A stretch of 64,000 nt of DNA from Gimesia sp. GTDB lineage: Bacteria; Planctomycetota; Planctomycetia; Planctomycetales; Planctomycetaceae. Below the pieces are notes generated by a model. The model made no database searches and was not told the DNA's origin. It saw nothing but the letters and a program-made list of their open reading frames with translations. The first letter of the stretch is position 1, and each line of letters opens with the position of its first letter. The translations under genes were made by a program, and so were the position numbers. The DNA is taken from NCBI GenBank assembly GCA_002706765.1, contig PAJV01000064.1, forward strand, positions 62,001-126,000. Direction: 5' to 3'. Positions 1-64,000 of the stretch are shown one piece after another.

Positions 1-1617
1 CTGCTGCGAGGATGTGACGGGGGGCGTTCCTGAGTCGGACACAGTGACTGTAATCGGGTACTCTTTTAATTCGGTCGACGCGGAGGGAGTCCAGGTCAGT
101 TCTCCGGACTCGGGATTGATTCGGACGCCCTCGGGGACGCCGCCGGCTAATCCAAATCGGAGTTTCTGTGTCGGCTGGTCTGGGTCTGTCGCTTTGACAT
201 ACAGAGTCAGGGGCTGAGTCTGATAGGCGATGATGGACGAAACAGCTTCTATTTTCGGAGGGGTATTCTGTTCCAGAAAGTCAAGCTGGAAAGTGCGTTC
301 GACTTTTTGACCTTCCTGATTGACAGTCACGGTCACCGGATAATTACCAGGCTTTTGTTCTTTACCAGGGGACCATTTCAGTTTATCTGCTTCTGAGACG
401 AAACCGGGTAGATCTGATTTGACGGTAATCTGAGGATTCGCCAGAGACGGATTGACTCCCTCCAGAGGAAGTGTCAGATTGAGCGTGTCACCCCGGACGA
501 CGGTCTGTTTACCAATTTCTTTTAAATCCAGTTTGTAGACTTTATCCGGAACTGGTTTGGCAAAGGGGCTGACCCGGGCGATTAAGCGATAATCATACAA
601 TGCCTGCAGATACTGAGGTGCCTGAGTGACAGCGGCGCCTTTTGCGTGCGCTACCGGTTTTGTATCCAGCATTCCCCGCTGGACTCTCCATTCACTGGAT
701 CCACTTTTGATGACATTCAGCAGTTCATTATCAATTTTAACCAGAAATGCCTGATCTACAGGAAAATGGGCAGTACTGAGTACTTTAAGAAGCTCGGCAT
801 CCTGGGTCTTTGGCTGCTGCAGACGCGTGCTGCCTTCAGAGAATTGATTTAACGGTGCCAGTTCCAGTAATGTCCCAGGCTCATAACGGGCAGGTACTGT
901 CAGGTTTGCGCCTCGCGCAACGGTCCAGGTATCACCTTCAACTTTTTCAACAGTGAGGAACTCCTGATCGAGACGAATCCGAAATGGAGTCTGGCTGGGG
1001 AATTCGAGTACGTTTTGAACCTTCATTTTCGTTGCATCAAAATTCAAAGTTGAAAGCAGTTTTCCCCGGGGAAACAGCAGTTCGCGTGGCCGGGCTTTGG
1101 CTAAGGCCAGTCCTTCCGCGGTCAGTTTGACTTCGAGGGGGTCAGACACGCGTGTCCCGGTACTGTTCAGTTCCAGGCTGATAATATTCTGCTGCAGATC
1201 GGTTTGATAAAAGTGGAGCATAAACTGGCATAACTGCGCGTAAGTTGCCGATCCTTCCAGTGAAGCCTGAATCGCAGTGTAGGTTTTTCCTTCCCGCATC
1301 CGTCGACCGGGTGAGAGTTTGAGGTTGGAAAAACCGGAGAGTTCTGCCAGGTCATTCAACCATTCCAGATAGAGCCGCTGGGCATCATGTTCGTCGGGGG
1401 GCAGGCTGTTATCCACCCAGTCGCCGAGTTGCCTGGCAGAGCGCAACAGTTCCAGTTCTTTCTGTTCCCGTTGATCTATCTGCTGGTTCAAAGCCTTCAA
1501 CTGATTCTGGCGCGTTGTGACGGGTTCAATGAACGTACTGTTGATCAAAGGCATTCCCAGCCAGATCAAAATGACAGCTCCAAAAGCCGCAGCCAATATT
1601 TTTTCACGTTTTTGCAT
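1..1617 (-). CDS. PilO-like inner-membrane protein with Ig-like domain, 3' end outside window
   Basis: The reading frame starts at an ATG at 1617 on the minus strand and stays open to base 1, giving 539 residues without a stop, so the C-terminus lies outside the window. A short N-terminal cytoplasmic tail (MQKREK) is followed by one transmembrane helix (about residues 8-23), a Gln/Glu-rich coiled coil (about 25-55) and a PilO/GspM-like ferredoxin-fold region. A beta-rich periplasmic part follows. The last 70 visible residues look like a putative Ig/cadherin-like domain (ATDPDQP, then GVRINPESGELTWTP). It lies 54 bp downstream of the PilM-PilN fusion and ends the visible operon. PilO or GspM normally completes the inner-membrane platform. 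The Ig extension is not part of a standard PilO. The PilO assignment rests on topology and synteny, the Ig call on motif. Confidence 0.7.
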   Translation of the reverse strand, partial: MQKREKILAAAFGAVILIWLGMPLINSTFIEPVTTRQNQLKALNQQIDQREQKELELLRSARQLGDWVDNSLPPDEHDAQRLYLEWLNDLAELSGFSNLKLSPGRRMREGKTYTAIQASLEGSATYAQLCQFMLHFYQTDLQQNIISLELNSTGTRVSDPLEVKLTAEGLALAKARPRELLFPRGKLLSTLNFDATKMKVQNVLEFPSQTPFRIRLDQEFLTVEKVEGDTWTVARGANLTVPARYEPGTLLELAPLNQFSEGSTRLQQPKTQDAELLKVLSTAHFPVDQAFLVKIDNELLNVIKSGSSEWRVQRGMLDTKPVAHAKGAAVTQAPQYLQALYDYRLIARVSPFAKPVPDKVYKLDLKEIGKQTVVRGDTLNLTLPLEGVNPSLANPQITVKSDLPGFVSEADKLKWSPGKEQKPGNYPVTVTVNQEGQKVERTFQLDFLEQNTPPKIEAVSSIIAYQTQPLTLYVKATDPDQPTQKLRFGLAGGVPEGVRINPESGELTWTPSASTELKEYPITVTVSDSGTPPVTSSQQ

Positions 1618-1671
1618 TGTCTTAACATTCAACTCAAATAAGTGGATGAAGCAGGTTTACTTTCAACCTGA

Positions 1672-3159
1672 TCAATTTCCATTCTGCTTTGCCGTTACGG
1701 CAGGCTGTATTACTTCTGGTCTTGGAGGGAGTTTTTCTGCATCGATTTCGAAGGGGACCGGATACTCGGCATCGTAAGTTTTGTTCGTACTGCGTTTGGG
1801 GTGCACCCGAAAGTTATTTTTGGATAACTGCTGATTGAGATCGCGGGCGTCCAGATCTTCTTTAGCATTTCCGATCGCCCGCAGGCGGCTGAGAGAGGTC
1901 TGGCTGGCCGAGCGATTTACATCGAGTTCACTCAGGTAGATACGATCGGTTCCCGGGAGAGTGGTGTCCACTTCCTGCAGAACTTTCAAAGTTTTGGGAT
2001 TAGAGTTTTCCCATTTCTGTATAAGAGCGACTGACTCCAGGGTCGGCTGTCCCCGCTTGAGCAACTCGTCCATGTCCCGCTGAATCTTCTGTCGATCGGC
2101 AATTTGCTCATCCAGGTCCGAAACATTCCGATGGGTCAGATACAGGGCTGTCAAAAGAATCAGCGCTGTTCCCGCGAGCCCCAGTCCTATTTGCAGTTTA
2201 CGGCGATCCGGTTTTTCATCTGCTTTATGGGGATGCAGAAAATTTACGATTTCCAGCTGCTTCTGTTGGAGAGAATACAGAATGCCTAAGGGACCTGCCA
2301 GTACACCCGGGGAAGCCAGTTCTTCTGAGGGTTCCTGTGAAAAGTGTTCCTGCTGCAGTGGATTAATTACTTCGACGGCACACTGCAGTCGTTCAACTAA
2401 TAAGGCAGCGCATTCTTCACGACCGCCAATCAATACGATCTGGCTGATTTTATCTCCGCCGAGCTGGGAACTCCGCGAGAGCAGAAACCGGTTGATTTCA
2501 GTGTGGATGGTCTGATCAACGATGGCAGGTTCGATCGAACTCAGGGTGGAGGAACTGGTGAATAAAATCTGTCGTTGATGGACCAGTGTCAGTTCCAGGT
2601 TTGTCCCAACCAGGTTGACGATGAGTGCCGGTCCGTCCATGACGGCAGGTTTGCAGTGGGTAACCCACACCGCGTTATTGATCGAGCTGATACCCGTAGC
2701 CGTGACTTCCAGTCCAATTGATTGAAAGGTTTTCACTGCCTGGTTGTGAGTCTGCTTTGCGATGCTGGCTACGAGAACTTCGCGCGTCACTTTTCCTTCA
2801 CGGGCTGGTAATAACAGGTAGTCCAGCATGAGTTGATTCAGGGGAACAGATGATCGAGTGGCTGTCTGCAGGTGGACAATTTCCGGAACTTCCTCGAGAG
2901 GGACTTCAGGAATCTCCAGCAGTCGGATTGTGGTATCGTGGCGGGGAAACGAGATCAGAATCTGTTTCGCCGTCAGTTTGAGGCGGCTGAATTCATTCTT
3001 TAACCAGCTGCCTGCAGAGACGGGATCTTTTTCCGGATGCAACTGTTCAGGCCAGGGAATCTGGAATATACGTTTCACGGAGACTCCGGAAACGCCAATG
3101 TGGCCTTCCACGCCGGTGAGCCCTGTTTTTTCCCAGTTGATTGCCAGGTAGTCTGCCAT
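1672..3159 (-). CDS. PilM-PilN fusion (GspL-like) assembly platform protein
   Basis: This 495-residue protein has two parts. Residues 1 to about 300 resemble the actin-like cytoplasmic PilM/GspL domain, with a nucleotide-fold end at IVLIGGREE. They are followed by a PilN-type linker (IVNFLHPHK, 303-311), one transmembrane helix (about 323-342), a charged coiled coil and a small periplasmic domain to 495. In type IV pili PilM and PilN are usually separate proteins, while GspL of type II secretion joins the two parts as here. It would connect the GspE ATPase to the periplasmic platform. It lies between gspK and the PilO-like gene. The family is inferred from architecture and neighbours. The position in the operon is where gspL is expected. 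Confidence 0.75.
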   Translation of the reverse strand: MADYLAINWEKTGLTGVEGHIGVSGVSVKRIFQIPWPEQLHPEKDPVSAGSWLKNEFSRLKLTAKQILISFPRHDTTIRLLEIPEVPLEEVPEIVHLQTATRSSVPLNQLMLDYLLLPAREGKVTREVLVASIAKQTHNQAVKTFQSIGLEVTATGISSINNAVWVTHCKPAVMDGPALIVNLVGTNLELTLVHQRQILFTSSSTLSSIEPAIVDQTIHTEINRFLLSRSSQLGGDKISQIVLIGGREECAALLVERLQCAVEVINPLQQEHFSQEPSEELASPGVLAGPLGILYSLQQKQLEIVNFLHPHKADEKPDRRKLQIGLGLAGTALILLTALYLTHRNVSDLDEQIADRQKIQRDMDELLKRGQPTLESVALIQKWENSNPKTLKVLQEVDTTLPGTDRIYLSELDVNRSASQTSLSRLRAIGNAKEDLDARDLNQQLSKNNFRVHPKRSTNKTYDAEYPVPFEIDAEKLPPRPEVIQPAVTAKQNGN

Positions 3160-3228
3160 AATCAGTTTCTCAAAAACGCCAGTGATGGATATATCAATTA
3201 TAGGTTCTGATTCGGGTGAGTGCAGGTG

Positions 3229-4920
3229 TTATTCTTCCTGCACCAATCCCTGTAAAGTAGAGACGGGATAACCACTTCCCAGGTTACTGAGGTCCCGAAT
3301 TGCTGTAATACGTGGCGGTATAAAAGTGCCATCAATTACGGCTTCCATGCGTGTCAGCGGGCCGCCCTGTCCATAATAGCCCAGGGATTGCACACGAAAG
3401 ACATCCCCGCCGCTACAGATATAAGGGGCCAACAACCGCATTTGTTCAATTGTCGTTAGTCCTTCAATCACAAGCCATCCTGTTGTCTGGCGCGCCTGAC
3501 TGATTTCTGTAGACGGAGCTCCGTTTGTAGCAGTCATCTGGGAATTGACGATCGCATTAGCCAGATCTGCTTCCATCCCGGGAATGCCCAGCAATGTTTC
3601 CAGTCGTGCCTCATCGATCTGGATACGGCCTTCGATGTATTGATTTTTGGAAGTGGTCAGCAGGTCATGCAACACGGGTAATTCTGCTGTCATCGCTCCC
3701 GGATCAGCCAGCCAGGGACTCGAGAGTGTTGTTTTCGTTCCGTCGATTTCTGTTTCGACTTCAGAACCAATCAGGTCAAAAAGTGAATTGATGGTAAATG
3801 CACCACCGGGGGAAAGATCCATACCTCCCCTGGTCACCGAGACTCCCTCTTCGGAAAACATGGCTTTGGCTATTCCGTTGGCAAGCTCATTGAGGGCCTG
3901 TTTTTCACTCATGCTGCCACCCACGGTCGTACTCGACGCACCGGTTGCCAGATCACTTTCCGTGACAACAGGGCCGCTTAATCGATAGGCGACGATGTAC
4001 CGGGCTTCATCGGGTCCGAGTTCAGTTTCGAGCGCATCGTAGAGCTCTGTGAGCATGGTCTGATTGACGTTGATCTTTTCCGAGCCATCAGGGCGGATAT
4101 TAATTTCACGACTGTGAACGGTGAAGTATTCGCACCAGCCGGCATTGAGAATGCCATCGGTGTTGTCATTGGGTAGAGTGGCATCACCATCATTTTCATT
4201 GGAATCCAGGAGGCCGTTACGGTTCGTGTCTTCGCCGTAAAGCAGTTCCGGTGTCACGCCTCGAACCAGCAGCAGTTCGTCCAGTGATTCCAGGGGGCTG
4301 TTTTTAGTGAAGTAAGGAGACTCCAGTGTCTCGTAGTAATCGCTTTCTGCTCCATAAGATCGAGTTTCATCATCATCGTCGATCCAGTCGAGGATCGCAG
4401 CAGCGATCTCTTCGGTCATATTCGGGATATTCATCAGACGATCGACGGCAGCGCCTTCTTCCTGTTCATCTTCACTGGCAAGGATATTCAGATTTAACTT
4501 ACCTGATTCGTTCATCAAGCCAAAACGGATTGTGTTCGAAGAAGCATCTTTTGTGACGGGCGCTACGATACTGAAATAACCGCTGGCACGCGGTGCATCA
4601 GAGGGCAGCAGATTTTTGTTCTGAAACTGATCCGGATTGTGATAGGAATTCCAGCCATCAATGTCTGAACGGTCGCCAATATAGGCGGCGGCGAGTTCAA
4701 TTCCGGACAGCGCCAGCTCGCGAGACTGGATTGAGCGACCGTAGATATTTGTGGCTTCGACTTCGACAATCATTAATTCAGAGAATGTGTAAGCGCCCAG
4801 ACTGAGCATGACCACGACCACAAGTACCACGAGCAGCGTACTGCCGGCGCGTAACTTCCGCGACTTTTTCTGATCAGTAAAAGGATTAAGCGGAATGAAT
4901 TGTGATGTGGACGATTTCAT
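3229..4920 (-). CDS. gspK: Type II secretion minor pseudopilin GspK
   Basis: A 563-residue minor pseudopilin. A basic leader ends at Gly26, followed by STLLVVLVVVVMLSLG, the hydrophobic N-terminal helix. As usual for GspK, the Glu found at position 5 of other pseudopilins is absent. The body carries the GspK signature: FGLMNESGKLNLN (133-145), a helix-hairpin-helix-like segment (MNIPNMTEEIAAAILDWIDDDD, 163-184) and SPLESLDELLLVRGVTPELLYG. Residues 231-242 (DTNRNGLLDSNE) read like a calcium-binding loop inserted where GspK tends to bind metal. It is longer than the roughly 320-residue proteobacterial form. GspK caps the pseudopilus tip with GspI and GspJ, which are encoded immediately upstream. 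Confidence 0.88.
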   Translation of the reverse strand: MKSSTSQFIPLNPFTDQKKSRKLRAGSTLLVVLVVVVMLSLGAYTFSELMIVEVEATNIYGRSIQSRELALSGIELAAAYIGDRSDIDGWNSYHNPDQFQNKNLLPSDAPRASGYFSIVAPVTKDASSNTIRFGLMNESGKLNLNILASEDEQEEGAAVDRLMNIPNMTEEIAAAILDWIDDDDETRSYGAESDYYETLESPYFTKNSPLESLDELLLVRGVTPELLYGEDTNRNGLLDSNENDGDATLPNDNTDGILNAGWCEYFTVHSREINIRPDGSEKINVNQTMLTELYDALETELGPDEARYIVAYRLSGPVVTESDLATGASSTTVGGSMSEKQALNELANGIAKAMFSEEGVSVTRGGMDLSPGGAFTINSLFDLIGSEVETEIDGTKTTLSSPWLADPGAMTAELPVLHDLLTTSKNQYIEGRIQIDEARLETLLGIPGMEADLANAIVNSQMTATNGAPSTEISQARQTTGWLVIEGLTTIEQMRLLAPYICSGGDVFRVQSLGYYGQGGPLTRMEAVIDGTFIPPRITAIRDLSNLGSGYPVSTLQGLVQEE

Positions 4921-4939
4921 ACGTTATCTGCAAATCATA

Positions 4940-5848
4940 TTAAAACGTGGTGGTATCCTGTGTGGTGGTCTGCAATGTCGAAGGCAAAGCCAGGGGAAGG
5001 GCAATGACCATACTGAACTTGTTCTCAAAACCATTGATCTTCTCATTGGCGATTTTTTCCAGACCTTCAATATTTTCATTTTGGAAGCCGATGGTCACTT
5101 TGATTGCCTGCGGAACGGTTCCATATTCGATGCTGTCCCAGACTTCCAGCCAGTCCGAACCATCAAAATACTGAAACTGCAGGCTGCTGATTTCTGCAGC
5201 CAGGAGTTGCGACTGTTGTGCCAGAACCTGGATGTCAGCTGATCCGTCCGCCATACTCATCGCCAGCCGATCTCCTTCGAGTCGGGCAAGCCCTTGCGTG
5301 CTCTGACCGGTGGTCGCGGTACTGCGATACTGATCTCCCACGGCTCCCTGCAGACCTTCTGCTCCCGCGATCGCCAGAAAATAAGAAACCGAGAGCAGGT
5401 CGCTCTGCATTGCAGCGGTACTGCCATTACTTGAGACGAACAGGGGCTGTCTGCCGGGACGACTGATATGCAGAACCAGGGATTGTGCATCTCCAAACAC
5501 GCCGATATTTCCATTCGTGTAGGCATCATCCGGATTCGTCACTTCAATGACCACTTCTTCGGATTCCGTTTCGGACGAGTCGGAGGGAGATTCTTCTTCC
5601 TCCGCTGTTTTCTGCATGAAAGTGACAGAGTGTAAGTCCTGCGAAAATTTCTGGAAGACAGCCCGCGCGATCTGTGCCCGCTCGACCTGTTGCTGACCAA
5701 TCGTAGTGTATTTCCAATACAGATCGAGCGCAGAGTAGATGGCGGCCAGCAGCAGGCTCGTCAGGCCGATTGCGAGGATGACTTCCAGCATGGTAAAACC
5801 GGAAGACCGAACGGTATTTCTATACTGGCGGATCGTATGAATTCTCAT
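4940..5848 (-). CDS. gspJ: Type II secretion minor pseudopilin GspJ-like
   Basis: A 302-residue prepilin. The leader ends in SSG (Gly17), followed by FTMLEVILAIGLTSLLLAAIYSAL. This is a class III signal with Phe at +1 and Glu at +5 (E22), to be processed by the PilD-type peptidase. The mature part has a long amphipathic helix and a beta-rich globular domain with a Ser/Glu-rich acidic insertion near residues 88-105. Its ATG overlaps the end of the gspI-like gene by 4 bases (5845-5848), so the two are probably translationally coupled. Operon position and size fit GspJ, which is larger than GspH and GspI. Confidence 0.8.
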   Translation of the reverse strand: MRIHTIRQYRNTVRSSGFTMLEVILAIGLTSLLLAAIYSALDLYWKYTTIGQQQVERAQIARAVFQKFSQDLHSVTFMQKTAEEEESPSDSSETESEEVVIEVTNPDDAYTNGNIGVFGDAQSLVLHISRPGRQPLFVSSNGSTAAMQSDLLSVSYFLAIAGAEGLQGAVGDQYRSTATTGQSTQGLARLEGDRLAMSMADGSADIQVLAQQSQLLAAEISSLQFQYFDGSDWLEVWDSIEYGTVPQAIKVTIGFQNENIEGLEKIANEKINGFENKFSMVIALPLALPSTLQTTTQDTTTF

Positions 5849-6312
5849 AACTGTTCCTCCAGAGTCGTGTCGGTCGTTGTTTCCACGGTATTGGCGGCAT
5901 CCAGTAGCATGGCGGGATCGCGTACCTGGCGAATTAACTGGTAACTGGTAGAGACGGTTTCCGAGTCGCCCGTATATTGTACGAGCACCGTGAGCTTGAG
6001 CATGTTTTCATAGTCGCCTGGCTCAACGTTGAGGCTCCATTTCCAGTTTTCGCTGTCATCGTCAAACGCCGCCATCGCCACTGATTCCATCGGCTGAGCG
6101 CCTGCCAGAATCTCTGCCAGAATCGACTGACATCGAAAAATCGCCTGGGTCTTTAGCTGCGTCTGCACCGCGGCTCGCGAACCGATTCCAATTAACTGGC
6201 TGAGGGCTGTCAGGGCACCCAGGAAGATGGAAAGCGAGATCAATACTTCGAGTAGTGTCAAACCCGCACGCCCGGTGTTAAGGTTCTCAAAATTCTGTCG
6301 ATGGCTTTTCAT
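5845..6312 (-). CDS. gspI: Type II secretion minor pseudopilin GspI-like
   Basis: A 155-residue prepilin with leader ending at Gly17, then LTLLEVLISLSIFLGALTAL (Glu22 at +5). The segment around 38-60 (GSRAAVQTQLKTQAIFRCQSILAEILAG) matches the GspI style, in which a Q/A-rich helix continues from the transmembrane part. GspI nucleates the GspI-J-K tip. Both ends overlap neighbours by 4 bases (ATGA type), showing a tightly packed operon. Leu replaces the usual Phe at +1, which prepilin peptidases tolerate. Confidence 0.8.
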   Translation of the reverse strand: MKSHRQNFENLNTGRAGLTLLEVLISLSIFLGALTALSQLIGIGSRAAVQTQLKTQAIFRCQSILAEILAGAQPMESVAMAAFDDDSENWKWSLNVEPGDYENMLKLTVLVQYTGDSETVSTSYQLIRQVRDPAMLLDAANTVETTTDTTLEEQL

Positions 6313-6929
6313 GGCGATTTCTCCTGTTTGTAAGAAATCGTCGTGTTACCGGTCAGTCCGCGAACTTCGATGCGTGCGACCTGTTGCTCTTTTTTCAGAA
6401 TATCATGCTGGAGGTTGAGAGCTGCGGTTCCATCGGGGTAGAAAGTGATGGGGAACGAACTTTCCACCCAGCGTAAATCTTTGGCATTGGGAAGACTGGA
6501 CAGCCATTCAAAAGGGAGGATCGGTTCGGTGACGGTCGCGGATATTGTTTTACTGAATTGAAATTCTTCAGGCAACTCGCGGACGATAAAAGCATCGCTG
6601 GTACCCGTCTTGGTAGAACCGCTCTCTGCGGTATTGATGCCCAGCAGTCCCTGATCCACGGGAACAACCAGATACTGAGTCCCTCCCAGTTCCAGGTAAA
6701 CATGGTAATTCACGCCATGTTCAATCGCACGGATACGGGCGGCTGCGAAGGCCGAATTCACATCCTGCATACTCTGCCGCAGTCGGTTACTGGAACTGAT
6801 TCGCAGGACGGCGGGCCACACCACGGAAACGAGCACCAGCAGTAATGCCAGCACCAGCAGCATTTCGAACAGCGTAAAGGCTGAACGATGCTGATGCGCG
6901 TTTCGTAAAATGTGTGGCTGTTTTATCAC
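6309..6929 (-). CDS. gspH: Type II secretion minor pseudopilin GspH-like
   Basis: A 206-residue prepilin-like protein. The N-terminal signal is HRSA(17), then FTLFEMLLVLALLLVLVSVVWPAVLRI, with Glu22 at +5. The residue before the predicted cleavage point is Ala rather than the near-invariant Gly. The rest matches a GspH/FimT domain: helix with RLRQSMQDVNSAFAAARIRAIEHG, then beta strands ending in a Phe-Tyr-Pro-Asp-Gly element (SFPITFYPDGTA). It sits between gspG and gspI and overlaps gspI by 4 bases. GspH is a minor pseudopilin of the tip complex. Confidence 0.8.
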   Translation of the reverse strand: MIKQPHILRNAHQHRSAFTLFEMLLVLALLLVLVSVVWPAVLRISSSNRLRQSMQDVNSAFAAARIRAIEHGVNYHVYLELGGTQYLVVPVDQGLLGINTAESGSTKTGTSDAFIVRELPEEFQFSKTISATVTEPILPFEWLSSLPNAKDLRWVESSFPITFYPDGTAALNLQHDILKKEQQVARIEVRGLTGNTTISYKQEKSP

Positions 6930-6978
6930 GTGCGACGACCTCTGAAATCATCTGTAGCAGCCCTTTGGCTAAGACAGA

Positions 6979-7431
6979 TTATTCGTTCAGATCCCAGTTG
7001 TTGACATCATCACCAGAGCCGTTTTCATCCTGTTGATTTGGTCCGGATGACCAGATGGCAGGTTTGGTGGATTTGGCTTTGTTGTTGGGGTACTCATAAT
7101 GAAAGACCTCTCCCCAGGCATCAAGGGGAACGGATTCGATAAATGGTTCAGCTGCCTGTCCATCAGTGCTGACGGGCTGCATCAACAGTTCCAGCTGTTC
7201 GGGCCCCCCTTGCGGGTATTCGCCGTTGTTCTCGGCAGCATACAGTTTGAAAGCCTGTTCCAGATTATGGATACTGGCCCGGGTGGCTTTGATATTGGCT
7301 TTTTTCTGACTGCCCAGCAGGTTGGGAACCACCATGGCTGCGATAACCAGGATAATTCCCAGTACGATCAGCATTTCCAGCAGAGTAAAGCCGCGACGTT
7401 GTTGTCTGGTTTGTGATTTAATTCGATACAT
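6979..7431 (-). CDS. gspG: Type II secretion major pseudopilin GspG
   Basis: A 150-residue major pseudopilin. The leader MYRIKSQTRQQRRG is followed by FTLLEMLIVLGIILVIAAMVVPNLLG (cleavage after Gly14, Glu19 at +5). The mature domain has the GspG pattern: KANIKATRASIHNLEQAFKLY, NGEYP and LDAWGEVFHYEYP. The C-terminal acidic loop (QDENGSGDDVNNWDLNE) corresponds to the calcium-binding loop of GspG. An AAGGA ribosome binding site lies 7 bases before the ATG. GspG polymerises into the pseudopilus driven by GspE. Confidence 0.93.
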   Translation of the reverse strand: MYRIKSQTRQQRRGFTLLEMLIVLGIILVIAAMVVPNLLGSQKKANIKATRASIHNLEQAFKLYAAENNGEYPQGGPEQLELLMQPVSTDGQAAEPFIESVPLDAWGEVFHYEYPNNKAKSTKPAIWSSGPNQQDENGSGDDVNNWDLNE

Positions 7432-7524
7432 GTCTCCATCCTTTTCGCTATATACATTTCCAGAAGGAACGTTTCTGGGTTCTACCCGTGTGAAGATAAA
7501 ACCGATACGTGTTTTCTACTTTTA

Positions 7525-8733
7525 TTATAGTAAACCTGAGCTTTGAAAAACCGGTAAAAGCAACGCTAACATCACAAAAACCACAACTGCTGCCATCAAC
7601 AGGAGCATTAACGGCTCCAGCATGCGTACAAACATATCGAGCTTGCGATTGGTCTGCCGTTCCATGTTGTCGGCAATATCAATTAACACCTGTTCGAGGT
7701 TATTCGCTTCTTCTCCCACGGCAATCATCTCGACGACTTCTTCGGGGAATTGACCGCTTGAAGCGAAAGGCTGGGCGATCGATTTTCCGGCAGAGATGCT
7801 TTCAGCAGCTTCCCCGATGGACCTGCTGATCACTTTGTTACCGGCGGCATCTTTGGCGATTCGGAGCGACTGCAGAATGGGGACACCATTGGCGAGCAGT
7901 GTTCCCAGGATGCGGCAGAAGCGGGCAATCGCCAGGCTGCGGACCACGTCCCCCAGCCCATAGGCTGTCAGGCGGAACTGATCGAATTTGTATCGACCTT
8001 CTGTTGTTTCGATATATTTATAAACCGCGACAACCGCCATTCCGATCGAGAAAAATATGATAAACCAGTAAGATTGCATAAATGCACTGAACCCCAGCAG
8101 GGTCGTGGTAGCCCAGGGAAGTTCGCCCCGTTCTGACATGCGTGCAAAAATCGGTTCAAATTTGGGTACAAAGTAAACCAGCAGAAAACTGACGATAACG
8201 GTTCCAAACGTAGTGAGGAAGGCGGGGTAAATCATGGCGCCCACAACGCGATTTTTCAGTTCTTCCTGATGGTCGGTGAAGCTGGCGATACGCTTGAGTA
8301 CGTCTTCCAGAAAACTGCCTTCTTCGCCGGCGCGGACCATGCTGACTGCGAGTTCGGAAAAAACTTTCGGATGCTGTCCCATCGCGACAGCTAACCGGGT
8401 TCCGTCGGCGACTTCTGCACGCACTTCTTCCAGTACCTGTTTGAGAGAAGGATTCGTTGACTGTTTATTTAACAGTTCCAGAGAACGCAGCAGCGGGACA
8501 CCCGATTTGAGCAGGTCTGCCAGTTGTGTGTAAAAGATAGAAAGATATCGAGCGCGAACACGACGGCCTGAATGTTTCAGCTGCGCTTTCGCCTGATCTG
8601 CCAGATCCACTTTCACGGGAAACAGGCTGCGCGCGGCCAGTGAATTCAAGGCATCCTGCTGATTGGATGCCGACAGAATCCCCGTGACCTGGCGGCCCGT
8701 TGCTTCGCGTGCGATGTATTGAAAATCCGGCAT
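7525..8733 (-). CDS. gspF: Type II secretion inner-membrane platform protein GspF
   Basis: A 402-residue protein with the expected length and duplicated layout of GspF/PilC. It starts MPDFQYIAREATGRQVTG, has two T2SSF domains (about 65-187 and 268-390) and three transmembrane segments (about 165-188, 219-240, 372-394). Signature stretches are the FYTQLADLLKSGVPLLRSLELL element of the first repeat and FCRILGTLLANGVPILQSL in the second. It anchors the GspE ATPase and organises pseudopilin addition. The gap to gspE is 60 bp. Confidence 0.93.
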   Translation of the reverse strand: MPDFQYIAREATGRQVTGILSASNQQDALNSLAARSLFPVKVDLADQAKAQLKHSGRRVRARYLSIFYTQLADLLKSGVPLLRSLELLNKQSTNPSLKQVLEEVRAEVADGTRLAVAMGQHPKVFSELAVSMVRAGEEGSFLEDVLKRIASFTDHQEELKNRVVGAMIYPAFLTTFGTVIVSFLLVYFVPKFEPIFARMSERGELPWATTTLLGFSAFMQSYWFIIFFSIGMAVVAVYKYIETTEGRYKFDQFRLTAYGLGDVVRSLAIARFCRILGTLLANGVPILQSLRIAKDAAGNKVISRSIGEAAESISAGKSIAQPFASSGQFPEEVVEMIAVGEEANNLEQVLIDIADNMERQTNRKLDMFVRMLEPLMLLLMAAVVVFVMLALLLPVFQSSGLL

Positions 8734-8793
8734 GGTTCTAACTCTGGTAGCGTTTGCTTATCACAACTTTAATTACTGAAATACGTATTTCGC

Positions 8794-10476
8794 TTAAATA
8801 TCACCTTTGGTCACGCGGAGGATTTCATCAATGGATGTCACTCCCTCCAGGACTTTCTGCCAGCCTGCATCTCTTAACGTCTGCCAGCCATTTTTGCGGG
8901 CATAGTCACGGATTTGTCCGGAGCTGGCATGCTCGGTACAGAGCCGTCTAATAACGGCATCATTGACGAGCAGTTCCAAAATCCCGATTCGTCCCGAGTA
9001 TCCCATTTCACGACAGTGGCGACAGCCGACCGGCTCCCAGAGTTCTTTGATGTTTTGAACAGGGAAGTCGGGTGGGATTTTATCCGGATGCGGTTCGTAA
9101 GGTCGTTTGCAGTGCTTGCAGAGCACGCGTACCAGTCGTTGTGCCAGGACGGCTTCGACCGTGCTGGCGACCAGATAGGATTCCACACCCATATCGATCA
9201 GGCGTGTGAAGGCACCGGGAGAATCGTTGGTGTGCAGGGTGCTGAATACGAGGTGACCTGTTAACGAAGCCTGGATTGCGCTGTTGGCTGTTTCGCCGTC
9301 TCGAATTTCACCGATGAGTACAATGTCGGGGTCGTGGCGTAAAATACTGCGGAGTCCCGCGGCGAAGGTCAACCCGATTTTGGAATTCACCTGAATCTGG
9401 CTGATGCCTTCACTGTGATATTCTACCGGGTCTTCCACGGTGATGATCTTGGTTTCCGGGTTTTTGATTTCGTTTAAGGCGCTGTAGAGAGTCGAAGTTT
9501 TACCACTGCCTGTCGGCCCGGTTACCAGAATGATACCGTGAGGCAGTTGGATCATCTCGCGAAATGTTTTCAACAATTCAGGGTTCAGGCCGACATTGTC
9601 CAGGCGAAATACCATGCGTTCTTTATCGAGCAGACGCATGACGATGCCTTCGCCGTAGATCATGGGAATGATCGAAACACGGACATCGATTTCCCGGCCG
9701 GTGATACGGAGTTTGATGCGTCCATCCTGGGGCAGTCGCTTTTCCGCAATATTCAGGTGCGACATGATTTTGAGTCGCGTGATAATTGCCGAATAAAAAT
9801 GATTGATTTCCGGAGGGACCGACTGTACCCGCAGCAGACCGTCAACCCGATAACGGATTACCAGCCCGGTTTCGTGAGGTTCAATGTGCACGTCACTGGC
9901 CTGCTGTTGCAGTGCTTCGATCAGCAGTTCATTGACGAGGCGAATTACGGAAGCGGTCTGCGCCATGTCGGCCAGTTCGCCATGTTCCTCGGAAACTTCT
10001 TCCAGGAGTTCGACGCCATCTTCCGCAGCGCGTTGGGAAACGAGTTCATTAATCGTATCGCCGCCGACTCCCAGATTTTCCTTGATCAGTTCCACCACAT
10101 CATCGTGTAATGCCAGCACCAGCTCAAGATTGAAACCAGAGAGAGAACTGAGTTCATCGATGGCTTCAAAATCAAATGGATCTGCCGAAGCGACCAGCAC
10201 GCGACCGTTATCACGCTGCAGCGGGAGCAGGGCGTTACGAAAAATGGGTGTCGCGGGGAACAGGGCCAGCAGTTCCTTGTCGACCTGATAATCTTTGAGC
10301 TCAAAGTATTTCATGCCCAGTTCATCTGCGAACGCTTTGAGCAGGTCTTCCTCTGAAGCCAGTCCCATTTCCCTGACAACCCGGTCCAGACGATCTCCAT
10401 TCGCCGACTGCTGTGCCATGAGCAGTTGGCGTTCATCAAGGATGCCACGTCTTTGGAGAATTTCACCGATTTCCAT
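8794..10476 (-). CDS. gspE: Type II secretion/type IV pilus assembly ATPase GspE
   Basis: A 560-residue secretion ATPase. Residues 1-150 form the T2SSE N-terminal domain. The ATPase core shows Walker [10 protein letters not shown] (320-328), the aspartate box around VEDPVEYH (347-354), Walker [11 protein letters not shown] (384-393) and the His box [13 protein letters not shown] (406-418). A tetracysteine zinc module is present (C453, C456, C485, C488) as in GspE/PilB. It hydrolyses ATP to drive pseudopilus growth. The second gene of the operon, it lies between the secretin N-domain gene and gspF. No strong ribosome binding site is visible before the ATG at 10476. Confidence 0.95.
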
Positions 10477-10532
10477 GGAGTTGACTCAATGGTTTGATAT
10501 CAGAAGATTGGGATGGATGTTGTATTGTTGTC

Positions 10533-13500
10533 TCAGCGACCACGACTACGGCTGGAGCGACCGCCGCCGCCACGTGAGCTGCCACCATCGCTGCCCGGGA
10601 AACGAAAACCGCGTGAGCTGCGACCGCTGAAAGGCGAACTGCTGCGACTTGAATCCCCGCCGGAAGAACCGGATCCCATACGTTCGCGCATTCGCTGTTC
10701 GAAGAAATTACGGATTTCTTCACCACGATCACCAGAACTTGAGGGGGAGGTAGACTGAGAGGGTGAATCAGGTGTCGGGTCGGCTGTTTTCTTGCGTGTA
10801 TCACCGGTTGTACTCACAGTGACATTGGGTAACAGTGAAGTCAGAGCGTTCTGGATCAGAGCGGAGTTTCCATTGTTCAAAGTGATGACCTGTACCGACT
10901 TTCGTGACATTTTTGCAGAGTAGTCCAGTTCACGGACCAGTGATTCAATTTCCTGGAACAGGGAATCGCTGGCAGAGACGAGCAGTTGATTGGCATTTTC
11001 ATCTACGCTGACAGCAAGTCGGGCTTCTGCAGGTTGAGCACTCGCGCCACCTTGTGAGCCTCCTCCCATCATGGCGGCGAATGGATTGCCGCCTCTGCGG
11101 GAATTGTTCTGCTGTTGAGGTGGCTGCAGGTAATCTTTGTAAAGTTCTTTGACGATGTTACCTACTTCTGTGACTGAAGCATATTCGACGGGAATAATTC
11201 CGGGGGAACGATCTCGCAGTGAAGCGGGCAGTTCCGAGGTATCCAGGACTTTCAGCATCTGTTCCACAGAGCGGACTTTATCGGAGGGCCCAGTCACGTA
11301 AAGTGCATTGGATCGGACTTCCGGAATAATGCGTAATGTCTGAGGTCCCATCCCCAGCGTGGAGAGCCCAGTAGCATCCATCAGGCTGCCACCGATATTG
11401 GAGATACCGCTGAACATCCCGGAACCCGCATCCATGTCGGAGACAGAACTGCTGGGAAACAGGCTTTCCAGCATTTTGGCGGTCGCAGTGGCATCGGCAG
11501 AACGCAGGTAAAAAACGGTCCACTGGTTTTTGGGAGGAATCGCCTGCGTGAGTGCATCAATCATTTTTTCCAGCCGATTCAGGGCTTCCAGGTCAGTCGA
11601 AGAAATAATCAGGTTGTCTCCGTTGGTGGAAACCGCCACCGGATCCTTTTTTTGAGCTTGCGGACCTTCAGCAGGTTGCTCGCCGGTTGCTGGTTGCTGT
11701 GGTTTTTCCGGAGTTTTTCCGGAATCGATCTCGTCATTCTGTTCTGCTGCAGCTTCTGTTTTCTCATCACTGGCGGTGAAGAAAAATCGTCGCTGGTCGG
11801 CATCACGTACAGGCTGCTGCTGCCGAATCGGTCGATTCAGAGGTGCACTGGTGTTTTGTGATGGATTGCGAAAACCCCGGTTACGATTCGGGGCCTCTTC
11901 TTCTTCGCCACCGATGATGCGCTCGCGGATCAGGTTGTTTTCAGAGGGGACCACAATCCGGATCGGGTTTTCTTCACCCGATGATGCGGACCACAGTTTA
12001 TTGATCAGATCCATGATTTCCCGGGAATCCCGGCCGCCCAGTGGAATTGTCCGGACCGGGCCCCGTTCACGAGAGTCATTGGCGCGACCTGTTCCATCTT
12101 CGCCCAGTTGGGCCAGTAGCGCTTTGACCTGAATTACCTGGTCGGGAGTGCCACGAATCAACAGGCGACGACCCAGCAGGTCGGCTTCGATCGTCGGGGC
12201 ATCGTCACCATCGCGCAGGAAAAGTGACCGTAGCGTGGTGGTGGCGGAAATGGGATCCAGCAAGCTGAGGTTGATTACAGAAACAGACTGGCTGCCCCCT
12301 TCGCCGTCCAACTGACGGATCATTTCTTCTAGTTTTTCGTGTTCTTTATGTGTGGCGAGAATATGAATTTTATCATTGCGGGCATCTTCATTGACCACGA
12401 CACCTGGCATCATGGCATCCAGAGTTTTGGTCACTTCGCGAGAGTCAGCAGAACTGACGGTATAAACCCGCAGGAAGGGTTTATTGCCTCCGGGGCCCAG
12501 CGGGTTGTTTTCATCGACGTCGATTGACTTGATAATTTCCTCAGCGATTTTAATCTGATCGGGTGTGGCAGTGACCAGCAGTCGATTTGTGCGCGGATCG
12601 GCGGTCACCTGAGTGTTGGATTCTTTGGCGGGTTGTGGCTGAGGAGGGCTACCACCTCGATCCCGGTCTCGACTGCTGCCTCTGGAACGGTAATCATAGT
12701 AGCGCGATGAAGAGGAAGATGCGCTGGCACTCACATTTTGAGTGGCAGCAGGCAGACCGAACTGGCTGCGGACAATTTTTTCCGCTTCTGTTGCGTCAAT
12801 AAATTTCAGTTCAAAAGAACGAAAAGCCATGTCGGAAGGACCTGCATTTGCCATGGCACCTTCCAGCAGTTTTTTCACTCGCGACAGATTACTGCCGATG
12901 TCTGTCACGATAATGGAGTTTGCCGTATTCAAGGCCACTGATTTTCCCTGCGGCCCGAGTATTGACTGAACTTCCTTGGCGACCTGATTAACGTCGACCC
13001 CTTCCAGCGGGAAGGTCACGCTCATCAGTTCATTTTTACCATGCTCGGTAATCTTTTCCGAATCGACAATCGGGACCAGGTTGGGAGGTATACCGTTATC
13101 GATGTTCAGAACCACCAGGAACTGATCGCGGCGGACAATGATATATCCTTTTTGCAGGAGATAGCCATTGATAATGTCGAGTGCTTCCGTCGGAGTGTAG
13201 GATCCCTGATCGAAATAATTAAAGGTTCCCGGTGGGACATCGTTCAGGTCGAGTGTGTAACCCGCTGATTCTGCAAACAGTTTCAGAACATCACCCCAGG
13301 GGGCAAACCGGAAGTTAAAGGACATTTTGTTGACAGGCCCGGGTTTCTTCGCCGTCTGTGGCTGATCAGTGTTAGCAGGTTTGCTGGCTGCATCATTCAT
13401 GGCGACCGTATTGCTACCGCCGAACGAGATGCTACGATCTTCGGGTTTGAGTCCTTCCGGTTCCAGGGGGATCTGCGGACGGGGTCGTGAAGTGGGACTG

Positions 13501-14336
13501 GAACTGCTGCTGACAGCAGGTGCGCCCGGTTCAGCCGGTTTTGCATCTGTGACCAGGGCAGGCCCCAGCATCTGCTTCCATTGTGTCTGTTGATCTTTGG
13601 TCAGCACGGCTTCGATTTTCTGATCGAATTCCTGTTGAACTTTATCGCGTTCTTCCGAAGTTGCACGGCGGCCCAGATCTCGGCGGGCATTGGAACGCTG
13701 TTCTTCCAGTTCGGTAATCTGTTTCAATTGATCATCTGAGAGTTTGAGCTGTTTTGCGGTATCGTCGCTGGTCAGCTGTCGGTAGCCGGCTTCCTGTAAT
13801 TGCAGCTGTTTCAGTCGGGCAGCCTGCTTTTCGTTGAGCAGACTCATCATTTTGGCTTCGCCTTCGGTACGCTGCTTTTCAAACGATGCCCCCATTTCTT
13901 CCCGGACTTTAGTTCGTTCTTCGTCCGTCTGGGCTTCGCGGAGCCGCGTCATGAAGGGTTCCATACTTTCGCGAGTGGGTCGCATACTTGCAGCGGCTTC
14001 TTCAAGCTGCTTGATTTGATCTGGAGTCAACTGGAGTTCCTTTTGAACCTCTTCCCGATTGACCAGTGAACCCATTCCGCCCCGGGGGCCACCGAATCCA
14101 CCTCGACTGCCAAAACCACCACGGTCTCCGCCGAACCCGCCTCTGCCTCCGAATCCGCCACGGTCCCCTCCAAAACCTCCGCGATCGCCACCGAAGCCAC
14201 CCCGGTCACGTCTCTCACCGCGGTCTTCAGATTCCTGTGCATGTACGGAATTTATGAGGATTTCGGAACAGGGAATCAGACCCATCAGGGTGATGATAAA
14301 AAAAACGTGGGATTTGATATTTGTCATCATTTGCAT
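10533..14336 (-). CDS. Giant secretin N-domain repeat protein (GspD position) without a visible secretin barrel
   Basis: About 1267 residues from the ATG at 14336. The open frame extends to a TTG at 14369, the base for the residue numbers here. A signal peptide ends near HAQ45. Residues 50-100 are RGGFGG repeats, 104-270 an LTxxQ/Spy-like helical region with ELQLTPDQIKQL, and 348-424 an N0-like domain. About seven secretin N1-type domains follow: 448-505, 515-617, 632-687, 694-757, 771-940 with a 90-residue low-complexity insert, 948-1042, 1056-1149, then a half domain to 1187. The tail is Ser/Arg/Gly-rich. No C-terminal secretin pore domain or S-domain is visible, although this is the gspD position. 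It probably builds a periplasmic ring or scaffold. Another gene may supply the pore. Confidence 0.75.
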   Translation of the reverse strand: MQMMTNIKSHVFFIITLMGLIPCSEILINSVHAQESEDRGERRDRGGFGGDRGGFGGDRGGFGGRGGFGGDRGGFGSRGGFGGPRGGMGSLVNREEVQKELQLTPDQIKQLEEAAASMRPTRESMEPFMTRLREAQTDEERTKVREEMGASFEKQRTEGEAKMMSLLNEKQAARLKQLQLQEAGYRQLTSDDTAKQLKLSDDQLKQITELEEQRSNARRDLGRRATSEERDKVQQEFDQKIEAVLTKDQQTQWKQMLGPALVTDAKPAEPGAPAVSSSSSPTSRPRPQIPLEPEGLKPEDRSISFGGSNTVAMNDAASKPANTDQPQTAKKPGPVNKMSFNFRFAPWGDVLKLFAESAGYTLDLNDVPPGTFNYFDQGSYTPTEALDIINGYLLQKGYIIVRRDQFLVVLNIDNGIPPNLVPIVDSEKITEHGKNELMSVTFPLEGVDVNQVAKEVQSILGPQGKSVALNTANSIIVTDIGSNLSRVKKLLEGAMANAGPSDMAFRSFELKFIDATEAEKIVRSQFGLPAATQNVSASASSSSSRYYDYRSRGSSRDRDRGGSPPQPQPAKESNTQVTADPRTNRLLVTATPDQIKIAEEIIKSIDVDENNPLGPGGNKPFLRVYTVSSADSREVTKTLDAMMPGVVVNEDARNDKIHILATHKEHEKLEEMIRQLDGEGGSQSVSVINLSLLDPISATTTLRSLFLRDGDDAPTIEADLLGRRLLIRGTPDQVIQVKALLAQLGEDGTGRANDSRERGPVRTIPLGGRDSREIMDLINKLWSASSGEENPIRIVVPSENNLIRERIIGGEEEEAPNRNRGFRNPSQNTSAPLNRPIRQQQPVRDADQRRFFFTASDEKTEAAAEQNDEIDSGKTPEKPQQPATGEQPAEGPQAQKKDPVAVSTNGDNLIISSTDLEALNRLEKMIDALTQAIPPKNQWTVFYLRSADATATAKMLESLFPSSSVSDMDAGSGMFSGISNIGGSLMDATGLSTLGMGPQTLRIIPEVRSNALYVTGPSDKVRSVEQMLKVLDTSELPASLRDRSPGIIPVEYASVTEVGNIVKELYKDYLQPPQQQNNSRRGGNPFAAMMGGGSQGGASAQPAEARLAVSVDENANQLLVSASDSLFQEIESLVRELDYSAKMSRKSVQVITLNNGNSALIQNALTSLLPNVTVSTTGDTRKKTADPTPDSPSQSTSPSSSGDRGEEIRNFFEQRMRERMGSGSSGGDSSRSSSPFSGRSSRGFRFPGSDGGSSRGGGGRSSRSRGR
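14070..14222 (-). repeat. Tandem RGGFGG-coding repeat inside the secretin N-domain gene
   Basis: On the minus strand this stretch encodes repeated DRGGFGG, RGGFGG and SRGGFGG units (residues 50-100 counted from 14369). The DNA itself is a degenerate tandem repeat of about 21 and 15 bp units, so copy number could vary between strains. A flexible Gly/Arg-rich linker directly after the signal peptide is likely. Confidence 0.85.
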
Positions 14337-14753
14337 GGCGATTCTGATATCAGGCGTAAAAATAATCAATTTATATGTTCTTGTGTATATTTGTTTGGGA
14401 GTGTCGGAAATTCAGTTTCAAAAAGTGCCACAAACAGATTGTTGTCCTGACTGTGGTTGTATTATCGCTGGATCTCACCTCATACAGGCTAAGTTGCCTC
14501 AAAATCAAATACAAGACAATTTAAGTAAAACGGGTGCTATCATATTATACTTCAAGAGTTTACAGCTCGTTTCAAAGATCTCGGGGATTCTTATGGAATT
14601 CATCGACCTGTTCCCCTGCGACCGGTGTTAGAAGTGTCAGATATCGAAATTCGGCTTGCATCTCTGGCAGACAGATGCGCACAATCACGGTATCTGTTTA
14701 TTAAACACGGTAATACCTGTTGAAGACCGCTCTAAATGCTGCGGAGTAAGAAA
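14337..14753. other. Divergent intergenic region between the secretion operon and the EF-hand gene
   Basis: 417 bp without a supported gene. It must hold promoters for both directions. AT-rich stretches at about 14355-14395 (minus direction) and 14535-14555 (plus direction, around ATCATATTATAC) are the best places for -10 elements. I could not define a convincing -35/-10 pair and saw no clear operator. Confidence 0.4.
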
Positions 14754-15878
14754 ATGTTCCGTTTTGCCACTCTTCTGATTCCTTCTGTACTGCTGGTAGG
14801 GTTTTGCGCTGATCTGGCGTATGCGCAGCCCGGTGGTGACAGCCGCTCACGCGGCTTCATGTCGTTTCTGGATCGCAACAGAAACGGGGTAATTGAGGCT
14901 TCGGAATTTGATCAGATGCCCGGGCGTTTCAAGGAAACTCTGGAAGCAGCCGGTGTGAATACATCGCGCGATATGAGTCAGCAGGAATTTGAGCGGATCA
15001 TGCCTCAGGTGATGGAGCGGATGCGTAGTCAGCGGAGCTCCTTTGGTGGCGGAGACCGTAGCAGTGATGATCGCAGTCGTTTCGGCTCATCGCGAGGTTT
15101 TGGTGGTCCACCGGGGGGATTTGGTGGGCCTCCGGGTGGTTTTTCCCAGCCCGGCGGTGATGGGGACGACGGTAACGATGACCGAAGTGGAGGATTCGAC
15201 CGCGACGCCATGCGGAGCCGCTACGGATCGTTTGAACCGGATCGAGGAGGCTCATCAGATTTTTCCTCAAGTGGTCGTTCCGGTGGCAGTTCCTCGGGTA
15301 ATTCTTCCAAAAATGAACCGGCGAAACCTGTTCGCACGACAGTCGATCTGAATCAGGAATTTGTGCCCCACGACATGGATCAGGATGGTCAGATAGGTCT
15401 GTATGAATGGCGCAAAAACAATCCCACGAAGCTGAGTGAATTTTTCACGATGGATCTGAATGGCGATGGTTATCTCACGCCGAAAGAAATCAAGCTTGCC
15501 AAAGAAGGGAAAACACAGCGGAGTGCGGCTTCTTTCATGTTCGCTTTGAACACCGGACAGCCTGCTGCGAACCCTCTGGCTACGGGCGGCAGTACATCTG
15601 CTTCAGGATCAACTGAAACACCGAAGCAGTCCACACCTGAAAAGCCATCACAACCAGAGTCGGTTCAGGTTTCCGCTCCCACTACCGATCCGCTGGTTGC
15701 CCAGGCAGGTTATTTCTTTAAACTGGTGGACCGGGATAAAGACGGTTCTGTCTCTCCGGAAGAATGGAAAAAAAGCCGTTCGATGCGGAAACTGTTTGAA
15801 GAGGCAAACATCGATCTAACCGTTTCCATGCCGCAGGAACAGTTCGTAAAACATTACCTGGAAATCAAGAAGAAGTAA
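14754..15878 (+). CDS. Secreted EF-hand calcium-binding protein
   Basis: The start is set at the ATG at 14754 because GGAG lies 7 bases before it and the signal peptide then begins MFRFATLLIPSVLLVGF and ends near AYAQ25. An upstream in-frame ATG exists at 14736. The 374-residue protein carries four EF-hand loops: DRNRNGVIEASE (40-51), DMDQDGQIGLYE (207-218), DLNGDGYLTPKE (234-245) and DRDKDGSVSPEE (326-337). Between the first and second is a Gly-rich linker with GGPPGGF repeats. It is divergent from the secretion operon, whose first gene also has an RGGFGG linker. A calcium-dependent envelope or secretion-linked role is an inference. The exact function is unknown. Confidence 0.85.
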   Translation: MFRFATLLIPSVLLVGFCADLAYAQPGGDSRSRGFMSFLDRNRNGVIEASEFDQMPGRFKETLEAAGVNTSRDMSQQEFERIMPQVMERMRSQRSSFGGGDRSSDDRSRFGSSRGFGGPPGGFGGPPGGFSQPGGDGDDGNDDRSGGFDRDAMRSRYGSFEPDRGGSSDFSSSGRSGGSSSGNSSKNEPAKPVRTTVDLNQEFVPHDMDQDGQIGLYEWRKNNPTKLSEFFTMDLNGDGYLTPKEIKLAKEGKTQRSAASFMFALNTGQPAANPLATGGSTSASGSTETPKQSTPEKPSQPESVQVSAPTTDPLVAQAGYFFKLVDRDKDGSVSPEEWKKSRSMRKLFEEANIDLTVSMPQEQFVKHYLEIKKK

Positions 15879-15913
15879 GCGAGCGACAGTGAACTGCCCC
15901 CGTTTCACCAGGG

Positions 15914-17815
15914 TCAGTTGTTATCAATCCCCGGGTTCTTTTCGAGTTCACGGGCTTTCTTGTTTTTCTGTTCCAGCTGTCGTTCCTGATTCCTGTCAAA
16001 CCGTTTCGAGATCGCAATGCCCAGCAGTTTCAGATAGCCCTCATCAAACTGCATCCGGGTGCGGACACCCGTTTCGGTAGGTTGTGTGGTTACCAGAACC
16101 AGGTCGTTTTCTTTCTGGAAGGCGTTATCAAGTATCGACATGATGCCGCTTTCCTGGATTTCCGCTTCGGAAAACAGGTTGAGCCAGGGACGTATATGAA
16201 ATTCCATCTGCACGGGAGCGGTACGTTGTTCTTTTCTGGCTTCGGGTGTTGCTGTGTTAAGTGTTTCCATCGCTTCGTTTAAAGCGGCGACGGCAATCTC
16301 CGTTCCCATGGCAAACCAGATCACTTCATTGTCTGCTCCAATATACAGAGAAGGAACCCCGCCGAGAAACCGCTGTTGTTTATCATCGGCTGTTTCTGAT
16401 TCGGGCTGGACCTGATGCAGGGCGATTCCCTGAACGGTTTCTGCATTCGTAAAGATTCGCATTTTGTTATCGGGAAGTTGATCGATTCGATTGATGATAT
16501 CCAGCAGGGCAGCAGGCAGATTTGATGACGGGGCGACTTTGATGCCGCCAATCAAGGCAAATTTTTTAGTTGGCGTGGAGACCAGCTGGGTAAATACATC
16601 GATATGCCCTTTGTCGACCATCGATTTTACCGGGGCGAAGAATTGTTGAATCGAACTGGTATTCTGCAGGCGTTCCTCTTCGGTCAGGAGTTTTTCACTC
16701 AGCAGTTTCTCGAAATAGTTCAGATACTTCTGGTAGATCAGTCGATCGCGGCGAGCGATATTCATGGAAGCGGAAACCGCGAGTGGCAGGTTCTCGCGCG
16801 CAGTGATTACGCTGAAGTAGCTGGCTTTACCGGGAATGTTTTTCACAGCGCGCGCCAGATCACTGTTCGGTCTGGCTTTGATGAGCATGTCCACAACTCC
16901 CCGTTTTGCTTCTTTTTCGATGCGACCGCCGAACACCATTTCCTGGCCTTCGCTCAGAAAATATTCGATGTTTTCCAGATTCTGTTTCCCCGACATGCGT
17001 CTGAGTTCATAGGCGGCCTGGGATTCACCGTCCCGCTGCTGCAGTTGTGTTTCGATGGCAGTACGGAAGAAGCCCAGGAATGTGGTACGCATCAGTTCGG
17101 GAATGGCATTCAGATCAATTTTAAAAGCCAGGTCATAGTCGGCAGACAGGTTCTGCAGTTTTTGCGCGGGATCACCGAAGTCACGGGAGCTGATCATGTC
17201 CAGGCTGGTTTCATTCTCGACACCCTGAAACAACATATGGACATAATCATCCTGGAACCGAATCACCGAGTTACCTCGCCGACCGTCAAGAATATACAGG
17301 TCATCCCGGTCTTGCGCTTTCGTGATGGTTTCCTCGTCACCTGGAATCATCACTTCCAGGGTATCGAGAAAGGTACGGACCTTCTTGACAGGCAGATACA
17401 TGGTCGGGACCGGCTGGGGAAGTAATCCGGTTTTCAGATACAGTTCCACACCCAGGTTTTTATTTCTATCGATGCCTTCCAGGTCATTCACATTCGCCAG
17501 GGAGGCTGAAGCGATTTCGGCGATTTCAGGCCGCGCTGCCAGTTCGAAAATGAAATCGATGTCCGAGAGGATCCGTTCGATACTGGCGATATTGATGATG
17601 AGCAGTGGTTTGGGGAGGATCGTTTCCAGGCCTGCGGTCTTTTTTTCCTGTTCCTCATCCTTCTTTTCAGCTTCGGGTTTTCCCGACTCCGGTTCCTGCG
17701 CAAGGAGGGTGCTGCTACACAAACAGATCAGGACAAGTAGTGACAGGAGACGTCCGCAGTGCAGCAGAGTTTTTTTAAACATGCCTTGGGAGCCCGAAAT
17801 GCAGGAGGTTCTCAT
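15914..17815 (-). CDS. Secreted protein of unknown function
   Basis: 633 residues with an N-terminal signal peptide (hydrophobic LLSLLVLICLCSSTLLAQ). A Glu/Lys-rich linker (PESGKPEAEKKDEEQEKK) follows, then a long mixed alpha/beta body. Two starts are possible. The ATG at 17815 has AAAGG 6 bases upstream; the ATG at 17782 gives a shorter n-region (MFKKTLLHC) but its AAGG is only 1 base away. I kept the longer form. I do not recognise the family. It resembles large conserved planctomycete exported proteins with no catalytic motif I can name. It converges with the EF-hand gene, 35 bp apart. Confidence 0.75.
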   Translation of the reverse strand: MRTSCISGSQGMFKKTLLHCGRLLSLLVLICLCSSTLLAQEPESGKPEAEKKDEEQEKKTAGLETILPKPLLIINIASIERILSDIDFIFELAARPEIAEIASASLANVNDLEGIDRNKNLGVELYLKTGLLPQPVPTMYLPVKKVRTFLDTLEVMIPGDEETITKAQDRDDLYILDGRRGNSVIRFQDDYVHMLFQGVENETSLDMISSRDFGDPAQKLQNLSADYDLAFKIDLNAIPELMRTTFLGFFRTAIETQLQQRDGESQAAYELRRMSGKQNLENIEYFLSEGQEMVFGGRIEKEAKRGVVDMLIKARPNSDLARAVKNIPGKASYFSVITARENLPLAVSASMNIARRDRLIYQKYLNYFEKLLSEKLLTEEERLQNTSSIQQFFAPVKSMVDKGHIDVFTQLVSTPTKKFALIGGIKVAPSSNLPAALLDIINRIDQLPDNKMRIFTNAETVQGIALHQVQPESETADDKQQRFLGGVPSLYIGADNEVIWFAMGTEIAVAALNEAMETLNTATPEARKEQRTAPVQMEFHIRPWLNLFSEAEIQESGIMSILDNAFQKENDLVLVTTQPTETGVRTRMQFDEGYLKLLGIAISKRFDRNQERQLEQKNKKARELEKNPGIDNN

Positions 17816-18089
17816 ACGATGCCTTTGCCGTAGTGTTGAGATTCGTATTGAAAAGTGATGCGTTTTTTCACACTTTTAAAACGCGAAGCTGACCGGAGTA
17901 GAGACACAATCGGAATGAGATATTGTGCAGGGATTCCCTGATCAGCTCTGCCAGGGATTGATTTTAAATAAAATGAAATGCAATCCCAGCCGTCCAGTAT
18001 ACCCGTTCGGAAATCAAAAAGATTCAGTGTTTCCGATTTTTCCTCAGCGGGGCAAAAGTGCAGGCGACAAAGTCAAGTGAGCGATACAT

Positions 18090-21000
18090 TTACAGTGATG
18101 GTACCGTCGGTAGATTGAGTCCATCCAGCAGTTTTTTTCGCTCTTCACGGGATTTCTTATAGTGATGAGGCAGTACCCGCGCGTGATAGGTCTCCAACGG
18201 ACGCACCAGTGTGCGTTCCAGAACCCGTTTTCGCAGTTGCCAGTCCTGCTCGCTGACATTCACGCGGTGTTGCAGGGAATCCATCGTGGCGATTGCCTGT
18301 TCGATTCCGGAAATGCTGAGTTCGATGTCATGCAAAGCCTGCTTCGAAGTGACAGGTCGCGCCTGAGAGCGGTTGTCCCAGCGATATTTCAGAGCCTGCA
18401 GCAAGCCGTTCAGATGATCCCACTGCTGCCCCGGTTTCTGGAACAGCTCCGGGTCAGTCGCCGCCATTTCCAAGGCTCGTACAATGGAAACAATCGAGCG
18501 ATCATTGGCGGCACCATAATTGATGGCATGGAGACGATGCGAAAATTCAAGGACATCCGGTGCATCATCAGATTTCTTGTAGAGCTCTGCGACTTCGTCA
18601 TGCATGAAGTAACTGATCATCGGATCGTAAGTGGAAGTAAACATCGTCACGCGACCAATCTGATCGATCGAGGGATTTGCTGTCCCCATTGCGTCCGAAA
18701 GCGCTTTAAAGTAATACATGCGGCGTTTATCTTCATCGTGAATGTAATCTTCTTTGTGCAGATTTTCTGCTGCCACCTGCCTGATGAGCGAACGCGGGTT
18801 TTCTGTAATCTGATCTTTGGCCGGTTTGCGATATTTCCAGTATTGATCGGGATAGCGAGCCATCAGATTGTTCTGCGCCGTCACTTCGGACAGGCGTCTG
18901 AGTATGATCGGATCATTCTTCTCGCCCTCCATCCAGTTCAGCAGGCGGCTGCTGCGGTATTCTCTGGTCGGGTTCTCGCTGTGGATTTCCGCAGAGACCA
19001 TTTTCCGGATTTCTTCCTGCTTCATCCCCCAGCGCATCATTTCATAGGGAAGTCTGAAAGCGAAGTTTCCGTTTGAGGTATTGTTGACGGTAGTTTTGAC
19101 ATCGGCGGACATATCTGCCAGAGCGTCATCTGAGTATGCTGCCAGATTCAACAGGACTGACCAGTCCCAGCCAACCTGTGCCAGCGTGCGTCTGACCTGT
19201 GGTGCCTGGATTCGTTCGATCAGGTTGTTCCTGACAAAACCGAGTTCTGAATTCGTACCCATAAACAGCGTTTCACCGTTGGCTATTTCAATTGCCAGAA
19301 CCTGCTGGAATGCAGACCGAAACGTCTGCGCCATCACCCGCAATGGCTGCGCACCAAAATCGATGTGCTGAAAACGCTGGCAGAAAATGCCATCCTGATT
19401 CAGATGCCGCGAAACATTGTGATAAAACTCGGTGGTGAACTCTGCCTGAGATTGTGTGACAACCGACTGGACCGGGTTGCTGATGATCAGGTCATATCTC
19501 TTTTCCGCATCTGCACGGGCTGCCATCGCTAATGCGATCGGGGTCTGAACCAGTTCGACGCGTTCTGAATCGAAAGCGGAAATAGCATTTCGTGGGGTAA
19601 TCTCTTCGTGATATAATTTGACGAGGCTTCGATCCGGTTCCATGCAGGTCACATGTTGCACGGGGAAGTCGAGACTGGAATTCACACCCACACCGGCACC
19701 CAGACCGAGAAACAGCACATCTGCAGGACGCTCATGTAAAATCACGGGAATTACAAAGGGCATGAGTTCCCCGGTAGTATGCGGGCACAATCCTGCATCC
19801 ACAGTGGTCACGCCGAATGGCAGACCACTTCTGCGGATCTGGATCTGATTTTCCCGATAGGACCAGATGGTAAAGGTACCGTATTGTCCTTCCACCTCAG
19901 ACAGGCAACGGCCTTCATCCAGGTGGGGGAGCAGTTCGGGTTTCAATCCATAACGTAATCCGGTGAAAGTGTTAGTCGAGAATAACAGCTTGGCCGAATG
20001 ACGAACATCATAATTGTTGTGATTGAGCAGACCGGCAGTGAACAGTGCCAGCCCGCAGAAGATGCCAGCGGCACGCCAGCGTGTCGCCGGCAGTCGAAAG
20101 TGTGTCAGTCGGACGAGTACAGCCAGAGCGAGTAATACCAGGCTGGAGAGCATTGTAAGTGTTTTGAGCTTGATGTCAGCCGATCCGATGAGCCATAGAC
20201 AGCCAAGCATACCGGCCAGCAGGCAAAGCGGTTGCCAGACGGGAAGTGTAGTAACAGTAGTGTTTTCTTTGGAAGAATACCGCACTGCACTGGAGAGTTT
20301 GAGCCAGCCACCCCAGCAGGTTCCCAGCAGACAGAAGATGGACGCCGTTAAGCCACCACGGATGAATGAAAGCAGCATTGCGAATTCAATATAGGCATTG
20401 GCATACAGCATCCATGAAACCAGCAGCGGGAACAGCGCCAGACAGCCAACGCCAGTCAGTGCCGCCACAAGTGACAGGCTGGAAGTTGTCTGAACGAGTT
20501 TTCCTGGCTTGCGGGCCTGCAGGAACGCAAAAGCAACTGCGATACCAAGCAGAAATCCTGCCCAGATAGTGACTTTCAGGTAAAGGGAATCTGGATAGAG
20601 CTGAAACAGAATCCGACTGACGGTCACCAGCAGAACGCCGGTAATCACGCTCATTACATAAGAGCCGACCTGAATCACCTTTGGAATACGGGGAGGTGCA
20701 ACCGCGCGTTGAGCAGGCGTGCGATCGGTAGAGGGTTGCAGCAGTTGCTGGAAGATATCCAGTTTGAGCCAGTGTGAGTATTCAGGCAGATAACTCTCGC
20801 AGAGTGATCCAATCCAGGGGATGCAACAGAAAAACAGTGTGGCGGTGAGCGGGATCAACAAAGTTCCGGCCCAGCCGAATGCAGGAACCAGCCAGTAAGC
20901 AGACAGAATCAGTGAAGCACTGACTCCAGTCAGGAAACGGGCCAGTTGAGAATGCAGGAGTATGCGGGAGTTTTTGAAATCGTCGGCAGTCACTGTCGCA

Positions 21001-21461
21001 AGCCAGCACAGGCGGGTAGCCCAGAAAACAGCAGGCAGGATCAGAGCCATGGCAGACAGTGTCATCAGTCCTGTCACGAAGACGACGTTCGTCAGTTGCG
21101 AGAGAGTGACCCAATGCAGAACCTGATTAAGCAGTGCCAGCAAAAACGGAAAACAGATAGACCAGAGTGAAAGGATCAATAATGTAAAGCGGATCTGTTT
21201 CTGGTGAGCTGCGGACTTCTCGGTCGAGTTTTCACGAGAGAGGGATGCCAGCTGTGGCAAGCCGAGCCAGATGCCCATCACTATGGACAGGCCGATGCCC
21301 GTCAGGACTTCGGGGCTGTCGCTGACCAGATTCTGAAATCGTTGAACACAGGAAAGCACGAACAGACCGCAAATCGATCCCAGAAGAAATGAGATTCCCA
21401 TTCGCTGTTGTAAAAATGAAAGCGAGAACTGGAGTAGATGATGAGCGAACGAACGTATCAT
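18090..21461 (-). CDS. Polytopic membrane protein fused to a spermidine-synthase-like methyltransferase domain
   Basis: 1123 residues from the ATG at 21461, chosen because AAGGA lies 4 bases upstream; the frame is open to 21506. Residues 1 to about 480 contain roughly a dozen hydrophobic segments, like a transporter-type membrane domain. Residues about 520-790 form a SpeE-like Rossmann fold: ADVLFLGLGAGVG (SAM/dcSAM-binding glycine motif, about 581-592), CMEPD acidic strand (606-610) and YDLIISNPVQS. A helical Arg/Lys-rich C-terminal region of about 330 residues follows. Such fusions are known as membrane-associated spermidine-synthase-like proteins. The usual Asp pair of polyamine aminopropyltransferases is not obvious (SNPVQS instead), so polyamine synthesis is doubtful. 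Confidence 0.8.
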   Translation of the reverse strand: MIRSFAHHLLQFSLSFLQQRMGISFLLGSICGLFVLSCVQRFQNLVSDSPEVLTGIGLSIVMGIWLGLPQLASLSRENSTEKSAAHQKQIRFTLLILSLWSICFPFLLALLNQVLHWVTLSQLTNVVFVTGLMTLSAMALILPAVFWATRLCWLATVTADDFKNSRILLHSQLARFLTGVSASLILSAYWLVPAFGWAGTLLIPLTATLFFCCIPWIGSLCESYLPEYSHWLKLDIFQQLLQPSTDRTPAQRAVAPPRIPKVIQVGSYVMSVITGVLLVTVSRILFQLYPDSLYLKVTIWAGFLLGIAVAFAFLQARKPGKLVQTTSSLSLVAALTGVGCLALFPLLVSWMLYANAYIEFAMLLSFIRGGLTASIFCLLGTCWGGWLKLSSAVRYSSKENTTVTTLPVWQPLCLLAGMLGCLWLIGSADIKLKTLTMLSSLVLLALAVLVRLTHFRLPATRWRAAGIFCGLALFTAGLLNHNNYDVRHSAKLLFSTNTFTGLRYGLKPELLPHLDEGRCLSEVEGQYGTFTIWSYRENQIQIRRSGLPFGVTTVDAGLCPHTTGELMPFVIPVILHERPADVLFLGLGAGVGVNSSLDFPVQHVTCMEPDRSLVKLYHEEITPRNAISAFDSERVELVQTPIALAMAARADAEKRYDLIISNPVQSVVTQSQAEFTTEFYHNVSRHLNQDGIFCQRFQHIDFGAQPLRVMAQTFRSAFQQVLAIEIANGETLFMGTNSELGFVRNNLIERIQAPQVRRTLAQVGWDWSVLLNLAAYSDDALADMSADVKTTVNNTSNGNFAFRLPYEMMRWGMKQEEIRKMVSAEIHSENPTREYRSSRLLNWMEGEKNDPIILRRLSEVTAQNNLMARYPDQYWKYRKPAKDQITENPRSLIRQVAAENLHKEDYIHDEDKRRMYYFKALSDAMGTANPSIDQIGRVTMFTSTYDPMISYFMHDEVAELYKKSDDAPDVLEFSHRLHAINYGAANDRSIVSIVRALEMAATDPELFQKPGQQWDHLNGLLQALKYRWDNRSQARPVTSKQALHDIELSISGIEQAIATMDSLQHRVNVSEQDWQLRKRVLERTLVRPLETYHARVLPHHYKKSREERKKLLDGLNLPTVPSL

Positions 21462-21759
21462 GGCTTCCTTGCCTGTCGTTTTTAAAAATTCAGAATTGCA
21501 TCTCAACTTAAAGTTGCTTACTCTAAGTCATTTCCTAAGCGTCCCTTAGCAGCAAAAATAGCCGGTTGAGGCGCAAGAGGCCTCAGGCCGTGTTTTATCG
21601 AAAATACGTAAATATATGCAATACCAGTCGTTGTATCACTGCTGAGATCGCCTTTGATTCATAGCTGATGTACACTTCGCTAGACAAAAATGCGTAGCAG
21701 AGTAAGAATAGGTTACTCTCTCAGTCTGCTACAACCCTAAATGATAGAAATTTCCAAGA

Positions 21760-23358
21760 GTGAAATCCCAATTGAAATTATCCTCTGTAGAGAATCCGGT
21801 CGTGAATCAGCTGCGTCAAAAGTGGTGGTCTTCGATCCGAATTCTGCTGGCTGGTTCTGTTCTCTGCATGACAGCTGTGGGAGTACGTCTGCAGGCTGAG
21901 ACCAATTCCGCGGCTGTCTTTAAAGCAGCTGCGAATTCGATTACTGTTGACGAGCTGAAATCGCATATCGAATTTCTGGCCAGTGATTCCCTGGAAGGTC
22001 GGGAGGCTGGTTCACAGGGAGGTCAGGCTGCGGGAACTTATATCCGGACGTTTCTCCAGAAACAGGGGATTCAACCGGGAATGGCTGACGAAGGTTACTT
22101 CCAGGAATTTGATGGCGGCTTCCGGAATATCATCGGCATGCTTCCGGGAAACGATCCCGAGCTGAAAAATGAATACGTGGTCATCGGCGCGCATTACGAC
22201 CATGTGGGTTACGGAAAACCATCCAACAGTCGCGGCGGCGTGGGACAAATTCATAACGGAGCGGATGATAATGCCAGTGGGACCGCGGCATTGCTGGAAG
22301 TAATTGAAGCATTATCGTTATACAAAGAACTTCCCCGCCGATCGATTCTGTTTGTATTCTGGGATGCGGAAGAAATGGGGCTGCTGGGTTCGCGACACTG
22401 GATCAATCACCCGACAGTGCCCCTGGATCAGGTCGTGCTTTATTTCAATCTGGATATGGTAGGGCGGCTGAAAAAGAATCCCCTCACATTATTCGGTTCC
22501 CGTTCTGCTTATGGGCTGCGATCCAGTACCGTGCTGTCCAATCATCGTGAAACCGATCTCAAAATTGATTTTGATTCTGCGATCCGACCGGACAGCGATC
22601 ACTGGCCCTTTTATCAGAAAGGGATCCCCTTCCTGATGTTTCATACCGGCAAGCATGCAGACTATCATCGGCCGGAAGACGATGCCTATAAAATTGATTA
22701 TCCGGGAGCACGAAAAAGTGCCCAGCTGTTAACCCGGCTGACATTGGATTTTGCATTGCAGTCGGAAAAGCCCAGGTTCCGCGATGCCAATCAGGATATC
22801 CTGTCAGGTATTGATCAGGAAGCACGCGTTGATAACAGCGATCCCCCGCGACTGGGGGTGGCCTGGAACGCAGATATTTATTCCCAGGGAAAATTAGTGT
22901 TAACTCAGGTCATGGCGAATACTCCTGCCAAAAAAGCAGGGCTTAAAGCAGGTGACGAGATTGTCAAAATTGATGACCAGTCTCCCATTGCGGAGCAGGG
23001 TTTTGGAGCTCTGGTTCAGAATTCCCCCAACCAGATTGTCCTGCAGGTCCGCCGTAAAGATCAGGAAGAACTGCTGGAATTACCGGTCACATTATCCGGA
23101 AAGCCGGTCAAACTGGGGGTTCAGTGGCTGACTGACGAAGCTGATCCTGCCGTGATCGTGATTTCCGATATTATCGAATCGTCACCCGCAGATCTTGCGA
23201 AACTGAAAATCAATGACCGGATCTATGAGATTGACGGCAAACGATGTGAAAACAGTGAAGAGTTTCGTGAGCTGATCGGTTCACGAAAATTTCCTTTCAG
23301 CCTGCTGGTTGAACGGGAAGGTCAACTGAAAAAAATCGAAATTCAGTCGATGAGGTGA
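21760..23358 (+). CDS. Exported M28 zinc aminopeptidase with two PDZ domains
   Basis: 532 residues from a GTG start at 21760. No better in-frame ATG precedes the signal anchor (IRILLAGSVLCMTAVGVRLQA). The peptidase domain (about 60-340) has all M28 zinc ligands: H145 in GAHYDH, D169 in NGADDNASG, E204/E205 in DAEEMG, D232 in FNLDMVG and H303 in HADYHRPEDD. Two PDZ domains follow (about 355-440 and 445-530), the first with KKAGLKAGDEIVKID. It probably trims peptides in the periplasm or outside the cell. The 3' end overlaps the convergent gene by 16 bases. Confidence 0.92.
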   Translation: MKSQLKLSSVENPVVNQLRQKWWSSIRILLAGSVLCMTAVGVRLQAETNSAAVFKAAANSITVDELKSHIEFLASDSLEGREAGSQGGQAAGTYIRTFLQKQGIQPGMADEGYFQEFDGGFRNIIGMLPGNDPELKNEYVVIGAHYDHVGYGKPSNSRGGVGQIHNGADDNASGTAALLEVIEALSLYKELPRRSILFVFWDAEEMGLLGSRHWINHPTVPLDQVVLYFNLDMVGRLKKNPLTLFGSRSAYGLRSSTVLSNHRETDLKIDFDSAIRPDSDHWPFYQKGIPFLMFHTGKHADYHRPEDDAYKIDYPGARKSAQLLTRLTLDFALQSEKPRFRDANQDILSGIDQEARVDNSDPPRLGVAWNADIYSQGKLVLTQVMANTPAKKAGLKAGDEIVKIDDQSPIAEQGFGALVQNSPNQIVLQVRRKDQEELLELPVTLSGKPVKLGVQWLTDEADPAVIVISDIIESSPADLAKLKINDRIYEIDGKRCENSEEFRELIGSRKFPFSLLVEREGQLKKIEIQSMR

Positions 23359-23846
23359 ATCTTCCAGTCAATCATTTGTGGCTGTAGACCAGATTTGCCG
23401 AGTTCCTCTTTTAATGTCGCTTCGGGAACAACCCGGGCGGAACCGGTCCGATAAACACGCACATGAATGCCGTCTTCATCACCGGATGCCTGCTTTGCCA
23501 GCGTCAGAATCTCGTTGATGTCTGCCGGTCGGTATTTGTCTTTCGGCTGCGATGCGGCTTTGACCAGGTAGCTGCGGTCATCTATCAGGATATCCAGAAC
23601 TTTCAAGCGAATTTCGGCGAGCGACTTTTCCTGTTTTGGTTCGGGTTGAATCAGGACGGGAATGATCTCCGATTCACTGGACGCCATAATATTACGTGAT
23701 TCTTCGTCCGCCGTATCTGCTGTTTTCTCAGCCTCTCCCGGTCCGGAATTGATGCCGGGAGTCAATCCGAAGTACTGTCCCAGAATGATACCCAAGGCTA
23801 AAATTCCACCTCCGGCATACATCATTTTTTTGGGTCGTTTACCCAT
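23343..23846 (-). CDS. Single-pass membrane protein of unknown function
   Basis: 167 residues. An N-terminal basic stretch MGKRPKKMM is followed by one transmembrane helix (about 10-27, YAGGGILALGIILGQYFGL), an acidic linker and a small alpha/beta domain (residues 80-167) with ADINEILTLAKQASGDEDGIHVRVYR. That domain loosely recalls the periplasmic fold of ExbD/TolR, but the N-terminal Asp of ExbD is missing. AGGA sits 7 bases before the ATG. The 3' end runs 16 bases into the M28 peptidase gene on the other strand. Function not assigned. Confidence 0.7.
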   Translation of the reverse strand: MGKRPKKMMYAGGGILALGIILGQYFGLTPGINSGPGEAEKTADTADEESRNIMASSESEIIPVLIQPEPKQEKSLAEIRLKVLDILIDDRSYLVKAASQPKDKYRPADINEILTLAKQASGDEDGIHVRVYRTGSARVVPEATLKEELGKSGLQPQMIDWKIHLID

Positions 23847-24076
23847 GGCTCATTCCTGTACTCTAGCGCATCGCCTTTAATCATTGCGTCTCCTAATCTA
23901 GTATACCTGGTCCAAATGGACCTGGAGACGCTACCGTTAAACGGGACACAGTTTCGATCGTGCCTGGTTTTCACTGCATTGTAGTGGATCTGCTTTGAGA
24001 TAATACAGATCAATTCAAAAACCATTTTTCCGGGGATTTGAATCTACTCCCGGAATCGCAGGCAAGACGGGTGGCT

Positions 24077-25516
24077 CTATTTCCCGGAGTTGAGATCTTC
24101 CATCAGTTCAAAGAGGACTGTCAGAATCTGGTCCGAAGCATCCAGTTGAACGCGATTGGTTCCCATCCAGGTTTCGTACCCACCCAGTTTGTGTTGCGCG
24201 GGCGTGGGCAGGTATCCGTAATAACCGTTGGCCAGTTCAATCGTGAAGGCATCTTTGAACGGAGCTTTGTCTTTGATTTCCAGACCAATTTCACAGAATG
24301 TTTCAAAGGGAATGGCGGCGACTGTCAGATCTCCTATTCGCAGCGTCTGCAACTTTACTGTCACTTCATCCGGACCTTCGAGCAGTCTTTGTACTCGACC
24401 TGCATAGTTTCGTTCGTAGCGATGATGCTGTGGTGCATCTTCGGGTTGCGCCAGTAATTTTTTGAAGTAGGCCTGCATGGCTGCGTCCGGTTTACGGACT
24501 TTCAATGTGAGATCTGCACTGGCGGAGCCCAGGGGAACCCAGGTCTGGTACTTGACGCCCTTGTATGCATCCGCGACACGCTTTGCGACGAGATCTGCGA
24601 CCTGTGCCATTTTTTCGTAAGCCTGCATGCGTTTGCCAGGCTGACTGAAGTTGATGTTATTGATATCCCCGCTGGTGCCATTCGAAAGCATGCCCACAAA
24701 GGAACCGTCCTCCGGGCTGGCACCAATGAGTGAACCAATTTTTTCAGAGAAAATGCCGAAGTAGTCTGAGGAGATTTCTCCTTTCTTCACGCCCCCGACA
24801 TAATGCAGAGAGTAATTGGCCAGCAAAGCCAGGGGGCGACCTTCCAGGGACTGGACGCTGATAAAAGAGATTTCGGGATCAATGGGACCTGCCGGCTTGA
24901 CGAGGGCCGCGTTTCCGCGGGGAGGATTCATGCGAACCTGATCGACGCCCCCAAACGGGTTTTTACAGAAGTCAGGATTCGTCGTAAACCAGCGGCGGTT
25001 GAATACTTCCGAGGGTTCGTCCACGCCTCCCCAGCCAATCTGAGCCGGTTCCGTTTTTTCCAGAGCACGTCGGACACAATCGGCGATACGGCGGGAAAGA
25101 AAGTCACGATATTTGGGACTGCTGGCCCGCGTTGCCGAATGCGTATGTGTGGCTGCCATCAGTATGTTCTCGGGTGGCAGGTCTGTTTCTGCCTTGATGA
25201 AGTCCCGGGCCGCCTGGTAGACGTCTTCCGTGATGCCCAGGTTATCACAGATCACGAAGGCAATTTTTGTTTCGCCATTGTCGAGCACGAGGCAACGGGC
25301 ATGCAGTTCGTCATGCACATTTTCTGCAGGGAAGGGCGCAAAGCCACCCACAATGGCTTCTCCCAGCGGGGGAGTAATATTACTGGTGGCAGCCCCTGCT
25401 TTAAGTACTTTATTCGGGGTTGATTCCGCTGCCTGCATGCTGCTGAGCAGGAATACCAGGCAACACACGCTCATCATGCCAGTCAAAAATGGACGTCGAT
25501 TCCCTGTTGCTGCCAT
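24077..25516 (-). CDS. Neutral/alkaline non-lysosomal ceramidase family protein
   Basis: 479 residues from the ATG at 25516, which has GAGGAG 8 bases upstream; a GTG at 25525 is the alternative. A signal peptide (FLTGMMSVCCLVFLLSSMQAA) is followed by a ceramidase N-terminal-type domain: AGAATSNITPPLG, then VICDNLGI and the metal-binding AATHTHSA loop, and later NGTSGDINNINF. The family hydrolyses ceramide or related amides. Planctomycete members are abundant and their substrates unknown. It lacks the long C-terminal domain of classic neutral ceramidase (about 650-750 residues). The 3' end is at 24077, about 230 bp from the next gene. Confidence 0.85.
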   Translation of the reverse strand: MAATGNRRPFLTGMMSVCCLVFLLSSMQAAESTPNKVLKAGAATSNITPPLGEAIVGGFAPFPAENVHDELHARCLVLDNGETKIAFVICDNLGITEDVYQAARDFIKAETDLPPENILMAATHTHSATRASSPKYRDFLSRRIADCVRRALEKTEPAQIGWGGVDEPSEVFNRRWFTTNPDFCKNPFGGVDQVRMNPPRGNAALVKPAGPIDPEISFISVQSLEGRPLALLANYSLHYVGGVKKGEISSDYFGIFSEKIGSLIGASPEDGSFVGMLSNGTSGDINNINFSQPGKRMQAYEKMAQVADLVAKRVADAYKGVKYQTWVPLGSASADLTLKVRKPDAAMQAYFKKLLAQPEDAPQHHRYERNYAGRVQRLLEGPDEVTVKLQTLRIGDLTVAAIPFETFCEIGLEIKDKAPFKDAFTIELANGYYGYLPTPAQHKLGGYETWMGTNRVQLDASDQILTVLFELMEDLNSGK

Positions 25517-25880
25517 TGGTTTCACTCCTCGTCTGGGGCCTCATGAAAGTCGATTCTGTGGTCTGCGATTATAAAGGCCTTGGAATGGAAACACAACAAA
25601 CCCTGTTGATGTGTTTGAGTGTGAAGCTTTCTTAACTCATTCATGGCTATGTGATTACGAATAGCCGGTGAACCGGCTGACCGCAGAAAGCGGATGTGGG
25701 TCGGATCAGTCTGGCGGAAAAACTGTAAAAATATATTGACACCAATGATAATTATATTTGCCATTGCCGGCAATATAATATACTTTGGTGCCAATATGAT
25801 ACTGATTTCTAATCCGTGTTCTCAGCCGAATCCTTCGATTTGGTTTCGTTTTATTCATTCCAAAATTTTTGAGGCCCGTC
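25517..25880. other. Intergenic region upstream of the first DUF1559 cassette
   Basis: 364 bp between divergent genes. It holds a short perfect hairpin, AGCCGGT-GA-ACCGGCT at 25663-25678, and the long palindrome described separately. TATAAT at 25774-25779 sits inside the right arm of that palindrome and is a candidate -10 box for the cassette, though no good -35 partner was found. GAGG at 25871-25874 is the ribosome binding site of the DUF1559 gene. Confidence 0.5.
25735..25795. repeat. Long imperfect palindrome upstream of DUF1559 gene
   Basis: Left arm 25735-25762 and right arm 25769-25795 are near-perfect reverse complements. Both outer parts read ATTGRCACCAA and both inner parts TTATATT(T)GCC, around a six-base loop. 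A perfect 12-base palindrome ATTGCCGGCAAT (25763-25774) occupies the centre. The structure could form a roughly 60-nt hairpin or be a large operator. It lies 86 bp before the DUF1559 start codon. Confidence 0.75.
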
Positions 25881-26804
25881 ATGCTGAATTCGAAGACACG
25901 TCGTCGCGGTTTTACTTTGATCGAACTGCTGGTGGTGATCGCCATCATCGCAATTCTGATTGCACTGCTGTTACCGGCTGTCCAGCAGGCACGGGAGGCG
26001 GCCCGCCGTTCCACCTGTAAGAACAATCTGAAACAGATCGGCCTGGGTATGCATAATTATCATGGTACACATAATACGTACCCTTATGGTGTCAGGCATG
26101 CTGGTGACAATAATGCATTACACGAACGTGAATGCTGGGCGCAGCAGCTGTTACCTTATATTGATCAGGCACCGCTGTATAACAAATATACGGCAGATAC
26201 GACCAAAAATATCTGGAATGTTCCAAAGGCAATCAGTGCGGTTGTTATTCCCGTTTACATGTGTCCTTCTGATCCTTCTTCTCCTGGATTTAACTACGCC
26301 GATTTGTTTGAAGGCAACTACACAGGTTGTGCCGGCAGTACGCCGATTAAGATGAACGACACCAATCCGAATAATGTCAAAATGGATGGAATCCTGTATC
26401 TGCAGTCTCGTACACGGGTGCGGGATATTGTTGACGGTTCTTCCAATACCATCATGCATAGTGAATCGATTATTCGCGGGACCAGTGGGGCCGACTGGGG
26501 ATCAGCCGGTCATTACTGGGGTGGTGGTCGCTGGGGAGGCGGTCTGTTTACCACGCTGGAGCCACCCAACACCTCAATTCCGGATGAGCACAATACCTGT
26601 AAAAGCACCACCTGGCCTTTAGCACCTTGTACGGCCGTTGGAGCCACGACGCAAATTCAGAACTATGCCCGCAGTAATCATATCGGGGGAGCGCATTGTC
26701 TGTTGGCCGATGGTGCGGTTCGTTTCATTTCTTCAAATGTCGATCGAGGGACATTTCATGCACTGGGGACCCGCGCTTCCGGTGAAGTGTTAGGCGAGTT
26801 CTAA
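25881..26804 (+). CDS. DUF1559 pseudopilin-like protein, first copy
   Basis: The start is the ATG at 25881 with GAGG 6 bases upstream; the open frame extends upstream to a TTG at 25869. The 307-residue protein has a class III prepilin signal: KTRRRG, then [33 protein letters not shown] with Glu at +5. A DUF1559 domain follows, with [29 protein letters not shown] and the C-terminal [22 protein letters not shown] motif (H-x-GGxxxxxxDGxVxF type). DUF1559 proteins are expanded in planctomycetes and resemble major pseudopilins, but their assembly partner is unproven. The next gene is a small lipoprotein. Confidence 0.93.
25905..26041 (+). repeat. Direct repeat copy A (DUF1559 N-terminal coding segment)
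   Basis: This 137-bp stretch matches 27414-27550 at 129 of 137 positions, counted by eye. All eight differences are at third codon positions, so the encoded peptide (RGF to KQIG) is identical. It gives sequence homology suitable for recombination between the two cassettes. Confidence 0.9.
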
Positions 26805-26905
26805 GTGGTGCTGTAGACAGAAACAGGCACCTTAAGAAAACGTCTATTTGCGGTCTCTCAACTTACAACGATTTCACATCGATCTTCGTTCAGGAATTAA
26901 AAACA

Positions 26906-27316
26906 ATGCGCGCTTCAAAACTGTTCATCCTGCTTCTGCTGCCACTCACCGGCTGCCACAGTGGTGAGGCGGGGCCTGAAACTTTTACAGTCACAGGCGA
27001 AGTTTCATTTTCGGGAAAACCGGTAGAAACAGGGCAGATCGTCTTCATTCCCGCATCCGTTGGTACGCAGCGGTATGCCGCAGTCATTGAGAATGGACAG
27101 TATACCTGTGAATGTACTCCCGGCGCGAAGCAGGTGGAAATCACTGCCTACCGGTTCGATGAATCAAAGCAGGAGCCCGATCCAGCCGAGCCGGGAAAAA
27201 CCGTTCCCGCGCGGGTGCAGTATATTCCGGAACAATTTAACCGTAAGACAACACTCACTGCAGAAGTGTCAAGCGGAGGCGAGAACCACTTTGATTACAG
27301 GCTTGAGTCCCAATAA
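26906..27316 (+). CDS. Small lipoprotein with transthyretin-like fold
   Basis: 136 residues with a lipoprotein signal: MRASKLFILLLLPLTGC, lipobox LTGC with Cys17. The mature part has VTGEVSFSGKPVETGQIVFIPAS and NGQYTCECTPGAKQVEITAY, the repeated beta pattern of carboxypeptidase-regulatory/transthyretin-like domains. In planctomycetes such lipoproteins commonly follow a DUF1559 gene. The role is unknown; the lipid anchor and beta-sandwich suggest an envelope partner of the pseudopilin. AGGA lies about 10 bases before the ATG. Confidence 0.85.
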   Translation: MRASKLFILLLLPLTGCHSGEAGPETFTVTGEVSFSGKPVETGQIVFIPASVGTQRYAAVIENGQYTCECTPGAKQVEITAYRFDESKQEPDPAEPGKTVPARVQYIPEQFNRKTTLTAEVSSGGENHFDYRLESQ

Positions 27317-27386
27317 ATAATTGAAAATAAATTGATGCTGGACCGTTTTTATATTCTTATTTTCTACTGATTGAAAAAGGGATGAT

Positions 27387-28328
27387 ATGATGAGTGCTCC
27401 TGCTGATCGACGACGCGGTTTTACCTTGATCGAACTGCTGGTGGTGATTGCCATCATCGCGATTCTGATTGCACTGCTGTTGCCGGCAGTCCAGCAGGCG
27501 CGGGAGGCGGCCCGCCGTTCCACCTGTAAAAACAATCTGAAGCAGATCGGGCTGGCGCTGCATAACTATCACGATGCGTTCAACGTCTTCCCGCCGAATT
27601 CCAATGGCGCTGATCCAAGTCTGCCGAACGGGTTCAGCTGGCGCATGAAAGTTCTGCCTTATATCGATCAGGCACCCTTATTCAATCAGTTCAATTCCAG
27701 TTTACGGATTACGGATCCGGCTCATCTGGTGCTGTGTCAGAATATCCTCCCCGTTTACCTGTGTCCCAGCGATCCGACTCCGGCAGTGAAAGCAGACTTG
27801 CACGTCAACTGGTGTTTTCCCGGAAATGCCACCGGAGCCAGTGGCGCTTTGACTTCGACCAATGTGTGTGATATTGCTGGCAGTACTTACGATACCACAG
27901 CAGCCGTCACCACCTATGGTGAAGTCTGCGGACTGCATCCGGATAGCGGACCGGGGGGAATGTTTCGTCGTCGTCAGACGTTTGTGACACGGTTTCGTGA
28001 TCTGACTGATGGAACGTCGAACGTGCTGGCCATCGGCGAAATGTCACCCAGCTACAATCCCTTCAGCGCCTGGGTTCCCAGTGACAGTCCCGTGCATACC
28101 TCTGCTGCCATCAACAGTTCTTCATTGCTGTGTGGACCGAGCCCCTGTCAGTATCCCACGATTGGCTGGCCACAGACGACGGCTTCACAAAGCTTTCACA
28201 CAGGGGGCGCCCATTTTCTGTTGGCAGACGGGAGTGTACACTTTCTGAGTGAGAACATGGATCTGTCTCTGTATCAGCAACTGGGGCATATCAGCGATGG
28301 TTTGCCTACGGGTGGCTTCAACAAGTAA
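27387..28328 (+). CDS. DUF1559 pseudopilin-like protein, second copy
   Basis: 313 residues. The prepilin signal DRRRG precedes [26 protein letters not shown], with the first 45 mature residues identical to the first copy. The domain diverges afterwards, with [24 protein letters not shown], a Cys-rich middle and the terminal [22 protein letters not shown] motif. AGGG lies 5 bases before the ATG at 27387; a second ATG follows directly. It begins the second pseudopilin-lipoprotein cassette. Confidence 0.93.
27414..27550 (+). repeat. Direct repeat copy B (DUF1559 N-terminal coding segment)
   Basis: Partner of copy A at 25905-26041: 129 of 137 bases identical, differences synonymous. The distance between copies is 1509 bp, so recombination would delete or duplicate one cassette. 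Confidence 0.9.
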
Positions 28329-28370
28329 CAGTAGCAAGAGATGTCTTCACTCTTTGAGAAAGAACCAGTC

Positions 28371-28784
28371 ATGCGAAATCGATCAGGCCTGCTGTTGTTG
28401 CTGGTGATGCTGCTCTGTTACGGCTGTGGTCAGCCCGATGACCGTCTGCCCACAGCCCGGGTAACAGGAACCATTGCCTTTGACGGGACGCCACTCACCT
28501 CCGGAAATATCATGTTTTTCCCCGTTTCAGGCGGCAAACACGCTGTCGGTATGATAGGCGAAGATGGCGCATTTCATTTATCCACTTATGAATCAGGCGA
28601 TGGTGCCGTTCCGGGAAAACATAAAGTGGTGATTCAGGTTTCACACGGAAGTCCGGATGGGACCGCAGTTCCAGTAAAGACGTCTTCGATACCCGCCAAA
28701 TATTCTCAACGCGATACGACGACATTGACTGCTGAAGTCGCCGCAGAGGGAGCAAACAAGCTGAACTTGAACATGCAGCCTTAA
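28371..28784 (+). CDS. Small lipoprotein with transthyretin-like fold, second cassette
   Basis: 137 residues from the ATG at 28371, chosen because the signal then begins MRNRSGLLLLLVMLLCYGC with lipobox CYGC; an in-frame ATG also exists at 28341. The body, VTGTIAFDGTPLTSGNIMFFPV, then GDGAVPGKHKVVIQV and IPAKYSQRDTTTLTAEV, is a diverged relative of the lipoprotein at 26906. Both share the VxGxxxFxGxPxxxGxIxFxP pattern and a Lys/Gln-Tyr followed by a TTLTAEV strand. It follows the second DUF1559 gene by 42 bp, so the two probably share a transcript. Confidence 0.83.
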   Translation: MRNRSGLLLLLVMLLCYGCGQPDDRLPTARVTGTIAFDGTPLTSGNIMFFPVSGGKHAVGMIGEDGAFHLSTYESGDGAVPGKHKVVIQVSHGSPDGTAVPVKTSSIPAKYSQRDTTTLTAEVAAEGANKLNLNMQP

Positions 28785-28889
28785 CATCAGTTCGCTTTTC
28801 TTCCCTTTGATTTACTCTTGCAGCAGATTTCAAAAGCCCGCATACTTTGCAGATGTTCTTACCCGGCTCATCTCGAAGAAAATAACGCG

Positions 28890-29345
28890 ATGCAACTTGA
28901 ATTGACAGAAAAGACCAGGCTGGAGGCGCCACCAGATCAGATCCATGACTGGCTCAGTGATCTGGAAAACTGGCCGAAAATCAATGATAAAATTCGATCC
29001 ATTTCAGTCGAAGGCGATAAATGCATTGGGGAACTGCTTTTCAAAGGACAGACGATCGAATTTGCCGGCATGGTACCCCCGGACAATGATCCGTTGAAAG
29101 TCACCTGCAACATTGTGATACAGACCAGTTCTGAGAAAAACCGCACAGAGCATCTGACAGTCGTTTATGAGATCATTCCCCAGGGCAGATATTCGAAGGT
29201 GATAGAGCGGGTTATCTTTGAACGGTCCATTCCCTTTTGGGGCTGGCTGCTGGTGAAGTTCATCATGCTGGTGGGTAAGCCGACCGGCACTACAAATCTG
29301 GAGCGAATTAAAGAGCACATTGCTGCAGAGAATGAGGGACGCTGA
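28890..29345 (+). CDS. SRPBCC (START-like) family protein
   Basis: 151 residues from the ATG at 28890; upstream codons to 28818 are open but look unlike the family. The sequence follows the polyketide-cyclase/SRPBCC pattern: TEKTRLEAPPDQIHDWLSDLENWPKINDKIRSISVEG (strand, two helices, strand), a beta sheet with GKCIGELLFKGQ-type strands, and a C-terminal helix ERIKEHIAAE. These proteins bind hydrophobic ligands in a helix-grip cavity. The ligand is unknown. A hydrophobic WGWLLVKFIMLVG segment near residue 120 may contact membrane. Confidence 0.75.
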   Translation: MQLELTEKTRLEAPPDQIHDWLSDLENWPKINDKIRSISVEGDKCIGELLFKGQTIEFAGMVPPDNDPLKVTCNIVIQTSSEKNRTEHLTVVYEIIPQGRYSKVIERVIFERSIPFWGWLLVKFIMLVGKPTGTTNLERIKEHIAAENEGR

Positions 29346-29371
29346 GACAAGAGTCTGCATAAAAACAACTG

Positions 29372-29749
29372 CTACTTTTTCTCTTTCAAAATGAATTCGC
29401 CATAATAGCCGATGTTCGATTTGTATTTTCCGCTAAGCGTGTTGCCTGTCATTGAACCGGTCCACTGATACTGATGTCCGCGAATGACGGCATCTCCCGA
29501 CAGTTTGAGTTGCTTACCATCGGGCTTCGATTGAAAGGTTGCCTCGTATTTAAACGGATCGCCTTTGAATAAACCGGTGAATGTGGCTTTCCATTTTCCA
29601 CTCTCATCTGATGTCGCAATGCACTTCAGCGGTCCGGTTGTATTGTACTTGCGGTTATTCCATTTCCCTTCCCAGGTTCGGATTTCGTCTGCCTGCAGAG
29701 ACGTGCCCCAGATTGTCGCGACAATCGCAACCAGGATGATGTGTTTCAT
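29372..29749 (-). CDS. Small secreted protein of unknown function
   Basis: 125 residues with a signal peptide (MKHIILVAIVATIWGTSLQA) and a mature part made of short beta strands rich in W, G, K and Y (TWEGKWNNRKYN, WKATFTGLFKG, QYQWTGSMTGNTLSGKYKS). This suggests a small lipocalin-like or beta-barrel fold. GGGGA precedes the ATG by 5 bases. It converges on the SRPBCC gene with 26 bp between stops. I recognise no named family. Confidence 0.7.
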   Translation of the reverse strand: MKHIILVAIVATIWGTSLQADEIRTWEGKWNNRKYNTTGPLKCIATSDESGKWKATFTGLFKGDPFKYEATFQSKPDGKQLKLSGDAVIRGHQYQWTGSMTGNTLSGKYKSNIGYYGEFILKEKK

Positions 29750-29964
29750 GCCGTTCCCCTTTTAGTCAGTCTGGTTTGTCGAAGGAACACCCTGTTAATT
29801 TACAGCGTTCAGAAAGCAATTCGCTAAACGGGTTGAAAAAGCGACAATAATTACAGACACAGGGGCAAACCAGGGGCTGAGGGATTCCAATACAGAATTG
29901 TATCGTACTGTTATAAAATGGGTTAAAGAGAGACAGACGATTTTTTGAATCATACCTCTGCTGA

Positions 29965-31410
29965 TCAAATATAGTATTCGATCACATGTTCTTCTTCGAC
30001 GGAGATGCGGTAATCGTGACCGGGTGAGACGAGTGCCTCATCATCCAGCAGCAGCTGGGCAACTCTCATGGCCTGGCCGCGTAATTCGGGGACGGCCGTC
30101 GTTTCCCAGAGAGTGCCTTTCATCAATGGACCGATGGCGAATAGAAATTCGGACGGATGACCTTCTGCGTCGATCGTGGCGAAATCGGCTCCGACATCGA
30201 TGCCCATATCCAGTTCATCCGGTCGAATCAGCCCTCGCTGCAGCAAGTTCTGAAAAAGAGGCACGCTGGTGTCAGAAAAACCGGAGTGGGGTCCCGTGCA
30301 ATTGATCACCAGGCTTCCCCGTACCTGTTGTGTTTCGCCTGCCCGATTCTGCAGGTTCACACAGACGCGATTACCGTCTGCTTCCAATCCGGTGATGCGA
30401 CCTCGTACGACACTCAGACGTCCTTCTGTAATCGCTTCCGTGATGCGCTGGTGAATCGGCTGGGCGATGCGGTGTCGAATCACGTTCCAGCGGGCAGCAT
30501 ACCGTTTGAGAAACTCCTGCTTTTCCGCAAGGTCGAATTTCTGCCAGATCTTCTGGGTATGTGGTCGCAGTCGATCCACGACGATCCCCGGGTTTTCACC
30601 AATCCTCTGCAGTTGACGACAATGTTTTTCGAGCAGCTGAACCAGGTTTTCCAGGCCCAGGTTTTCCGGTTCTTCGGGGAGAAAGTCGGGATATTCAATG
30701 CCGCGAAAATGTGACTGCGGAATCATGCCATTGTGGGAAACTGCAATCAGTTGACCCTGCCAGTTCTGTTCGCTGAGTGTCAGGAAAACGTCTATCATGG
30801 AGAGCCCGGTTCCCATCACAATAATATTCTCCGCGGGATCGGGGATTTTTTCCATCCAGTTACTCCAGGGCTCGGCACAATAACCTGCATGGGAGAATGC
30901 ATCTTCTGCCAGCGGGCAGGGAGGCTGGTTTCCGGTAGCCAGCAGAACACGGTCGGCATCAATCGTTGTTCCATCTTTGAGCGTGATTTCCGCGACGCCT
31001 GCAAAATTGAACTCGATATCGACCGCTTCCTGTTCGATCACCTGGATCTCAGCCGGATGATGACTGTCAATCGGTTGCATGTAAGTCGCCAGGATGCTGC
31101 GCAGATAATCGCCATAAATGCGACGCGGGACATAGGTTTCACGAAGCTGGGGATCGGGCAGGTCACTGTAGTCAACCCGTGTGCGGAGCCAGTCCAGAAA
31201 GTGATTGGCATGATCGGGGACAGCGGACATGTTGCGCGCGGCGACATTCAGCAGGTGTTCTTCGCGACGGGTTCCATAAGCAACGCCACGACCAAGTGGA
31301 TACTTGTCGTTGATCAGTTGAATGCAGAGTGGGCTGCTGCTTAAGCGGGCAAGGTTGACCGCCGCCATCGTTCCACTGAAACCACCTCCAATAATCGCCA
31401 CTTTCTTCAT
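29965..31410 (-). CDS. FAD/NAD(P)-binding oxidoreductase
   Basis: 481 residues. The N-terminal Rossmann dinucleotide motif is VAIIGGGFSGTMAAVNLA (residues 4-21). DKYPLGRGVAYGTRREEHLLNVAARNMSAVPDHANHFLDWL follows as the signature of the FAD-NAD(P)-binding family (NAD_binding_9). A second motif, VLLATGNQPPCP, and VMGTGLSMIDVFLTL for the NAD(P) site come later. The substrate is unknown. The gene stands alone between the small secreted protein and the thioesterase, about 195 bp downstream of the latter on the same strand. Confidence 0.85.
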   Translation of the reverse strand: MKKVAIIGGGFSGTMAAVNLARLSSSPLCIQLINDKYPLGRGVAYGTRREEHLLNVAARNMSAVPDHANHFLDWLRTRVDYSDLPDPQLRETYVPRRIYGDYLRSILATYMQPIDSHHPAEIQVIEQEAVDIEFNFAGVAEITLKDGTTIDADRVLLATGNQPPCPLAEDAFSHAGYCAEPWSNWMEKIPDPAENIIVMGTGLSMIDVFLTLSEQNWQGQLIAVSHNGMIPQSHFRGIEYPDFLPEEPENLGLENLVQLLEKHCRQLQRIGENPGIVVDRLRPHTQKIWQKFDLAEKQEFLKRYAARWNVIRHRIAQPIHQRITEAITEGRLSVVRGRITGLEADGNRVCVNLQNRAGETQQVRGSLVINCTGPHSGFSDTSVPLFQNLLQRGLIRPDELDMGIDVGADFATIDAEGHPSEFLFAIGPLMKGTLWETTAVPELRGQAMRVAQLLLDDEALVSPGHDYRISVEEEHVIEYYI

Positions 31411-31604
31411 GGGACTCTGATCCTTTCACAGCCAATACGGGGTTCCGGAATGAGTGCACAGTCAAGGGGTCGTCCTGCTGTTTCCCATCATTTCAGGATT
31501 GGGGAACAGCTGCAGGAACAGCGTTGATTGTATCCGGTGAAGTGCGGGAGTAACAGGCAGCAGGCTGCGTTGCCCGCGGAACGCTGCAAAGGCGGACCGG
31601 TCGA

Positions 31605-32015
31605 TCAGTGTTCCCGCTTGACGATCGGTGTTTTATTTCCCTGGTTGTCAATGGCGACATAAGTAAAGGCCGCTTCGGTCACTTTGAAGTTAGGGCAGTC
31701 GGTGTCTTCGTGCCGCAGGACCGGTTCCACCCAGACCTCAAGCTGCAGCGTAATCGATGTAGTACCAATCCGCTCAACTGTTCCATAACAGCTTACCACA
31801 TCCCCGACTTTGACTGGTCGAATGAATTTCATTGACTCGACAGCGATCGTCACGGTGCGGGTTCCCGAGACTTCTTTGGAAAGAATTCCCCCGGCAATAT
31901 CCATCTGTGACATGATCCAGCCACCGAAAATGTCTCCATTGGCATTCGTGTCCGCGGGCATGGCCAGCGTTCTCAAAATCAGTTTGCCGTCGGGCAGTTC
32001 ACAGAATTCTTCCAT
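31605..32015 (-). CDS. Hot-dog fold acyl-CoA thioesterase (YciA-like)
   Basis: 136 residues, the usual size for a YciA-type single hot-dog domain. The motif ADTNANGDIFGGWIMSQMDIAGGI (21-44) carries the conserved N, G, D and the catalytic-region Asp. A strand with TIAVESMKFIRPVKVGDVVSCYG and a C-terminal AAFTYVAIDNQGN match as well. It hydrolyses acyl-CoA to free acid and CoA. It is the last gene of a minus-strand run behind malic enzyme and pyruvate decarboxylase (67 bp gap). A link between the three is possible but not shown. Confidence 0.9.
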   Translation of the reverse strand: MEEFCELPDGKLILRTLAMPADTNANGDIFGGWIMSQMDIAGGILSKEVSGTRTVTIAVESMKFIRPVKVGDVVSCYGTVERIGTTSITLQLEVWVEPVLRHEDTDCPNFKVTEAAFTYVAIDNQGNKTPIVKREH

Positions 32016-32082
32016 CGTTCAACATTCTGATTGGCGCTTAATGATCAATTTGATTCGAGCGGAATGACTCAGCAGGCAACGG

Positions 32083-33774
32083 TTAATGAGATCGTGACGG
32101 CCGTCCATTGTTTTTTGCCACATGGCCTCCCCAGACCAGGAGATTCTTGCTGCAGTCATCCCGGTGAATAAGGACTTCAATCAGTGCTGGCCCGTCGTGT
32201 GCTGTAGCCTGTTTGATGGCTTCGTCGAGCTCACCTTCGTTCCGTGCCTTACAGCTGAAACCATTACCGTCTTCCGCATTGAAAACATGAACCAGCTCGG
32301 CGTAGTTCCAGTTCTTAATGTTGTTGTAGGGACCGTCATGGATTTCCACTTCAATCGTGTAGCCACCGTTATTGATCAGGAAAATAATCGGTTTCAATCC
32401 ATAACGGATGATCGTAGAGACTTCCTGTGCCGTCAACTGGAACGAGCCATCCCCGATCAGGGCAATCGGTCGTCGATCGGGCGCTCCTACACTGTAACCG
32501 AGAGTGGCACCAACGGACCAGCCGATGGAACCATATTGCATCTGTACTTCAAACCGGGCTCCTTCAGGCAGATTCAGTTGCATGCCGTTGAACCACGAGT
32601 CGCCCGTTTCCGCGATGACAGCGGAATCGGGACCGAGCATCTGCTGAATCCGCGAGAACAACTGGCGTGTCGAGAGTTCAGTCTCGGGAGTACCGGGGCG
32701 CAGAGGTGTGGCTTCATCCTTGATGCGATTGTAGGCAATCATCGAACCGTCATTCGGTTTGAGTTTCTGCGCCAGCTGTTCCAGGAATTCGGCGAGTTTC
32801 ACGTTACTGAAAGTCTGGTTGGGAAAGACCACACTGTTCGGGCGGGCCTGAATCACTTTGGCCGGATTGATGAGAGCCGCGTGCCCGGTGGTGGTATAAT
32901 CGGTAAACGTGCCTCCTGCAAACAGGCAGAGATCAGAGGAATCGACAATCTCACCACAGCCGGGCGTGCCGACGGGGCCCCAGTAAATCCCCATATAGTG
33001 AGGATGTTGTTCGTTGAAGAATCCCTTGGCGTTGGGCATGCTGGCAATCGCATAACCGCTGGCATCTGCCAGTTTCTGAAAATTAGCTTCGGCGCCGAAA
33101 GAACGGAGTTTGACACCGGCCACCAGCACCGGTTTTGTCGCGGCGTTCAGCAGTTCGACAGCCCGATCAACGGCAGCGTTCAGCGACTTCGGATCACTGG
33201 CAGTCGGACCACCGAAGGAACGGACATTAGGAGCCGATGTCACCGCATCTGCGATGTTACAGGCAATTTCAATATAAACAGGTTTGCGAAAACGGAGTGC
33301 CGTCTGGATTGCATGATCAATTTGAGTCGGGGCTTCGCGGGGATCATGAATCGTAACGGCTTCTGCGGTCACTTTGGAAAAAATCTCCCGCTGGTAATCG
33401 TAATCGAGCAGACCCAGTGTGTGATGCAGCATTTCGAACTCGGCTTCCGAGTTGGTGTTTGGTCCTCCCGAGACAGCGATGATCGGCAGGTCTTCTGCAT
33501 AAGCGCCCGCAATGGCATTCAGCAGGCTCAAGCCCCCCACACTAAAAGTCACAAAAACCGCGCTGGCACCGCCCGTGGCGCGACAATATCCGTCAGCGGC
33601 ATAGCCGGCATTCAATTCGTTACAGCAGGAAATCATTTCCAGGTTTTTGTTTTCCAACAGCCTGTCCAGCAGCACCAGATTGTAGTCACCCGGGACTGCG
33701 AAATAATGCTTCAAACCAATTTCTTCCAGTCGGGAAGCCAGATACGAACCGACGGTAGTGCTGTTATCAGACAT
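32083..33774 (-). CDS. pdc: Pyruvate decarboxylase (ThDP-dependent, Zymomonas type)
   Basis: 563 residues from the ATG at 33774, with AAGGA 6 bases upstream. The sequence follows bacterial PDC closely: HYFAVPGDYNLVLLD near the N-terminus, Glu in CCNELNAGYAADGY (the ThDP-activating Glu), the tandem His pair in EMLHHTLG, and the ThDP motif GDGSFQLTAQEVST to NNGGYTIE. HDGPYNNIKNWNY and REDC/KNLLVWG-like residues at the C-terminus follow the Zymomonas enzyme as I remember it. It converts pyruvate to acetaldehyde and CO2. Indolepyruvate decarboxylase is the main alternative, but the HDGPYNNIKNW block favours PDC. It lies 56 bp downstream of malic enzyme. No alcohol dehydrogenase gene is in the window. 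Confidence 0.92.
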   Translation of the reverse strand: MSDNSTTVGSYLASRLEEIGLKHYFAVPGDYNLVLLDRLLENKNLEMISCCNELNAGYAADGYCRATGGASAVFVTFSVGGLSLLNAIAGAYAEDLPIIAVSGGPNTNSEAEFEMLHHTLGLLDYDYQREIFSKVTAEAVTIHDPREAPTQIDHAIQTALRFRKPVYIEIACNIADAVTSAPNVRSFGGPTASDPKSLNAAVDRAVELLNAATKPVLVAGVKLRSFGAEANFQKLADASGYAIASMPNAKGFFNEQHPHYMGIYWGPVGTPGCGEIVDSSDLCLFAGGTFTDYTTTGHAALINPAKVIQARPNSVVFPNQTFSNVKLAEFLEQLAQKLKPNDGSMIAYNRIKDEATPLRPGTPETELSTRQLFSRIQQMLGPDSAVIAETGDSWFNGMQLNLPEGARFEVQMQYGSIGWSVGATLGYSVGAPDRRPIALIGDGSFQLTAQEVSTIIRYGLKPIIFLINNGGYTIEVEIHDGPYNNIKNWNYAELVHVFNAEDGNGFSCKARNEGELDEAIKQATAHDGPALIEVLIHRDDCSKNLLVWGGHVAKNNGRPSRSH

Positions 33775-33830
33775 CAAAGTTCCTTCTATTGATTAAGTGC
33801 AAATCATCCTGGAGTACGCAGAGCTGGAAA

Positions 33831-35501
33831 CTAATATTCAGGATGCCACATGGTTTCTTCAATTCGCTGATCGATTTCTTTTTCCGTGACCGTGTCGGCA
33901 ACGCCGTCTGCAATTGCGGCTAGCGCGACCGCATGGGCAATTTTGCGACTGACATCACGAATGATGGTCAATGAGGGGAGCAGAGAAGCGGTCCGGTCAC
34001 TGAGCGCGGGGGATGTTTCTTTCAAGGCGCCCGCAGCCGCAATGAACATTGCATCGGTGACACGACGTGCCCTTGAAGCGAGAATGCCCAGGCCCATCGC
34101 CGGGAAGATATAGCTGTTATTGCATTGCGCGATCGTGTGCGTCACGCCGTTGTGATCCACGGGATCAAAGGGACTGCCGGTGGCAATGACCGCTTTGCCG
34201 TCCGTCCATTTCAGCAGATCCGCGGGTGTGGCTTCTGCGCGCGAGGTCGGATTGGAGAGCGGAAAGATGACCGGGTGTTCGACGTGCGAAGCCATTTCAC
34301 GAATGATCGATTCCGTGAAGGCGCCTGCCTGACCGGTGGCCCCAATCAATACTCCCGGTTTTGCGTTACGGACCACATCGGCAAACGCAACAGCTCCCGT
34401 CGTGTCGCAGTCCCAGCTTTTCAGATTTTCGGCTGGCTGGGCCAGTTGCTGATGCAGTTCATCCAGATCCGTGCGGCCGGAATGCAGGAGACCATCTCGA
34501 TCGATCACGTAAAAATGGGAGCGGGCTTCAGATTCGCTCATCCCCTCTGCCATCATGGTCTGTTTCAACTGCAGGCAGATCCCAACCCCGGCGGAGCCGG
34601 CGCCCAGCATCACGATTTGCTGGTCCTTTAGTTCTCCCCCGCCGGCTGCGATGGCGGCGAGAATCGTACCCGTGGTGACGGCGGCAGTCCCCTGGATATC
34701 GTCGTTGAATGTGCACAGATCATCGCGGTAGCGGTCGAGAATCCGCTCGGCATCAACGGAGGCAAAGTCTTCCCACTGCAGCAGAACGTTGGGAAATCGC
34801 TTCTTGACCGCGTTGACGAACAGGTCGATGAACTGGTCGTATTCTTCTCCCTTGATGCGATTTTCCCGCCAGCCGATGTAGCGGGGATCGTCCAGGCGTT
34901 CCTGGTTGTTGGTCCCCAGATCCAGGACGATGGGGAGTGTTTTTTCCGGAGCAACCCCGCCACACAGGGTGTACAGGGATAATTTGCCGATCGGAATCCC
35001 CATACCGCCGACTCCCTGATCGCCCAGGCCCAGGATGCGTTCCCCGTCTGTGACGACAATCACGTCGATATCCCGTTCGATATTCTCCAGAATCGCATCC
35101 ATGGAATCGCGTTCGGGGTAGGAAATGAAAATTCCGCGGGGACGTCGATAAATATGGCTGAAACGTTCACACGCCAGGCCCACAACGGGCGTATAAATGA
35201 TGGCCATCATCTCAGTGATATGTGCCAGCATGAGGCGGTAAAAAAGTGTTTCGTTCTCGTCCTGGAGCTGTCTGAGATAGATGTGTTTGTTAATCGGTTC
35301 ATTGAAGTCACAAAAGGCTTCGTAAGCGCGTTCGACCTGCTCTTCCAGGGTATCTACATGCGGGGGCAGGAGCCCAAGTAAGCCGTGCTGGATACGCTCC
35401 TCGGTTGTAAAAGCGGTCCCTTTGTTCAACAGGGGGTCTTCCACGAGCAGGGTGCCGCGTTTTTCGATTGAAAATTCTTCTGTCGTACGTCCTGTGTTCA
35501 T
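33831..35501 (-). CDS. maeA: NAD-dependent malic enzyme
   Basis: 556 residues, the length of the large (NAD, SfcA/MaeA) malic enzymes. Key segments are IYTPVVGLACERFSHIYRRPRGIFIS (malate site region), VIVVTDGERILGLGDQGVGGMGIPIGK, LLQWEDFASVDAERIL and CTFNDDIQGTAAV (metal-binding ED and ND). The NAD motif is MLGAGSAGVGI, and FPLSNPTSRAEATPAD follows. It decarboxylates malate to pyruvate, making NADH. As first gene of the run with pyruvate decarboxylase it would feed pyruvate directly to the next enzyme. Confidence 0.95.
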   Translation of the reverse strand: MNTGRTTEEFSIEKRGTLLVEDPLLNKGTAFTTEERIQHGLLGLLPPHVDTLEEQVERAYEAFCDFNEPINKHIYLRQLQDENETLFYRLMLAHITEMMAIIYTPVVGLACERFSHIYRRPRGIFISYPERDSMDAILENIERDIDVIVVTDGERILGLGDQGVGGMGIPIGKLSLYTLCGGVAPEKTLPIVLDLGTNNQERLDDPRYIGWRENRIKGEEYDQFIDLFVNAVKKRFPNVLLQWEDFASVDAERILDRYRDDLCTFNDDIQGTAAVTTGTILAAIAAGGGELKDQQIVMLGAGSAGVGICLQLKQTMMAEGMSESEARSHFYVIDRDGLLHSGRTDLDELHQQLAQPAENLKSWDCDTTGAVAFADVVRNAKPGVLIGATGQAGAFTESIIREMASHVEHPVIFPLSNPTSRAEATPADLLKWTDGKAVIATGSPFDPVDHNGVTHTIAQCNNSYIFPAMGLGILASRARRVTDAMFIAAAGALKETSPALSDRTASLLPSLTIIRDVSRKIAHAVALAAIADGVADTVTEKEIDQRIEETMWHPEY

Positions 35502-35833
35502 GTCAAATTCAATCCCGATGTGAAGAGTCGTGGGTGAGGAAGTGATACGGAATTCCTGATCCGAAAGGTACTTCCTGTATCTGGCATAGAATAGTGTAAA
35601 AGTGGTGAGTCTGTCGATGTTACTCTTAAGAAACTGTCAGGAATCCTGTAAGCTGGAGTTTGAGTGGAGAAGTCGTCTCATCATTTGCCGGGAAACGCGG
35701 GAAGTGGGTGAGGCACGACTTGCAACTCACTATCAGATTTCGTACATATCAGCACCCAGTGAATGATCTGCCTTTATGGTAATTGTTCAATTGGGTCTTC
35801 ACAGTTTATTCATGTTTCTGGAACGCTTTCATT
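35502..35833. other. Divergent intergenic region, maeA-pdc versus aguBA
   Basis: 332 bp without a supported gene. It should carry the promoters for the malic enzyme run (minus) and the agmatine genes (plus). I saw no strong palindrome or clear -35/-10 pair; only a poor GGA lies before the aguB start. Confidence 0.35.
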
Positions 35834-36730
35834 ATGTCGCGTCAATTTAATATTGCTCTGGTGCAGGTCTCGCTGAACGGGACTCCCGATGAGAATCTGA
35901 TCAAGTGCCTCGACTGGGTCCGCACCGCCGCCGGTCAGGGGGGACAGGTCATTTGCCTGCCTGAGCTCTACAGTTCGTTTTATTTCTGTCAGAAAGAGAC
36001 GACAAAGTATTTCGAGTTCGCCGAACCGCTGTATGACAAATCGTTCACTGCTTTCAGCAAGCTGGCGGAAGAGCTGGGGGTGGTGATCATTGTCCCGTTT
36101 TTCGAGAAGCGAACCGAAGGCCTGTACCATAACAGTGCTTACGTGATTGACGCGGACGGCAGCGAAGCGGGCCTGTATCGCAAGATGCATATTCCCGATG
36201 ACCCCTGTTTCTACGAGAAGTTTTATTTCACACCGGGCGACCTGGGGTTCAAAGCCATTCAGACTCGTTTCGGGAAAATCGGCACGCTGATCTGTTGGGA
36301 CCAGTGGTTTCCGGAAGGGGCGCGGATTACCGCGTTAAGCGGCGCGAATGTGCTGGTCTACCCGACGGCCATCGGCTGGCATCCCCATGAAAAAGCCGAG
36401 TATGGGGTGAAGCAGCACGATTCCTGGATGACGATTCAGCGGAGTCACGCGATTGCCAATGGAACCTTCGTGGCAGCCGTCAACCGCGTCGGTTTTGAAC
36501 AGCCCGAACCGGAACAGCCGGGTCTGGAATTCTGGGGCGCTTCCTTCATCTGCGGCCCCCAGGGTGAAATCATTGCTCAGGCATCGCACGACCAGGAAGA
36601 GATTCTGATTGCCGAGGTCAACCTGGACGAGATGGCGGAGGTCCGACAGAACTGGCCGTTCCTGCGTGACCGCCGCATCGACGCCTATGGCAATATTCTC
36701 AAACTCTATCATGATGATGCCTCTCAATGA
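35834..36730 (+). CDS. aguB: N-carbamoylputrescine amidase
   Basis: 298 residues from the ATG at 35834 (MSRQFNIALVQVS); an upstream in-frame ATG at 35783 would add 17 residues that do not fit. It is a nitrilase-superfamily amidase with the catalytic triad: Glu in ICLPELYSS, Lys in YRKMHIPDDPCFYEKFYFTPGD and Cys in LICWDQWFPEGAR. The YEKFYFTPGD stretch is typical of N-carbamoylputrescine amidase. It hydrolyses N-carbamoylputrescine to putrescine, CO2 and ammonia. Its stop overlaps the aguA start by 4 bases (ATGA), so the two are coupled. Confidence 0.95.
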   Translation: MSRQFNIALVQVSLNGTPDENLIKCLDWVRTAAGQGGQVICLPELYSSFYFCQKETTKYFEFAEPLYDKSFTAFSKLAEELGVVIIVPFFEKRTEGLYHNSAYVIDADGSEAGLYRKMHIPDDPCFYEKFYFTPGDLGFKAIQTRFGKIGTLICWDQWFPEGARITALSGANVLVYPTAIGWHPHEKAEYGVKQHDSWMTIQRSHAIANGTFVAAVNRVGFEQPEPEQPGLEFWGASFICGPQGEIIAQASHDQEEILIAEVNLDEMAEVRQNWPFLRDRRIDAYGNILKLYHDDASQ

Positions 36731-37776
36731 GTGAGATCACACGCAGACTGCCCGCAGAATGGGAACCGCACCAGGCGACGCTGCTGGCGTTTCCTCATAA
36801 CGGCAATGACTGGCCTGGCAAGTACGAAGTCATCAAGTGGGCGTTCATTGAACTGATCCGCAAGGTGGCCGAGTTCGAACGTGTGCTGTTGATCGTGAAA
36901 AATGACGAACAGCAGCAGAAAGTCACGACGATGCTGGAGCAGGCACACGCAAATACGAAGCAGGTCAAATTTATTCAGCAGAATACGAACCGCAGCTGGA
37001 TGCGTGATTCGGGGCCGATTGTCGTACAGCGGAGTGACGGCAAACGCGAAGCACTGCAGTTCCGCTTTAATGGCTGGGCGAAATATCCCAATCATCGTCT
37101 GGACTGGCAGGTGCCATCAGCGGTTGCGAAATCGCTCAAGTTTCCCGTTACGGAAGTCTGCTACCAGGGACGTCCGGTGGTCCTGGAAGGGGGCGCGATT
37201 GAAGTCAATGGTCGGGGAACTATGATTACGACAGAAGAATGTCTGCTCGATCAAAAGACGCAGGTCCGCAATCCCGATTTCACAAAAGAAGATTATGCTG
37301 CCATCTTTAAAGAATACCTGGGCGTATCGAATGTGATCTGGCTGGGGGACGGCATCGAAGGTGATGATACCCACGGCCACGTGGACGACATCTGCCGCTT
37401 TGTGAATCCGACGACGGTCGTCGCCTGTGTAGAGCCGAACAAAAAAGATGTCAATCATCGCCGCCTGGCACGGAATTTAGAACGTCTGAAAAGTGCCCGC
37501 CTGGAAGATGGCAGCAAACTGAACGTGGTAGAAATGCCCATGCCCGGTCGACTTGATTTCGAAGATTTACGTCTGCCGGCCAGCTATGTCAATTTTCTGG
37601 TGACGAATGGCTGCGTGCTGATGCCGACGTTTAATGATCCTAACGACGCGATCGCTTTGGGTATTCTCAGTGAGCTGTTTCCTGACCGCCGCGTGATCGG
37701 CATTCACGCGGTCGATCTGGTCTGGGGGCTGGGCACGCTGCATTGCCTGAGCCATGAGATTACGGCTGCAGTGTAA
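36727..37776 (+). CDS. aguA: Agmatine deiminase
   Basis: 349 residues, the usual length of bacterial agmatine deiminase (PPAD family). Motifs: LPAEWEPHQATLLAFPHNGNDWP, TNRSWMRDSGPI (substrate Asp), GGAIEVNGRGT, DDTHGHVDD with catalytic His and Asp, and the nucleophile Cys in GLGTLHCLSHE near the C-terminus. It converts agmatine to N-carbamoylputrescine, the substrate of the overlapping aguB product. Together they make putrescine from arginine-derived agmatine. No arginine decarboxylase gene is in the window. Confidence 0.95.
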   Translation: MSEITRRLPAEWEPHQATLLAFPHNGNDWPGKYEVIKWAFIELIRKVAEFERVLLIVKNDEQQQKVTTMLEQAHANTKQVKFIQQNTNRSWMRDSGPIVVQRSDGKREALQFRFNGWAKYPNHRLDWQVPSAVAKSLKFPVTEVCYQGRPVVLEGGAIEVNGRGTMITTEECLLDQKTQVRNPDFTKEDYAAIFKEYLGVSNVIWLGDGIEGDDTHGHVDDICRFVNPTTVVACVEPNKKDVNHRRLARNLERLKSARLEDGSKLNVVEMPMPGRLDFEDLRLPASYVNFLVTNGCVLMPTFNDPNDAIALGILSELFPDRRVIGIHAVDLVWGLGTLHCLSHEITAAV

Positions 37777-37918
37777 TCAATCGTATGATTCACGATCTAT
37801 GATTGAGTTCAGACAGGCACCCAGGTATGATAATTAAGAACGTTTAATTACCTGCTTTTCAGCTGAACCCACCGTGAATTAAGCTCCAGTTTGCCCTCCC
37901 GTTCATAAGGTCGCCACT

Positions 37919-40024
37919 ATGAAACGCCTGCTTGCTTTGACGCTGTCTGGTTTTCTGTCTCTCGTTTCTCTGAGTGCCCCTGCAGCGGAGGATTTGACAG
38001 TTCTGCCACCGCTGGAAGGTACAGCAGCCGAGTCCGGTCTGGTCTATCAGGCTTTGCAAAAGCGAGCGCATGAAGCGTTCGCGAAACGGAAAGAGGTCTA
38101 CGAAAACATTAAAACGCCTGAAGACTGTGAAGCCTACCAGAAGCGGATGAAAGATTTCTTTCAAACGCAGCTCGGCGGGTTTCCGGAACGGACGCCGTTG
38201 AATCCCCGCGTGATCGGAAAACTGAAGGGGGATGGCTTCCGCGTGGAAAACGTGATCTACGAAAGCTGGCCCGGTCATCATGTGACGGCGAATCTGTATC
38301 TGCCTGACAGCAAGCCTCCGTACCCGGGTGTTCTGGTTCCCTGTGGTCACAGTCATAACGGCAAGGCTGCCGCCGCGTATCAGCGGGCCTGTATTCTGCT
38401 GGCAAAAAACGGAATGGCAGCGCTGTGTTACGATCCCATCGGCCAGGGAGAGCGGTACCAGGTGCTGTCTGAAGAGCCGAACGAATTTTTTGCAGGAGGG
38501 AGTCGCTACCGACCGCCGCATCCGCGGGTGCAGTATTATTGTACTGCCGAGCATACACTGTTTTCGGTCAGTTCGATTCCCTTAGGCAGCAATGCGGCCC
38601 GGTATCGGATCTGGGACGGGATGCGGAGTATTGATTACCTGGTGAGTCGTCCGGAGATCGATGCGAAGCGGATTGGCTGCACCGGGAATTCCGGTGGCGG
38701 AACGCTGACGAGTTACATCATGGCGCTGGATGAACGGGTGCAGGCGGCGGCGCCGGTCTGTTATTCGACCATGTATCGTTATCTCATTGATTTCAATGGT
38801 CCCCAGGATGGCGAGCAGAATATCTTCGGCCAGCTCGCCTATGGCATGGATATCTCCGACTATACACTGATGCGTGCTCCCAGGCCGACGCTGATCTGTG
38901 CGGGCACACATGACAGTACTTTTAAAATTGACGGTACCTGGGAACTGTTTCGCGAGGCCAAACGCTTTTATACGCGGATGGGTTATGCAGAACGTGTGGG
39001 GATTATTGAAGCAGATGCCCCCCATGGTTTCACAATCAAATTGCGTGAGGGAGCGGCTCGCTGGATGAACCGCTGGCTGTTGAACAAAGAGAATCCCATT
39101 TTTGAAGTGGCGGATCAGCGGGTCTTTACGGACGAAGAACTGCAGTGCTCGCAATCGGGACAGATTCTGCTCGACGCGGGCGAACGTTCGCTGTTTGCCG
39201 TCAATGAGGAATTGAATCAGCGGCTGGCGGAAGAGCGGGCTGCTTTCTGGAACTCAACAGATTTAAGTACTGCACGGGAAAAAGTGCGTGTGGTCTCCGG
39301 GATTCAGCCACTCGGTTCACTGCCGCATCCCGGATTGAAAACAGCAGGCAGCATCTCGCGCGACGGTTATCAGATCCAGAAGCTGGTCATCACGCCCGAT
39401 CATGCCACTCCTCTGCCGGCACTGCTGTTTCTGCCGGAGTCTCCCACGGGGGACCGTGTTTTATATCTGCACGGTGGTGGCAAACAGGCCGAAGCGAAAG
39501 CAGGCGCTGCGATTGAGCAGTTGGTAAAGCAGGGAGACGTTGTCCTTGCGGTAGATGTCCGCTGTATCGGTGAAACATCGCGGCAGAATAATCGGCGGAT
39601 TGGGTGGTCGCATGGACTGCTCGGGCCGAACTATCATGAGTGCGCGGTCGCGTATCTGCTGGGTGAGTCGATGGTCAAACTGCGTGCGGAAGACATTCTG
39701 GTAGCAGCACGGTTCCTGTCGGAATATCAGTCAGAGCAGAAAACGCAGCCTGTGGTATTGACGGCCATTGGTGAAACGGCGATCCCGGCCCTGCATGCAG
39801 CGGCTCTGGAACCGGGACTGTTCTCAAAAGTGAATCTGAGCCAGATGATCGCTTCCTGGGGAGACGTGGTAAAAACACCGGAAACGCAGAATCAGTTGAT
39901 CAACACGGTGCACGGCGCACTCAAGGTTTATGATCTGCCGAACCTGCTTCAACTGGCGGGCCGTGAGAAAGTCCAGGTCACTCAACCGGCAAGTGTGACT
40001 GCTGAACTGGCGTCTCAGAAGTAA
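37919..40024 (+). CDS. Exported tandem alpha/beta hydrolase
   Basis: 701 residues with a signal peptide (MKRLLALTLSGFLSLVSLSAPAA); AAGG lies 8 bases before the ATG. The first alpha/beta-hydrolase domain (about 120-400) has the nucleophile Ser in GCTGNSGGGT, an Asp in AGTHDSTF and His in DAPHGFT, as in acetyl-xylan-esterase/dienelactone-hydrolase-like enzymes. A second domain (about 490-680) repeats the fold (LLFLPESPTGDRVLYLHGGG, VLAVDVRCIGETS), but its nucleophile position reads AIGETAIP and lacks Ser. Substrate is probably an ester or polysaccharide decoration; this is inferred from family only. Its neighbours downstream are also exported. Confidence 0.82.
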   Translation: MKRLLALTLSGFLSLVSLSAPAAEDLTVLPPLEGTAAESGLVYQALQKRAHEAFAKRKEVYENIKTPEDCEAYQKRMKDFFQTQLGGFPERTPLNPRVIGKLKGDGFRVENVIYESWPGHHVTANLYLPDSKPPYPGVLVPCGHSHNGKAAAAYQRACILLAKNGMAALCYDPIGQGERYQVLSEEPNEFFAGGSRYRPPHPRVQYYCTAEHTLFSVSSIPLGSNAARYRIWDGMRSIDYLVSRPEIDAKRIGCTGNSGGGTLTSYIMALDERVQAAAPVCYSTMYRYLIDFNGPQDGEQNIFGQLAYGMDISDYTLMRAPRPTLICAGTHDSTFKIDGTWELFREAKRFYTRMGYAERVGIIEADAPHGFTIKLREGAARWMNRWLLNKENPIFEVADQRVFTDEELQCSQSGQILLDAGERSLFAVNEELNQRLAEERAAFWNSTDLSTAREKVRVVSGIQPLGSLPHPGLKTAGSISRDGYQIQKLVITPDHATPLPALLFLPESPTGDRVLYLHGGGKQAEAKAGAAIEQLVKQGDVVLAVDVRCIGETSRQNNRRIGWSHGLLGPNYHECAVAYLLGESMVKLRAEDILVAARFLSEYQSEQKTQPVVLTAIGETAIPALHAAALEPGLFSKVNLSQMIASWGDVVKTPETQNQLINTVHGALKVYDLPNLLQLAGREKVQVTQPASVTAELASQK

Positions 40025-40165
40025 ATCGGGACCCTGTCTTAACAACCTTAAACAGGTCTCTCACCATGAGTCTCGCTGGACAATGCCTGCTGCGCCCTTA
40101 ATAATGGCTGTTCCGGTCTTATTATTAATTAATTGCAGAACTTGCGCTCAATGGGAGAATTTTAG

Positions 40166-42484
40166 ATGCAATCGCTGACTCGACGGATGGCTTTGAAACT
40201 GTTTGCTGCGGGAACGACATTTCTGGGCTTCAAAAAACCAGGAGTCCTGCAGGCAGATGAGAAAACAGTGGCAGGTTCTGTCGCAGGACGCTGGAAAAAA
40301 ACACACGACCGGGTCTGGCTGGGCGAAGAATTCTGGGCCAATCCGATGGAGGACTGGCGGATTAAAGAGGGAGCCGCCGAATGCCTGTCGACCGGAGGCA
40401 GCCGTAACATTCAACTGGTCACACATCAGCTGACGAATCCCGAGGCACCGTTCAGGATGTCCGTACATGTGAGTCAGCATGAAGTCAAACAGCAGGATGG
40501 TGGCGTTGGGTTTCGAGTGGGAGTGAAAAGCGATATTAACGAATACCGCAGCAACTGCTTTGCCAAAGGGGGCATCAAGGCCGGCGTTGTTGCCGGCGAA
40601 ATGGTGCTGGGCAACAAACAGCAGAAACTGACGCAACCAGCGGACATGAAAAACTGTGTGCTGACCTTGATCGGCAAACCGGAGGGGGAAAAGTATTCAC
40701 TGACCTTAATCGTATCCAGCCCCGAGTCGGATAAGCCGCTGGGGACGCTGACGCAGACCTTTCCTCCCCAGGCGCTGCTGGGCAATGTGGCGGTGGTCAG
40801 CAATTTCGATCCCCGCTTCAATCGAAAGATCGGTGCCCGCTACCGTTTCAGCGACTGGTCGGTGACAGGCGATGCGTTTACTGTCACTCCCGAACACAAA
40901 TTCGGTCCCATTTTATGGTCGCAGTACTCACTCAGTGATTCGCGCAGCGACGATGGTTTCGTGATGAAGATCACGGCTCTGACCGGTCCTCTGGGTGAGC
41001 AGGACAACAAGGACGTGGAATTGTTCATCAAACAGGCCGACGACTGGAAGTCCCTGGGAACCGCCGCCCTGGATACCGACGCATGGACGGCGACCTTCCG
41101 TGTTCCCAACTGGAATGAGAAAGAGGCAACGCCTTTCAAACTGGTTTACCGGGAAAAACTGACCGATGGAACCGAAGTGCCCGCCGAGCGAACCGGCATC
41201 ATCCGGGCGAATCCGGAAGGACGTCCGTTGAAACTGGGAGCGCTGACCTGCCAGAAGGATTACGGGTTTCCCTATGAGCCTGTGGCAAACAATCTGCTGA
41301 AAGTCGATCCGGATCTGCTCTACTTTTCTGGCGATCAGCTGTATGAAGATCATGGCGGTTTTGGCCTGATTCGCGATCCTGCGGCACCGGCGATTCTGAA
41401 TTACCTGCGTAAGTTCTACATGTACGGCTGGGCCTTTGGTGAAGCGATGCGGGATCGTCCTGTCATCTGCCTTCCCGATGACCATGACGTGTTCCACGGA
41501 AATCTCTGGGGTGAGGGCGGTGCCAAGATGAAAGAGGGCACCACATCTTCAGCCGGTGGCTATCGGGAACCGGCGCGGATGGTGAATGTCGTTCACAAGA
41601 CGTGTACCGCGCATCATCCTGATTATGCTGATCCGACTCCCTGCAAGCAGAATATCAGCGTCTACTATGGCGATATGGTGTATGGTGGCGTAAGTTTTGC
41701 CATCATTGCCGACCGACAGTTCAAGAGCGGTCCCGAGCATGTGGAAACGGGCAGCGGCCGGGCCGACCATGTAATGGATCCCAACTTTGATACGTCGGTT
41801 CTTGATAAACCAGGACTGGTTCTATTGGGTGAGCGCCAGGAAAAATTCCTCGAACGCTGGTGTGATGACTGGCGGGCACACAATATTAAAGTCCTCTTCA
41901 GCCAGACCGTGTTTGCCGGCGTCGCCACACATCATGGCGGCTATGATGGTTATCTGAAAGCCGACCTGGATTGTGGCAGCTGGCCTCAGACCGCCCGGAA
42001 CCGTACGGTCCAGATCATCCGAAAGGGAATGCCGTTACACATCAACGGGGATCAGCATTTGACATCGCTGTCACAGTATGGATCCGACGCACAGCGGGAC
42101 AGTTGCTGGTCATTCTGTACGCCTGCGATCTCAGCCGGTTATCCGCGCTGGTGGCGGCCCGATGAAGTGGGGATGCCTCACGAAAACCGTCCGCAGCATG
42201 GACTGGCAAATACAGGTGAATTCATCGATGGTTTCGGGAATAAAGTGTATGTCTACGCTGTGGGGAATCCGGAACCGGCTTCTGAAAAGAATCGTTACGA
42301 TCTGGCCCATCAAAAGGGGAGCGGGTTCGGACTGGTGCTGATAGATCCTGAAAAGAAAACGTATACCCTGAACAGTTTCCGCTTCCTGGTGGATGCGACC
42401 GACGGGAAAACGGCGAATCAGTTCCCCGGCTGGCCTGTGACGATTCACCAGAAAGAAAATGGTGGCGATAATCTGATTCAGTAA
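40166..42484 (+). CDS. PhoD-like metallophosphatase, Tat-type signal
   Basis: 772 residues. The N-terminus [14 protein letters not shown] resembles a twin-arginine signal. Residues about 40-240 form a beta-rich domain. The catalytic part has the PhoD/calcineurin pattern: [66 protein letters not shown] and LHINGDQH. It is predicted to hydrolyse phosphate esters outside the cytoplasm with metal ions. GGAG lies 8 bases before the ATG. The insertion around residues 440-520 is longer than in Bacillus PhoD. Confidence 0.85.
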
Positions 42485-42542
42485 ACAGATTCTGCGAATT
42501 TGACTTCTCTTTTTTAACCCGCCGGTGTCAGGAGATGGAGCG

Positions 42543-43874
42543 ATGTGGAAATGTTTTGCGGTAACAGCTGCCCTGTTGGTTCAGTTTACTTCCGTTTCTT
42601 TTGCGCAGACGCGTGAAGAGAAAGTCAAACAGGATCGTGCACATGTGGAGTCAACCGGTTACTGGATCTATAATGATCTGGAGCAGGGCTTCCAGGAGGC
42701 AACAAAGTCGAATAAGCCACTGCTGGTTGTTCTGCGCTGTATTCCCTGCGAAGAATGTGTGAAGCTGGATGAACAGCTGATGGAGCAGGATCAGAGTCTC
42801 AAGCCGCTGATGGATCAGTTTGTCCGCGTGCGTCTGATTTCCACCAACGGCCTGGACCTCTCGCTGTTTCAATTTGACTACGATCAGTCGTTCGCCGTAT
42901 TCATGTTGAATCCTGACCGGACAATTTACGGGCGATTTGGAACGCGATCACACCGCACGATGTGGTCGGAAGATGTTTCCATCACCGGTTTGCGAAAAGC
43001 CATTGCAGGCGCTCTGGAACTGCATAAGAACTATGAGAGTGTAAAAGCTTCGCTGGCGGGAAAACGGGGGACAAAGCCTCTGGTTGCCTCGCCGGAAAAG
43101 TTTCCGTTGCTGGCAGGTAAATATAACTCGCGAATCAACGAGAAGCAGAACATTGTGAAAAGCTGTATCCACTGCCACCAGATTGGCGATGCCCAGCGCG
43201 ATTATTATCTACGCGATCAAAAACCGTTGCCTGATCAGATTCTGTTTTCTTACCCGCATCCCAAAATACTGGGGCTCATTCTCGACCCGCAGGAAAAAGC
43301 GACAGTGCAGAAAGTCGCTGCCGGTTCCATCGCTGCACAGGCCGGTTTTAAGCCGGGAGAGCATATTATCACTCTGGAAGGTCAGCCGTTACTTTCGATT
43401 GCCGACATCCAGTGGGTGCTGCAGCATGCGAAACAGACAGATCAGCTGGCGGCCCGCGTCAATCGCGGCGGGCAGGAACTTGATCTGACGATTGATCTCC
43501 CCAAAGGCTGGAGACGCAAGGATGATCTTTCCTGGCGCGTGAGCAGCTGGCCTTTGAGGCGTATGGTGCTGGGGGGAGCTGTACTGGAAGAAGCGACGCG
43601 GGAGGAACGCAAACAGATCGGACTGACAATGGCATCACCTGACATGACGCTCCGCATCAAACACCTGGGTCAGTACGGTGCGCATGCAGCGGCAAAGAAG
43701 GCTGGTTTCCGGAAAGGGGATCTGATCCTTTCCTACAATGGCAGAAAAGATCTGAAGCGAGAGACTGATCTGCTGGCGTATGGAGTGAACGAATTGAAGC
43801 CGGGCGAATCGGTTCCGGTGACGGTGCTGCGTGACGGGAAACAGCTGGAAATGTATCTGCCCCGCCAGGAATAA
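42543..43874 (+). CDS. Exported thioredoxin-fold protein with CxxCH heme-like motif and two PDZ domains
   Basis: 443 residues from the ATG at 42543 (AGGAG 8 bases upstream; a GTG at 42525 is the alternative). A signal peptide ends near FAQ22. Residues about 40-165 resemble a thioredoxin fold with C66-I-P-C69-E-E-C72. Residues 208-212 are CIHCH, a c-type heme attachment motif, in SCIHCHQIGDA. PDZ domains follow (about 255-330 with QAGFKPGEHIITLEG, and about 360-443 with KAGFRKGDLILSYNG). It could be a periplasmic redox or protein-quality factor; the substrate is unknown. It follows the phosphatase by 58 bp. Confidence 0.82.
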   Translation: MWKCFAVTAALLVQFTSVSFAQTREEKVKQDRAHVESTGYWIYNDLEQGFQEATKSNKPLLVVLRCIPCEECVKLDEQLMEQDQSLKPLMDQFVRVRLISTNGLDLSLFQFDYDQSFAVFMLNPDRTIYGRFGTRSHRTMWSEDVSITGLRKAIAGALELHKNYESVKASLAGKRGTKPLVASPEKFPLLAGKYNSRINEKQNIVKSCIHCHQIGDAQRDYYLRDQKPLPDQILFSYPHPKILGLILDPQEKATVQKVAAGSIAAQAGFKPGEHIITLEGQPLLSIADIQWVLQHAKQTDQLAARVNRGGQELDLTIDLPKGWRRKDDLSWRVSSWPLRRMVLGGAVLEEATREERKQIGLTMASPDMTLRIKHLGQYGAHAAAKKAGFRKGDLILSYNGRKDLKRETDLLAYGVNELKPGESVPVTVLRDGKQLEMYLPRQE

Positions 43875-43901
43875 GTTCTCACGCTCACTCGTCTGACGGG
43901 T

Positions 43902-44807
43902 TCATCGCCAGGTCAGCGTTTTTGTCTGTCGGTTCCAGGCGTGGTCTTCGATATTCGTGCGCGTGGTTAAGGTAACTCCTGTAGGCGTGAGCTGCGCAAC
44001 GGTCCAGCCTGTAGTAGAATGATCGGGATTGGCGACATAGGAAGTGGCCGGCGTATTGATAATGTGGATGCCTTTGTGCGCGGCATTGCTGCGATGATGA
44101 ATGTGCCCGTGGATGTAGGCTTTGACCTGCGGCCGCGCGACGAGTAATTCCCAGAGTGCTTCCGAATCAGTCAGTCCGCCCGGGAAATGGACCGGGTCAC
44201 CGCCCAGTCGCGGGTTATGATGGGTGACGATGATGGCCGGTTTGTCCGCATGCGCGTCGAGTGCGTCGGCCAGCCAGATACGTTGTTCTTTCCCGAGCGT
44301 ACCCTGGGTGACCATCGTTTTGTGCAGTGAATCGAGCAGGAAGAAGTTGGCGTACTTTGTCTGCACGACGGAGATATGTCGCGACTTAACAGGAAGCGCA
44401 GCGGGTCTCTGTTCCTGCATCACTTCATAAAAGACATCGCGTTCATCGTGATTGCCCAGTGTGAGGTGTGTATCAATTCTGGCTTCCTGCAGTGGCTGAA
44501 TCAGTCTGGCGAAGTGTTTATAATCGCCGGGTTGACCATCGCGCAGGGCCAGATCACCGTTAATCAGAACGCACGCGGGTTTTTGAGGAAGTTCCACCAG
44601 TTCACCGACGATCTCCCGCAGATGGGTGGGGATGGGAGAGTTCGCGGGATGCTTTTCGCCGATGTGGGTATCATTCAATATATAGACGATATCAGATTGC
44701 TGATCGCTCTGTTCCTTTGCCAGCAGGCCACTGGAACAGGTGACAAAGCCGGCTCCCAAAGTGAAAAGGAACTGACGTCGATTCTGCGCGGGTAGATGGA
44801 CGGGCAT
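43902..44807 (-). CDS. Calcineurin-like metallophosphoesterase, Tat signal
   Basis: 301 residues from the ATG at 44807, with GGGAG 7 bases upstream; the frame is open to 44855. The N-terminus NRRQFLFTLGAGFVTC is a Tat/lipobox-like signal. Metal-binding motifs: YILNDTHIGE (D-x-H), LINGDLALRDG (GD), LTLGNHDERD (GNHD), IVTHHNPRLGG and YIHGHIHHRS (GHxH). It hydrolyses a phosphoester outside the cytoplasm. It ends the sulfatase run and converges with the thioredoxin-PDZ gene. Confidence 0.9.
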   Translation of the reverse strand: MPVHLPAQNRRQFLFTLGAGFVTCSSGLLAKEQSDQQSDIVYILNDTHIGEKHPANSPIPTHLREIVGELVELPQKPACVLINGDLALRDGQPGDYKHFARLIQPLQEARIDTHLTLGNHDERDVFYEVMQEQRPAALPVKSRHISVVQTKYANFFLLDSLHKTMVTQGTLGKEQRIWLADALDAHADKPAIIVTHHNPRLGGDPVHFPGGLTDSEALWELLVARPQVKAYIHGHIHHRSNAAHKGIHIINTPATSYVANPDHSTTGWTVAQLTPTGVTLTTRTNIEDHAWNRQTKTLTWR

Positions 44808-44908
44808 GGCAGGACTCCCTGTATTGGATGATTTCGGGCAGGATGAATTCAGCAATTTGCTTTTATTATCGTAAACAACGGGTCCACTGTGTGAAACCGA
44901 AACTTGAG

Positions 44909-45529
44909 TTAATTTTGGGTGAGTGTGGATGTTGGTTCGAGCAGATACAGTGATTCGCGGCCCATGCGTTCGCAGATTCCCAGTGCTTCCGAGAAAGGGA
45001 TATCCAGTCGTTCGACGCGATCAGGCGACATGAAAACAACCCAGCCGGACCAGGGATCCGGGGAACCGGGCAGATAAACAGAGACCAGCTTATCGTTCGT
45101 GCGTTCGGCTTCAAAGGCGATGCGGGTCATGTCATCCAGGCGAACGAGAACGGGCAGCATCTCCGGTCTGTTGTGATCGCCGCCGATACTGCCTTTCAGT
45201 TGCTCGCGGTAGATGGCGTAGCGGGGGAAGAGCAGGATCAGGTTCTTCTCAATCAATCGGGACAGGCTTCTCCCGATCGACCAGCGGGCCACCAGGCCGG
45301 CGGCAAAACACATCAGCAGCACGATACCCAGTGCGAGGCCAATCAGCAGGGTGATGCCGGCAGGCGTTTTCACGGGAATGTACTCGGAGAGGAACGTGGC
45401 GATGGAGAGCACGATGGGTACGATCTGTCCGACGAGCGCACCTATCACAATTAGGGGTAACAGAAAGATCAGACCGCCGATCGCGGTGGTTTTCAGGAAG
45501 CCGAAACTTTTTATAACGTGCTGTGACAT
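44909..45529 (-). CDS. DUF502 membrane protein
   Basis: 206 residues from the ATG at 45529; the frame begins at 45550. Two transmembrane helices (LKTTAIGGLIFLLPLIVIGALVG and AGITLLIGLALGIVLLMCFAAGLVA) precede the DUF502 core, with RLDDMTRIAFEAERTNDKLVSVYLPGSPDPWSGWVVFM. DUF502 proteins are membrane proteins of unknown function in many bacteria. It lies 35 bp downstream of the sulfatase gene. A functional link is not evident. Confidence 0.88.
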   Translation of the reverse strand: MSQHVIKSFGFLKTTAIGGLIFLLPLIVIGALVGQIVPIVLSIATFLSEYIPVKTPAGITLLIGLALGIVLLMCFAAGLVARWSIGRSLSRLIEKNLILLFPRYAIYREQLKGSIGGDHNRPEMLPVLVRLDDMTRIAFEAERTNDKLVSVYLPGSPDPWSGWVVFMSPDRVERLDIPFSEALGICERMGRESLYLLEPTSTLTQN

Positions 45530-45564
45530 GTCGGATCGTCTTTGCTGCAAAAATAGTTGTGAGT

Positions 45565-46950
45565 TCAGGGATTGGTTGATTCTGCCTGAGGCGTCAGTGT
45601 TTTCACAAGCGCATCACGGCGTTTCTGGAGTTCTGTCCGTTTCGCAGCCTGGGTTTGAATCAGGTTCTGTTTTTCGTGGGGATCGGTTTTGAGATCGAAC
45701 AGAAATTCTTCGCCGGCAGCATCTTCGATGTATTTCCAGTCTCCCTGCCTTAACGCAGACCAGCGTCCCCGTTTCAGTTCGGCGTGGGAGCCGAGTTGCC
45801 AGTACAGTTCCCTGCTACCGACGGGTGTCTGGCCGGTCAGGAGTCCGGAGATGTCTTTTCCATCCAGGGTGAGCCCCCCTGTTTCCACATTGGCGAAATG
45901 ACAGATGGTCGGGAACAGGTCCAGGGCCCAGGCGACTTCATTTGTTTCCGTTGCTGCTTTGATTTTTCCCGGCCAGCGGATGATGCAGGGCACACGAATA
46001 CCACCTTCAAACAGTGTCGCCTTGGCACCGCGAAAAGGCTGATTATTGCCGCCATAAACATAGTCGCCGCCGTGATCGGTCATGAAAATAACCAGCGTAT
46101 TCTGATCCAGACCGTTATTTTTCAGTGAAGTCATGACGCGTCCGATGCCATCATCGAGGGCAACCGTCATGGCGGCGAACTCGCGACGGACTTTATCTTT
46201 GATGGTTCCAACCCGTTTTAAATCATCACCGCGGGCCTGCATGATATTCACGGGGCTCTGATCGCCGGGGGACCAGCCTTTGCCGAAATGGGGCGCATTG
46301 TAGGACAGGAACAGAAAGAACGGTTTATCTGTCGTCTGCTGATCTTTCAGAAAGTGTTCTGCTTCTTCGGTGATGAGATCGGTAGCGTAGCCATTCTCGG
46401 AGACATGACGCTGGTTGTGATACCAGTCGGGGATATTGCCATAGGTCATCGTGAAGTAATCGATGCAGCCGCCGGTATGTCCGCGAAACAGGTCAAAACC
46501 ATGCGCGGTGGGCAGAAAGGATTCCGTGCCATGCCCCAGATGCCATTTGCCGATCAGTGCGGTCCGGTAGCCGTTCTGCTGCAGGACCTCGCCGATGGTG
46601 GTTTCGCCGGGTTGAATGCCGCGCTGCTGATCGATATCGCTCATAAACATCAATGCGCCCAGCAGTTGATCTTGCGAGCGTGTCGGATTGCGGCCCGTCA
46701 GGATTCCGAAGCGGGAAGGCGTGCAGATTGCGGAAGCGGAATAGTACTGGCGAAACAGCAATCCCTCTTTCGCCAGTTGATCTATGTGGGGGGTTGGGAT
46801 TTCACTGCCGTAACAGCCGACATCGTTGATGCCCTGATCGTCGGTGAAAATAATCAGCACGTTGGGCCGTTCCGCTGCCTGCAAGGGAGAGCAGAATGCG
46901 AACAGAGCGAAAACCAACATGAGAATAGAGCGACGGGGTGTATTTAACAT
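45565..46950 (-). CDS. Exported type I sulfatase
   Basis: 461 residues from the ATG at 46950 with AGGA 5 bases upstream; the longer frame to 47070 lacks a signal peptide. The signal peptide is followed by RPNVLIIFTDDQG (metal-binding Asp pair, 37-38) and the modification motif C76-T-P-S-R80 in SAICTPSRFGILTGR, which is converted to formylglycine. GKWHLGHG and FMTDHGGDYVYGG complete the active site. It removes sulfate esters, probably from a marine polysaccharide. It is encoded with the DUF1501 and DUF1549/1553 genes, a frequent planctomycete arrangement. Confidence 0.93.
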   Translation of the reverse strand: MLNTPRRSILMLVFALFAFCSPLQAAERPNVLIIFTDDQGINDVGCYGSEIPTPHIDQLAKEGLLFRQYYSASAICTPSRFGILTGRNPTRSQDQLLGALMFMSDIDQQRGIQPGETTIGEVLQQNGYRTALIGKWHLGHGTESFLPTAHGFDLFRGHTGGCIDYFTMTYGNIPDWYHNQRHVSENGYATDLITEEAEHFLKDQQTTDKPFFLFLSYNAPHFGKGWSPGDQSPVNIMQARGDDLKRVGTIKDKVRREFAAMTVALDDGIGRVMTSLKNNGLDQNTLVIFMTDHGGDYVYGGNNQPFRGAKATLFEGGIRVPCIIRWPGKIKAATETNEVAWALDLFPTICHFANVETGGLTLDGKDISGLLTGQTPVGSRELYWQLGSHAELKRGRWSALRQGDWKYIEDAAGEEFLFDLKTDPHEKQNLIQTQAAKRTELQKRRDALVKTLTPQAESTNP

Positions 46951-47038
46951 CGAATTCCTGCCAGAGTGAGTGAAATCAACCAGAGGACGAAAGAGGTTCG
47001 TAGCATGGTCACTCACTATTGTGCATGAAAAGCGACTG

Positions 47039-48397
47039 TCAGGCAATGATGTCATGCACGACGTTGCCACCTTCTGTGCCCGTCAGTCGGAATTCACGGT
47101 TCCCCTGGTGGAAGGTCAGCCTGTCATGCTGCAGTCCCAGTTGATGCAGAATCGTAGCATGTAGATCGCGAAAATGGACTTTACCTTCAATGGCCCGGGC
47201 ACCTGTCGGATCGGTTTTGCCATAAGCCAGGCCGCGTTTGATGCCACCGCCGGCCATCCAGAAGGTGAAGCCCCGGGCATTGTGTCCGGTCTCATCTTTC
47301 TTGTTTTCGGGAACAAGACCGGGGCGACCGAATTCTCCTCCCCAGACCACCAGTGTTTCCTCGAGCAGGCCCCGTTGTTCAAGATCTTCGAGCAGGGCGG
47401 CGATCGGGGCGTCCGTGGCTTTACAGTTCGCCGTCAGGTCGGCACGATGATTTTTATGTTGATCCCAGCTGCCATGATTGACTTCTATGAAGCGCACGCC
47501 TGCCTCGGCGAAGCGACGCGCCAGCAGACACTGGCGACCGAAGTCAGAGTCTTTGCAGGTTCCCACGGTTTTCCCCTGACCGACGCGATAACGTTCGAGA
47601 GTCGATTTGCTTTCCTGGCTCAGATCGAGCAGTTCGGGGGCGGCCATCTGCATGCGAAAGCCGAGTTCCATGGACTGGATAACGGCGTCGAGACGGCTGT
47701 CATCGGGACGCAGGGTAGCATGTTCACGATTCATCGCCTGTACGAAGTCAAGCTGGCGGCGTTTGACGTGCGCAGGCAGGTGATCGCTTTGAATGTTACC
47801 GATCGTGGCGGTGGACATATTGGTTGTGTTGAGGCCGATCGGGGTGCCTTCATAAACGGGAGGTAGAAACGCACTGGAGTAAACGGATGGCTTTTTCGGG
47901 TACAGACTGATAAAACCGGGGACATTCTGGTTTTCGGTTCCCAGGCCATACAGCACCCAGGAACCCAGGCTGGGGCGGGGCCGCAGACGATCGCCGGTGT
48001 GTAGCTGCAGAAATGATTGCGCGTGGTTGGTGATGTCGGCGTGCATGCCGTTCAGGACACAGAGTTTGTCGGCGTGTTTCGCGGTTTCGGGGAGCAGTTC
48101 AGAAATCCAGAGTCCACTTTCGCCGTGCTGTGAGAAATTGAAGACCGAGCCGGGATGCTTTTTTTTGCCGGTCTGCGGTTTATAATCAAAAGTATCCAGC
48201 TGGGCGGGGCCTCCGCTCATGCAGAGGAAAATCACACGTTTGGCGCGGGCAGGAAGTTGCGGGGCACGGGCAGACAGACTGGGAGTTACCGCAGAATCAC
48301 TGGCGCCCGATTTCTGACCACACAGTGCGGAGAGTGCCAGGTAGCCGAAGCCGCAGGAGGCCGAACGTAACATTTCGCGTCGTGATATTCCGAGCAT
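47039..48397 (-). CDS. DUF1501 protein, Tat signal
   Basis: 452 residues from the ATG at 48397 (AGAGGA upstream); the frame starts at 48442. The N-terminus [21 protein letters not shown] is a Tat-type signal. DUF1501 markers: [29 protein letters not shown]-type loop, [25 protein letters not shown] and [12 protein letters not shown], an alkaline-phosphatase-like fold related to sulfatases. The function is unproven. It is thought to act with the partner cytochrome protein encoded just upstream (48 bp gap). Confidence 0.92.
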
Positions 48398-48445
48398 GAG
48401 GTCATTCCTCTGACTGTGATCGTGATTTCTTTGTAGGTTCAATTC

Positions 48446-50839
48446 TTAATCAACGTAGCGAAATTCGCTGGTGGTCAGTAATGCCTGGCAGAGTGTGGAC
48501 CAGGCGATGAGCCGTCTCTGTGCTGTTTGTGATATCTCTGTTTTCAGACCCTGATCGAGATCCTGCAGCAGCGTCAGCGTTCGTTGCACTTCAAACGATT
48601 CGGGGACACGATTAAAAGCCCGCTCATAGACCAGGTTGATACGTTCCGTTTCAGTCAATTTTGGATCGGTCAGGACATTCCGGGCGAAAGCCTGTGACTG
48701 TTCGATCAGAAAATCGCTGTTCAGCAGAAACAGGCTTTGTGTGGGCAGTGTGGTTTCGTTGCGCTGGCCGACCGGTTTCGTGGAATCGGGCAGATCGAAG
48801 GCGGCCAACTGGGCCGGTTCGGAATGGCGCAGCATACAGAGATAAATGCTGCGATGGTTCGAAGGCAGGTGCAGGTTACCCGCGGTATTGACGAGTTCGT
48901 CTACATTGGCGATCGACGATCCCAGTCCGGGGTTCGGGTTGAGCTGACCGCTGGCTGCGAGGATGCTGTCCCTGAGGGATTCGGCATCGAGTCGGCGTCG
49001 ATTGTGACGACAGAGGAGCCTGTTTTCCGGGTCGGCGTCAAGCACGTCGGCTTCGCAGAAGCTGCTCTGCTGATAGGTGCGACTGAGAACGATACTGCGA
49101 ATCAGTTGCTTGATCGACCAGCCTTCGCTGCGAAAGCGGGTTGCCAGGTGATCGAGCAGTTCGGGATGCGTGGGGCGTTCGCCGTAGACGCCGAAATCAT
49201 CGGGTGTGCGGACGAGGGCCTGCCCGAACAGATGCAGCCAGATGCGATTGACCATCACGCGCGCGGTCTGTGGATGATCATCTGCCGTAAGCCATTTTGC
49301 CAGTTGCAGGCGGCCACTTTGTGAAGCTGTGATTTTTGGCGAAGTTGTCATATTGCAGGCAGTGAGGAAGCCGCGGGGCACACTGGGTCCCAGTTTTTTG
49401 GATTCCCCTTTGATGTTGATTTTGCAGTCCGTGGGCTTTTTCTTTTCGCGCACGCCCATCGCCAGGGGAGTCCCCTCGGGATAGACGTATTTGGGTTTCT
49501 TTTTTCTCGATTGAACGCGTTCATTCATTACCGGTTTCGCTCCACTGTCCGGCGGCGCGACATAGTGGTGCTTCGCTTTCAGGACATGCAGGGGTGTTTC
49601 CGGTGCGGTTAAGGGTTGATGACCGGCGGCACCCCACATGGTATCGGTACTGAGAAAAATTCCCGCCATGGCGTAGTAGTCGCTGGTGGGAATGGGATCG
49701 TGTTTGTGATCGTGACAGCGGGCACAGGCGACGCTGAGACCCATCACGCCCGTGCTGACGACATCGATCTGGTCGTTGATCACATCCATATCAAAGTTGA
49801 CGTTCATGGCTTTGGCAGGTTTGGAACCGAGGGCCAGAAAACCGGTGGCGATCAGCAGTCGGTCGCGGTCAGCGGGTGTTTCAGCAGGGAGCAGGTCTCC
49901 TGCGATCTGTTCGGTCAGGAAGCGGTCGTAGGGGAGATCGTTATTGAAGGCCTGGATGACATAGTCACGGTACCGCCAGGCATGGGGGAAAGTCGGGTTG
50001 CGGCTGAGACCATCGTTGCCATTCGATTCACCGTATCGGGCCACATCGAGCCAGTGCCGACCCCAGCGTTCACCGAAATGCGGAGAAGCGAGGAGTTCAT
50101 CGACCAGCGTTTTTACCGCCGCCTGCTGACGACGCTGATAGTCGTCCAGAAAGGCTTCGGTCTGTTCCATCGTAGGAGGCAGGCCGATCAGGTCATAATA
50201 TAATCGTCTGACCAACTGCATGGGTGTTGCGTCGTATGTGGGCTTCAGGCGGGCGGCTTCGATGCGGGCAAGCACGAACTGATCGAGCGGGTCAACACCC
50301 CAGTGCTGATTCTGAACGGCGGGGAGTTCGGGATTTGTGATCGGTTGAAAAGACCAGAGTGCGGGATCGGCGGATGCGGACACCGTATTCGGTTTTTTCG
50401 CGATGAGAGGTGCCTCGTCACGCGGGTCGGGGACTCCCATTTCCACCCATTTGACGAAGTCGGTGATCACTGCTTCCGGCAGTGGTTCGTTGGGAGGCAT
50501 CTCCAGTCCGTCGTAGCGGAGTGCCTGGATCAACAGGCTTTCATTGGGACGCCCCTCCACAAAGGCCGGCCCTGACTCGCCTCCTTCGCGCATGCCGTCG
50601 CGTGTATCCATCCGCAGTTTGCCGCCCAGCTCTTCCGATTTCGCAGAATGGCAGGAGTAGCATTTTTTGACGAGTACAGGACGAATCCTGTTTTCAAAAA
50701 AGGCCCGCTGAGCGGGATTCATCTTCGCGTGTACGGGTTTCTGTGCGGTTGGACTTTCGGAGAAGGCAGGAGAAACCGGGCAGAACGCGATCGCGAGAAA
50801 CCAGCAGGTGGCAGAGATCAAGGTGGTGAGCTTACGCAT
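48446..50839 (-). CDS. DUF1549/DUF1553 planctomycete cytochrome C protein (PSD1)
   Basis: 797 residues with a signal peptide (MRKLTTLISATCWFLAIAF). A planctomycete cytochrome domain has the heme motif C60-Y-S-C63-H64 and MPPNEPLP as the possible axial Met region. DUF1549 follows (WGVDPLDQFVLARIEAARLKP, LRRLYYDLIGLPPT-type and HFGERWGRHWLDVARYGES). DUF1553 (RLQLAKWLTADDHPQTARVMVNRIWLHLFGQALV, HPELLDHLATRF, LRDSILAASGQLNP) forms the C-terminal half. It heads the run with DUF1501 and sulfatase. It probably acts in the periplasm in electron transfer coupled to polymer oxidation or desulfation; this is inference. Confidence 0.94.
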   Translation of the reverse strand: MRKLTTLISATCWFLAIAFCPVSPAFSESPTAQKPVHAKMNPAQRAFFENRIRPVLVKKCYSCHSAKSEELGGKLRMDTRDGMREGGESGPAFVEGRPNESLLIQALRYDGLEMPPNEPLPEAVITDFVKWVEMGVPDPRDEAPLIAKKPNTVSASADPALWSFQPITNPELPAVQNQHWGVDPLDQFVLARIEAARLKPTYDATPMQLVRRLYYDLIGLPPTMEQTEAFLDDYQRRQQAAVKTLVDELLASPHFGERWGRHWLDVARYGESNGNDGLSRNPTFPHAWRYRDYVIQAFNNDLPYDRFLTEQIAGDLLPAETPADRDRLLIATGFLALGSKPAKAMNVNFDMDVINDQIDVVSTGVMGLSVACARCHDHKHDPIPTSDYYAMAGIFLSTDTMWGAAGHQPLTAPETPLHVLKAKHHYVAPPDSGAKPVMNERVQSRKKKPKYVYPEGTPLAMGVREKKKPTDCKINIKGESKKLGPSVPRGFLTACNMTTSPKITASQSGRLQLAKWLTADDHPQTARVMVNRIWLHLFGQALVRTPDDFGVYGERPTHPELLDHLATRFRSEGWSIKQLIRSIVLSRTYQQSSFCEADVLDADPENRLLCRHNRRRLDAESLRDSILAASGQLNPNPGLGSSIANVDELVNTAGNLHLPSNHRSIYLCMLRHSEPAQLAAFDLPDSTKPVGQRNETTLPTQSLFLLNSDFLIEQSQAFARNVLTDPKLTETERINLVYERAFNRVPESFEVQRTLTLLQDLDQGLKTEISQTAQRRLIAWSTLCQALLTTSEFRYVD

Positions 50840-50926
50840 GGCCGACAGATTCTATGCAGGTAGGAGAAGTCGTACGCGTTCAGGTAAGGTCTAGTGAACA
50901 AGGATAGATCATACTTGGTTGATGCG

Positions 50927-50945
50927 TTTAAGTCAACAACTTAAA
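50927..50945. repeat. Putative left attachment core site
   Basis: TTTAAGTCAACAACTTAAA: two perfect 7-base inverted arms around CAACA, the layout of a tyrosine recombinase core site. Its AGTCAACAAC portion recurs as a direct repeat at 54488-54497. Strand exchange would be expected in or next to CAACA. Confidence 0.6.
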
Positions 50946-51011
50946 TTGCCTCAAAAAACAGCTTGTTTTTAACATGATTTTTGGGTAATTGACACTGAAA
51001 TGGTACAAAAT

Positions 51012-51031
51012 TACCAAGAAAAACTACCAAG
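51012..51031 (+). repeat. Two TACCAAG heptamers, left end
   Basis: Copies at 51012-51018 and 51025-51031, 13 bases apart and in the same orientation as three copies at the right end. They are candidate arm-type binding sites for the recombinase, or iterons. Confidence 0.6.
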
Positions 51032-51106
51032 AAAATGAATGTCAGCATGAAGATAGTGAACATGATATGGGAGAGATCACGCCGTAAGGCATCTTAATCA
51101 CTATTT

Positions 51107-51132
51107 GATATGCCCCCCGCAGGGGGCATGTC
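51107..51132. promoter_or_regulatory. Strong GC-rich hairpin upstream of the Rep-like gene
   Basis: An 11-base stem (GATATGCCCCC with GGGGGCATGTC, one G-T wobble) closes a CGCA loop. No T-run follows on either strand, so it is not a typical terminator. Its position before a Rep-like gene would fit a replication origin hairpin; this is unproven. Confidence 0.5.
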
Positions 51133-51202
51133 TTGCAATCCGCAGGATCTAATGAGAGTAGGACATACAAGAATCACATTTAGTAACACTATGATATGTT
51201 AT

Positions 51203-51240
51203 AAAAAATGAAACCCCTGCCAGATGGATGACAGGGGCTT
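51203..51240 (-). terminator. Rho-independent terminator-like hairpin reading on the minus strand
   Basis: A stem with CCCCTG/CAGGGG core and GAA/TTC flanks. On the minus strand it is followed by CATTTTTTATAAC. It would stop a transcript running antisense across the leader and 5' part of the Rep-like gene. Confidence 0.55.
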
Positions 51241-51279
51241 CAAAAATTTCAAAATTACAAAATTAAACGGACACCGCAA

Positions 51280-52485
51280 ATGTCGATTAACACAAATTAT
51301 AATAGTAGTTTCAATGCAAAAAATCAATCTGAATATCTCTGGTCGCAAGCCAAGCCCCGAACCTACTCCACCAAAAAAAATCCGACTTTTATCAATGGGC
51401 GAAGACAAAAACATAAATCATTTTTTCATTCCAGACAATCACATGTCGCTTTGTCTCAAGAGTATGCCAGATGTGCTGAATTTCGTCTCTGTGAACTAGA
51501 TGATAACTTCACGATCTTCAAAGGTAACATAATGAATCCATTGAAGACAAAAATTCAATGGTCGCAATTTTTTAAACAGTTCAATAACTCCAGAAGAAAT
51601 TACGAGTACAATCATAAAGTTAAAATTTGCTTCTTGGCAAAAATGCACATAACAAAAAGTAATTCGGCATCCCAGAGAGATGACATACATTATGATTTTA
51701 TTGCTTTCACTGATGTTAATTTATCATCCAGACAATTATCCAGATTGATTAACACATGGATTATAAAAGCTGGTGGTCGTCCCAAGTGTGAGTGTAAGGT
51801 TATCCATGATCGAAGTCGGGATAACATTAGCAGGATATGTGATTACGTTATGAAGGCGACTGGAGACCCTCATTTTCTCCCACTGCCAGAATTAGCACGT
51901 CTTAAACTAATAACAAAAACACTTGGCGATTTTTGGGGCAGGTCAAAACAGGACATAGAACAAACGAGATATTTTAACGGTGAATTGGAAACTAATAAGA
52001 GACCATTATCAGGACGAAAGCAAGTTTGGCATTTATGGTGCAAATCTGTGTTTGGAAATGATGTTCCCAAGTATGAAACATCTGATTTTATCACACAAAA
52101 AAAGGTGATAAAAACACTCACAAATCAGCTAACGAGAGCTATTAGAGTTATAGTGAGTTGTTCTGCTTATTCCATTGACGTAAAATCCATCCTAAACACA
52201 GCCCACACAACGACTTGCGGCATATTTTTTACCCCTTTAAAAACAACAGGTAAACAGGAGAATTTAGCACTCAAGTATTACAGCTATATTGGCGATATTG
52301 ATGAACAGATAGACAGACACCTGAGACCCTCTCCTGATTTACAAAAATTGTATTACGTGGGGTTTCGGGGTCGCTTATTAGGAGCGACTGACAAGCCCTT
52401 AATAATCAATGGCAAGCAACTGAATAGGTTATTAGATGTCTTCAATTGTCGTGTGGTAAAGCATCGTGCATTTCAGGCGATATAA
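51280..52485 (+). CDS. Putative HUH-like replication initiator (Rep)
   Basis: 401 residues from the ATG at 51280. A second start at 51532 (residue 85) has the better ribosome binding site (AAAGG, 7 bases before) and would give 317 residues. The core recalls rolling-circle Rep proteins: a strand with KVKICFLAKMHITKS, then DDIHYDFIAFTD (H137-Y-D139, where a classic HUH motif would have His at 139), a helix and W..KAGG, and later ISRICDYVMKAT with Y189 and K192 in a Y-x-x-K arrangement. AT-rich codon use differs from the flanking genes. A gene of the integrated element; a nuclease or DNA-binding protein of another kind cannot be excluded. Function is inferred from motif order only. Confidence 0.5.
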   Translation: MSINTNYNSSFNAKNQSEYLWSQAKPRTYSTKKNPTFINGRRQKHKSFFHSRQSHVALSQEYARCAEFRLCELDDNFTIFKGNIMNPLKTKIQWSQFFKQFNNSRRNYEYNHKVKICFLAKMHITKSNSASQRDDIHYDFIAFTDVNLSSRQLSRLINTWIIKAGGRPKCECKVIHDRSRDNISRICDYVMKATGDPHFLPLPELARLKLITKTLGDFWGRSKQDIEQTRYFNGELETNKRPLSGRKQVWHLWCKSVFGNDVPKYETSDFITQKKVIKTLTNQLTRAIRVIVSCSAYSIDVKSILNTAHTTTCGIFFTPLKTTGKQENLALKYYSYIGDIDEQIDRHLRPSPDLQKLYYVGFRGRLLGATDKPLIINGKQLNRLLDVFNCRVVKHRAFQAI

Positions 52486-52489
52486 AACA

Positions 52490-52582
52490 AAGGGGTATAC
52501 CGTATATAAATCTGAGAGTCTATGTGTCGGTCGAGACGGCAACATGTACCTGTTATCGATGCAAAATTCAGGCATACCCCTT
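52490..52582. repeat. Inverted repeat behind the Rep-like gene
   Basis: AAGGGGTATACC (52490-52501) and GGCATACCCCTT (52571-52582) are reverse complements except for one base, with 69 bases between. They lie directly after the Rep-like stop codon and could border an origin or act as a transcript fold. Confidence 0.5.
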
Positions 52583-52719
52583 ATGCCGTCAAATTGTGTG
52601 AGATAATTTGAGATGGGAATCCACGTTGGGTAGTGCGTAGATTTATCCCATCATTTTCTGGACGTTCTCCAATCAAATCCCAATCAAAATTTTAATCAAT
52701 AAAAACAATATCTATCATC

Positions 52720-52902
52720 ATGGGAAAATCACACATACATTTGGAAATGCCGTCTGAAATGAAGTCGGAAATTCAAGAACATGCGAGAGAGCAGGGTTTG
52801 ACGCAAACCGCTTTTTTACGTCAGCTATTCTTAATGTGGAAGCAGGGTTTGCTTGAGCAAAAAATCACTCTTAAAAAACCAAGCCGAAAGTCACTTGGTT
52901 AA
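52720..52902 (+). CDS. Ribbon-helix-helix DNA-binding protein
   Basis: 60 residues. An N-terminal strand HIHLEMP, helix A (SEMKSEIQEHAREQG), turn (LTQT) and helix B (AFLRQLFLMWKQGLL) follow the Arc/CopG ribbon-helix-helix pattern, ending in a basic tail (KKPSRKSLG). Such proteins bind DNA as dimers and often control copy number or integrase genes. Palindromic GTCAC/GTGAC sites begin just after its stop codon. No clear ribosome binding site is seen before the ATG. Confidence 0.7.
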   Translation: MGKSHIHLEMPSEMKSEIQEHAREQGLTQTAFLRQLFLMWKQGLLEQKITLKKPSRKSLG

Positions 52903-52908
52903 ATCAGA

Positions 52909-53000
52909 GTCACACTTGATTCACATTGAATTCACAATGAAATTATTTAGAGTCACTCGCGAGTGACACATGTGTAATTTATAAGTGACCTGACAGTGAC
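52909..53000. promoter_or_regulatory. GTCAC/GTGAC site cluster with perfect 16-base palindrome
   Basis: GTCACTCGCGAGTGAC at 52951-52966 is a perfect palindrome. Additional half-sites are GTCAC at 52909-52913 and GTGAC at 52985-52989 and 52996-53000. The cluster fills the gap between the RHH gene and the recombinase terminator. It is the best candidate operator for the RHH protein, or an iteron set for the Rep-like protein. Confidence 0.6.
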
Positions 53001-53004
53001 CATG

Positions 53005-53038
53005 AAAAAAGCCCCAAGTATTTAATTTAACACTTGGG
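53005..53038 (-). terminator. Rho-independent terminator of the recombinase gene
   Basis: On the minus strand, CCCAAGT (53038-53032) pairs with ACTTGGG (53019-53013) across a 12-base loop, followed by GC and six T (53010-53005). It lies about 27 bases after the recombinase stop codon at 53065. Confidence 0.75.
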
Positions 53039-53064
53039 ACTTCTGGGACTTGCCTTATTTTCGT

Positions 53065-54333
53065 TTACTTGATTCCATATTTTTTTGCCACTATAACCAA
53101 CGCTTTGTCTAATTTTTTAACTTGCTCAGGCGTGTAATTGACAATGTAATGACTACCATGTGTGCCAGATGCTTTCTCACAACGGTACAACCTTGATTCT
53201 TCTTCTCCTACTAAATCTTGGATTTCCTGAGCAACAGTTTTTCTTAACGCCTTGTGTGATGGTAGTCCATGTTCGTCTTTAAATGCTTTGAATTCTTTAA
53301 TCAATTTTTGTTGATGCGGCATCGGTACAAGATATTCAAGACAATTTTTTGTTTCACTCCACAGCTTCCATGTACCAACAAGTTTTGATTTATTCTGATT
53401 TTTAACTCGTCCTGCAATGATGTAATCGTCTTGGATTATGTCAGGAGATAATGCAGTAATATCACTCCAGTAAAAACCACAATTAAGCCCCAACAACAAA
53501 GATGTTCTCACATTGCCAGTAGCATGTTTTAGAGCAGTTTTAACTTGCTCGAAACTGTATTGAATTTTTTGTCCCTCTGGTTTTTTGTAATGCAATTTCC
53601 TACGCAAAAAACCAAACGTCAAATTGTGGTCCGCTTCGATGCCAGATAGTAAACTCCTCAGTTCAACTTCTCTGTTATATTTTGTTCTCTCATTCCAGTT
53701 GTCGTTTTCTTTCACACGTTCAATATATTCCCTGTAATGTGAGACATTGATTTTTTTCACGTCGATATCACCAGTGATCGAAAAAAATAAATCACATGAT
53801 TGTTTGGGTCCATGTGGTCCCGTTTTCAATCGAGACATGTGAGACTCAATTTCCTTTGATAATCTGCCATGAGTTATTTTTGTTGATGATTCAAAAACTT
53901 TGGAATTCAAAGTTCGAATGGCCAGTTCATCATTGGCGACACCATTTAATTCAGCCTGCCATTTTGCGTCAGGGTGCAATACATGGATGTCTGGCTCATC
54001 ACTCCACACTGGAGTATTGATAGCATCATCCAAGAGAAGCCCCATATCGTCCACAGGTCGTCCCTGTGCTGTCAGATGCTCAATTATCCGCTCAATTGAT
54101 CTAATACGACTCTGGAGAGGACTAGCGGCTCGTCTGGCTGAGATATTAGATTCTTCTAGCTCCTGAAGGTATCGCCGCCAGTAAGGTAGTGAATCTCTCT
54201 TGGTGGGTGGGATTTCAATCCCATACATTATGCTCAACTGGCGAACACTTTTATGGATTCGCTTACCCTTAATTCGCCACAAATTAGTTTTTGGATCAAA
54301 GGTTCCTGTGTTTTTAACTCTCACGTCTATCAT
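53065..54333 (-). CDS. Tyrosine recombinase (integrase) with altered catalytic box I
   Basis: 422 residues from the ATG at 54333 with GGGAG 6 bases upstream; a GTG one codon earlier is possible and is residue 1 in the numbering here. The N-terminal part (GTFDPKTNLWRIKGKRI) may bind arm sites. The SAM-like core-binding domain spans about 160-245 and the catalytic domain about 255-420. Box I reads LLLGLNCGFYWSDITAL, with Tyr289 where most members have Arg (G-L-R-x-x-E). Box II keeps H361-K-A-L-R365. Box III reads GTHGSHYIVNYTPEQVKKL, with His393/His396 and candidate nucleophile Tyr397 or Tyr401. The gene points into the element from its right end, as integrase genes often do. Confidence 0.8.
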   Translation of the reverse strand: MIDVRVKNTGTFDPKTNLWRIKGKRIHKSVRQLSIMYGIEIPPTKRDSLPYWRRYLQELEESNISARRAASPLQSRIRSIERIIEHLTAQGRPVDDMGLLLDDAINTPVWSDEPDIHVLHPDAKWQAELNGVANDELAIRTLNSKVFESSTKITHGRLSKEIESHMSRLKTGPHGPKQSCDLFFSITGDIDVKKINVSHYREYIERVKENDNWNERTKYNREVELRSLLSGIEADHNLTFGFLRRKLHYKKPEGQKIQYSFEQVKTALKHATGNVRTSLLLGLNCGFYWSDITALSPDIIQDDYIIAGRVKNQNKSKLVGTWKLWSETKNCLEYLVPMPHQQKLIKEFKAFKDEHGLPSHKALRKTVAQEIQDLVGEEESRLYRCEKASGTHGSHYIVNYTPEQVKKLDKALVIVAKKYGIK

Positions 54334-54374
54334 CACAATCTCCCACTATTCCCGATATCAAAAAACAATAAATT

Positions 54375-54410
54375 TACCAAGAAATCTACCAAGTGAGGCA
54401 GATTACCAAG
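54375..54410 (+). repeat. Three TACCAAG heptamers, right end
   Basis: Copies at 54375-54381, 54387-54393 and 54404-54410, in the same orientation as the two copies at the left end. They lie between the recombinase start and the right attachment repeat, as arm-type sites often do. Confidence 0.6.
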
Positions 54411-54440
54411 AGGGTTTTTTTAACGCAAACCCTATTTTTC
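54411..54440 (+). terminator. Terminator-like hairpin at the element's right end
   Basis: AGGGTTT (54411-54417) pairs with AAACCCT (54427-54433), followed by A and TTTTT on the plus strand. It could stop plus-strand transcription leaving the element or antisense transcription of the recombinase promoter region. Confidence 0.5.
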
Positions 54441-54487
54441 AAGGCGTAATTTTGTTGTTTCGGGTGTAGTAGTGGGATTGAAAGCGG

Positions 54488-54497
54488 AGTCAACAAC
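54488..54497. repeat. Putative right attachment repeat
   Basis: AGTCAACAAC, identical to 50931-50940, followed by CTTAAG. That corresponds to TTAAAT on the left. The left inverted arm is not preserved here (GCGG instead of TTTA), so one half-site is degenerate. Confidence 0.6.
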
Positions 54498-54652
54498 CTT
54501 AAGATTCTTTCGGCGTGGGAGAGAGACAAACGCCAGACTATTGGTTGCTGGGCCTGATAAAGTCTTAATCGCTAAGGTTTACCTGATTGATGTGATGTGC
54601 TGTTCTGATAGGATTGTGATCTGATTCCTACCCTGGCGCGTTCTGACAGAGA

Positions 54653-56188
54653 GTGAACAGCGTGATAACAACATACGACGTGATTATTGTGGGCGGTGGC
54701 GGCAGTGGACTGGCGGCGGCGGTGCGGGCACTGGAGCAGGGAGCACGCGTGCTGGTGCTGGAGAAGCAGTCCCAGCTGGGGGGTACGACGGGGATGGCCA
54801 TCGGTTCGTTTACCGCAAATAGAACGAGTCTGCAGAGTGCTGTCGGTGTGAATGATAACGCGGACGATCATGAGGAAGACGCCGGCAAGTTTGCGGCTGT
54901 GGAAGTGGAAGCGCACAACAACAGTGAGCTGAGGCGGTTTTTCCTGGGGGAGACCGCGGAGACGCTGGAATGGCTGCGGGGCATGGGGCTGACTTTTCAT
55001 GGCCCCAATCCGGAACCGCCGAACCGGGTACCGCGCATGCATAATATTGTGCCGAACGCGAAAGCGTATATTGCCGCGTTCCAGGCAAAGATCATTCGGC
55101 TCAAGGGGACAATTGTCTGCAGTGCGCCGGTGGTGGAACTGGTGTCTGACGGAACGCGGATTACGGGAGTCGTCGCGGAAATCGAGGGGACCCGGACTTC
55201 GATCACTGCGAAACGGGGGGTGGTTCTCGCAGCCGGCGATTATTCCAGTGCACCGGAGATGATCGGGCGATTCAAGGGAGATCGGTTTAAAACGATTGAG
55301 GGTGTGAACCCCAAGGCGTGTGGCGACGGACATCTGCTGGCAGAGCGGGCGGGGGCTCAACTGCTGAATATGGACATCACGTACGGGCCGGAACTGCGGT
55401 TTGTCCCGCCGCCCGGAGATCCATTTGAACAACTGCTGCCGACCAGGGGGCTCTTCGCAAAACTGCTGGGACGACTGGTGCCTCTGCTTCCGCAGGCGAT
55501 CATCAACTTGCGGATCAAACGTCTGCTGTTGACGTGGCAGCATCCGGAGAATTCGCTGTTCGACGATGGTGCGATCCTGGTCAATGCAGAAGGACAGCGT
55601 TTCTGTAATGAGACCGATTCGCCGGCACGCGAGATTGCGATTTCCGAGCAGCCAGGAAAAGCGGCTTATATTCTGTTAGACGAACGAATTGCCGCGTTTT
55701 ACAGCCAGTGGCCCTACTTTATTTCGACTGCGCCGAAAATTGCATATGCTTATGTGGACGATTATCTCAGGCTCCGCCCGGATGTGAGTGTGGCCGGGGA
55801 TTCGCTGGAAACAGTCGCAGCACAGCGGGGGATCAATGCAGTAAATTTGAAAGAAACAGTGCAGCAGTTCAACCAGTATGTTACCGGGGCACAGTCTGAC
55901 GCGTTTGGTCGCACCGATGATGAATGCCCGCTGACCGGGAAACGCTGGGTGTTACTGGGGCCGGCGAAATCGTATTTCACAACAACGGAAGGGGGCGTGG
56001 CGATTAACGCGGGACTGCAGGCACTGGATGAACGCGGGCAGCCCATTCCCGGCTTATATGCGATCGGCAGTAACGGCATGGGAGGCCAGATCCTGTGGGG
56101 CCACGGACTGCATATCGCGTGGGCGATTACCAGCGGTCGACTGGTGGGGGAACTGCTGGGGAGGGAATTAAATCAAAACAGGGAGTGA
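54653..56188 (+). CDS. FAD-dependent dehydrogenase, fumarate reductase/3-ketosteroid dehydrogenase family
   Basis: 511 residues from a GTG at 54653; a GTG at 54662 is better spaced from AGAGAG. The N-terminal FAD motif is YDVIIVGGGGSGLAAAVRALEQG with VLVLEKQSQLGGTTGMA, typical of FAD_binding_2 flavoproteins. GVVLAAGDYSSAPEM and the C-terminal PIPGLYAIGSNGMGGQILWGHGLHIAWAITSGRLVGE (second FAD contact) are also present. Members reduce fumarate-like or dehydrogenate steroid-like substrates; the substrate here is unknown. It is the first host-like gene right of the element. Confidence 0.88.
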   Translation: MNSVITTYDVIIVGGGGSGLAAAVRALEQGARVLVLEKQSQLGGTTGMAIGSFTANRTSLQSAVGVNDNADDHEEDAGKFAAVEVEAHNNSELRRFFLGETAETLEWLRGMGLTFHGPNPEPPNRVPRMHNIVPNAKAYIAAFQAKIIRLKGTIVCSAPVVELVSDGTRITGVVAEIEGTRTSITAKRGVVLAAGDYSSAPEMIGRFKGDRFKTIEGVNPKACGDGHLLAERAGAQLLNMDITYGPELRFVPPPGDPFEQLLPTRGLFAKLLGRLVPLLPQAIINLRIKRLLLTWQHPENSLFDDGAILVNAEGQRFCNETDSPAREIAISEQPGKAAYILLDERIAAFYSQWPYFISTAPKIAYAYVDDYLRLRPDVSVAGDSLETVAAQRGINAVNLKETVQQFNQYVTGAQSDAFGRTDDECPLTGKRWVLLGPAKSYFTTTEGGVAINAGLQALDERGQPIPGLYAIGSNGMGGQILWGHGLHIAWAITSGRLVGELLGRELNQNRE

Positions 56189-56307
56189 ACAATGTCTGAG
56201 TGACAGGAAACAGAGATCTAAACGGTGGATTCACGGCAGTACCTGCATATCGCTATAACGGACATCATCGCTTCAGGTATTCTGTCGGATCTTCGACGTA
56301 GACTGAG

Positions 56308-56646
56308 TTATTCGTGCGACAGGGGTGCCGCTTGAACAGGTTTCTCCAAACTATTGTGGATGTCTGTTTTTCCCTCTATTGAATTGCTTAATTCCATGAC
56401 GCGGGCTTTGGTCTCAGGATCTTTTTTCCACCCGGTCTGTCCCGACAGGTAAAGTAACTCACGCATTTCGGCAGACATCGGCTGCATGTTTTTATTCATC
56501 GGCGTCAGGGGGACTCCTTCAACGTCGATCTGGATCTCCTGATGTGTCAAAAACAAAATCGCGATCAGAAAAGCAAACAGGCCCAGGGAGAGAGTGATCG
56601 GTCCGGACAGTAACGAACCCAGCAGCAGGCATACACGGGAGAGCAT
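56308..56646 (-). CDS. Small membrane protein of unknown function
   Basis: 112 residues. A long N-terminal hydrophobic segment (about residues 5-35, LLGSLLSGPITLSLGLFAFLIAILFLT) is followed by a polar tail with PMNKNMQPMSAEMRELLYLSGQTGWKKDPETKARVMEL. GAAGG precedes the ATG by 6 bases, which supports a real gene. No recognised family. Confidence 0.6.
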   Translation of the reverse strand: MLSRVCLLLGSLLSGPITLSLGLFAFLIAILFLTHQEIQIDVEGVPLTPMNKNMQPMSAEMRELLYLSGQTGWKKDPETKARVMELSNSIEGKTDIHNSLEKPVQAAPLSHE

Positions 56647-56900
56647 GACGTACCTTCATTAATGGAGAATGGATTTGATGTGCCTGCAGGATTCATATAA
56701 TTAATTCTGTGTTATTTATTTCGAATGAAAATAAACAGAATGAAGATCAGCTGTCTTTAGCTTCAGATTTGACATAAATAGATGGTTTATGTGGCCTTGA
56801 GTATAGCTCAACTGGATGCATAAGCAACCATTAATATGATTATGTTTGTAAATTTTAAGAATACGGGAGAGAGCGTCAGTTCAGCTGGTTTTATAGTAGT

Positions 56901-57362
56901 TTACACAATGAAATCTGTGGCGCGGATACGATACAGCCAGTCTTCGCATCCCGCCTGGTCGAAGCGGCTGCCATCGCGGTGGGCACCGATTTTTTCCATG
57001 GCACGCTGGGAGCGGATATTGCCAGGGCCGATGAGGAAGATCACGGAATCGACAAAGCGAAAAGCGTGCTGCAGCATGAGATGTTTCATTTCGCGATTAT
57101 AGCGGCCGCCCCAGTGGGAACGGGCCAGGAAGCTCCAGCCGATCTCAATTTCAGACGCGTCCGGGTCATATCCGTTAAAACGTGAGGAGCCGATAATGGT
57201 TTCTGTACTGTTATCAATCGCGACTAAGGCACCGCCGGACTCCAGCGATTTCTGAAACAGTTTTTGAAATACCGGTTCCTGGTATCGTGTGCGGACGGGA
57301 TGCTGTTCCCAGAGAAGGGGGTCCGAGGCAACGGCATACAGGGCAGCATAGTGCTTTGTCAA
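56901..57362 (-). pseudogene. GNAT acetyltransferase, probably 5'-truncated
   Basis: The frame gives 153 residues of a RimJ/RimL-type GNAT domain: HYAALYAVASDPLLWEQHPVRTRY, FNGYDPDASEIEIGWSFLARSHWGG (acetyl-CoA strand), LMLQHAFRFVDSVIFLIGPGNIRSQRAMEKIGAHRDG. Only a TTG without a ribosome binding site is available at 57362. The expected first strand (L-x-P-L-R-type) upstream is missing, because the in-frame sequence reads QPSIYSLTK up to a stop. Loss of the start is more likely than a TTG-initiated gene, so this is called a probable pseudogene. It faces the degenerate stretch at 57.4-58.2 kb. Confidence 0.55.
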
Positions 57363-58249
57363 GCTATAAATTGAGGGTTGGGGGTGTTGTTTACGTGCTC
57401 CGTTGTCGCACTCTCGTGATATCTATCAACCCAAAATAAAAAATGATACTCCACTCGTCACTGGACTGGAGGAGCCGGAGTTGAAGCAGTTCACCGCTGA
57501 GTGTGGGTTGCAGATCGAACGTCATGGGCCAGGTTTCTCGTGAATGTGATTGATTGCCTGGAGCTTATCGAACACCAGATTGAAGACCAGTTATCAGTAA
57601 GAGTAAATATTCTAGAACGGGTTCGTTTGAGATCCGATTTTTACTGCCTCGAACGGATACGAAAAAAACAGACAGATACGGGTGTCGGATATTCATCTGA
57701 CTGGTGGAAACATGGATTGATTACAATACATGACAGCGCAACGTTGTCTAAAGTCCGCATTGAGAATGTGGAATCGTATTATTAATGCATGAGGAATGAT
57801 GGTGTTTTATCTGTGGGATTTCGTAATCTCGGTGACTGTGAAGGAATCATCTGTAAAGGCGTGGTAGCGTCAAGCGGGATTTCAAAATTTCGGGTGGCGA
57901 AAGAGGTGTGAAAAGTTCCGATGTCAAGCCGAGCGATTTGCGAAGGGAGGGCCAGCGTGTGCTGAAGTGTGTCGATAACCGGGGATCGGATGAGCAGATT
58001 ATGATGCGAGACAGGCTAAAACAAGGAAGTTTTATGGTGAAGAGCTGGCAGTGGTTCGCGTGTTTTCACTCATCAGAAAGTTATCTCTCTCGCGCGCGAC
58101 ACAGGCCAGGGAGTTTCGATAACGGCGCGGGGCTGTCAAGTCGAACCTGATCAGTAAAAATGGCGGACCGCTGCACACCTTGCTGCTGCGGTTTATTCAG
58201 GTGATTGATGTCTCACGTGGGTGAGTGCGTATCGATGTGGTTCCCTGTT
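57363..58249. other. Decayed region with no clear gene
   Basis: About 890 bp. The frame 57437-57544 (plus) reads a short stretch PLVTGLEEPELKQFTAECGLQIERHG ending in a stop, which faintly recalls the end of a transposase core but is too short to name. One further frame is listed separately. The rest (57790-58249) has many stops in all frames and no recognisable motif. It probably represents debris from past insertions. Confidence 0.45.
57501..57785 (+). CDS. Short hypothetical reading frame, possibly a gene remnant
   Basis: 94 codons from a GTG at 57501; an internal GTG at 57540 with AGG 6 bases upstream is possible. The peptide NVIDCLELIEHQIEDQLSV and WWKHGLITIHDSATLSKV looks protein-like, but I recognise no family. 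It begins inside the decayed stretch and may be a fragment. Confidence 0.3.
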   Translation: MWVADRTSWARFLVNVIDCLELIEHQIEDQLSVRVNILERVRLRSDFYCLERIRKKQTDTGVGYSSDWWKHGLITIHDSATLSKVRIENVESYY

Positions 58250-59200
58250 TCAGCTGTCCGGGTTGTTGGAGCCGGGGATGACTTTTGTGAGATCTTTGCC
58301 GAGAATTGAGGGGCACCAGTGGCGTTCGATGTGTTCGATGATCATTTCGGTGCCTCGCGCATGACTGACGTAGGGGTGGTCGCGGGGATCGTAGAGCGCG
58401 TCGGTCAGGTCTCTGCAGAGGACGACATTTTTATCGAGGTATCGCATCTGGCGAATACCGAAGGGGCGGCCGAGAACACACATGTTGGTATGCACGCCCA
58501 TGATGACGATGTTCTTTCGCTGTTCCTGTTCGAGGAAGTTGAAGATCTCCTGTCCGTTCGCACTGATGACATCGTAGCCAACGATCTTGATGGCCGGGTG
58601 CTCGTGGCGGTCGGTATTTTTTTTGTAATCTGCAATCGGGTCATCACACCCACGAAGAGAGGATTCGCTCGAACGTTGAACTGTATCGTCGACGGGGAGC
58701 GGCGGTTCTTTCTCCGGATTCAGGTAACACCAGTTCTGCAGGGGTACGGGAGGTTTGGAATATTTGGCTGCTTTGATCCGCTGGCGGAAAGGGGTGTCTT
58801 CGTATAACTCAATCCCGCCACTGGGGGCATGGATGATGGCAACGCCATGATCGCGGGCTTTGGAGATCACCTGATTCATACGGGGAGCCATGCGGTCGAC
58901 GCGCTGTGCTGCCAGTTTGCAGGGATGATCGGCCCACATGTCGCAGATGATGATTGCGGTTTCTGAGGCGTTCCATTCTGTCTGCCCGGTCGTTGCGGGA
59001 GCAGCGCTTTCCTTACCGCGTTTGCGGAGGGTTACGGAAAGTATTCCGGGGACAGGGGGGAGGGAGCGGTTGGACGCGCCGGTATCTTTGGTCTCATCTG
59101 CCAGCAGCGATTCCATGTGAGGCAGCAGCACGCCTGCGCCGCAGCCCTGCAGGAGTGACTGCAGGAAACGTCTTCGGGATTGTGAAGGAGTATTGTGCAT
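58250..59200 (-). CDS. Exported isochorismatase-like cysteine hydrolase, Tat signal
   Basis: 316 residues from the ATG at 59200 (GGGA 5 bases upstream; the frame opens at 59221). The N-terminus SQSRRRFLQSLLQGCGAGVLLPH is a twin-arginine signal. The hydrolase domain has TAIIICDMWADHPC (catalytic Asp), the Lys-bearing middle and VIMGVHTNMCVLGRPFG with the nucleophile Cys. Related enzymes cleave amides or ethers of small acids. Most family members are cytoplasmic; the Tat signal places this one outside the cytoplasm. It is divergent from the SGNH-like gene. Confidence 0.88.
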   Translation of the reverse strand: MHNTPSQSRRRFLQSLLQGCGAGVLLPHMESLLADETKDTGASNRSLPPVPGILSVTLRKRGKESAAPATTGQTEWNASETAIIICDMWADHPCKLAAQRVDRMAPRMNQVISKARDHGVAIIHAPSGGIELYEDTPFRQRIKAAKYSKPPVPLQNWCYLNPEKEPPLPVDDTVQRSSESSLRGCDDPIADYKKNTDRHEHPAIKIVGYDVISANGQEIFNFLEQEQRKNIVIMGVHTNMCVLGRPFGIRQMRYLDKNVVLCRDLTDALYDPRDHPYVSHARGTEMIIEHIERHWCPSILGKDLTKVIPGSNNPDS

Positions 59201-59414
59201 CCTGTTCCCTTTTCTCGCCAAAACTTCGAGCGGTTCAGACTGTATTGTGAAGTGACTGTCGCATCAATTCAATGTGAAACTGCTGCGAATTCGTTTCTAC
59301 AACGAGAAAGTGTTTTGAGAGCTGGACTTTTCTTTGCCTCGACGTGGTCTCATAATAGAGTCACCATGCCTGACCGTTGCAGAATACACAGACCAGATAT
59401 CGGGATTTGATTTA

Positions 59415-60686
59415 ATGTTGATACGCTATTGTTCGTTACTGCTGATACTGATCAGTTCGACTGTTCTTCTGCCTGCTCACGTCTCAGCCGCAGAGACATC
59501 GAAAGAACCATCGTCGACTGCCCTGGAATTAAAAGCCGGTGATCGGGTTGTATTTATCGGAAACACTTTCGCTGACCAGTTAAGGTTGAATAATTATCTG
59601 GAAACCCTGATGACATCGCAGGCGACTGTTCCCGGTCTGACGTTTCGGAACCTGGCCTGGTCGGGAGATACACTGAAGCTGAGGCCACGTCCTTTGAATT
59701 TCGGTTCGCTGGATGAACATCTGAAGGAACAGCAGGCTGATGTGATCATCGCCTGTTTTGGAATGAATGAATCGTTCGACGGTGAAGCGGGGCTGGCTGA
59801 ATATGGCGAAGCATGGAAACAGTTTCTGCAGCATCTGTCTTCTCAGAAATACAATGGGAAATCGGCACCGCGGGTGGTGATCATTTCTCCGATCGCCCAC
59901 GAAAACATGGGTCCCCCCTTGCCGGATCCGGTCGAACATAATCAGAGTCTGGAAAAATATACCCTGGCGATGCAGAAAGTGGCGAAGCAACATCAGGTTC
60001 CGTTTGTGGATCTGTTTTCCAAATCAAAAAACATGATGCAGAATAATATTTCGCAGAAGCTGACGCGGAACGGGATTCATTTGAATGAATACGGCTACTG
60101 GGCGATCAGTCATTTCGTGGCGGAACAGTTACTGGGCAAGAAACTGGAAAGTCCCTCCGTGGTCATTGATGTTTCACAGAAACAGATCGAAGCGTCCCAT
60201 GCGAAAGTTTCAGCGTCGAACTTTCAGGCGGAACAGATTGAGTTCACTCTCCAGGCCGATACACTGCCACTGCCAGCCCCGCCGCAAACTTCGATACCCG
60301 ATAGTGAATTAATGGAGAAACAGCCTCGATTGACTATCAGGAATCTGCCGGAGGGGAAGTATCGACTGCTGGTGAACGGAACTCCGGTGACGGAAGCCCG
60401 GCATTCCGACTGGGCGCGAGGACTGCTGTTGATGCATCTTCCTTCGCAGGAACAGGTCCGGGATTTGCGGTCCAATATTGCTCGGAAGAATGAACTGTTC
60501 TTCTATGTGTATCGGGCGCACAATGCGGAGTACGTCTTCGGACGTCGTACCAAGCCGTTTGGAGCGGTCTCTTTTCCTCCGGAAATGGAAACGTTTGACA
60601 AACTGATTGCAGACCGTGAAACGACGATCAAGGCACAGGCTCGCCCGCTCGACGAAACAAAGTGGGGCCTGTTCCGAGTCGATTGA
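59415..60686 (+). CDS. Exported SGNH/GDSL-like protein with altered active site
   Basis: 423 residues from the ATG at 59415 (MLIRYCSLLLILISSTVLL signal peptide). The SGNH fold is visible: GDRVVFIGNTFADQL (block I), LAWSGDTLKLRP (block II), IIACFGMNESFDG (block III) and RNGIHLNEYGYWAISHF (block V). The GDS serine is Thr in GNT and the Asp of the DxxH motif is Asn, while the His is kept. PVC-group members with this GNT motif occur next to heme-binding proteins, as here. It may be non-catalytic or act by another mechanism. The next gene starts 66 bp downstream in the same direction. Confidence 0.85.
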   Translation: MLIRYCSLLLILISSTVLLPAHVSAAETSKEPSSTALELKAGDRVVFIGNTFADQLRLNNYLETLMTSQATVPGLTFRNLAWSGDTLKLRPRPLNFGSLDEHLKEQQADVIIACFGMNESFDGEAGLAEYGEAWKQFLQHLSSQKYNGKSAPRVVIISPIAHENMGPPLPDPVEHNQSLEKYTLAMQKVAKQHQVPFVDLFSKSKNMMQNNISQKLTRNGIHLNEYGYWAISHFVAEQLLGKKLESPSVVIDVSQKQIEASHAKVSASNFQAEQIEFTLQADTLPLPAPPQTSIPDSELMEKQPRLTIRNLPEGKYRLLVNGTPVTEARHSDWARGLLLMHLPSQEQVRDLRSNIARKNELFFYVYRAHNAEYVFGRRTKPFGAVSFPPEMETFDKLIADRETTIKAQARPLDETKWGLFRVD

Positions 60687-60752
60687 GCCGGTAACTGTTG
60701 CACGTCTGCTTTTCAAATAGAATCTTAACCTTCTCAGCTATCAGAGTGAATT

Positions 60753-63700
60753 ATGTATCAACGATCGATCCTGACATGTTTTGCAGTTGCAATGTCCCTG
60801 TTGAGTGTGCTGCCTGGGAATGAAACGCAGTGTCGGGCTGCTGAGGAAAAACAGGAACAGCCGCATGTGGTGTTTGTGGTAGGGACTTCACATCACCTCT
60901 CTCGCAATACCATTCCCACGTTTGCCAGACGACTCGAACAGCATGGCTTCAAAACCACCGTGCTGCTACCTGAGAAAACAGGTGAGAAGGAAAATCAGAG
61001 AGAAGAAGTCACGGGGTTAAAAGTTTTGAAAGAAGCGGATGTTGCCGTGTTTTACCTGCGGTTTCAGCGGCTGGCTCCGGGTGAGTTCACACATCTGCAT
61101 GACTATATCGAGTCCGGTAAACCGGTGATCGGACTGCGTACCAGTACTCATGCATTTGATTACCAGAAAGGCCATCCGCTCGAAGAATGGAACCAGGGAT
61201 TCGGCAAACGGGTCCTGGGTTCCGAATTCCTGTTTGATCTGTCAGGTGAGACGGTGGTCGAGCATATCCTGGCGCATCGTGATCATGAAGTTCTGAATGG
61301 TGTAGCAGCGAAGTTTCTTGATCCTGGAACATTATATCAGGCCAATCCGCCAACTGATGCAACGCCGTTACTGCTGGGAACCGGTGATTCGAAGCGGAAA
61401 GGGATCTTCAAGAATCAGTTTGGCACCTATGAGCTGACTGGTGAAATGAGTTTTCCGGTGGCGTGGTCCTGGAAAAACGAATGGGGCAGCCGGGTCTTTA
61501 CGACAACACTGGGGCAGGAAAAAACGTTCGGACTGGATGCGTTTAATCGTCTGCTGATCAATGCGGTCCACTGGTGTCTGGAGCAGCCGGTGGGAACGAC
61601 TCCCGCACGGATGGCGGTAGCGAATTCAGCTCCTAATCTGAAACGACCGTTTGAACTGACGCAGGATCACTCCCCTGAAACCGAACGGAAGACTTTCGAG
61701 ATGTTGCCCGGTTATGAAGTGAATCTGTTTGCAGCCGAACCGATGCTGGTCAATCCGATTCATATGACGTGGGATCCACAGGGGCGACTGTGGGTGATCT
61801 GTTCGACATCGTATCCCCAGGTATCTCCGGGAGAAAAACCGAATGATCAGATCGTGATTCTGGAAGATACCGATGGAGACGGGCGTGCGGACAAGTCGAC
61901 GGTCTTCGCAGATGGTCTGTATGTTCCGACGGGACTGGAACTGGGAGATGGAGGCGTATATGTTGCGAATGCCCCGGACCTGCTGTTTTTGAAAGATACG
62001 AACGGTGATGGAAAAGCCGACCACCGGGAAGTGATTCTGACGGGCTTTGCCACTGAGGACAATCACCACTCCATCAGTGCCTGGCGCTGGGGGCCGGGTG
62101 GCTGGCTGTACTTCCAGGAAGGGACCTTCATGCACACCCAGGTGGAGACGCCTTACGGTACCGTCCGTCTGGAAAACGGGGGCGTGTTTCAGTTTCACCC
62201 ACGTACGCTCAAGCTGAATGTATTTGCCGATTATCGTGCTTCGAACCCGTGGGGACATATGTTCGATGACTGGGGGCAGTCCTTTATCATCGATAACCCG
62301 CGGCTGTATTTCAGTGCGCCTCTGACTGCCAACAGTCGAGCCAAGCTGGGTTACGATGCCAGTGGCGAAGGAACCAAGCAGTGTGGTGGCGAGTTCGTGG
62401 CAAGCAGTCATTTCCCCCCGGAAGTGCAGGGAGAAATCTGGACCAATCAATACAAGTCACATGTGGTGGCCCGTTATGAAGTCTCGGATGATGGCGCCGG
62501 CTATACGATTAAAGGACTCGAGCCGTTAATCCAGTCGAGCAGTTCTTATTTCCGGCCCGTTGATTTGAAGATGGGGCCGGATGGTGCCGCGTATATTCTG
62601 GACTGGTATAATCCGTTGATCGGTCATATGCAGCATAGTTTTCGTGACGAACGCCGCGATACCACACATGGCCGGGTCTGGAGAGTGACCCACAAGTCAC
62701 GGCCTCTGGTGGAGCGTCCGCAACTGACAGGAGTGCCCCTTGCGAAAGTCGTCTCTCACTTGCGTGATCCGGAAAGTTTCACGCGGCAGCAGGTGAAACG
62801 GGTGTTATATGATGCCGACCAGCAGCAGGCGAAGCAGGCCCTGGATGAATGGCTGTTGACATTGGTACCGCAGGAACCGAACTATGATCATCATCGACTG
62901 GAAGCACTCTGGTGTTACCAGACGATTGGCGTTGTGAATGAAGAACTGCTGCGTGAATTGTTGCAGGCAAAGGATGCCCGAGCCCGCGCTGCCGCCATGC
63001 GAGTGTTGCGGTACTGGCATTCGGAAATGAAAAATCCACTGGAACTGGTCGAGGCAGCAATTCACGATCCACATCCGCGCGTGCGACTGGAAGCTATTTT
63101 AACGGCGGGATATATCCCCGATCCCCGTTCGGTAACGATTGCAGTGAAAGCCATCGATGCTCCCATGGACCGTTATCTGGAACATGCGTTGAAGCTGACC
63201 ATTGATGGTCTGCAGTCGCAGTGGGTAGAACCGCAGCGTCAGGGGAAAGTGAGCTTTGAAAAACCGTCCCACAAAAATTATGCATTGGCAAATCTGTTGT
63301 CGAATGAATCCATCGATGTGATTATTGATCTGTTAAACGCGGGCAGCATTGATGCTGAACTGTTACAGGGCCCGGCTCAGACCGTCGCCGAACGAGCGAA
63401 TGCGAATCAGCTGGAGCCTCTTGTGTTGAGTCTGGTCGAAGTCACGCGTGAATATAAAACTCAGGGTGGGAAGGGAATTTCTCCAGAAGCGTTAAGTATA
63501 TTGCTGAATGCCTTTGATCGGGCGGCGCGGGAACGTGGGGTGATCCCTAATGGAAATATCGGTGCCATGCTGAGTCGCTCAGCCGTGGTACCAGGCTTAC
63601 CGGTCCAGAAATCAGTGGCCCGACTGATCGGTTCCTGGAAACTGACGCGGGAAGGGAAACGTCTGCAGCGTGAGATCAATGCCGCAGATACGGATTTCGA

Positions 63701-64000
63701 AGTCAAACAGCTGGCCGCAGAATCACTGGGAATGCTCGGAGATGCGGATTCGCTGAAGTATCTGAAATCTCTGGCAGAGTCGCAGAAGCCGATGAATCAG
63801 CGACTGCTGGGCATATATGGACTGGCGGCCCATGATCTGAAACAGGCGGCGACATCACTGCCCGCTATTCTGAAGAACGATCCCCAAAAGGAAAATCCAG
63901 CCTGGATTTTGACCGCATTCACCCGACAAAAAGGGGGAGCAGAGATTCTGGCGGAGGAGATGAAGGCGGCTTCGTTGCATCCGCAGGTCACCAGACAAAT
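60753..64000 (+). CDS. ThuA-PVC type heme-binding protein, 3' end outside window
   Basis: The frame starts at the ATG at 60753 and stays open to the right edge, giving at least 1082 residues. A signal peptide (FAVAMSLLSVLPGNETQCRAA) is followed by a ThuA-like domain (about 36-285: FVVGTSHHLSR, FYLRFQRLAPGE, PVIGLRTSTHAF, VAWSWKNEWGSRVF). The PVC dehydrogenase-like beta-propeller follows from about residue 315 (FEMLPGYEVNLFAAEPMLVNPIHMTWDPQGRLWV, EDTDGDGRADKS, HHSISAWRWGPGGWLYF, MGPDGAAYILDWYN), and HEAT-like helical repeats run from about residue 690. The C-terminal CxxCH heme motif typical of the family would lie beyond base 64000. It is likely co-transcribed with the SGNH-like gene. Confidence 0.9.
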   Translation, partial: MYQRSILTCFAVAMSLLSVLPGNETQCRAAEEKQEQPHVVFVVGTSHHLSRNTIPTFARRLEQHGFKTTVLLPEKTGEKENQREEVTGLKVLKEADVAVFYLRFQRLAPGEFTHLHDYIESGKPVIGLRTSTHAFDYQKGHPLEEWNQGFGKRVLGSEFLFDLSGETVVEHILAHRDHEVLNGVAAKFLDPGTLYQANPPTDATPLLLGTGDSKRKGIFKNQFGTYELTGEMSFPVAWSWKNEWGSRVFTTTLGQEKTFGLDAFNRLLINAVHWCLEQPVGTTPARMAVANSAPNLKRPFELTQDHSPETERKTFEMLPGYEVNLFAAEPMLVNPIHMTWDPQGRLWVICSTSYPQVSPGEKPNDQIVILEDTDGDGRADKSTVFADGLYVPTGLELGDGGVYVANAPDLLFLKDTNGDGKADHREVILTGFATEDNHHSISAWRWGPGGWLYFQEGTFMHTQVETPYGTVRLENGGVFQFHPRTLKLNVFADYRASNPWGHMFDDWGQSFIIDNPRLYFSAPLTANSRAKLGYDASGEGTKQCGGEFVASSHFPPEVQGEIWTNQYKSHVVARYEVSDDGAGYTIKGLEPLIQSSSSYFRPVDLKMGPDGAAYILDWYNPLIGHMQHSFRDERRDTTHGRVWRVTHKSRPLVERPQLTGVPLAKVVSHLRDPESFTRQQVKRVLYDADQQQAKQALDEWLLTLVPQEPNYDHHRLEALWCYQTIGVVNEELLRELLQAKDARARAAAMRVLRYWHSEMKNPLELVEAAIHDPHPRVRLEAILTAGYIPDPRSVTIAVKAIDAPMDRYLEHALKLTIDGLQSQWVEPQRQGKVSFEKPSHKNYALANLLSNESIDVIIDLLNAGSIDAELLQGPAQTVAERANANQLEPLVLSLVEVTREYKTQGGKGISPEALSILLNAFDRAARERGVIPNGNIGAMLSRSAVVPGLPVQKSVARLIGSWKLTREGKRLQREINAADTDFEVKQLAAESLGMLGDADSLKYLKSLAESQKPMNQRLLGIYGLAAHDLKQAATSLPAILKNDPQKENPAWILTAFTRQKGGAEILAEEMKAASLHPQVTRQ

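Follow-up and report, generated by a model that had tools for sequence, protein, structure and literature searches.

AICEs such as pSAM2 combine an integrase, an excisionase and a replication initiator in one integrated unit, and carry an FtsK-like translocation gene. Among plasmids, pCRESS1–6 and 8 encode HUH Reps and are described as integrating site-specifically into chromosomes with direct repeats (Kazlauskas et al. 2019, PMC6668415); their Reps consist of a nuclease and a helicase domain, and the string “Planctomycet” is absent from the main text of that paper. As described in PMC5704250, 118 of 144 streptococcal IMEs have putative relaxases related to rolling-circle initiators, MobT proteins serve as both relaxase and initiator, and IMESag-rpsI inserts at the 3′ end of rpsI. 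PICMI satellites, as presented in PMC10803314, consist almost entirely of int, a replication gene and a small gene for a DNA-binding protein, do without capsid remodelling, and are recognized by int, alpA and a DUF3987/DUF5906 primase; the prototype adjoins fis.

Here, we analyzed a 64,000-nucleotide stretch of a Gimesia sp. contig (hereafter “the window”), in which a short island is likely to be a small site-specific integrative element, reduced to recombination and rolling-circle-type replication initiation and moved by host or helper functions. A literature search found no such element for planctomycetes.

A bounded island and its empty site

Positions 50931–54497 of the window form a 3.6 kb island, with an element unit of 3557 bp. 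Its G+C content is 38.2%, against 52.3% in the rest of the window, and ~0.1% of equal-length windows are as low. An AT-rich 3.57-kb island with a 10-base direct repeat had been proposed in the initial annotation, and the coordinates and composition obtained here bear it out. The features are:

50931–50940, + strand: attL core, AGTCAACAAC
51012–51031, + strand: two TACCAAG repeats (51012, 51025) in the left arm, candidate arm-type integrase sites
51107–51132, + strand: G+C-rich hairpin upstream of Rep, 11-nt arms, candidate origin or terminator
51209–51242, + strand: second hairpin upstream of Rep, of presumed role
51280–52485, + strand: Rep-like protein, 401 aa, H137-Y-D139 and Y189-x-x-K192, divergent HUH family
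52720–52902, + strand: ribbon-helix-helix (RHH) DNA-binding protein, 60 aa (PF01402, E 4.2e-4)
52909–53000, no strand: candidate RHH operator with five GTCAC/GTGAC half-sites (resampling)
53009–53042, no strand: terminator-like hairpin where the RHH and integrase genes converge (fold)
53065–54336, − strand: tyrosine recombinase, 423 aa, with Tyr289 in place of the box I Arg (predicted fold)
54375–54410, + strand: three TACCAAG repeats (54375, 54387, 54404) in the right arm, likewise candidate arm-type sites
54488–54497, + strand: attR core, AGTCAACAAC, identical to the attL core

When both strands of the 64-kb window were searched, AGTCAACAAC was found only as the two boundary copies. Taken alone, the 10-base repeat is weak evidence for the boundaries, since boundary zones share a 10-mer in 7% of cases after shuffling; we accepted the island as real because of the empty site in relatives, rather than because of the repeat. 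There are 16 other genomes of the same genus, of which 14 have both flanks and were counted, G034 (76% complete) and G036 (74% complete) being left out. The flanks were adjacent, with a single copy of the core, in all 14. A one-piece alignment ran over the junction in 10 of these genomes; in the remaining four, the upstream piece passed the core and ~30 further bases and was followed by a diverged spacer. The gap between flank matches was exactly 10 bases in G032, G025 and G039, and the core at the empty site was exact in seven genomes, had one mismatch in four and two mismatches in three. The island thus has both bounding repeats and a one-copy empty site, the hallmarks of a site-specific integrative element, and the flanks do occur side by side without it, as the initial annotation had expected of a true insertion. 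The insertion site is intergenic, between two divergent genes, and in attB 5-bp inverted arms (TTAAG/CTTAA) flank 8 bases. Inverted arms around a short spacer are the usual layout of tyrosine-recombinase core sites.

Gene content of the island

Three open reading frames lie inside the island, of 401 aa (+), 60 aa (+) and 423 aa (−). Searches with the three proteins against Pfam, PHROG and NCBIfam identified no coupling protein or other transfer gene, in line with the original description of three genes without visible transfer or capsid genes. The same three proteins included no recognized mobilization gene above cut-off, no phage gene beyond the recombinase class and no primase family match; a Pfam search found no FtsK-like translocation gene in the island, and a defence-system search with the three proteins gave no match.

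The Rep-like protein aligned to a set of planctomycete Reps with an hhalign probability of 98.6 (E 4.9e-16, 204 columns), and one member of this set matches PF23343 (REP_ORF2-G2P) at E 7.8e-6. By way of this set, sequence comparison supports placing the window Rep in a divergent HUH-type family. H137, Y189 and K192 are invariant across nine aligned Reps: the first metal-ligand His and YxxK, with its putative catalytic Tyr, are retained, while the second His is replaced by Asp, so that the aligned metal motif reads H-Y-D and not H-U-H. Accordingly, what had been annotated as an “HUH-like” initiator holds as a Rep-like initiator through remote homology, but not as regards the metal motif. Across a 17-Rep alignment, the second ligand position is Asp in 5 and His in 12, and YxxK lines up in 16 rows, L080 being shifted there. 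Secondary structure prediction places H137/D139 on a strand and Y189 on the following helix, the same strand-then-helix order in which HUH domains present their metal ligands and Tyr. The Rep tree groups the window with L010 (support 96/98), and a single clade of H-U-D Reps is neither supported nor rejected by it.

On its own, the window Rep had no match in Pfam, PHROG, NCBIfam or PDB sequences. The source genome gave no match to PF23343, and Rep family profiles gave none that was convincing against solved structures. The structure model is poor (mean pLDDT 44.7); Foldseek returned no HUH protein among its best 50 of 915 matches, only weak ferredoxin-like ones, and none of the 915 reached E ≤ 0.001. 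Neither a Walker A motif nor a helicase family match was found in this protein.

For the integrase, the initial assignment is supported by remote homology and by the predicted fold. The structure model is moderate (pLDDT 57) and predicts a tyrosine-recombinase fold: the 50 PDB matches listed by Foldseek were all tyrosine recombinases (best E 7.2e-4), with 1 of 81 matches at E ≤ 0.001. In the alignment, the box I Arg of the L079 and L081 integrases stands opposite Tyr289 of the window integrase, which is therefore without the complete catalytic set. In one alignment, all four of the other integrases likewise have another residue in place of the box I Arg. The RHH protein scored 20.6 bits against PF01402 (cut-off 20.5) and showed a weak NikA-like match (E 0.0034) under the cut-off of that family; it is possibly an excisionase or a regulator.

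Several DNA signals accompany these genes. The end zones share other 10- and 11-base words, the TACCAAG repeats among them. TACCAAG/CTTGGTA occurs at 8 sites in the whole window, 5 of them within the two arms, and when the end zones were resampled 5000 times under a Markov model, no 7-mer occurred in two copies on the left and three on the right. Likewise, 52903–53010 contains five GTCAC/GTGAC motifs, where 0.54 were expected from Markov resamplings. DNA folding gave z-scores of −2.56 for 51085–51160, −1.96 for 51195–51255 and −1.95 for 53005–53050, while 52486–52590 (z 0.13) and 52940–53000 (z −0.28) folded no better than shuffles. An Rfam search returned a single match, SmY, below the gathering score. 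We infer all nicking-site and binding-site assignments in the island from signals of this kind.

Related loci and the reach of the family

Counting the window, eight loci place a Rep of this family ≤1.3 kb from a tyrosine recombinase, and at seven of the eight a small gene lies between or beside the two. The initial annotation had suggested searching for its genes together across planctomycetes, and saw unrelated distances between them as the outcome that would speak against an element; instead, the Rep–recombinase pair recurs at seven other planctomycete loci. Clear bounding direct repeats were present at four loci, with elements of 3.3–4.7 kb: the window element (10 nt, intergenic), L010 (49 nt, 94%, in tRNA-Lys), and L079 (27 nt, 100%) and L081 (24 nt, 92%), both at the 3′ end of rpsI, which encodes ribosomal protein S9. 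At the other four, boundary repeats were weak (L080, 25 nt, 84%) or not found, L069 running to a contig end and L123 and L125 yielding none when searched.

These relatives were taken from whole-genome searches because direct database searches gave no match for the Rep and profile searches of contig collections no new locus. Counting repeats, the whole-genome searches took in 1996 genomes. Within the genus, the element was found in its own genome only (n = 17), and at family level one relative was found among 170 genomes. A search of 397 genomes matched 11 at E ≤ 0.05, of which, beside the own genome and G162, only G611 was kept; six weak matches (L062–L067) were left out, and the matches in G586 and G560 were rejected as Rep relatives, being PSCyt2/PSD1 proteins. 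At phylum level, a two-row profile found none but the own genome among 392; another search matched 5 of 392 genomes, and the weak matches besides the own genome (G532, G493, G208 and G335) were left out. With the queries used, collections of plasmids, phages and viral contigs held no relative. The two-row profile gave nothing confirmed in genome-contig and viral-contig collections; a four-row profile recovered three confirmed loci from the genome contigs, all previously found by whole-genome search, and none from the viral contigs.

PF23343 itself matched 28 places in 26 of 377 genomes. The place in G590 is L081, and the A6 Rep profile picked out 11 of the other 27 at E ≤ 1e-4, the E-values being those of this small set. 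A tyrosine recombinase was flagged within the 4–8 kb around seven of the 27 (L115, L118, L119, L121, L123, L125 and L132), a lower bound because detection was crude and several stretches stop at contig ends; crude detection found none at the other 20. All seven recombinases match Phage_integrase, two of them below the family cut-off. Only L123 and L125 enter the eight loci: L115, L118, L119 and L132 have Reps without an A6 profile match at 1e-4, and at L121 the recombinase is ~1.8 kb away. L130 was dropped from the list of recombinase neighbours, its match being antisense to the Rep. At L131, a phage capsid gene (PF05065, E 2e-21) is found ~1.3 kb from a related Rep. Overall, these loci apparently represent a scattered, undescribed family of very small mobile elements.

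Alternative explanations and a proposed cycle

The island could be a non-canonical IME, with the Rep-like protein as its relaxase and strand export by a conjugative helper. We regard this as possible, if rather unlikely: the initiator-related relaxases of most streptococcal IMEs and the two jobs of MobT offer a precedent, and two relatives share the site of IMESag-rpsI (as described in PMC5704250), to which the weak NikA-like match of the RHH protein may be added, but the three island proteins include no coupling protein or other transfer gene. It is unlikely that the island is a minimalist phage satellite, excised upon helper infection and packaged by the helper as a circle or concatemers. 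PICMI likewise has a minimal gene set without capsid remodelling (as presented in PMC10803314), and the Rep neighbouring a capsid gene at L131 would fit such a lifestyle; however, the island has neither a primase nor a phage gene beyond the recombinase class, and viral contigs and phage records held no relative with the queries used.

The substituted catalytic positions bear on another reading, that of an immobile, decayed remnant of a larger element that lost its cargo. Rep or integrase could be impaired, the one having Asp for its second metal-ligand His and the other lacking the box I Arg, and the rarity of the element within its genus would suit a relic. Yet none of the three reading frames is interrupted, attL and attR have the same core sequence, and independent relatives, which contain the same kinds of gene, are of similarly small size. 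Moreover, the Asp variant occurs in five divergent Reps, and four other integrases also have a substitution at the box I Arg; because of this recurrence, H-U-D and the missing box I Arg look like lineage traits rather than fresh damage, and decay seems quite improbable. As for chance, in which a chromosomal island happens to be AT-rich and its 10-base repeat is accidental, the likelihood of ~7% applies to the repeat alone, and the empty site, clean in all 14 genomes that could be tested, refutes this reading, leaving it virtually no probability.

For the favoured reading, a small site-specific integrative element, we infer the following steps of excision, replication and transfer. Aided by the RHH protein as excisionase or regulator, the tyrosine recombinase would recombine the 10-bp cores to release a 3557-bp circle. 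Rep would nick one strand via Tyr189 at an origin inside the element, perhaps at one of the hairpins upstream of its own gene, and so start rolling-circle copying, for which the host would supply polymerase and helicase. As a circle or a single strand, the element could reach a new cell by natural uptake, a conjugative element or phage packaging, and would there integrate into the same attB between two divergent genes. Because the element is precisely bounded and its empty site is known, excision, replication and helper dependence are directly testable.

More tentatively, these loci could form a planctomycete family, so far undescribed, of hitchhikers that are autonomous and close to the minimum size of a self-integrating replicon. 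In such a family, metal binding would have changed from H-U-H to H-U-D in some Reps, the recombinase and the small DNA-binding gene would be exchangeable modules, and single-stranded or circular DNA would travel with some helper phage or conjugative element. If confirmed, planctomycetes would join the hosts of minimalist integrative elements. The element also provides a Rep with a natural H-U-D motif and a tyrosine recombinase that lacks the box I Arg, each from a recurring lineage.

Comparison with known systems

By analogy, the best reading is that the window element would work like integrative plasmids, non-canonical IMEs or minimalist satellites. Like AICEs such as pSAM2, it unites an integrase, a possible excisionase and a replication initiator, but it differs from them in the absence of an FtsK-like gene. 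With pCRESS1–6 and 8, as described in PMC6668415, it shares an HUH-type Rep, site-specific integration, direct repeats and the lack of viral structural genes; unlike the pCRESS Reps, the window Rep has neither a Walker A motif nor a helicase match, and its family is nearer to Pfam REP_ORF2-G2P. Compared with PICMI as presented in PMC10803314, an HUH-type Rep would replace the primase and the insertion sites are others, while int, a small DNA-binding gene, a replication gene, very small size and the absence of capsid genes are common to both. Relative to the Firmicutes non-canonical IMEs described in PMC5704250, the window element has no visible transfer function, and its Rep has no Pfam match to the Rep families named there. 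Both nevertheless feature a tyrosine integrase and a Rep-like putative nickase, and insertion at the 3′ end of rpsI is found in these IMEs as well as in two relatives of the window element.

A bounded island and its empty site

The AT-rich island described in the initial annotation proved to be real: it has a G+C content of 38.2% against 52.3% in the remainder of the window, carries three open reading frames (401, 60, and 423 aa), is bounded by a repeat, and has a corresponding empty site in relatives. Its features are as follows.

50931-54497, the island
50931-50940, attL core
51012 and 51025, TACCAAG repeats inside the left end
51107-51132, candidate origin hairpin upstream of Rep (fold z -2.56, modest)
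51209-51242, candidate origin hairpin upstream of Rep (fold z -1.96, modest)
51280-52485, +, Rep-like protein
52720-52902, +, ribbon-helix-helix (RHH) protein
52909-53000, candidate operator behind the RHH gene (GTCAC/GTGAC array)
53065-54336, -, tyrosine recombinase (integrase)
54375, 54387, and 54404, TACCAAG repeats inside the right end
54488-54497, attR core

The bounding repeat, AGTCAACAAC, is present at both island ends, with no other copy in the 64-kb window. Alone, this 10-base repeat is weak evidence, because a 10-mer was common to both boundary zones in 7% of shuffled trials and the real end zones also have other common words of the same length. Across same-genus genomes, the upstream flank (49600-50930) was matched in 17/17, own genome included, and the downstream flank in 16/17 (G036 being the exception); in G034 and G036, the upstream match covers part of the query only, as expected of paralogous genes. 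Both flanks adjoin in 14 genomes besides the window's own, a count that excludes G034 and G036, both incomplete. A single alignment piece crosses the junction in 10 of these 14; in G026, G027, G035, and G038 the upstream piece runs through the core and stops ~30 bases beyond, and 10 bases separate the two flank matches in G032, G025, and G039. The predicted occurrence of these flanks without the island was thus borne out in all 14 testable same-genus genomes, each with adjacent flanks and one core (exact in seven, one mismatch in four, two mismatches in three).

This empty site, attB, reads TTTAAG-TCAACAAC-CTTAAG, with 5-bp inverted arms flanking 8 bases. The TTAAG/CTTAA arms are intact in 11 of the 14 genomes, and the variants are CTTTA in G039 and TATAAG in G035 and G038, where the inner TAAG is kept. 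The element sits between divergent genes for a PSCyt1/PSCyt2/PSD1 protein and a FAD_binding_2 protein, neither of which is interrupted. We conclude that it is a precisely bounded, cargo-free integrative element. Separately, the attB stretch around AAGTCAACA (window 50840-50930 and 54498-54652) is well kept across the genus despite its intergenic position, and may therefore be a regulatory site in its own right.

Two unusual enzymes

The 401-aa Rep had no direct family match in Pfam, PHROGs, NCBIfam, or PDB sequences. A whole-genome search identified a protein 27% identical to it in the planctomycete genome G162 (E 3e-23), and among 170 genomes of the host family, relatives were found in the window's own genome and G162 only. 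A two-row Rep core profile then reached G611 (E 0.0025), and a three-row profile reached a second G611 locus (1.1e-7), G551 (2.1e-7), and G590 (0.02), i.e., 3/45 genomes of that other family. Profile-profile comparison joined the first Rep pair to the four later Reps (probability 98.6, E 4.9e-16, 204 columns). One of the latter, at locus L081 in G590, matched PF23343 (REP_ORF2-G2P) at 7.8e-6 and 26.5 bits, slightly under the cut-off of 27.8, and its place searched from the genome gave 29.5 bits, above the cut-off. The proposed HUH-like initiator therefore stands as to remote homology with a set that has a PF23343 member, and needs correcting at the motif itself: H137, Y189, and K192 are invariant across a nine-row alignment, but where H-U-H has its second His, 5/17 aligned Reps, the window's among them, carry Asp and 12/17 carry His. 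The predicted helix/strand order of residues 50-193 suits the layout of an HUH domain; the structural model was poor (pLDDT 44.7), and a Foldseek search with it gave no confirmation of this domain. The second His is replaced in other groups as well, e.g., HLQ in circoviruses (PMC7468197).

The integrase had no significant match in Pfam or PHROGs. Its AlphaFold model, built from nine sequences (pLDDT 57), had lambda and Tn1549 integrases at the top of the structure matches listed, and the best 50 matches were all tyrosine recombinases, one of them with E < 0.001. Short N-terminal strands in the model, together with the TACCAAG repeats inside both ends, fit a lambda-type integrase, for which we infer arm binding. 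In the alignment, the box I Arg of tyrosine recombinases is Tyr289, and this Arg is also replaced at L010 (in G162), as it is at L004, L007, and L008, which are further recombinases from the window's genus. All five of these planctomycete recombinases share an LNC(G/A) motif and have Tyr, Thr, or Asp at the box I position; those of L007 and L008 are located in the window's own genome.

In the best supported mechanism, the integrase would excise the element as a 3557-bp circle, the RHH protein would assist or regulate excision, Rep would start rolling-circle copying, possibly from one of the candidate hairpins, and the circle would reintegrate at attB. Transfer would rely on something supplied from outside the element. 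Overall, we consider an integrative element combining integrase excision with Rep copying to be the probable reading.

Recurrence of the Rep-recombinase pair

The proposed search across planctomycete genomes turned up the Rep-recombinase pair at seven further loci, so that a Rep of this family lies ≤1.3 kb from a tyrosine recombinase at eight loci in all. Seven of these also have a small gene alongside, and clear bounding repeats were found at four.

Loci with a Rep-recombinase pair (locus, genome; small gene; bounding repeat)
Window, own; RHH; 10-base repeat
L010, G162; weaker wHTH/excisionase-like match; 49 nt, 94%, tRNA-Lys, element 4484 bp
L069, G611; HTH_17
L080, G611; HTH_17
L079, G551; no small frame between both genes on their strand (ORFs ≥60 aa); 27 nt, 100%, element 3343 bp
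L081, G590; HTH_17; 24 nt, 92%, element 4667 bp
L123, G007; HTH_17
L125, G074; DUF1580, a family without stated function

The L010 integrase is called from SAM-like and PHROG integrase matches only. At L079 and L081 the repeat coincides with the 3' end of a gene encoding ribosomal protein S9 (PF00380, E 8.8e-43 at L079 and 4.6e-44 at L081), and a tRNA-Gln lies ~0.3 kb from L069. Since the pair recurs with varying gene order and partners, a modular element family is favoured over a single accident.

Several neighbouring observations were made. Integrases occur within a few kb of PF23343-type Reps outside the window family at the planctomycete loci L115, L118, and L119; elements of this broader kind may thus be more common across planctomycetes. 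The stretch L010 7693-13001, immediately after the tRNA-Lys element of G162, holds another frame that resembles a recombinase by eye (7720-9063, +) as well as more frames, as if islands were stacked at one tRNA. The sole other sizeable candidate gene in that element, a 167-aa frame (L010 3536-4039) that looks membrane-bound by eye, had no defence match. At L131, a related Rep and a phage capsid gene (PF05065, E 2e-21) lie ~1.3 kb apart (3483-4532 and 729-2147), and frame 1-395 is serine recombinase-like by eye; this is perhaps a prophage or satellite employing a related Rep. Finally, L135 and L137 carry near-identical H-L-H Reps in two families (G162, f1; G704, f2), next to genes that resemble transposases or serine recombinases by eye; this suggests recent transfer.

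Comparison with known systems

Among the open-licence papers listed, we found no planctomycete integrative element of such make-up. AICEs are one of four kinds close to the element. The others are integrative plasmids with HUH Reps (PMC6668415), IMEs of the non-canonical type (PMC5704250), and PICMI satellites (PMC10803314); the element lacks the helicase feature of the pCRESS Rep (PMC6668415) and the primase feature of PICMI (PMC10803314). We regard the element as an addition to an already known kind; both of its enzymes are unusual, and it belongs to a small family.
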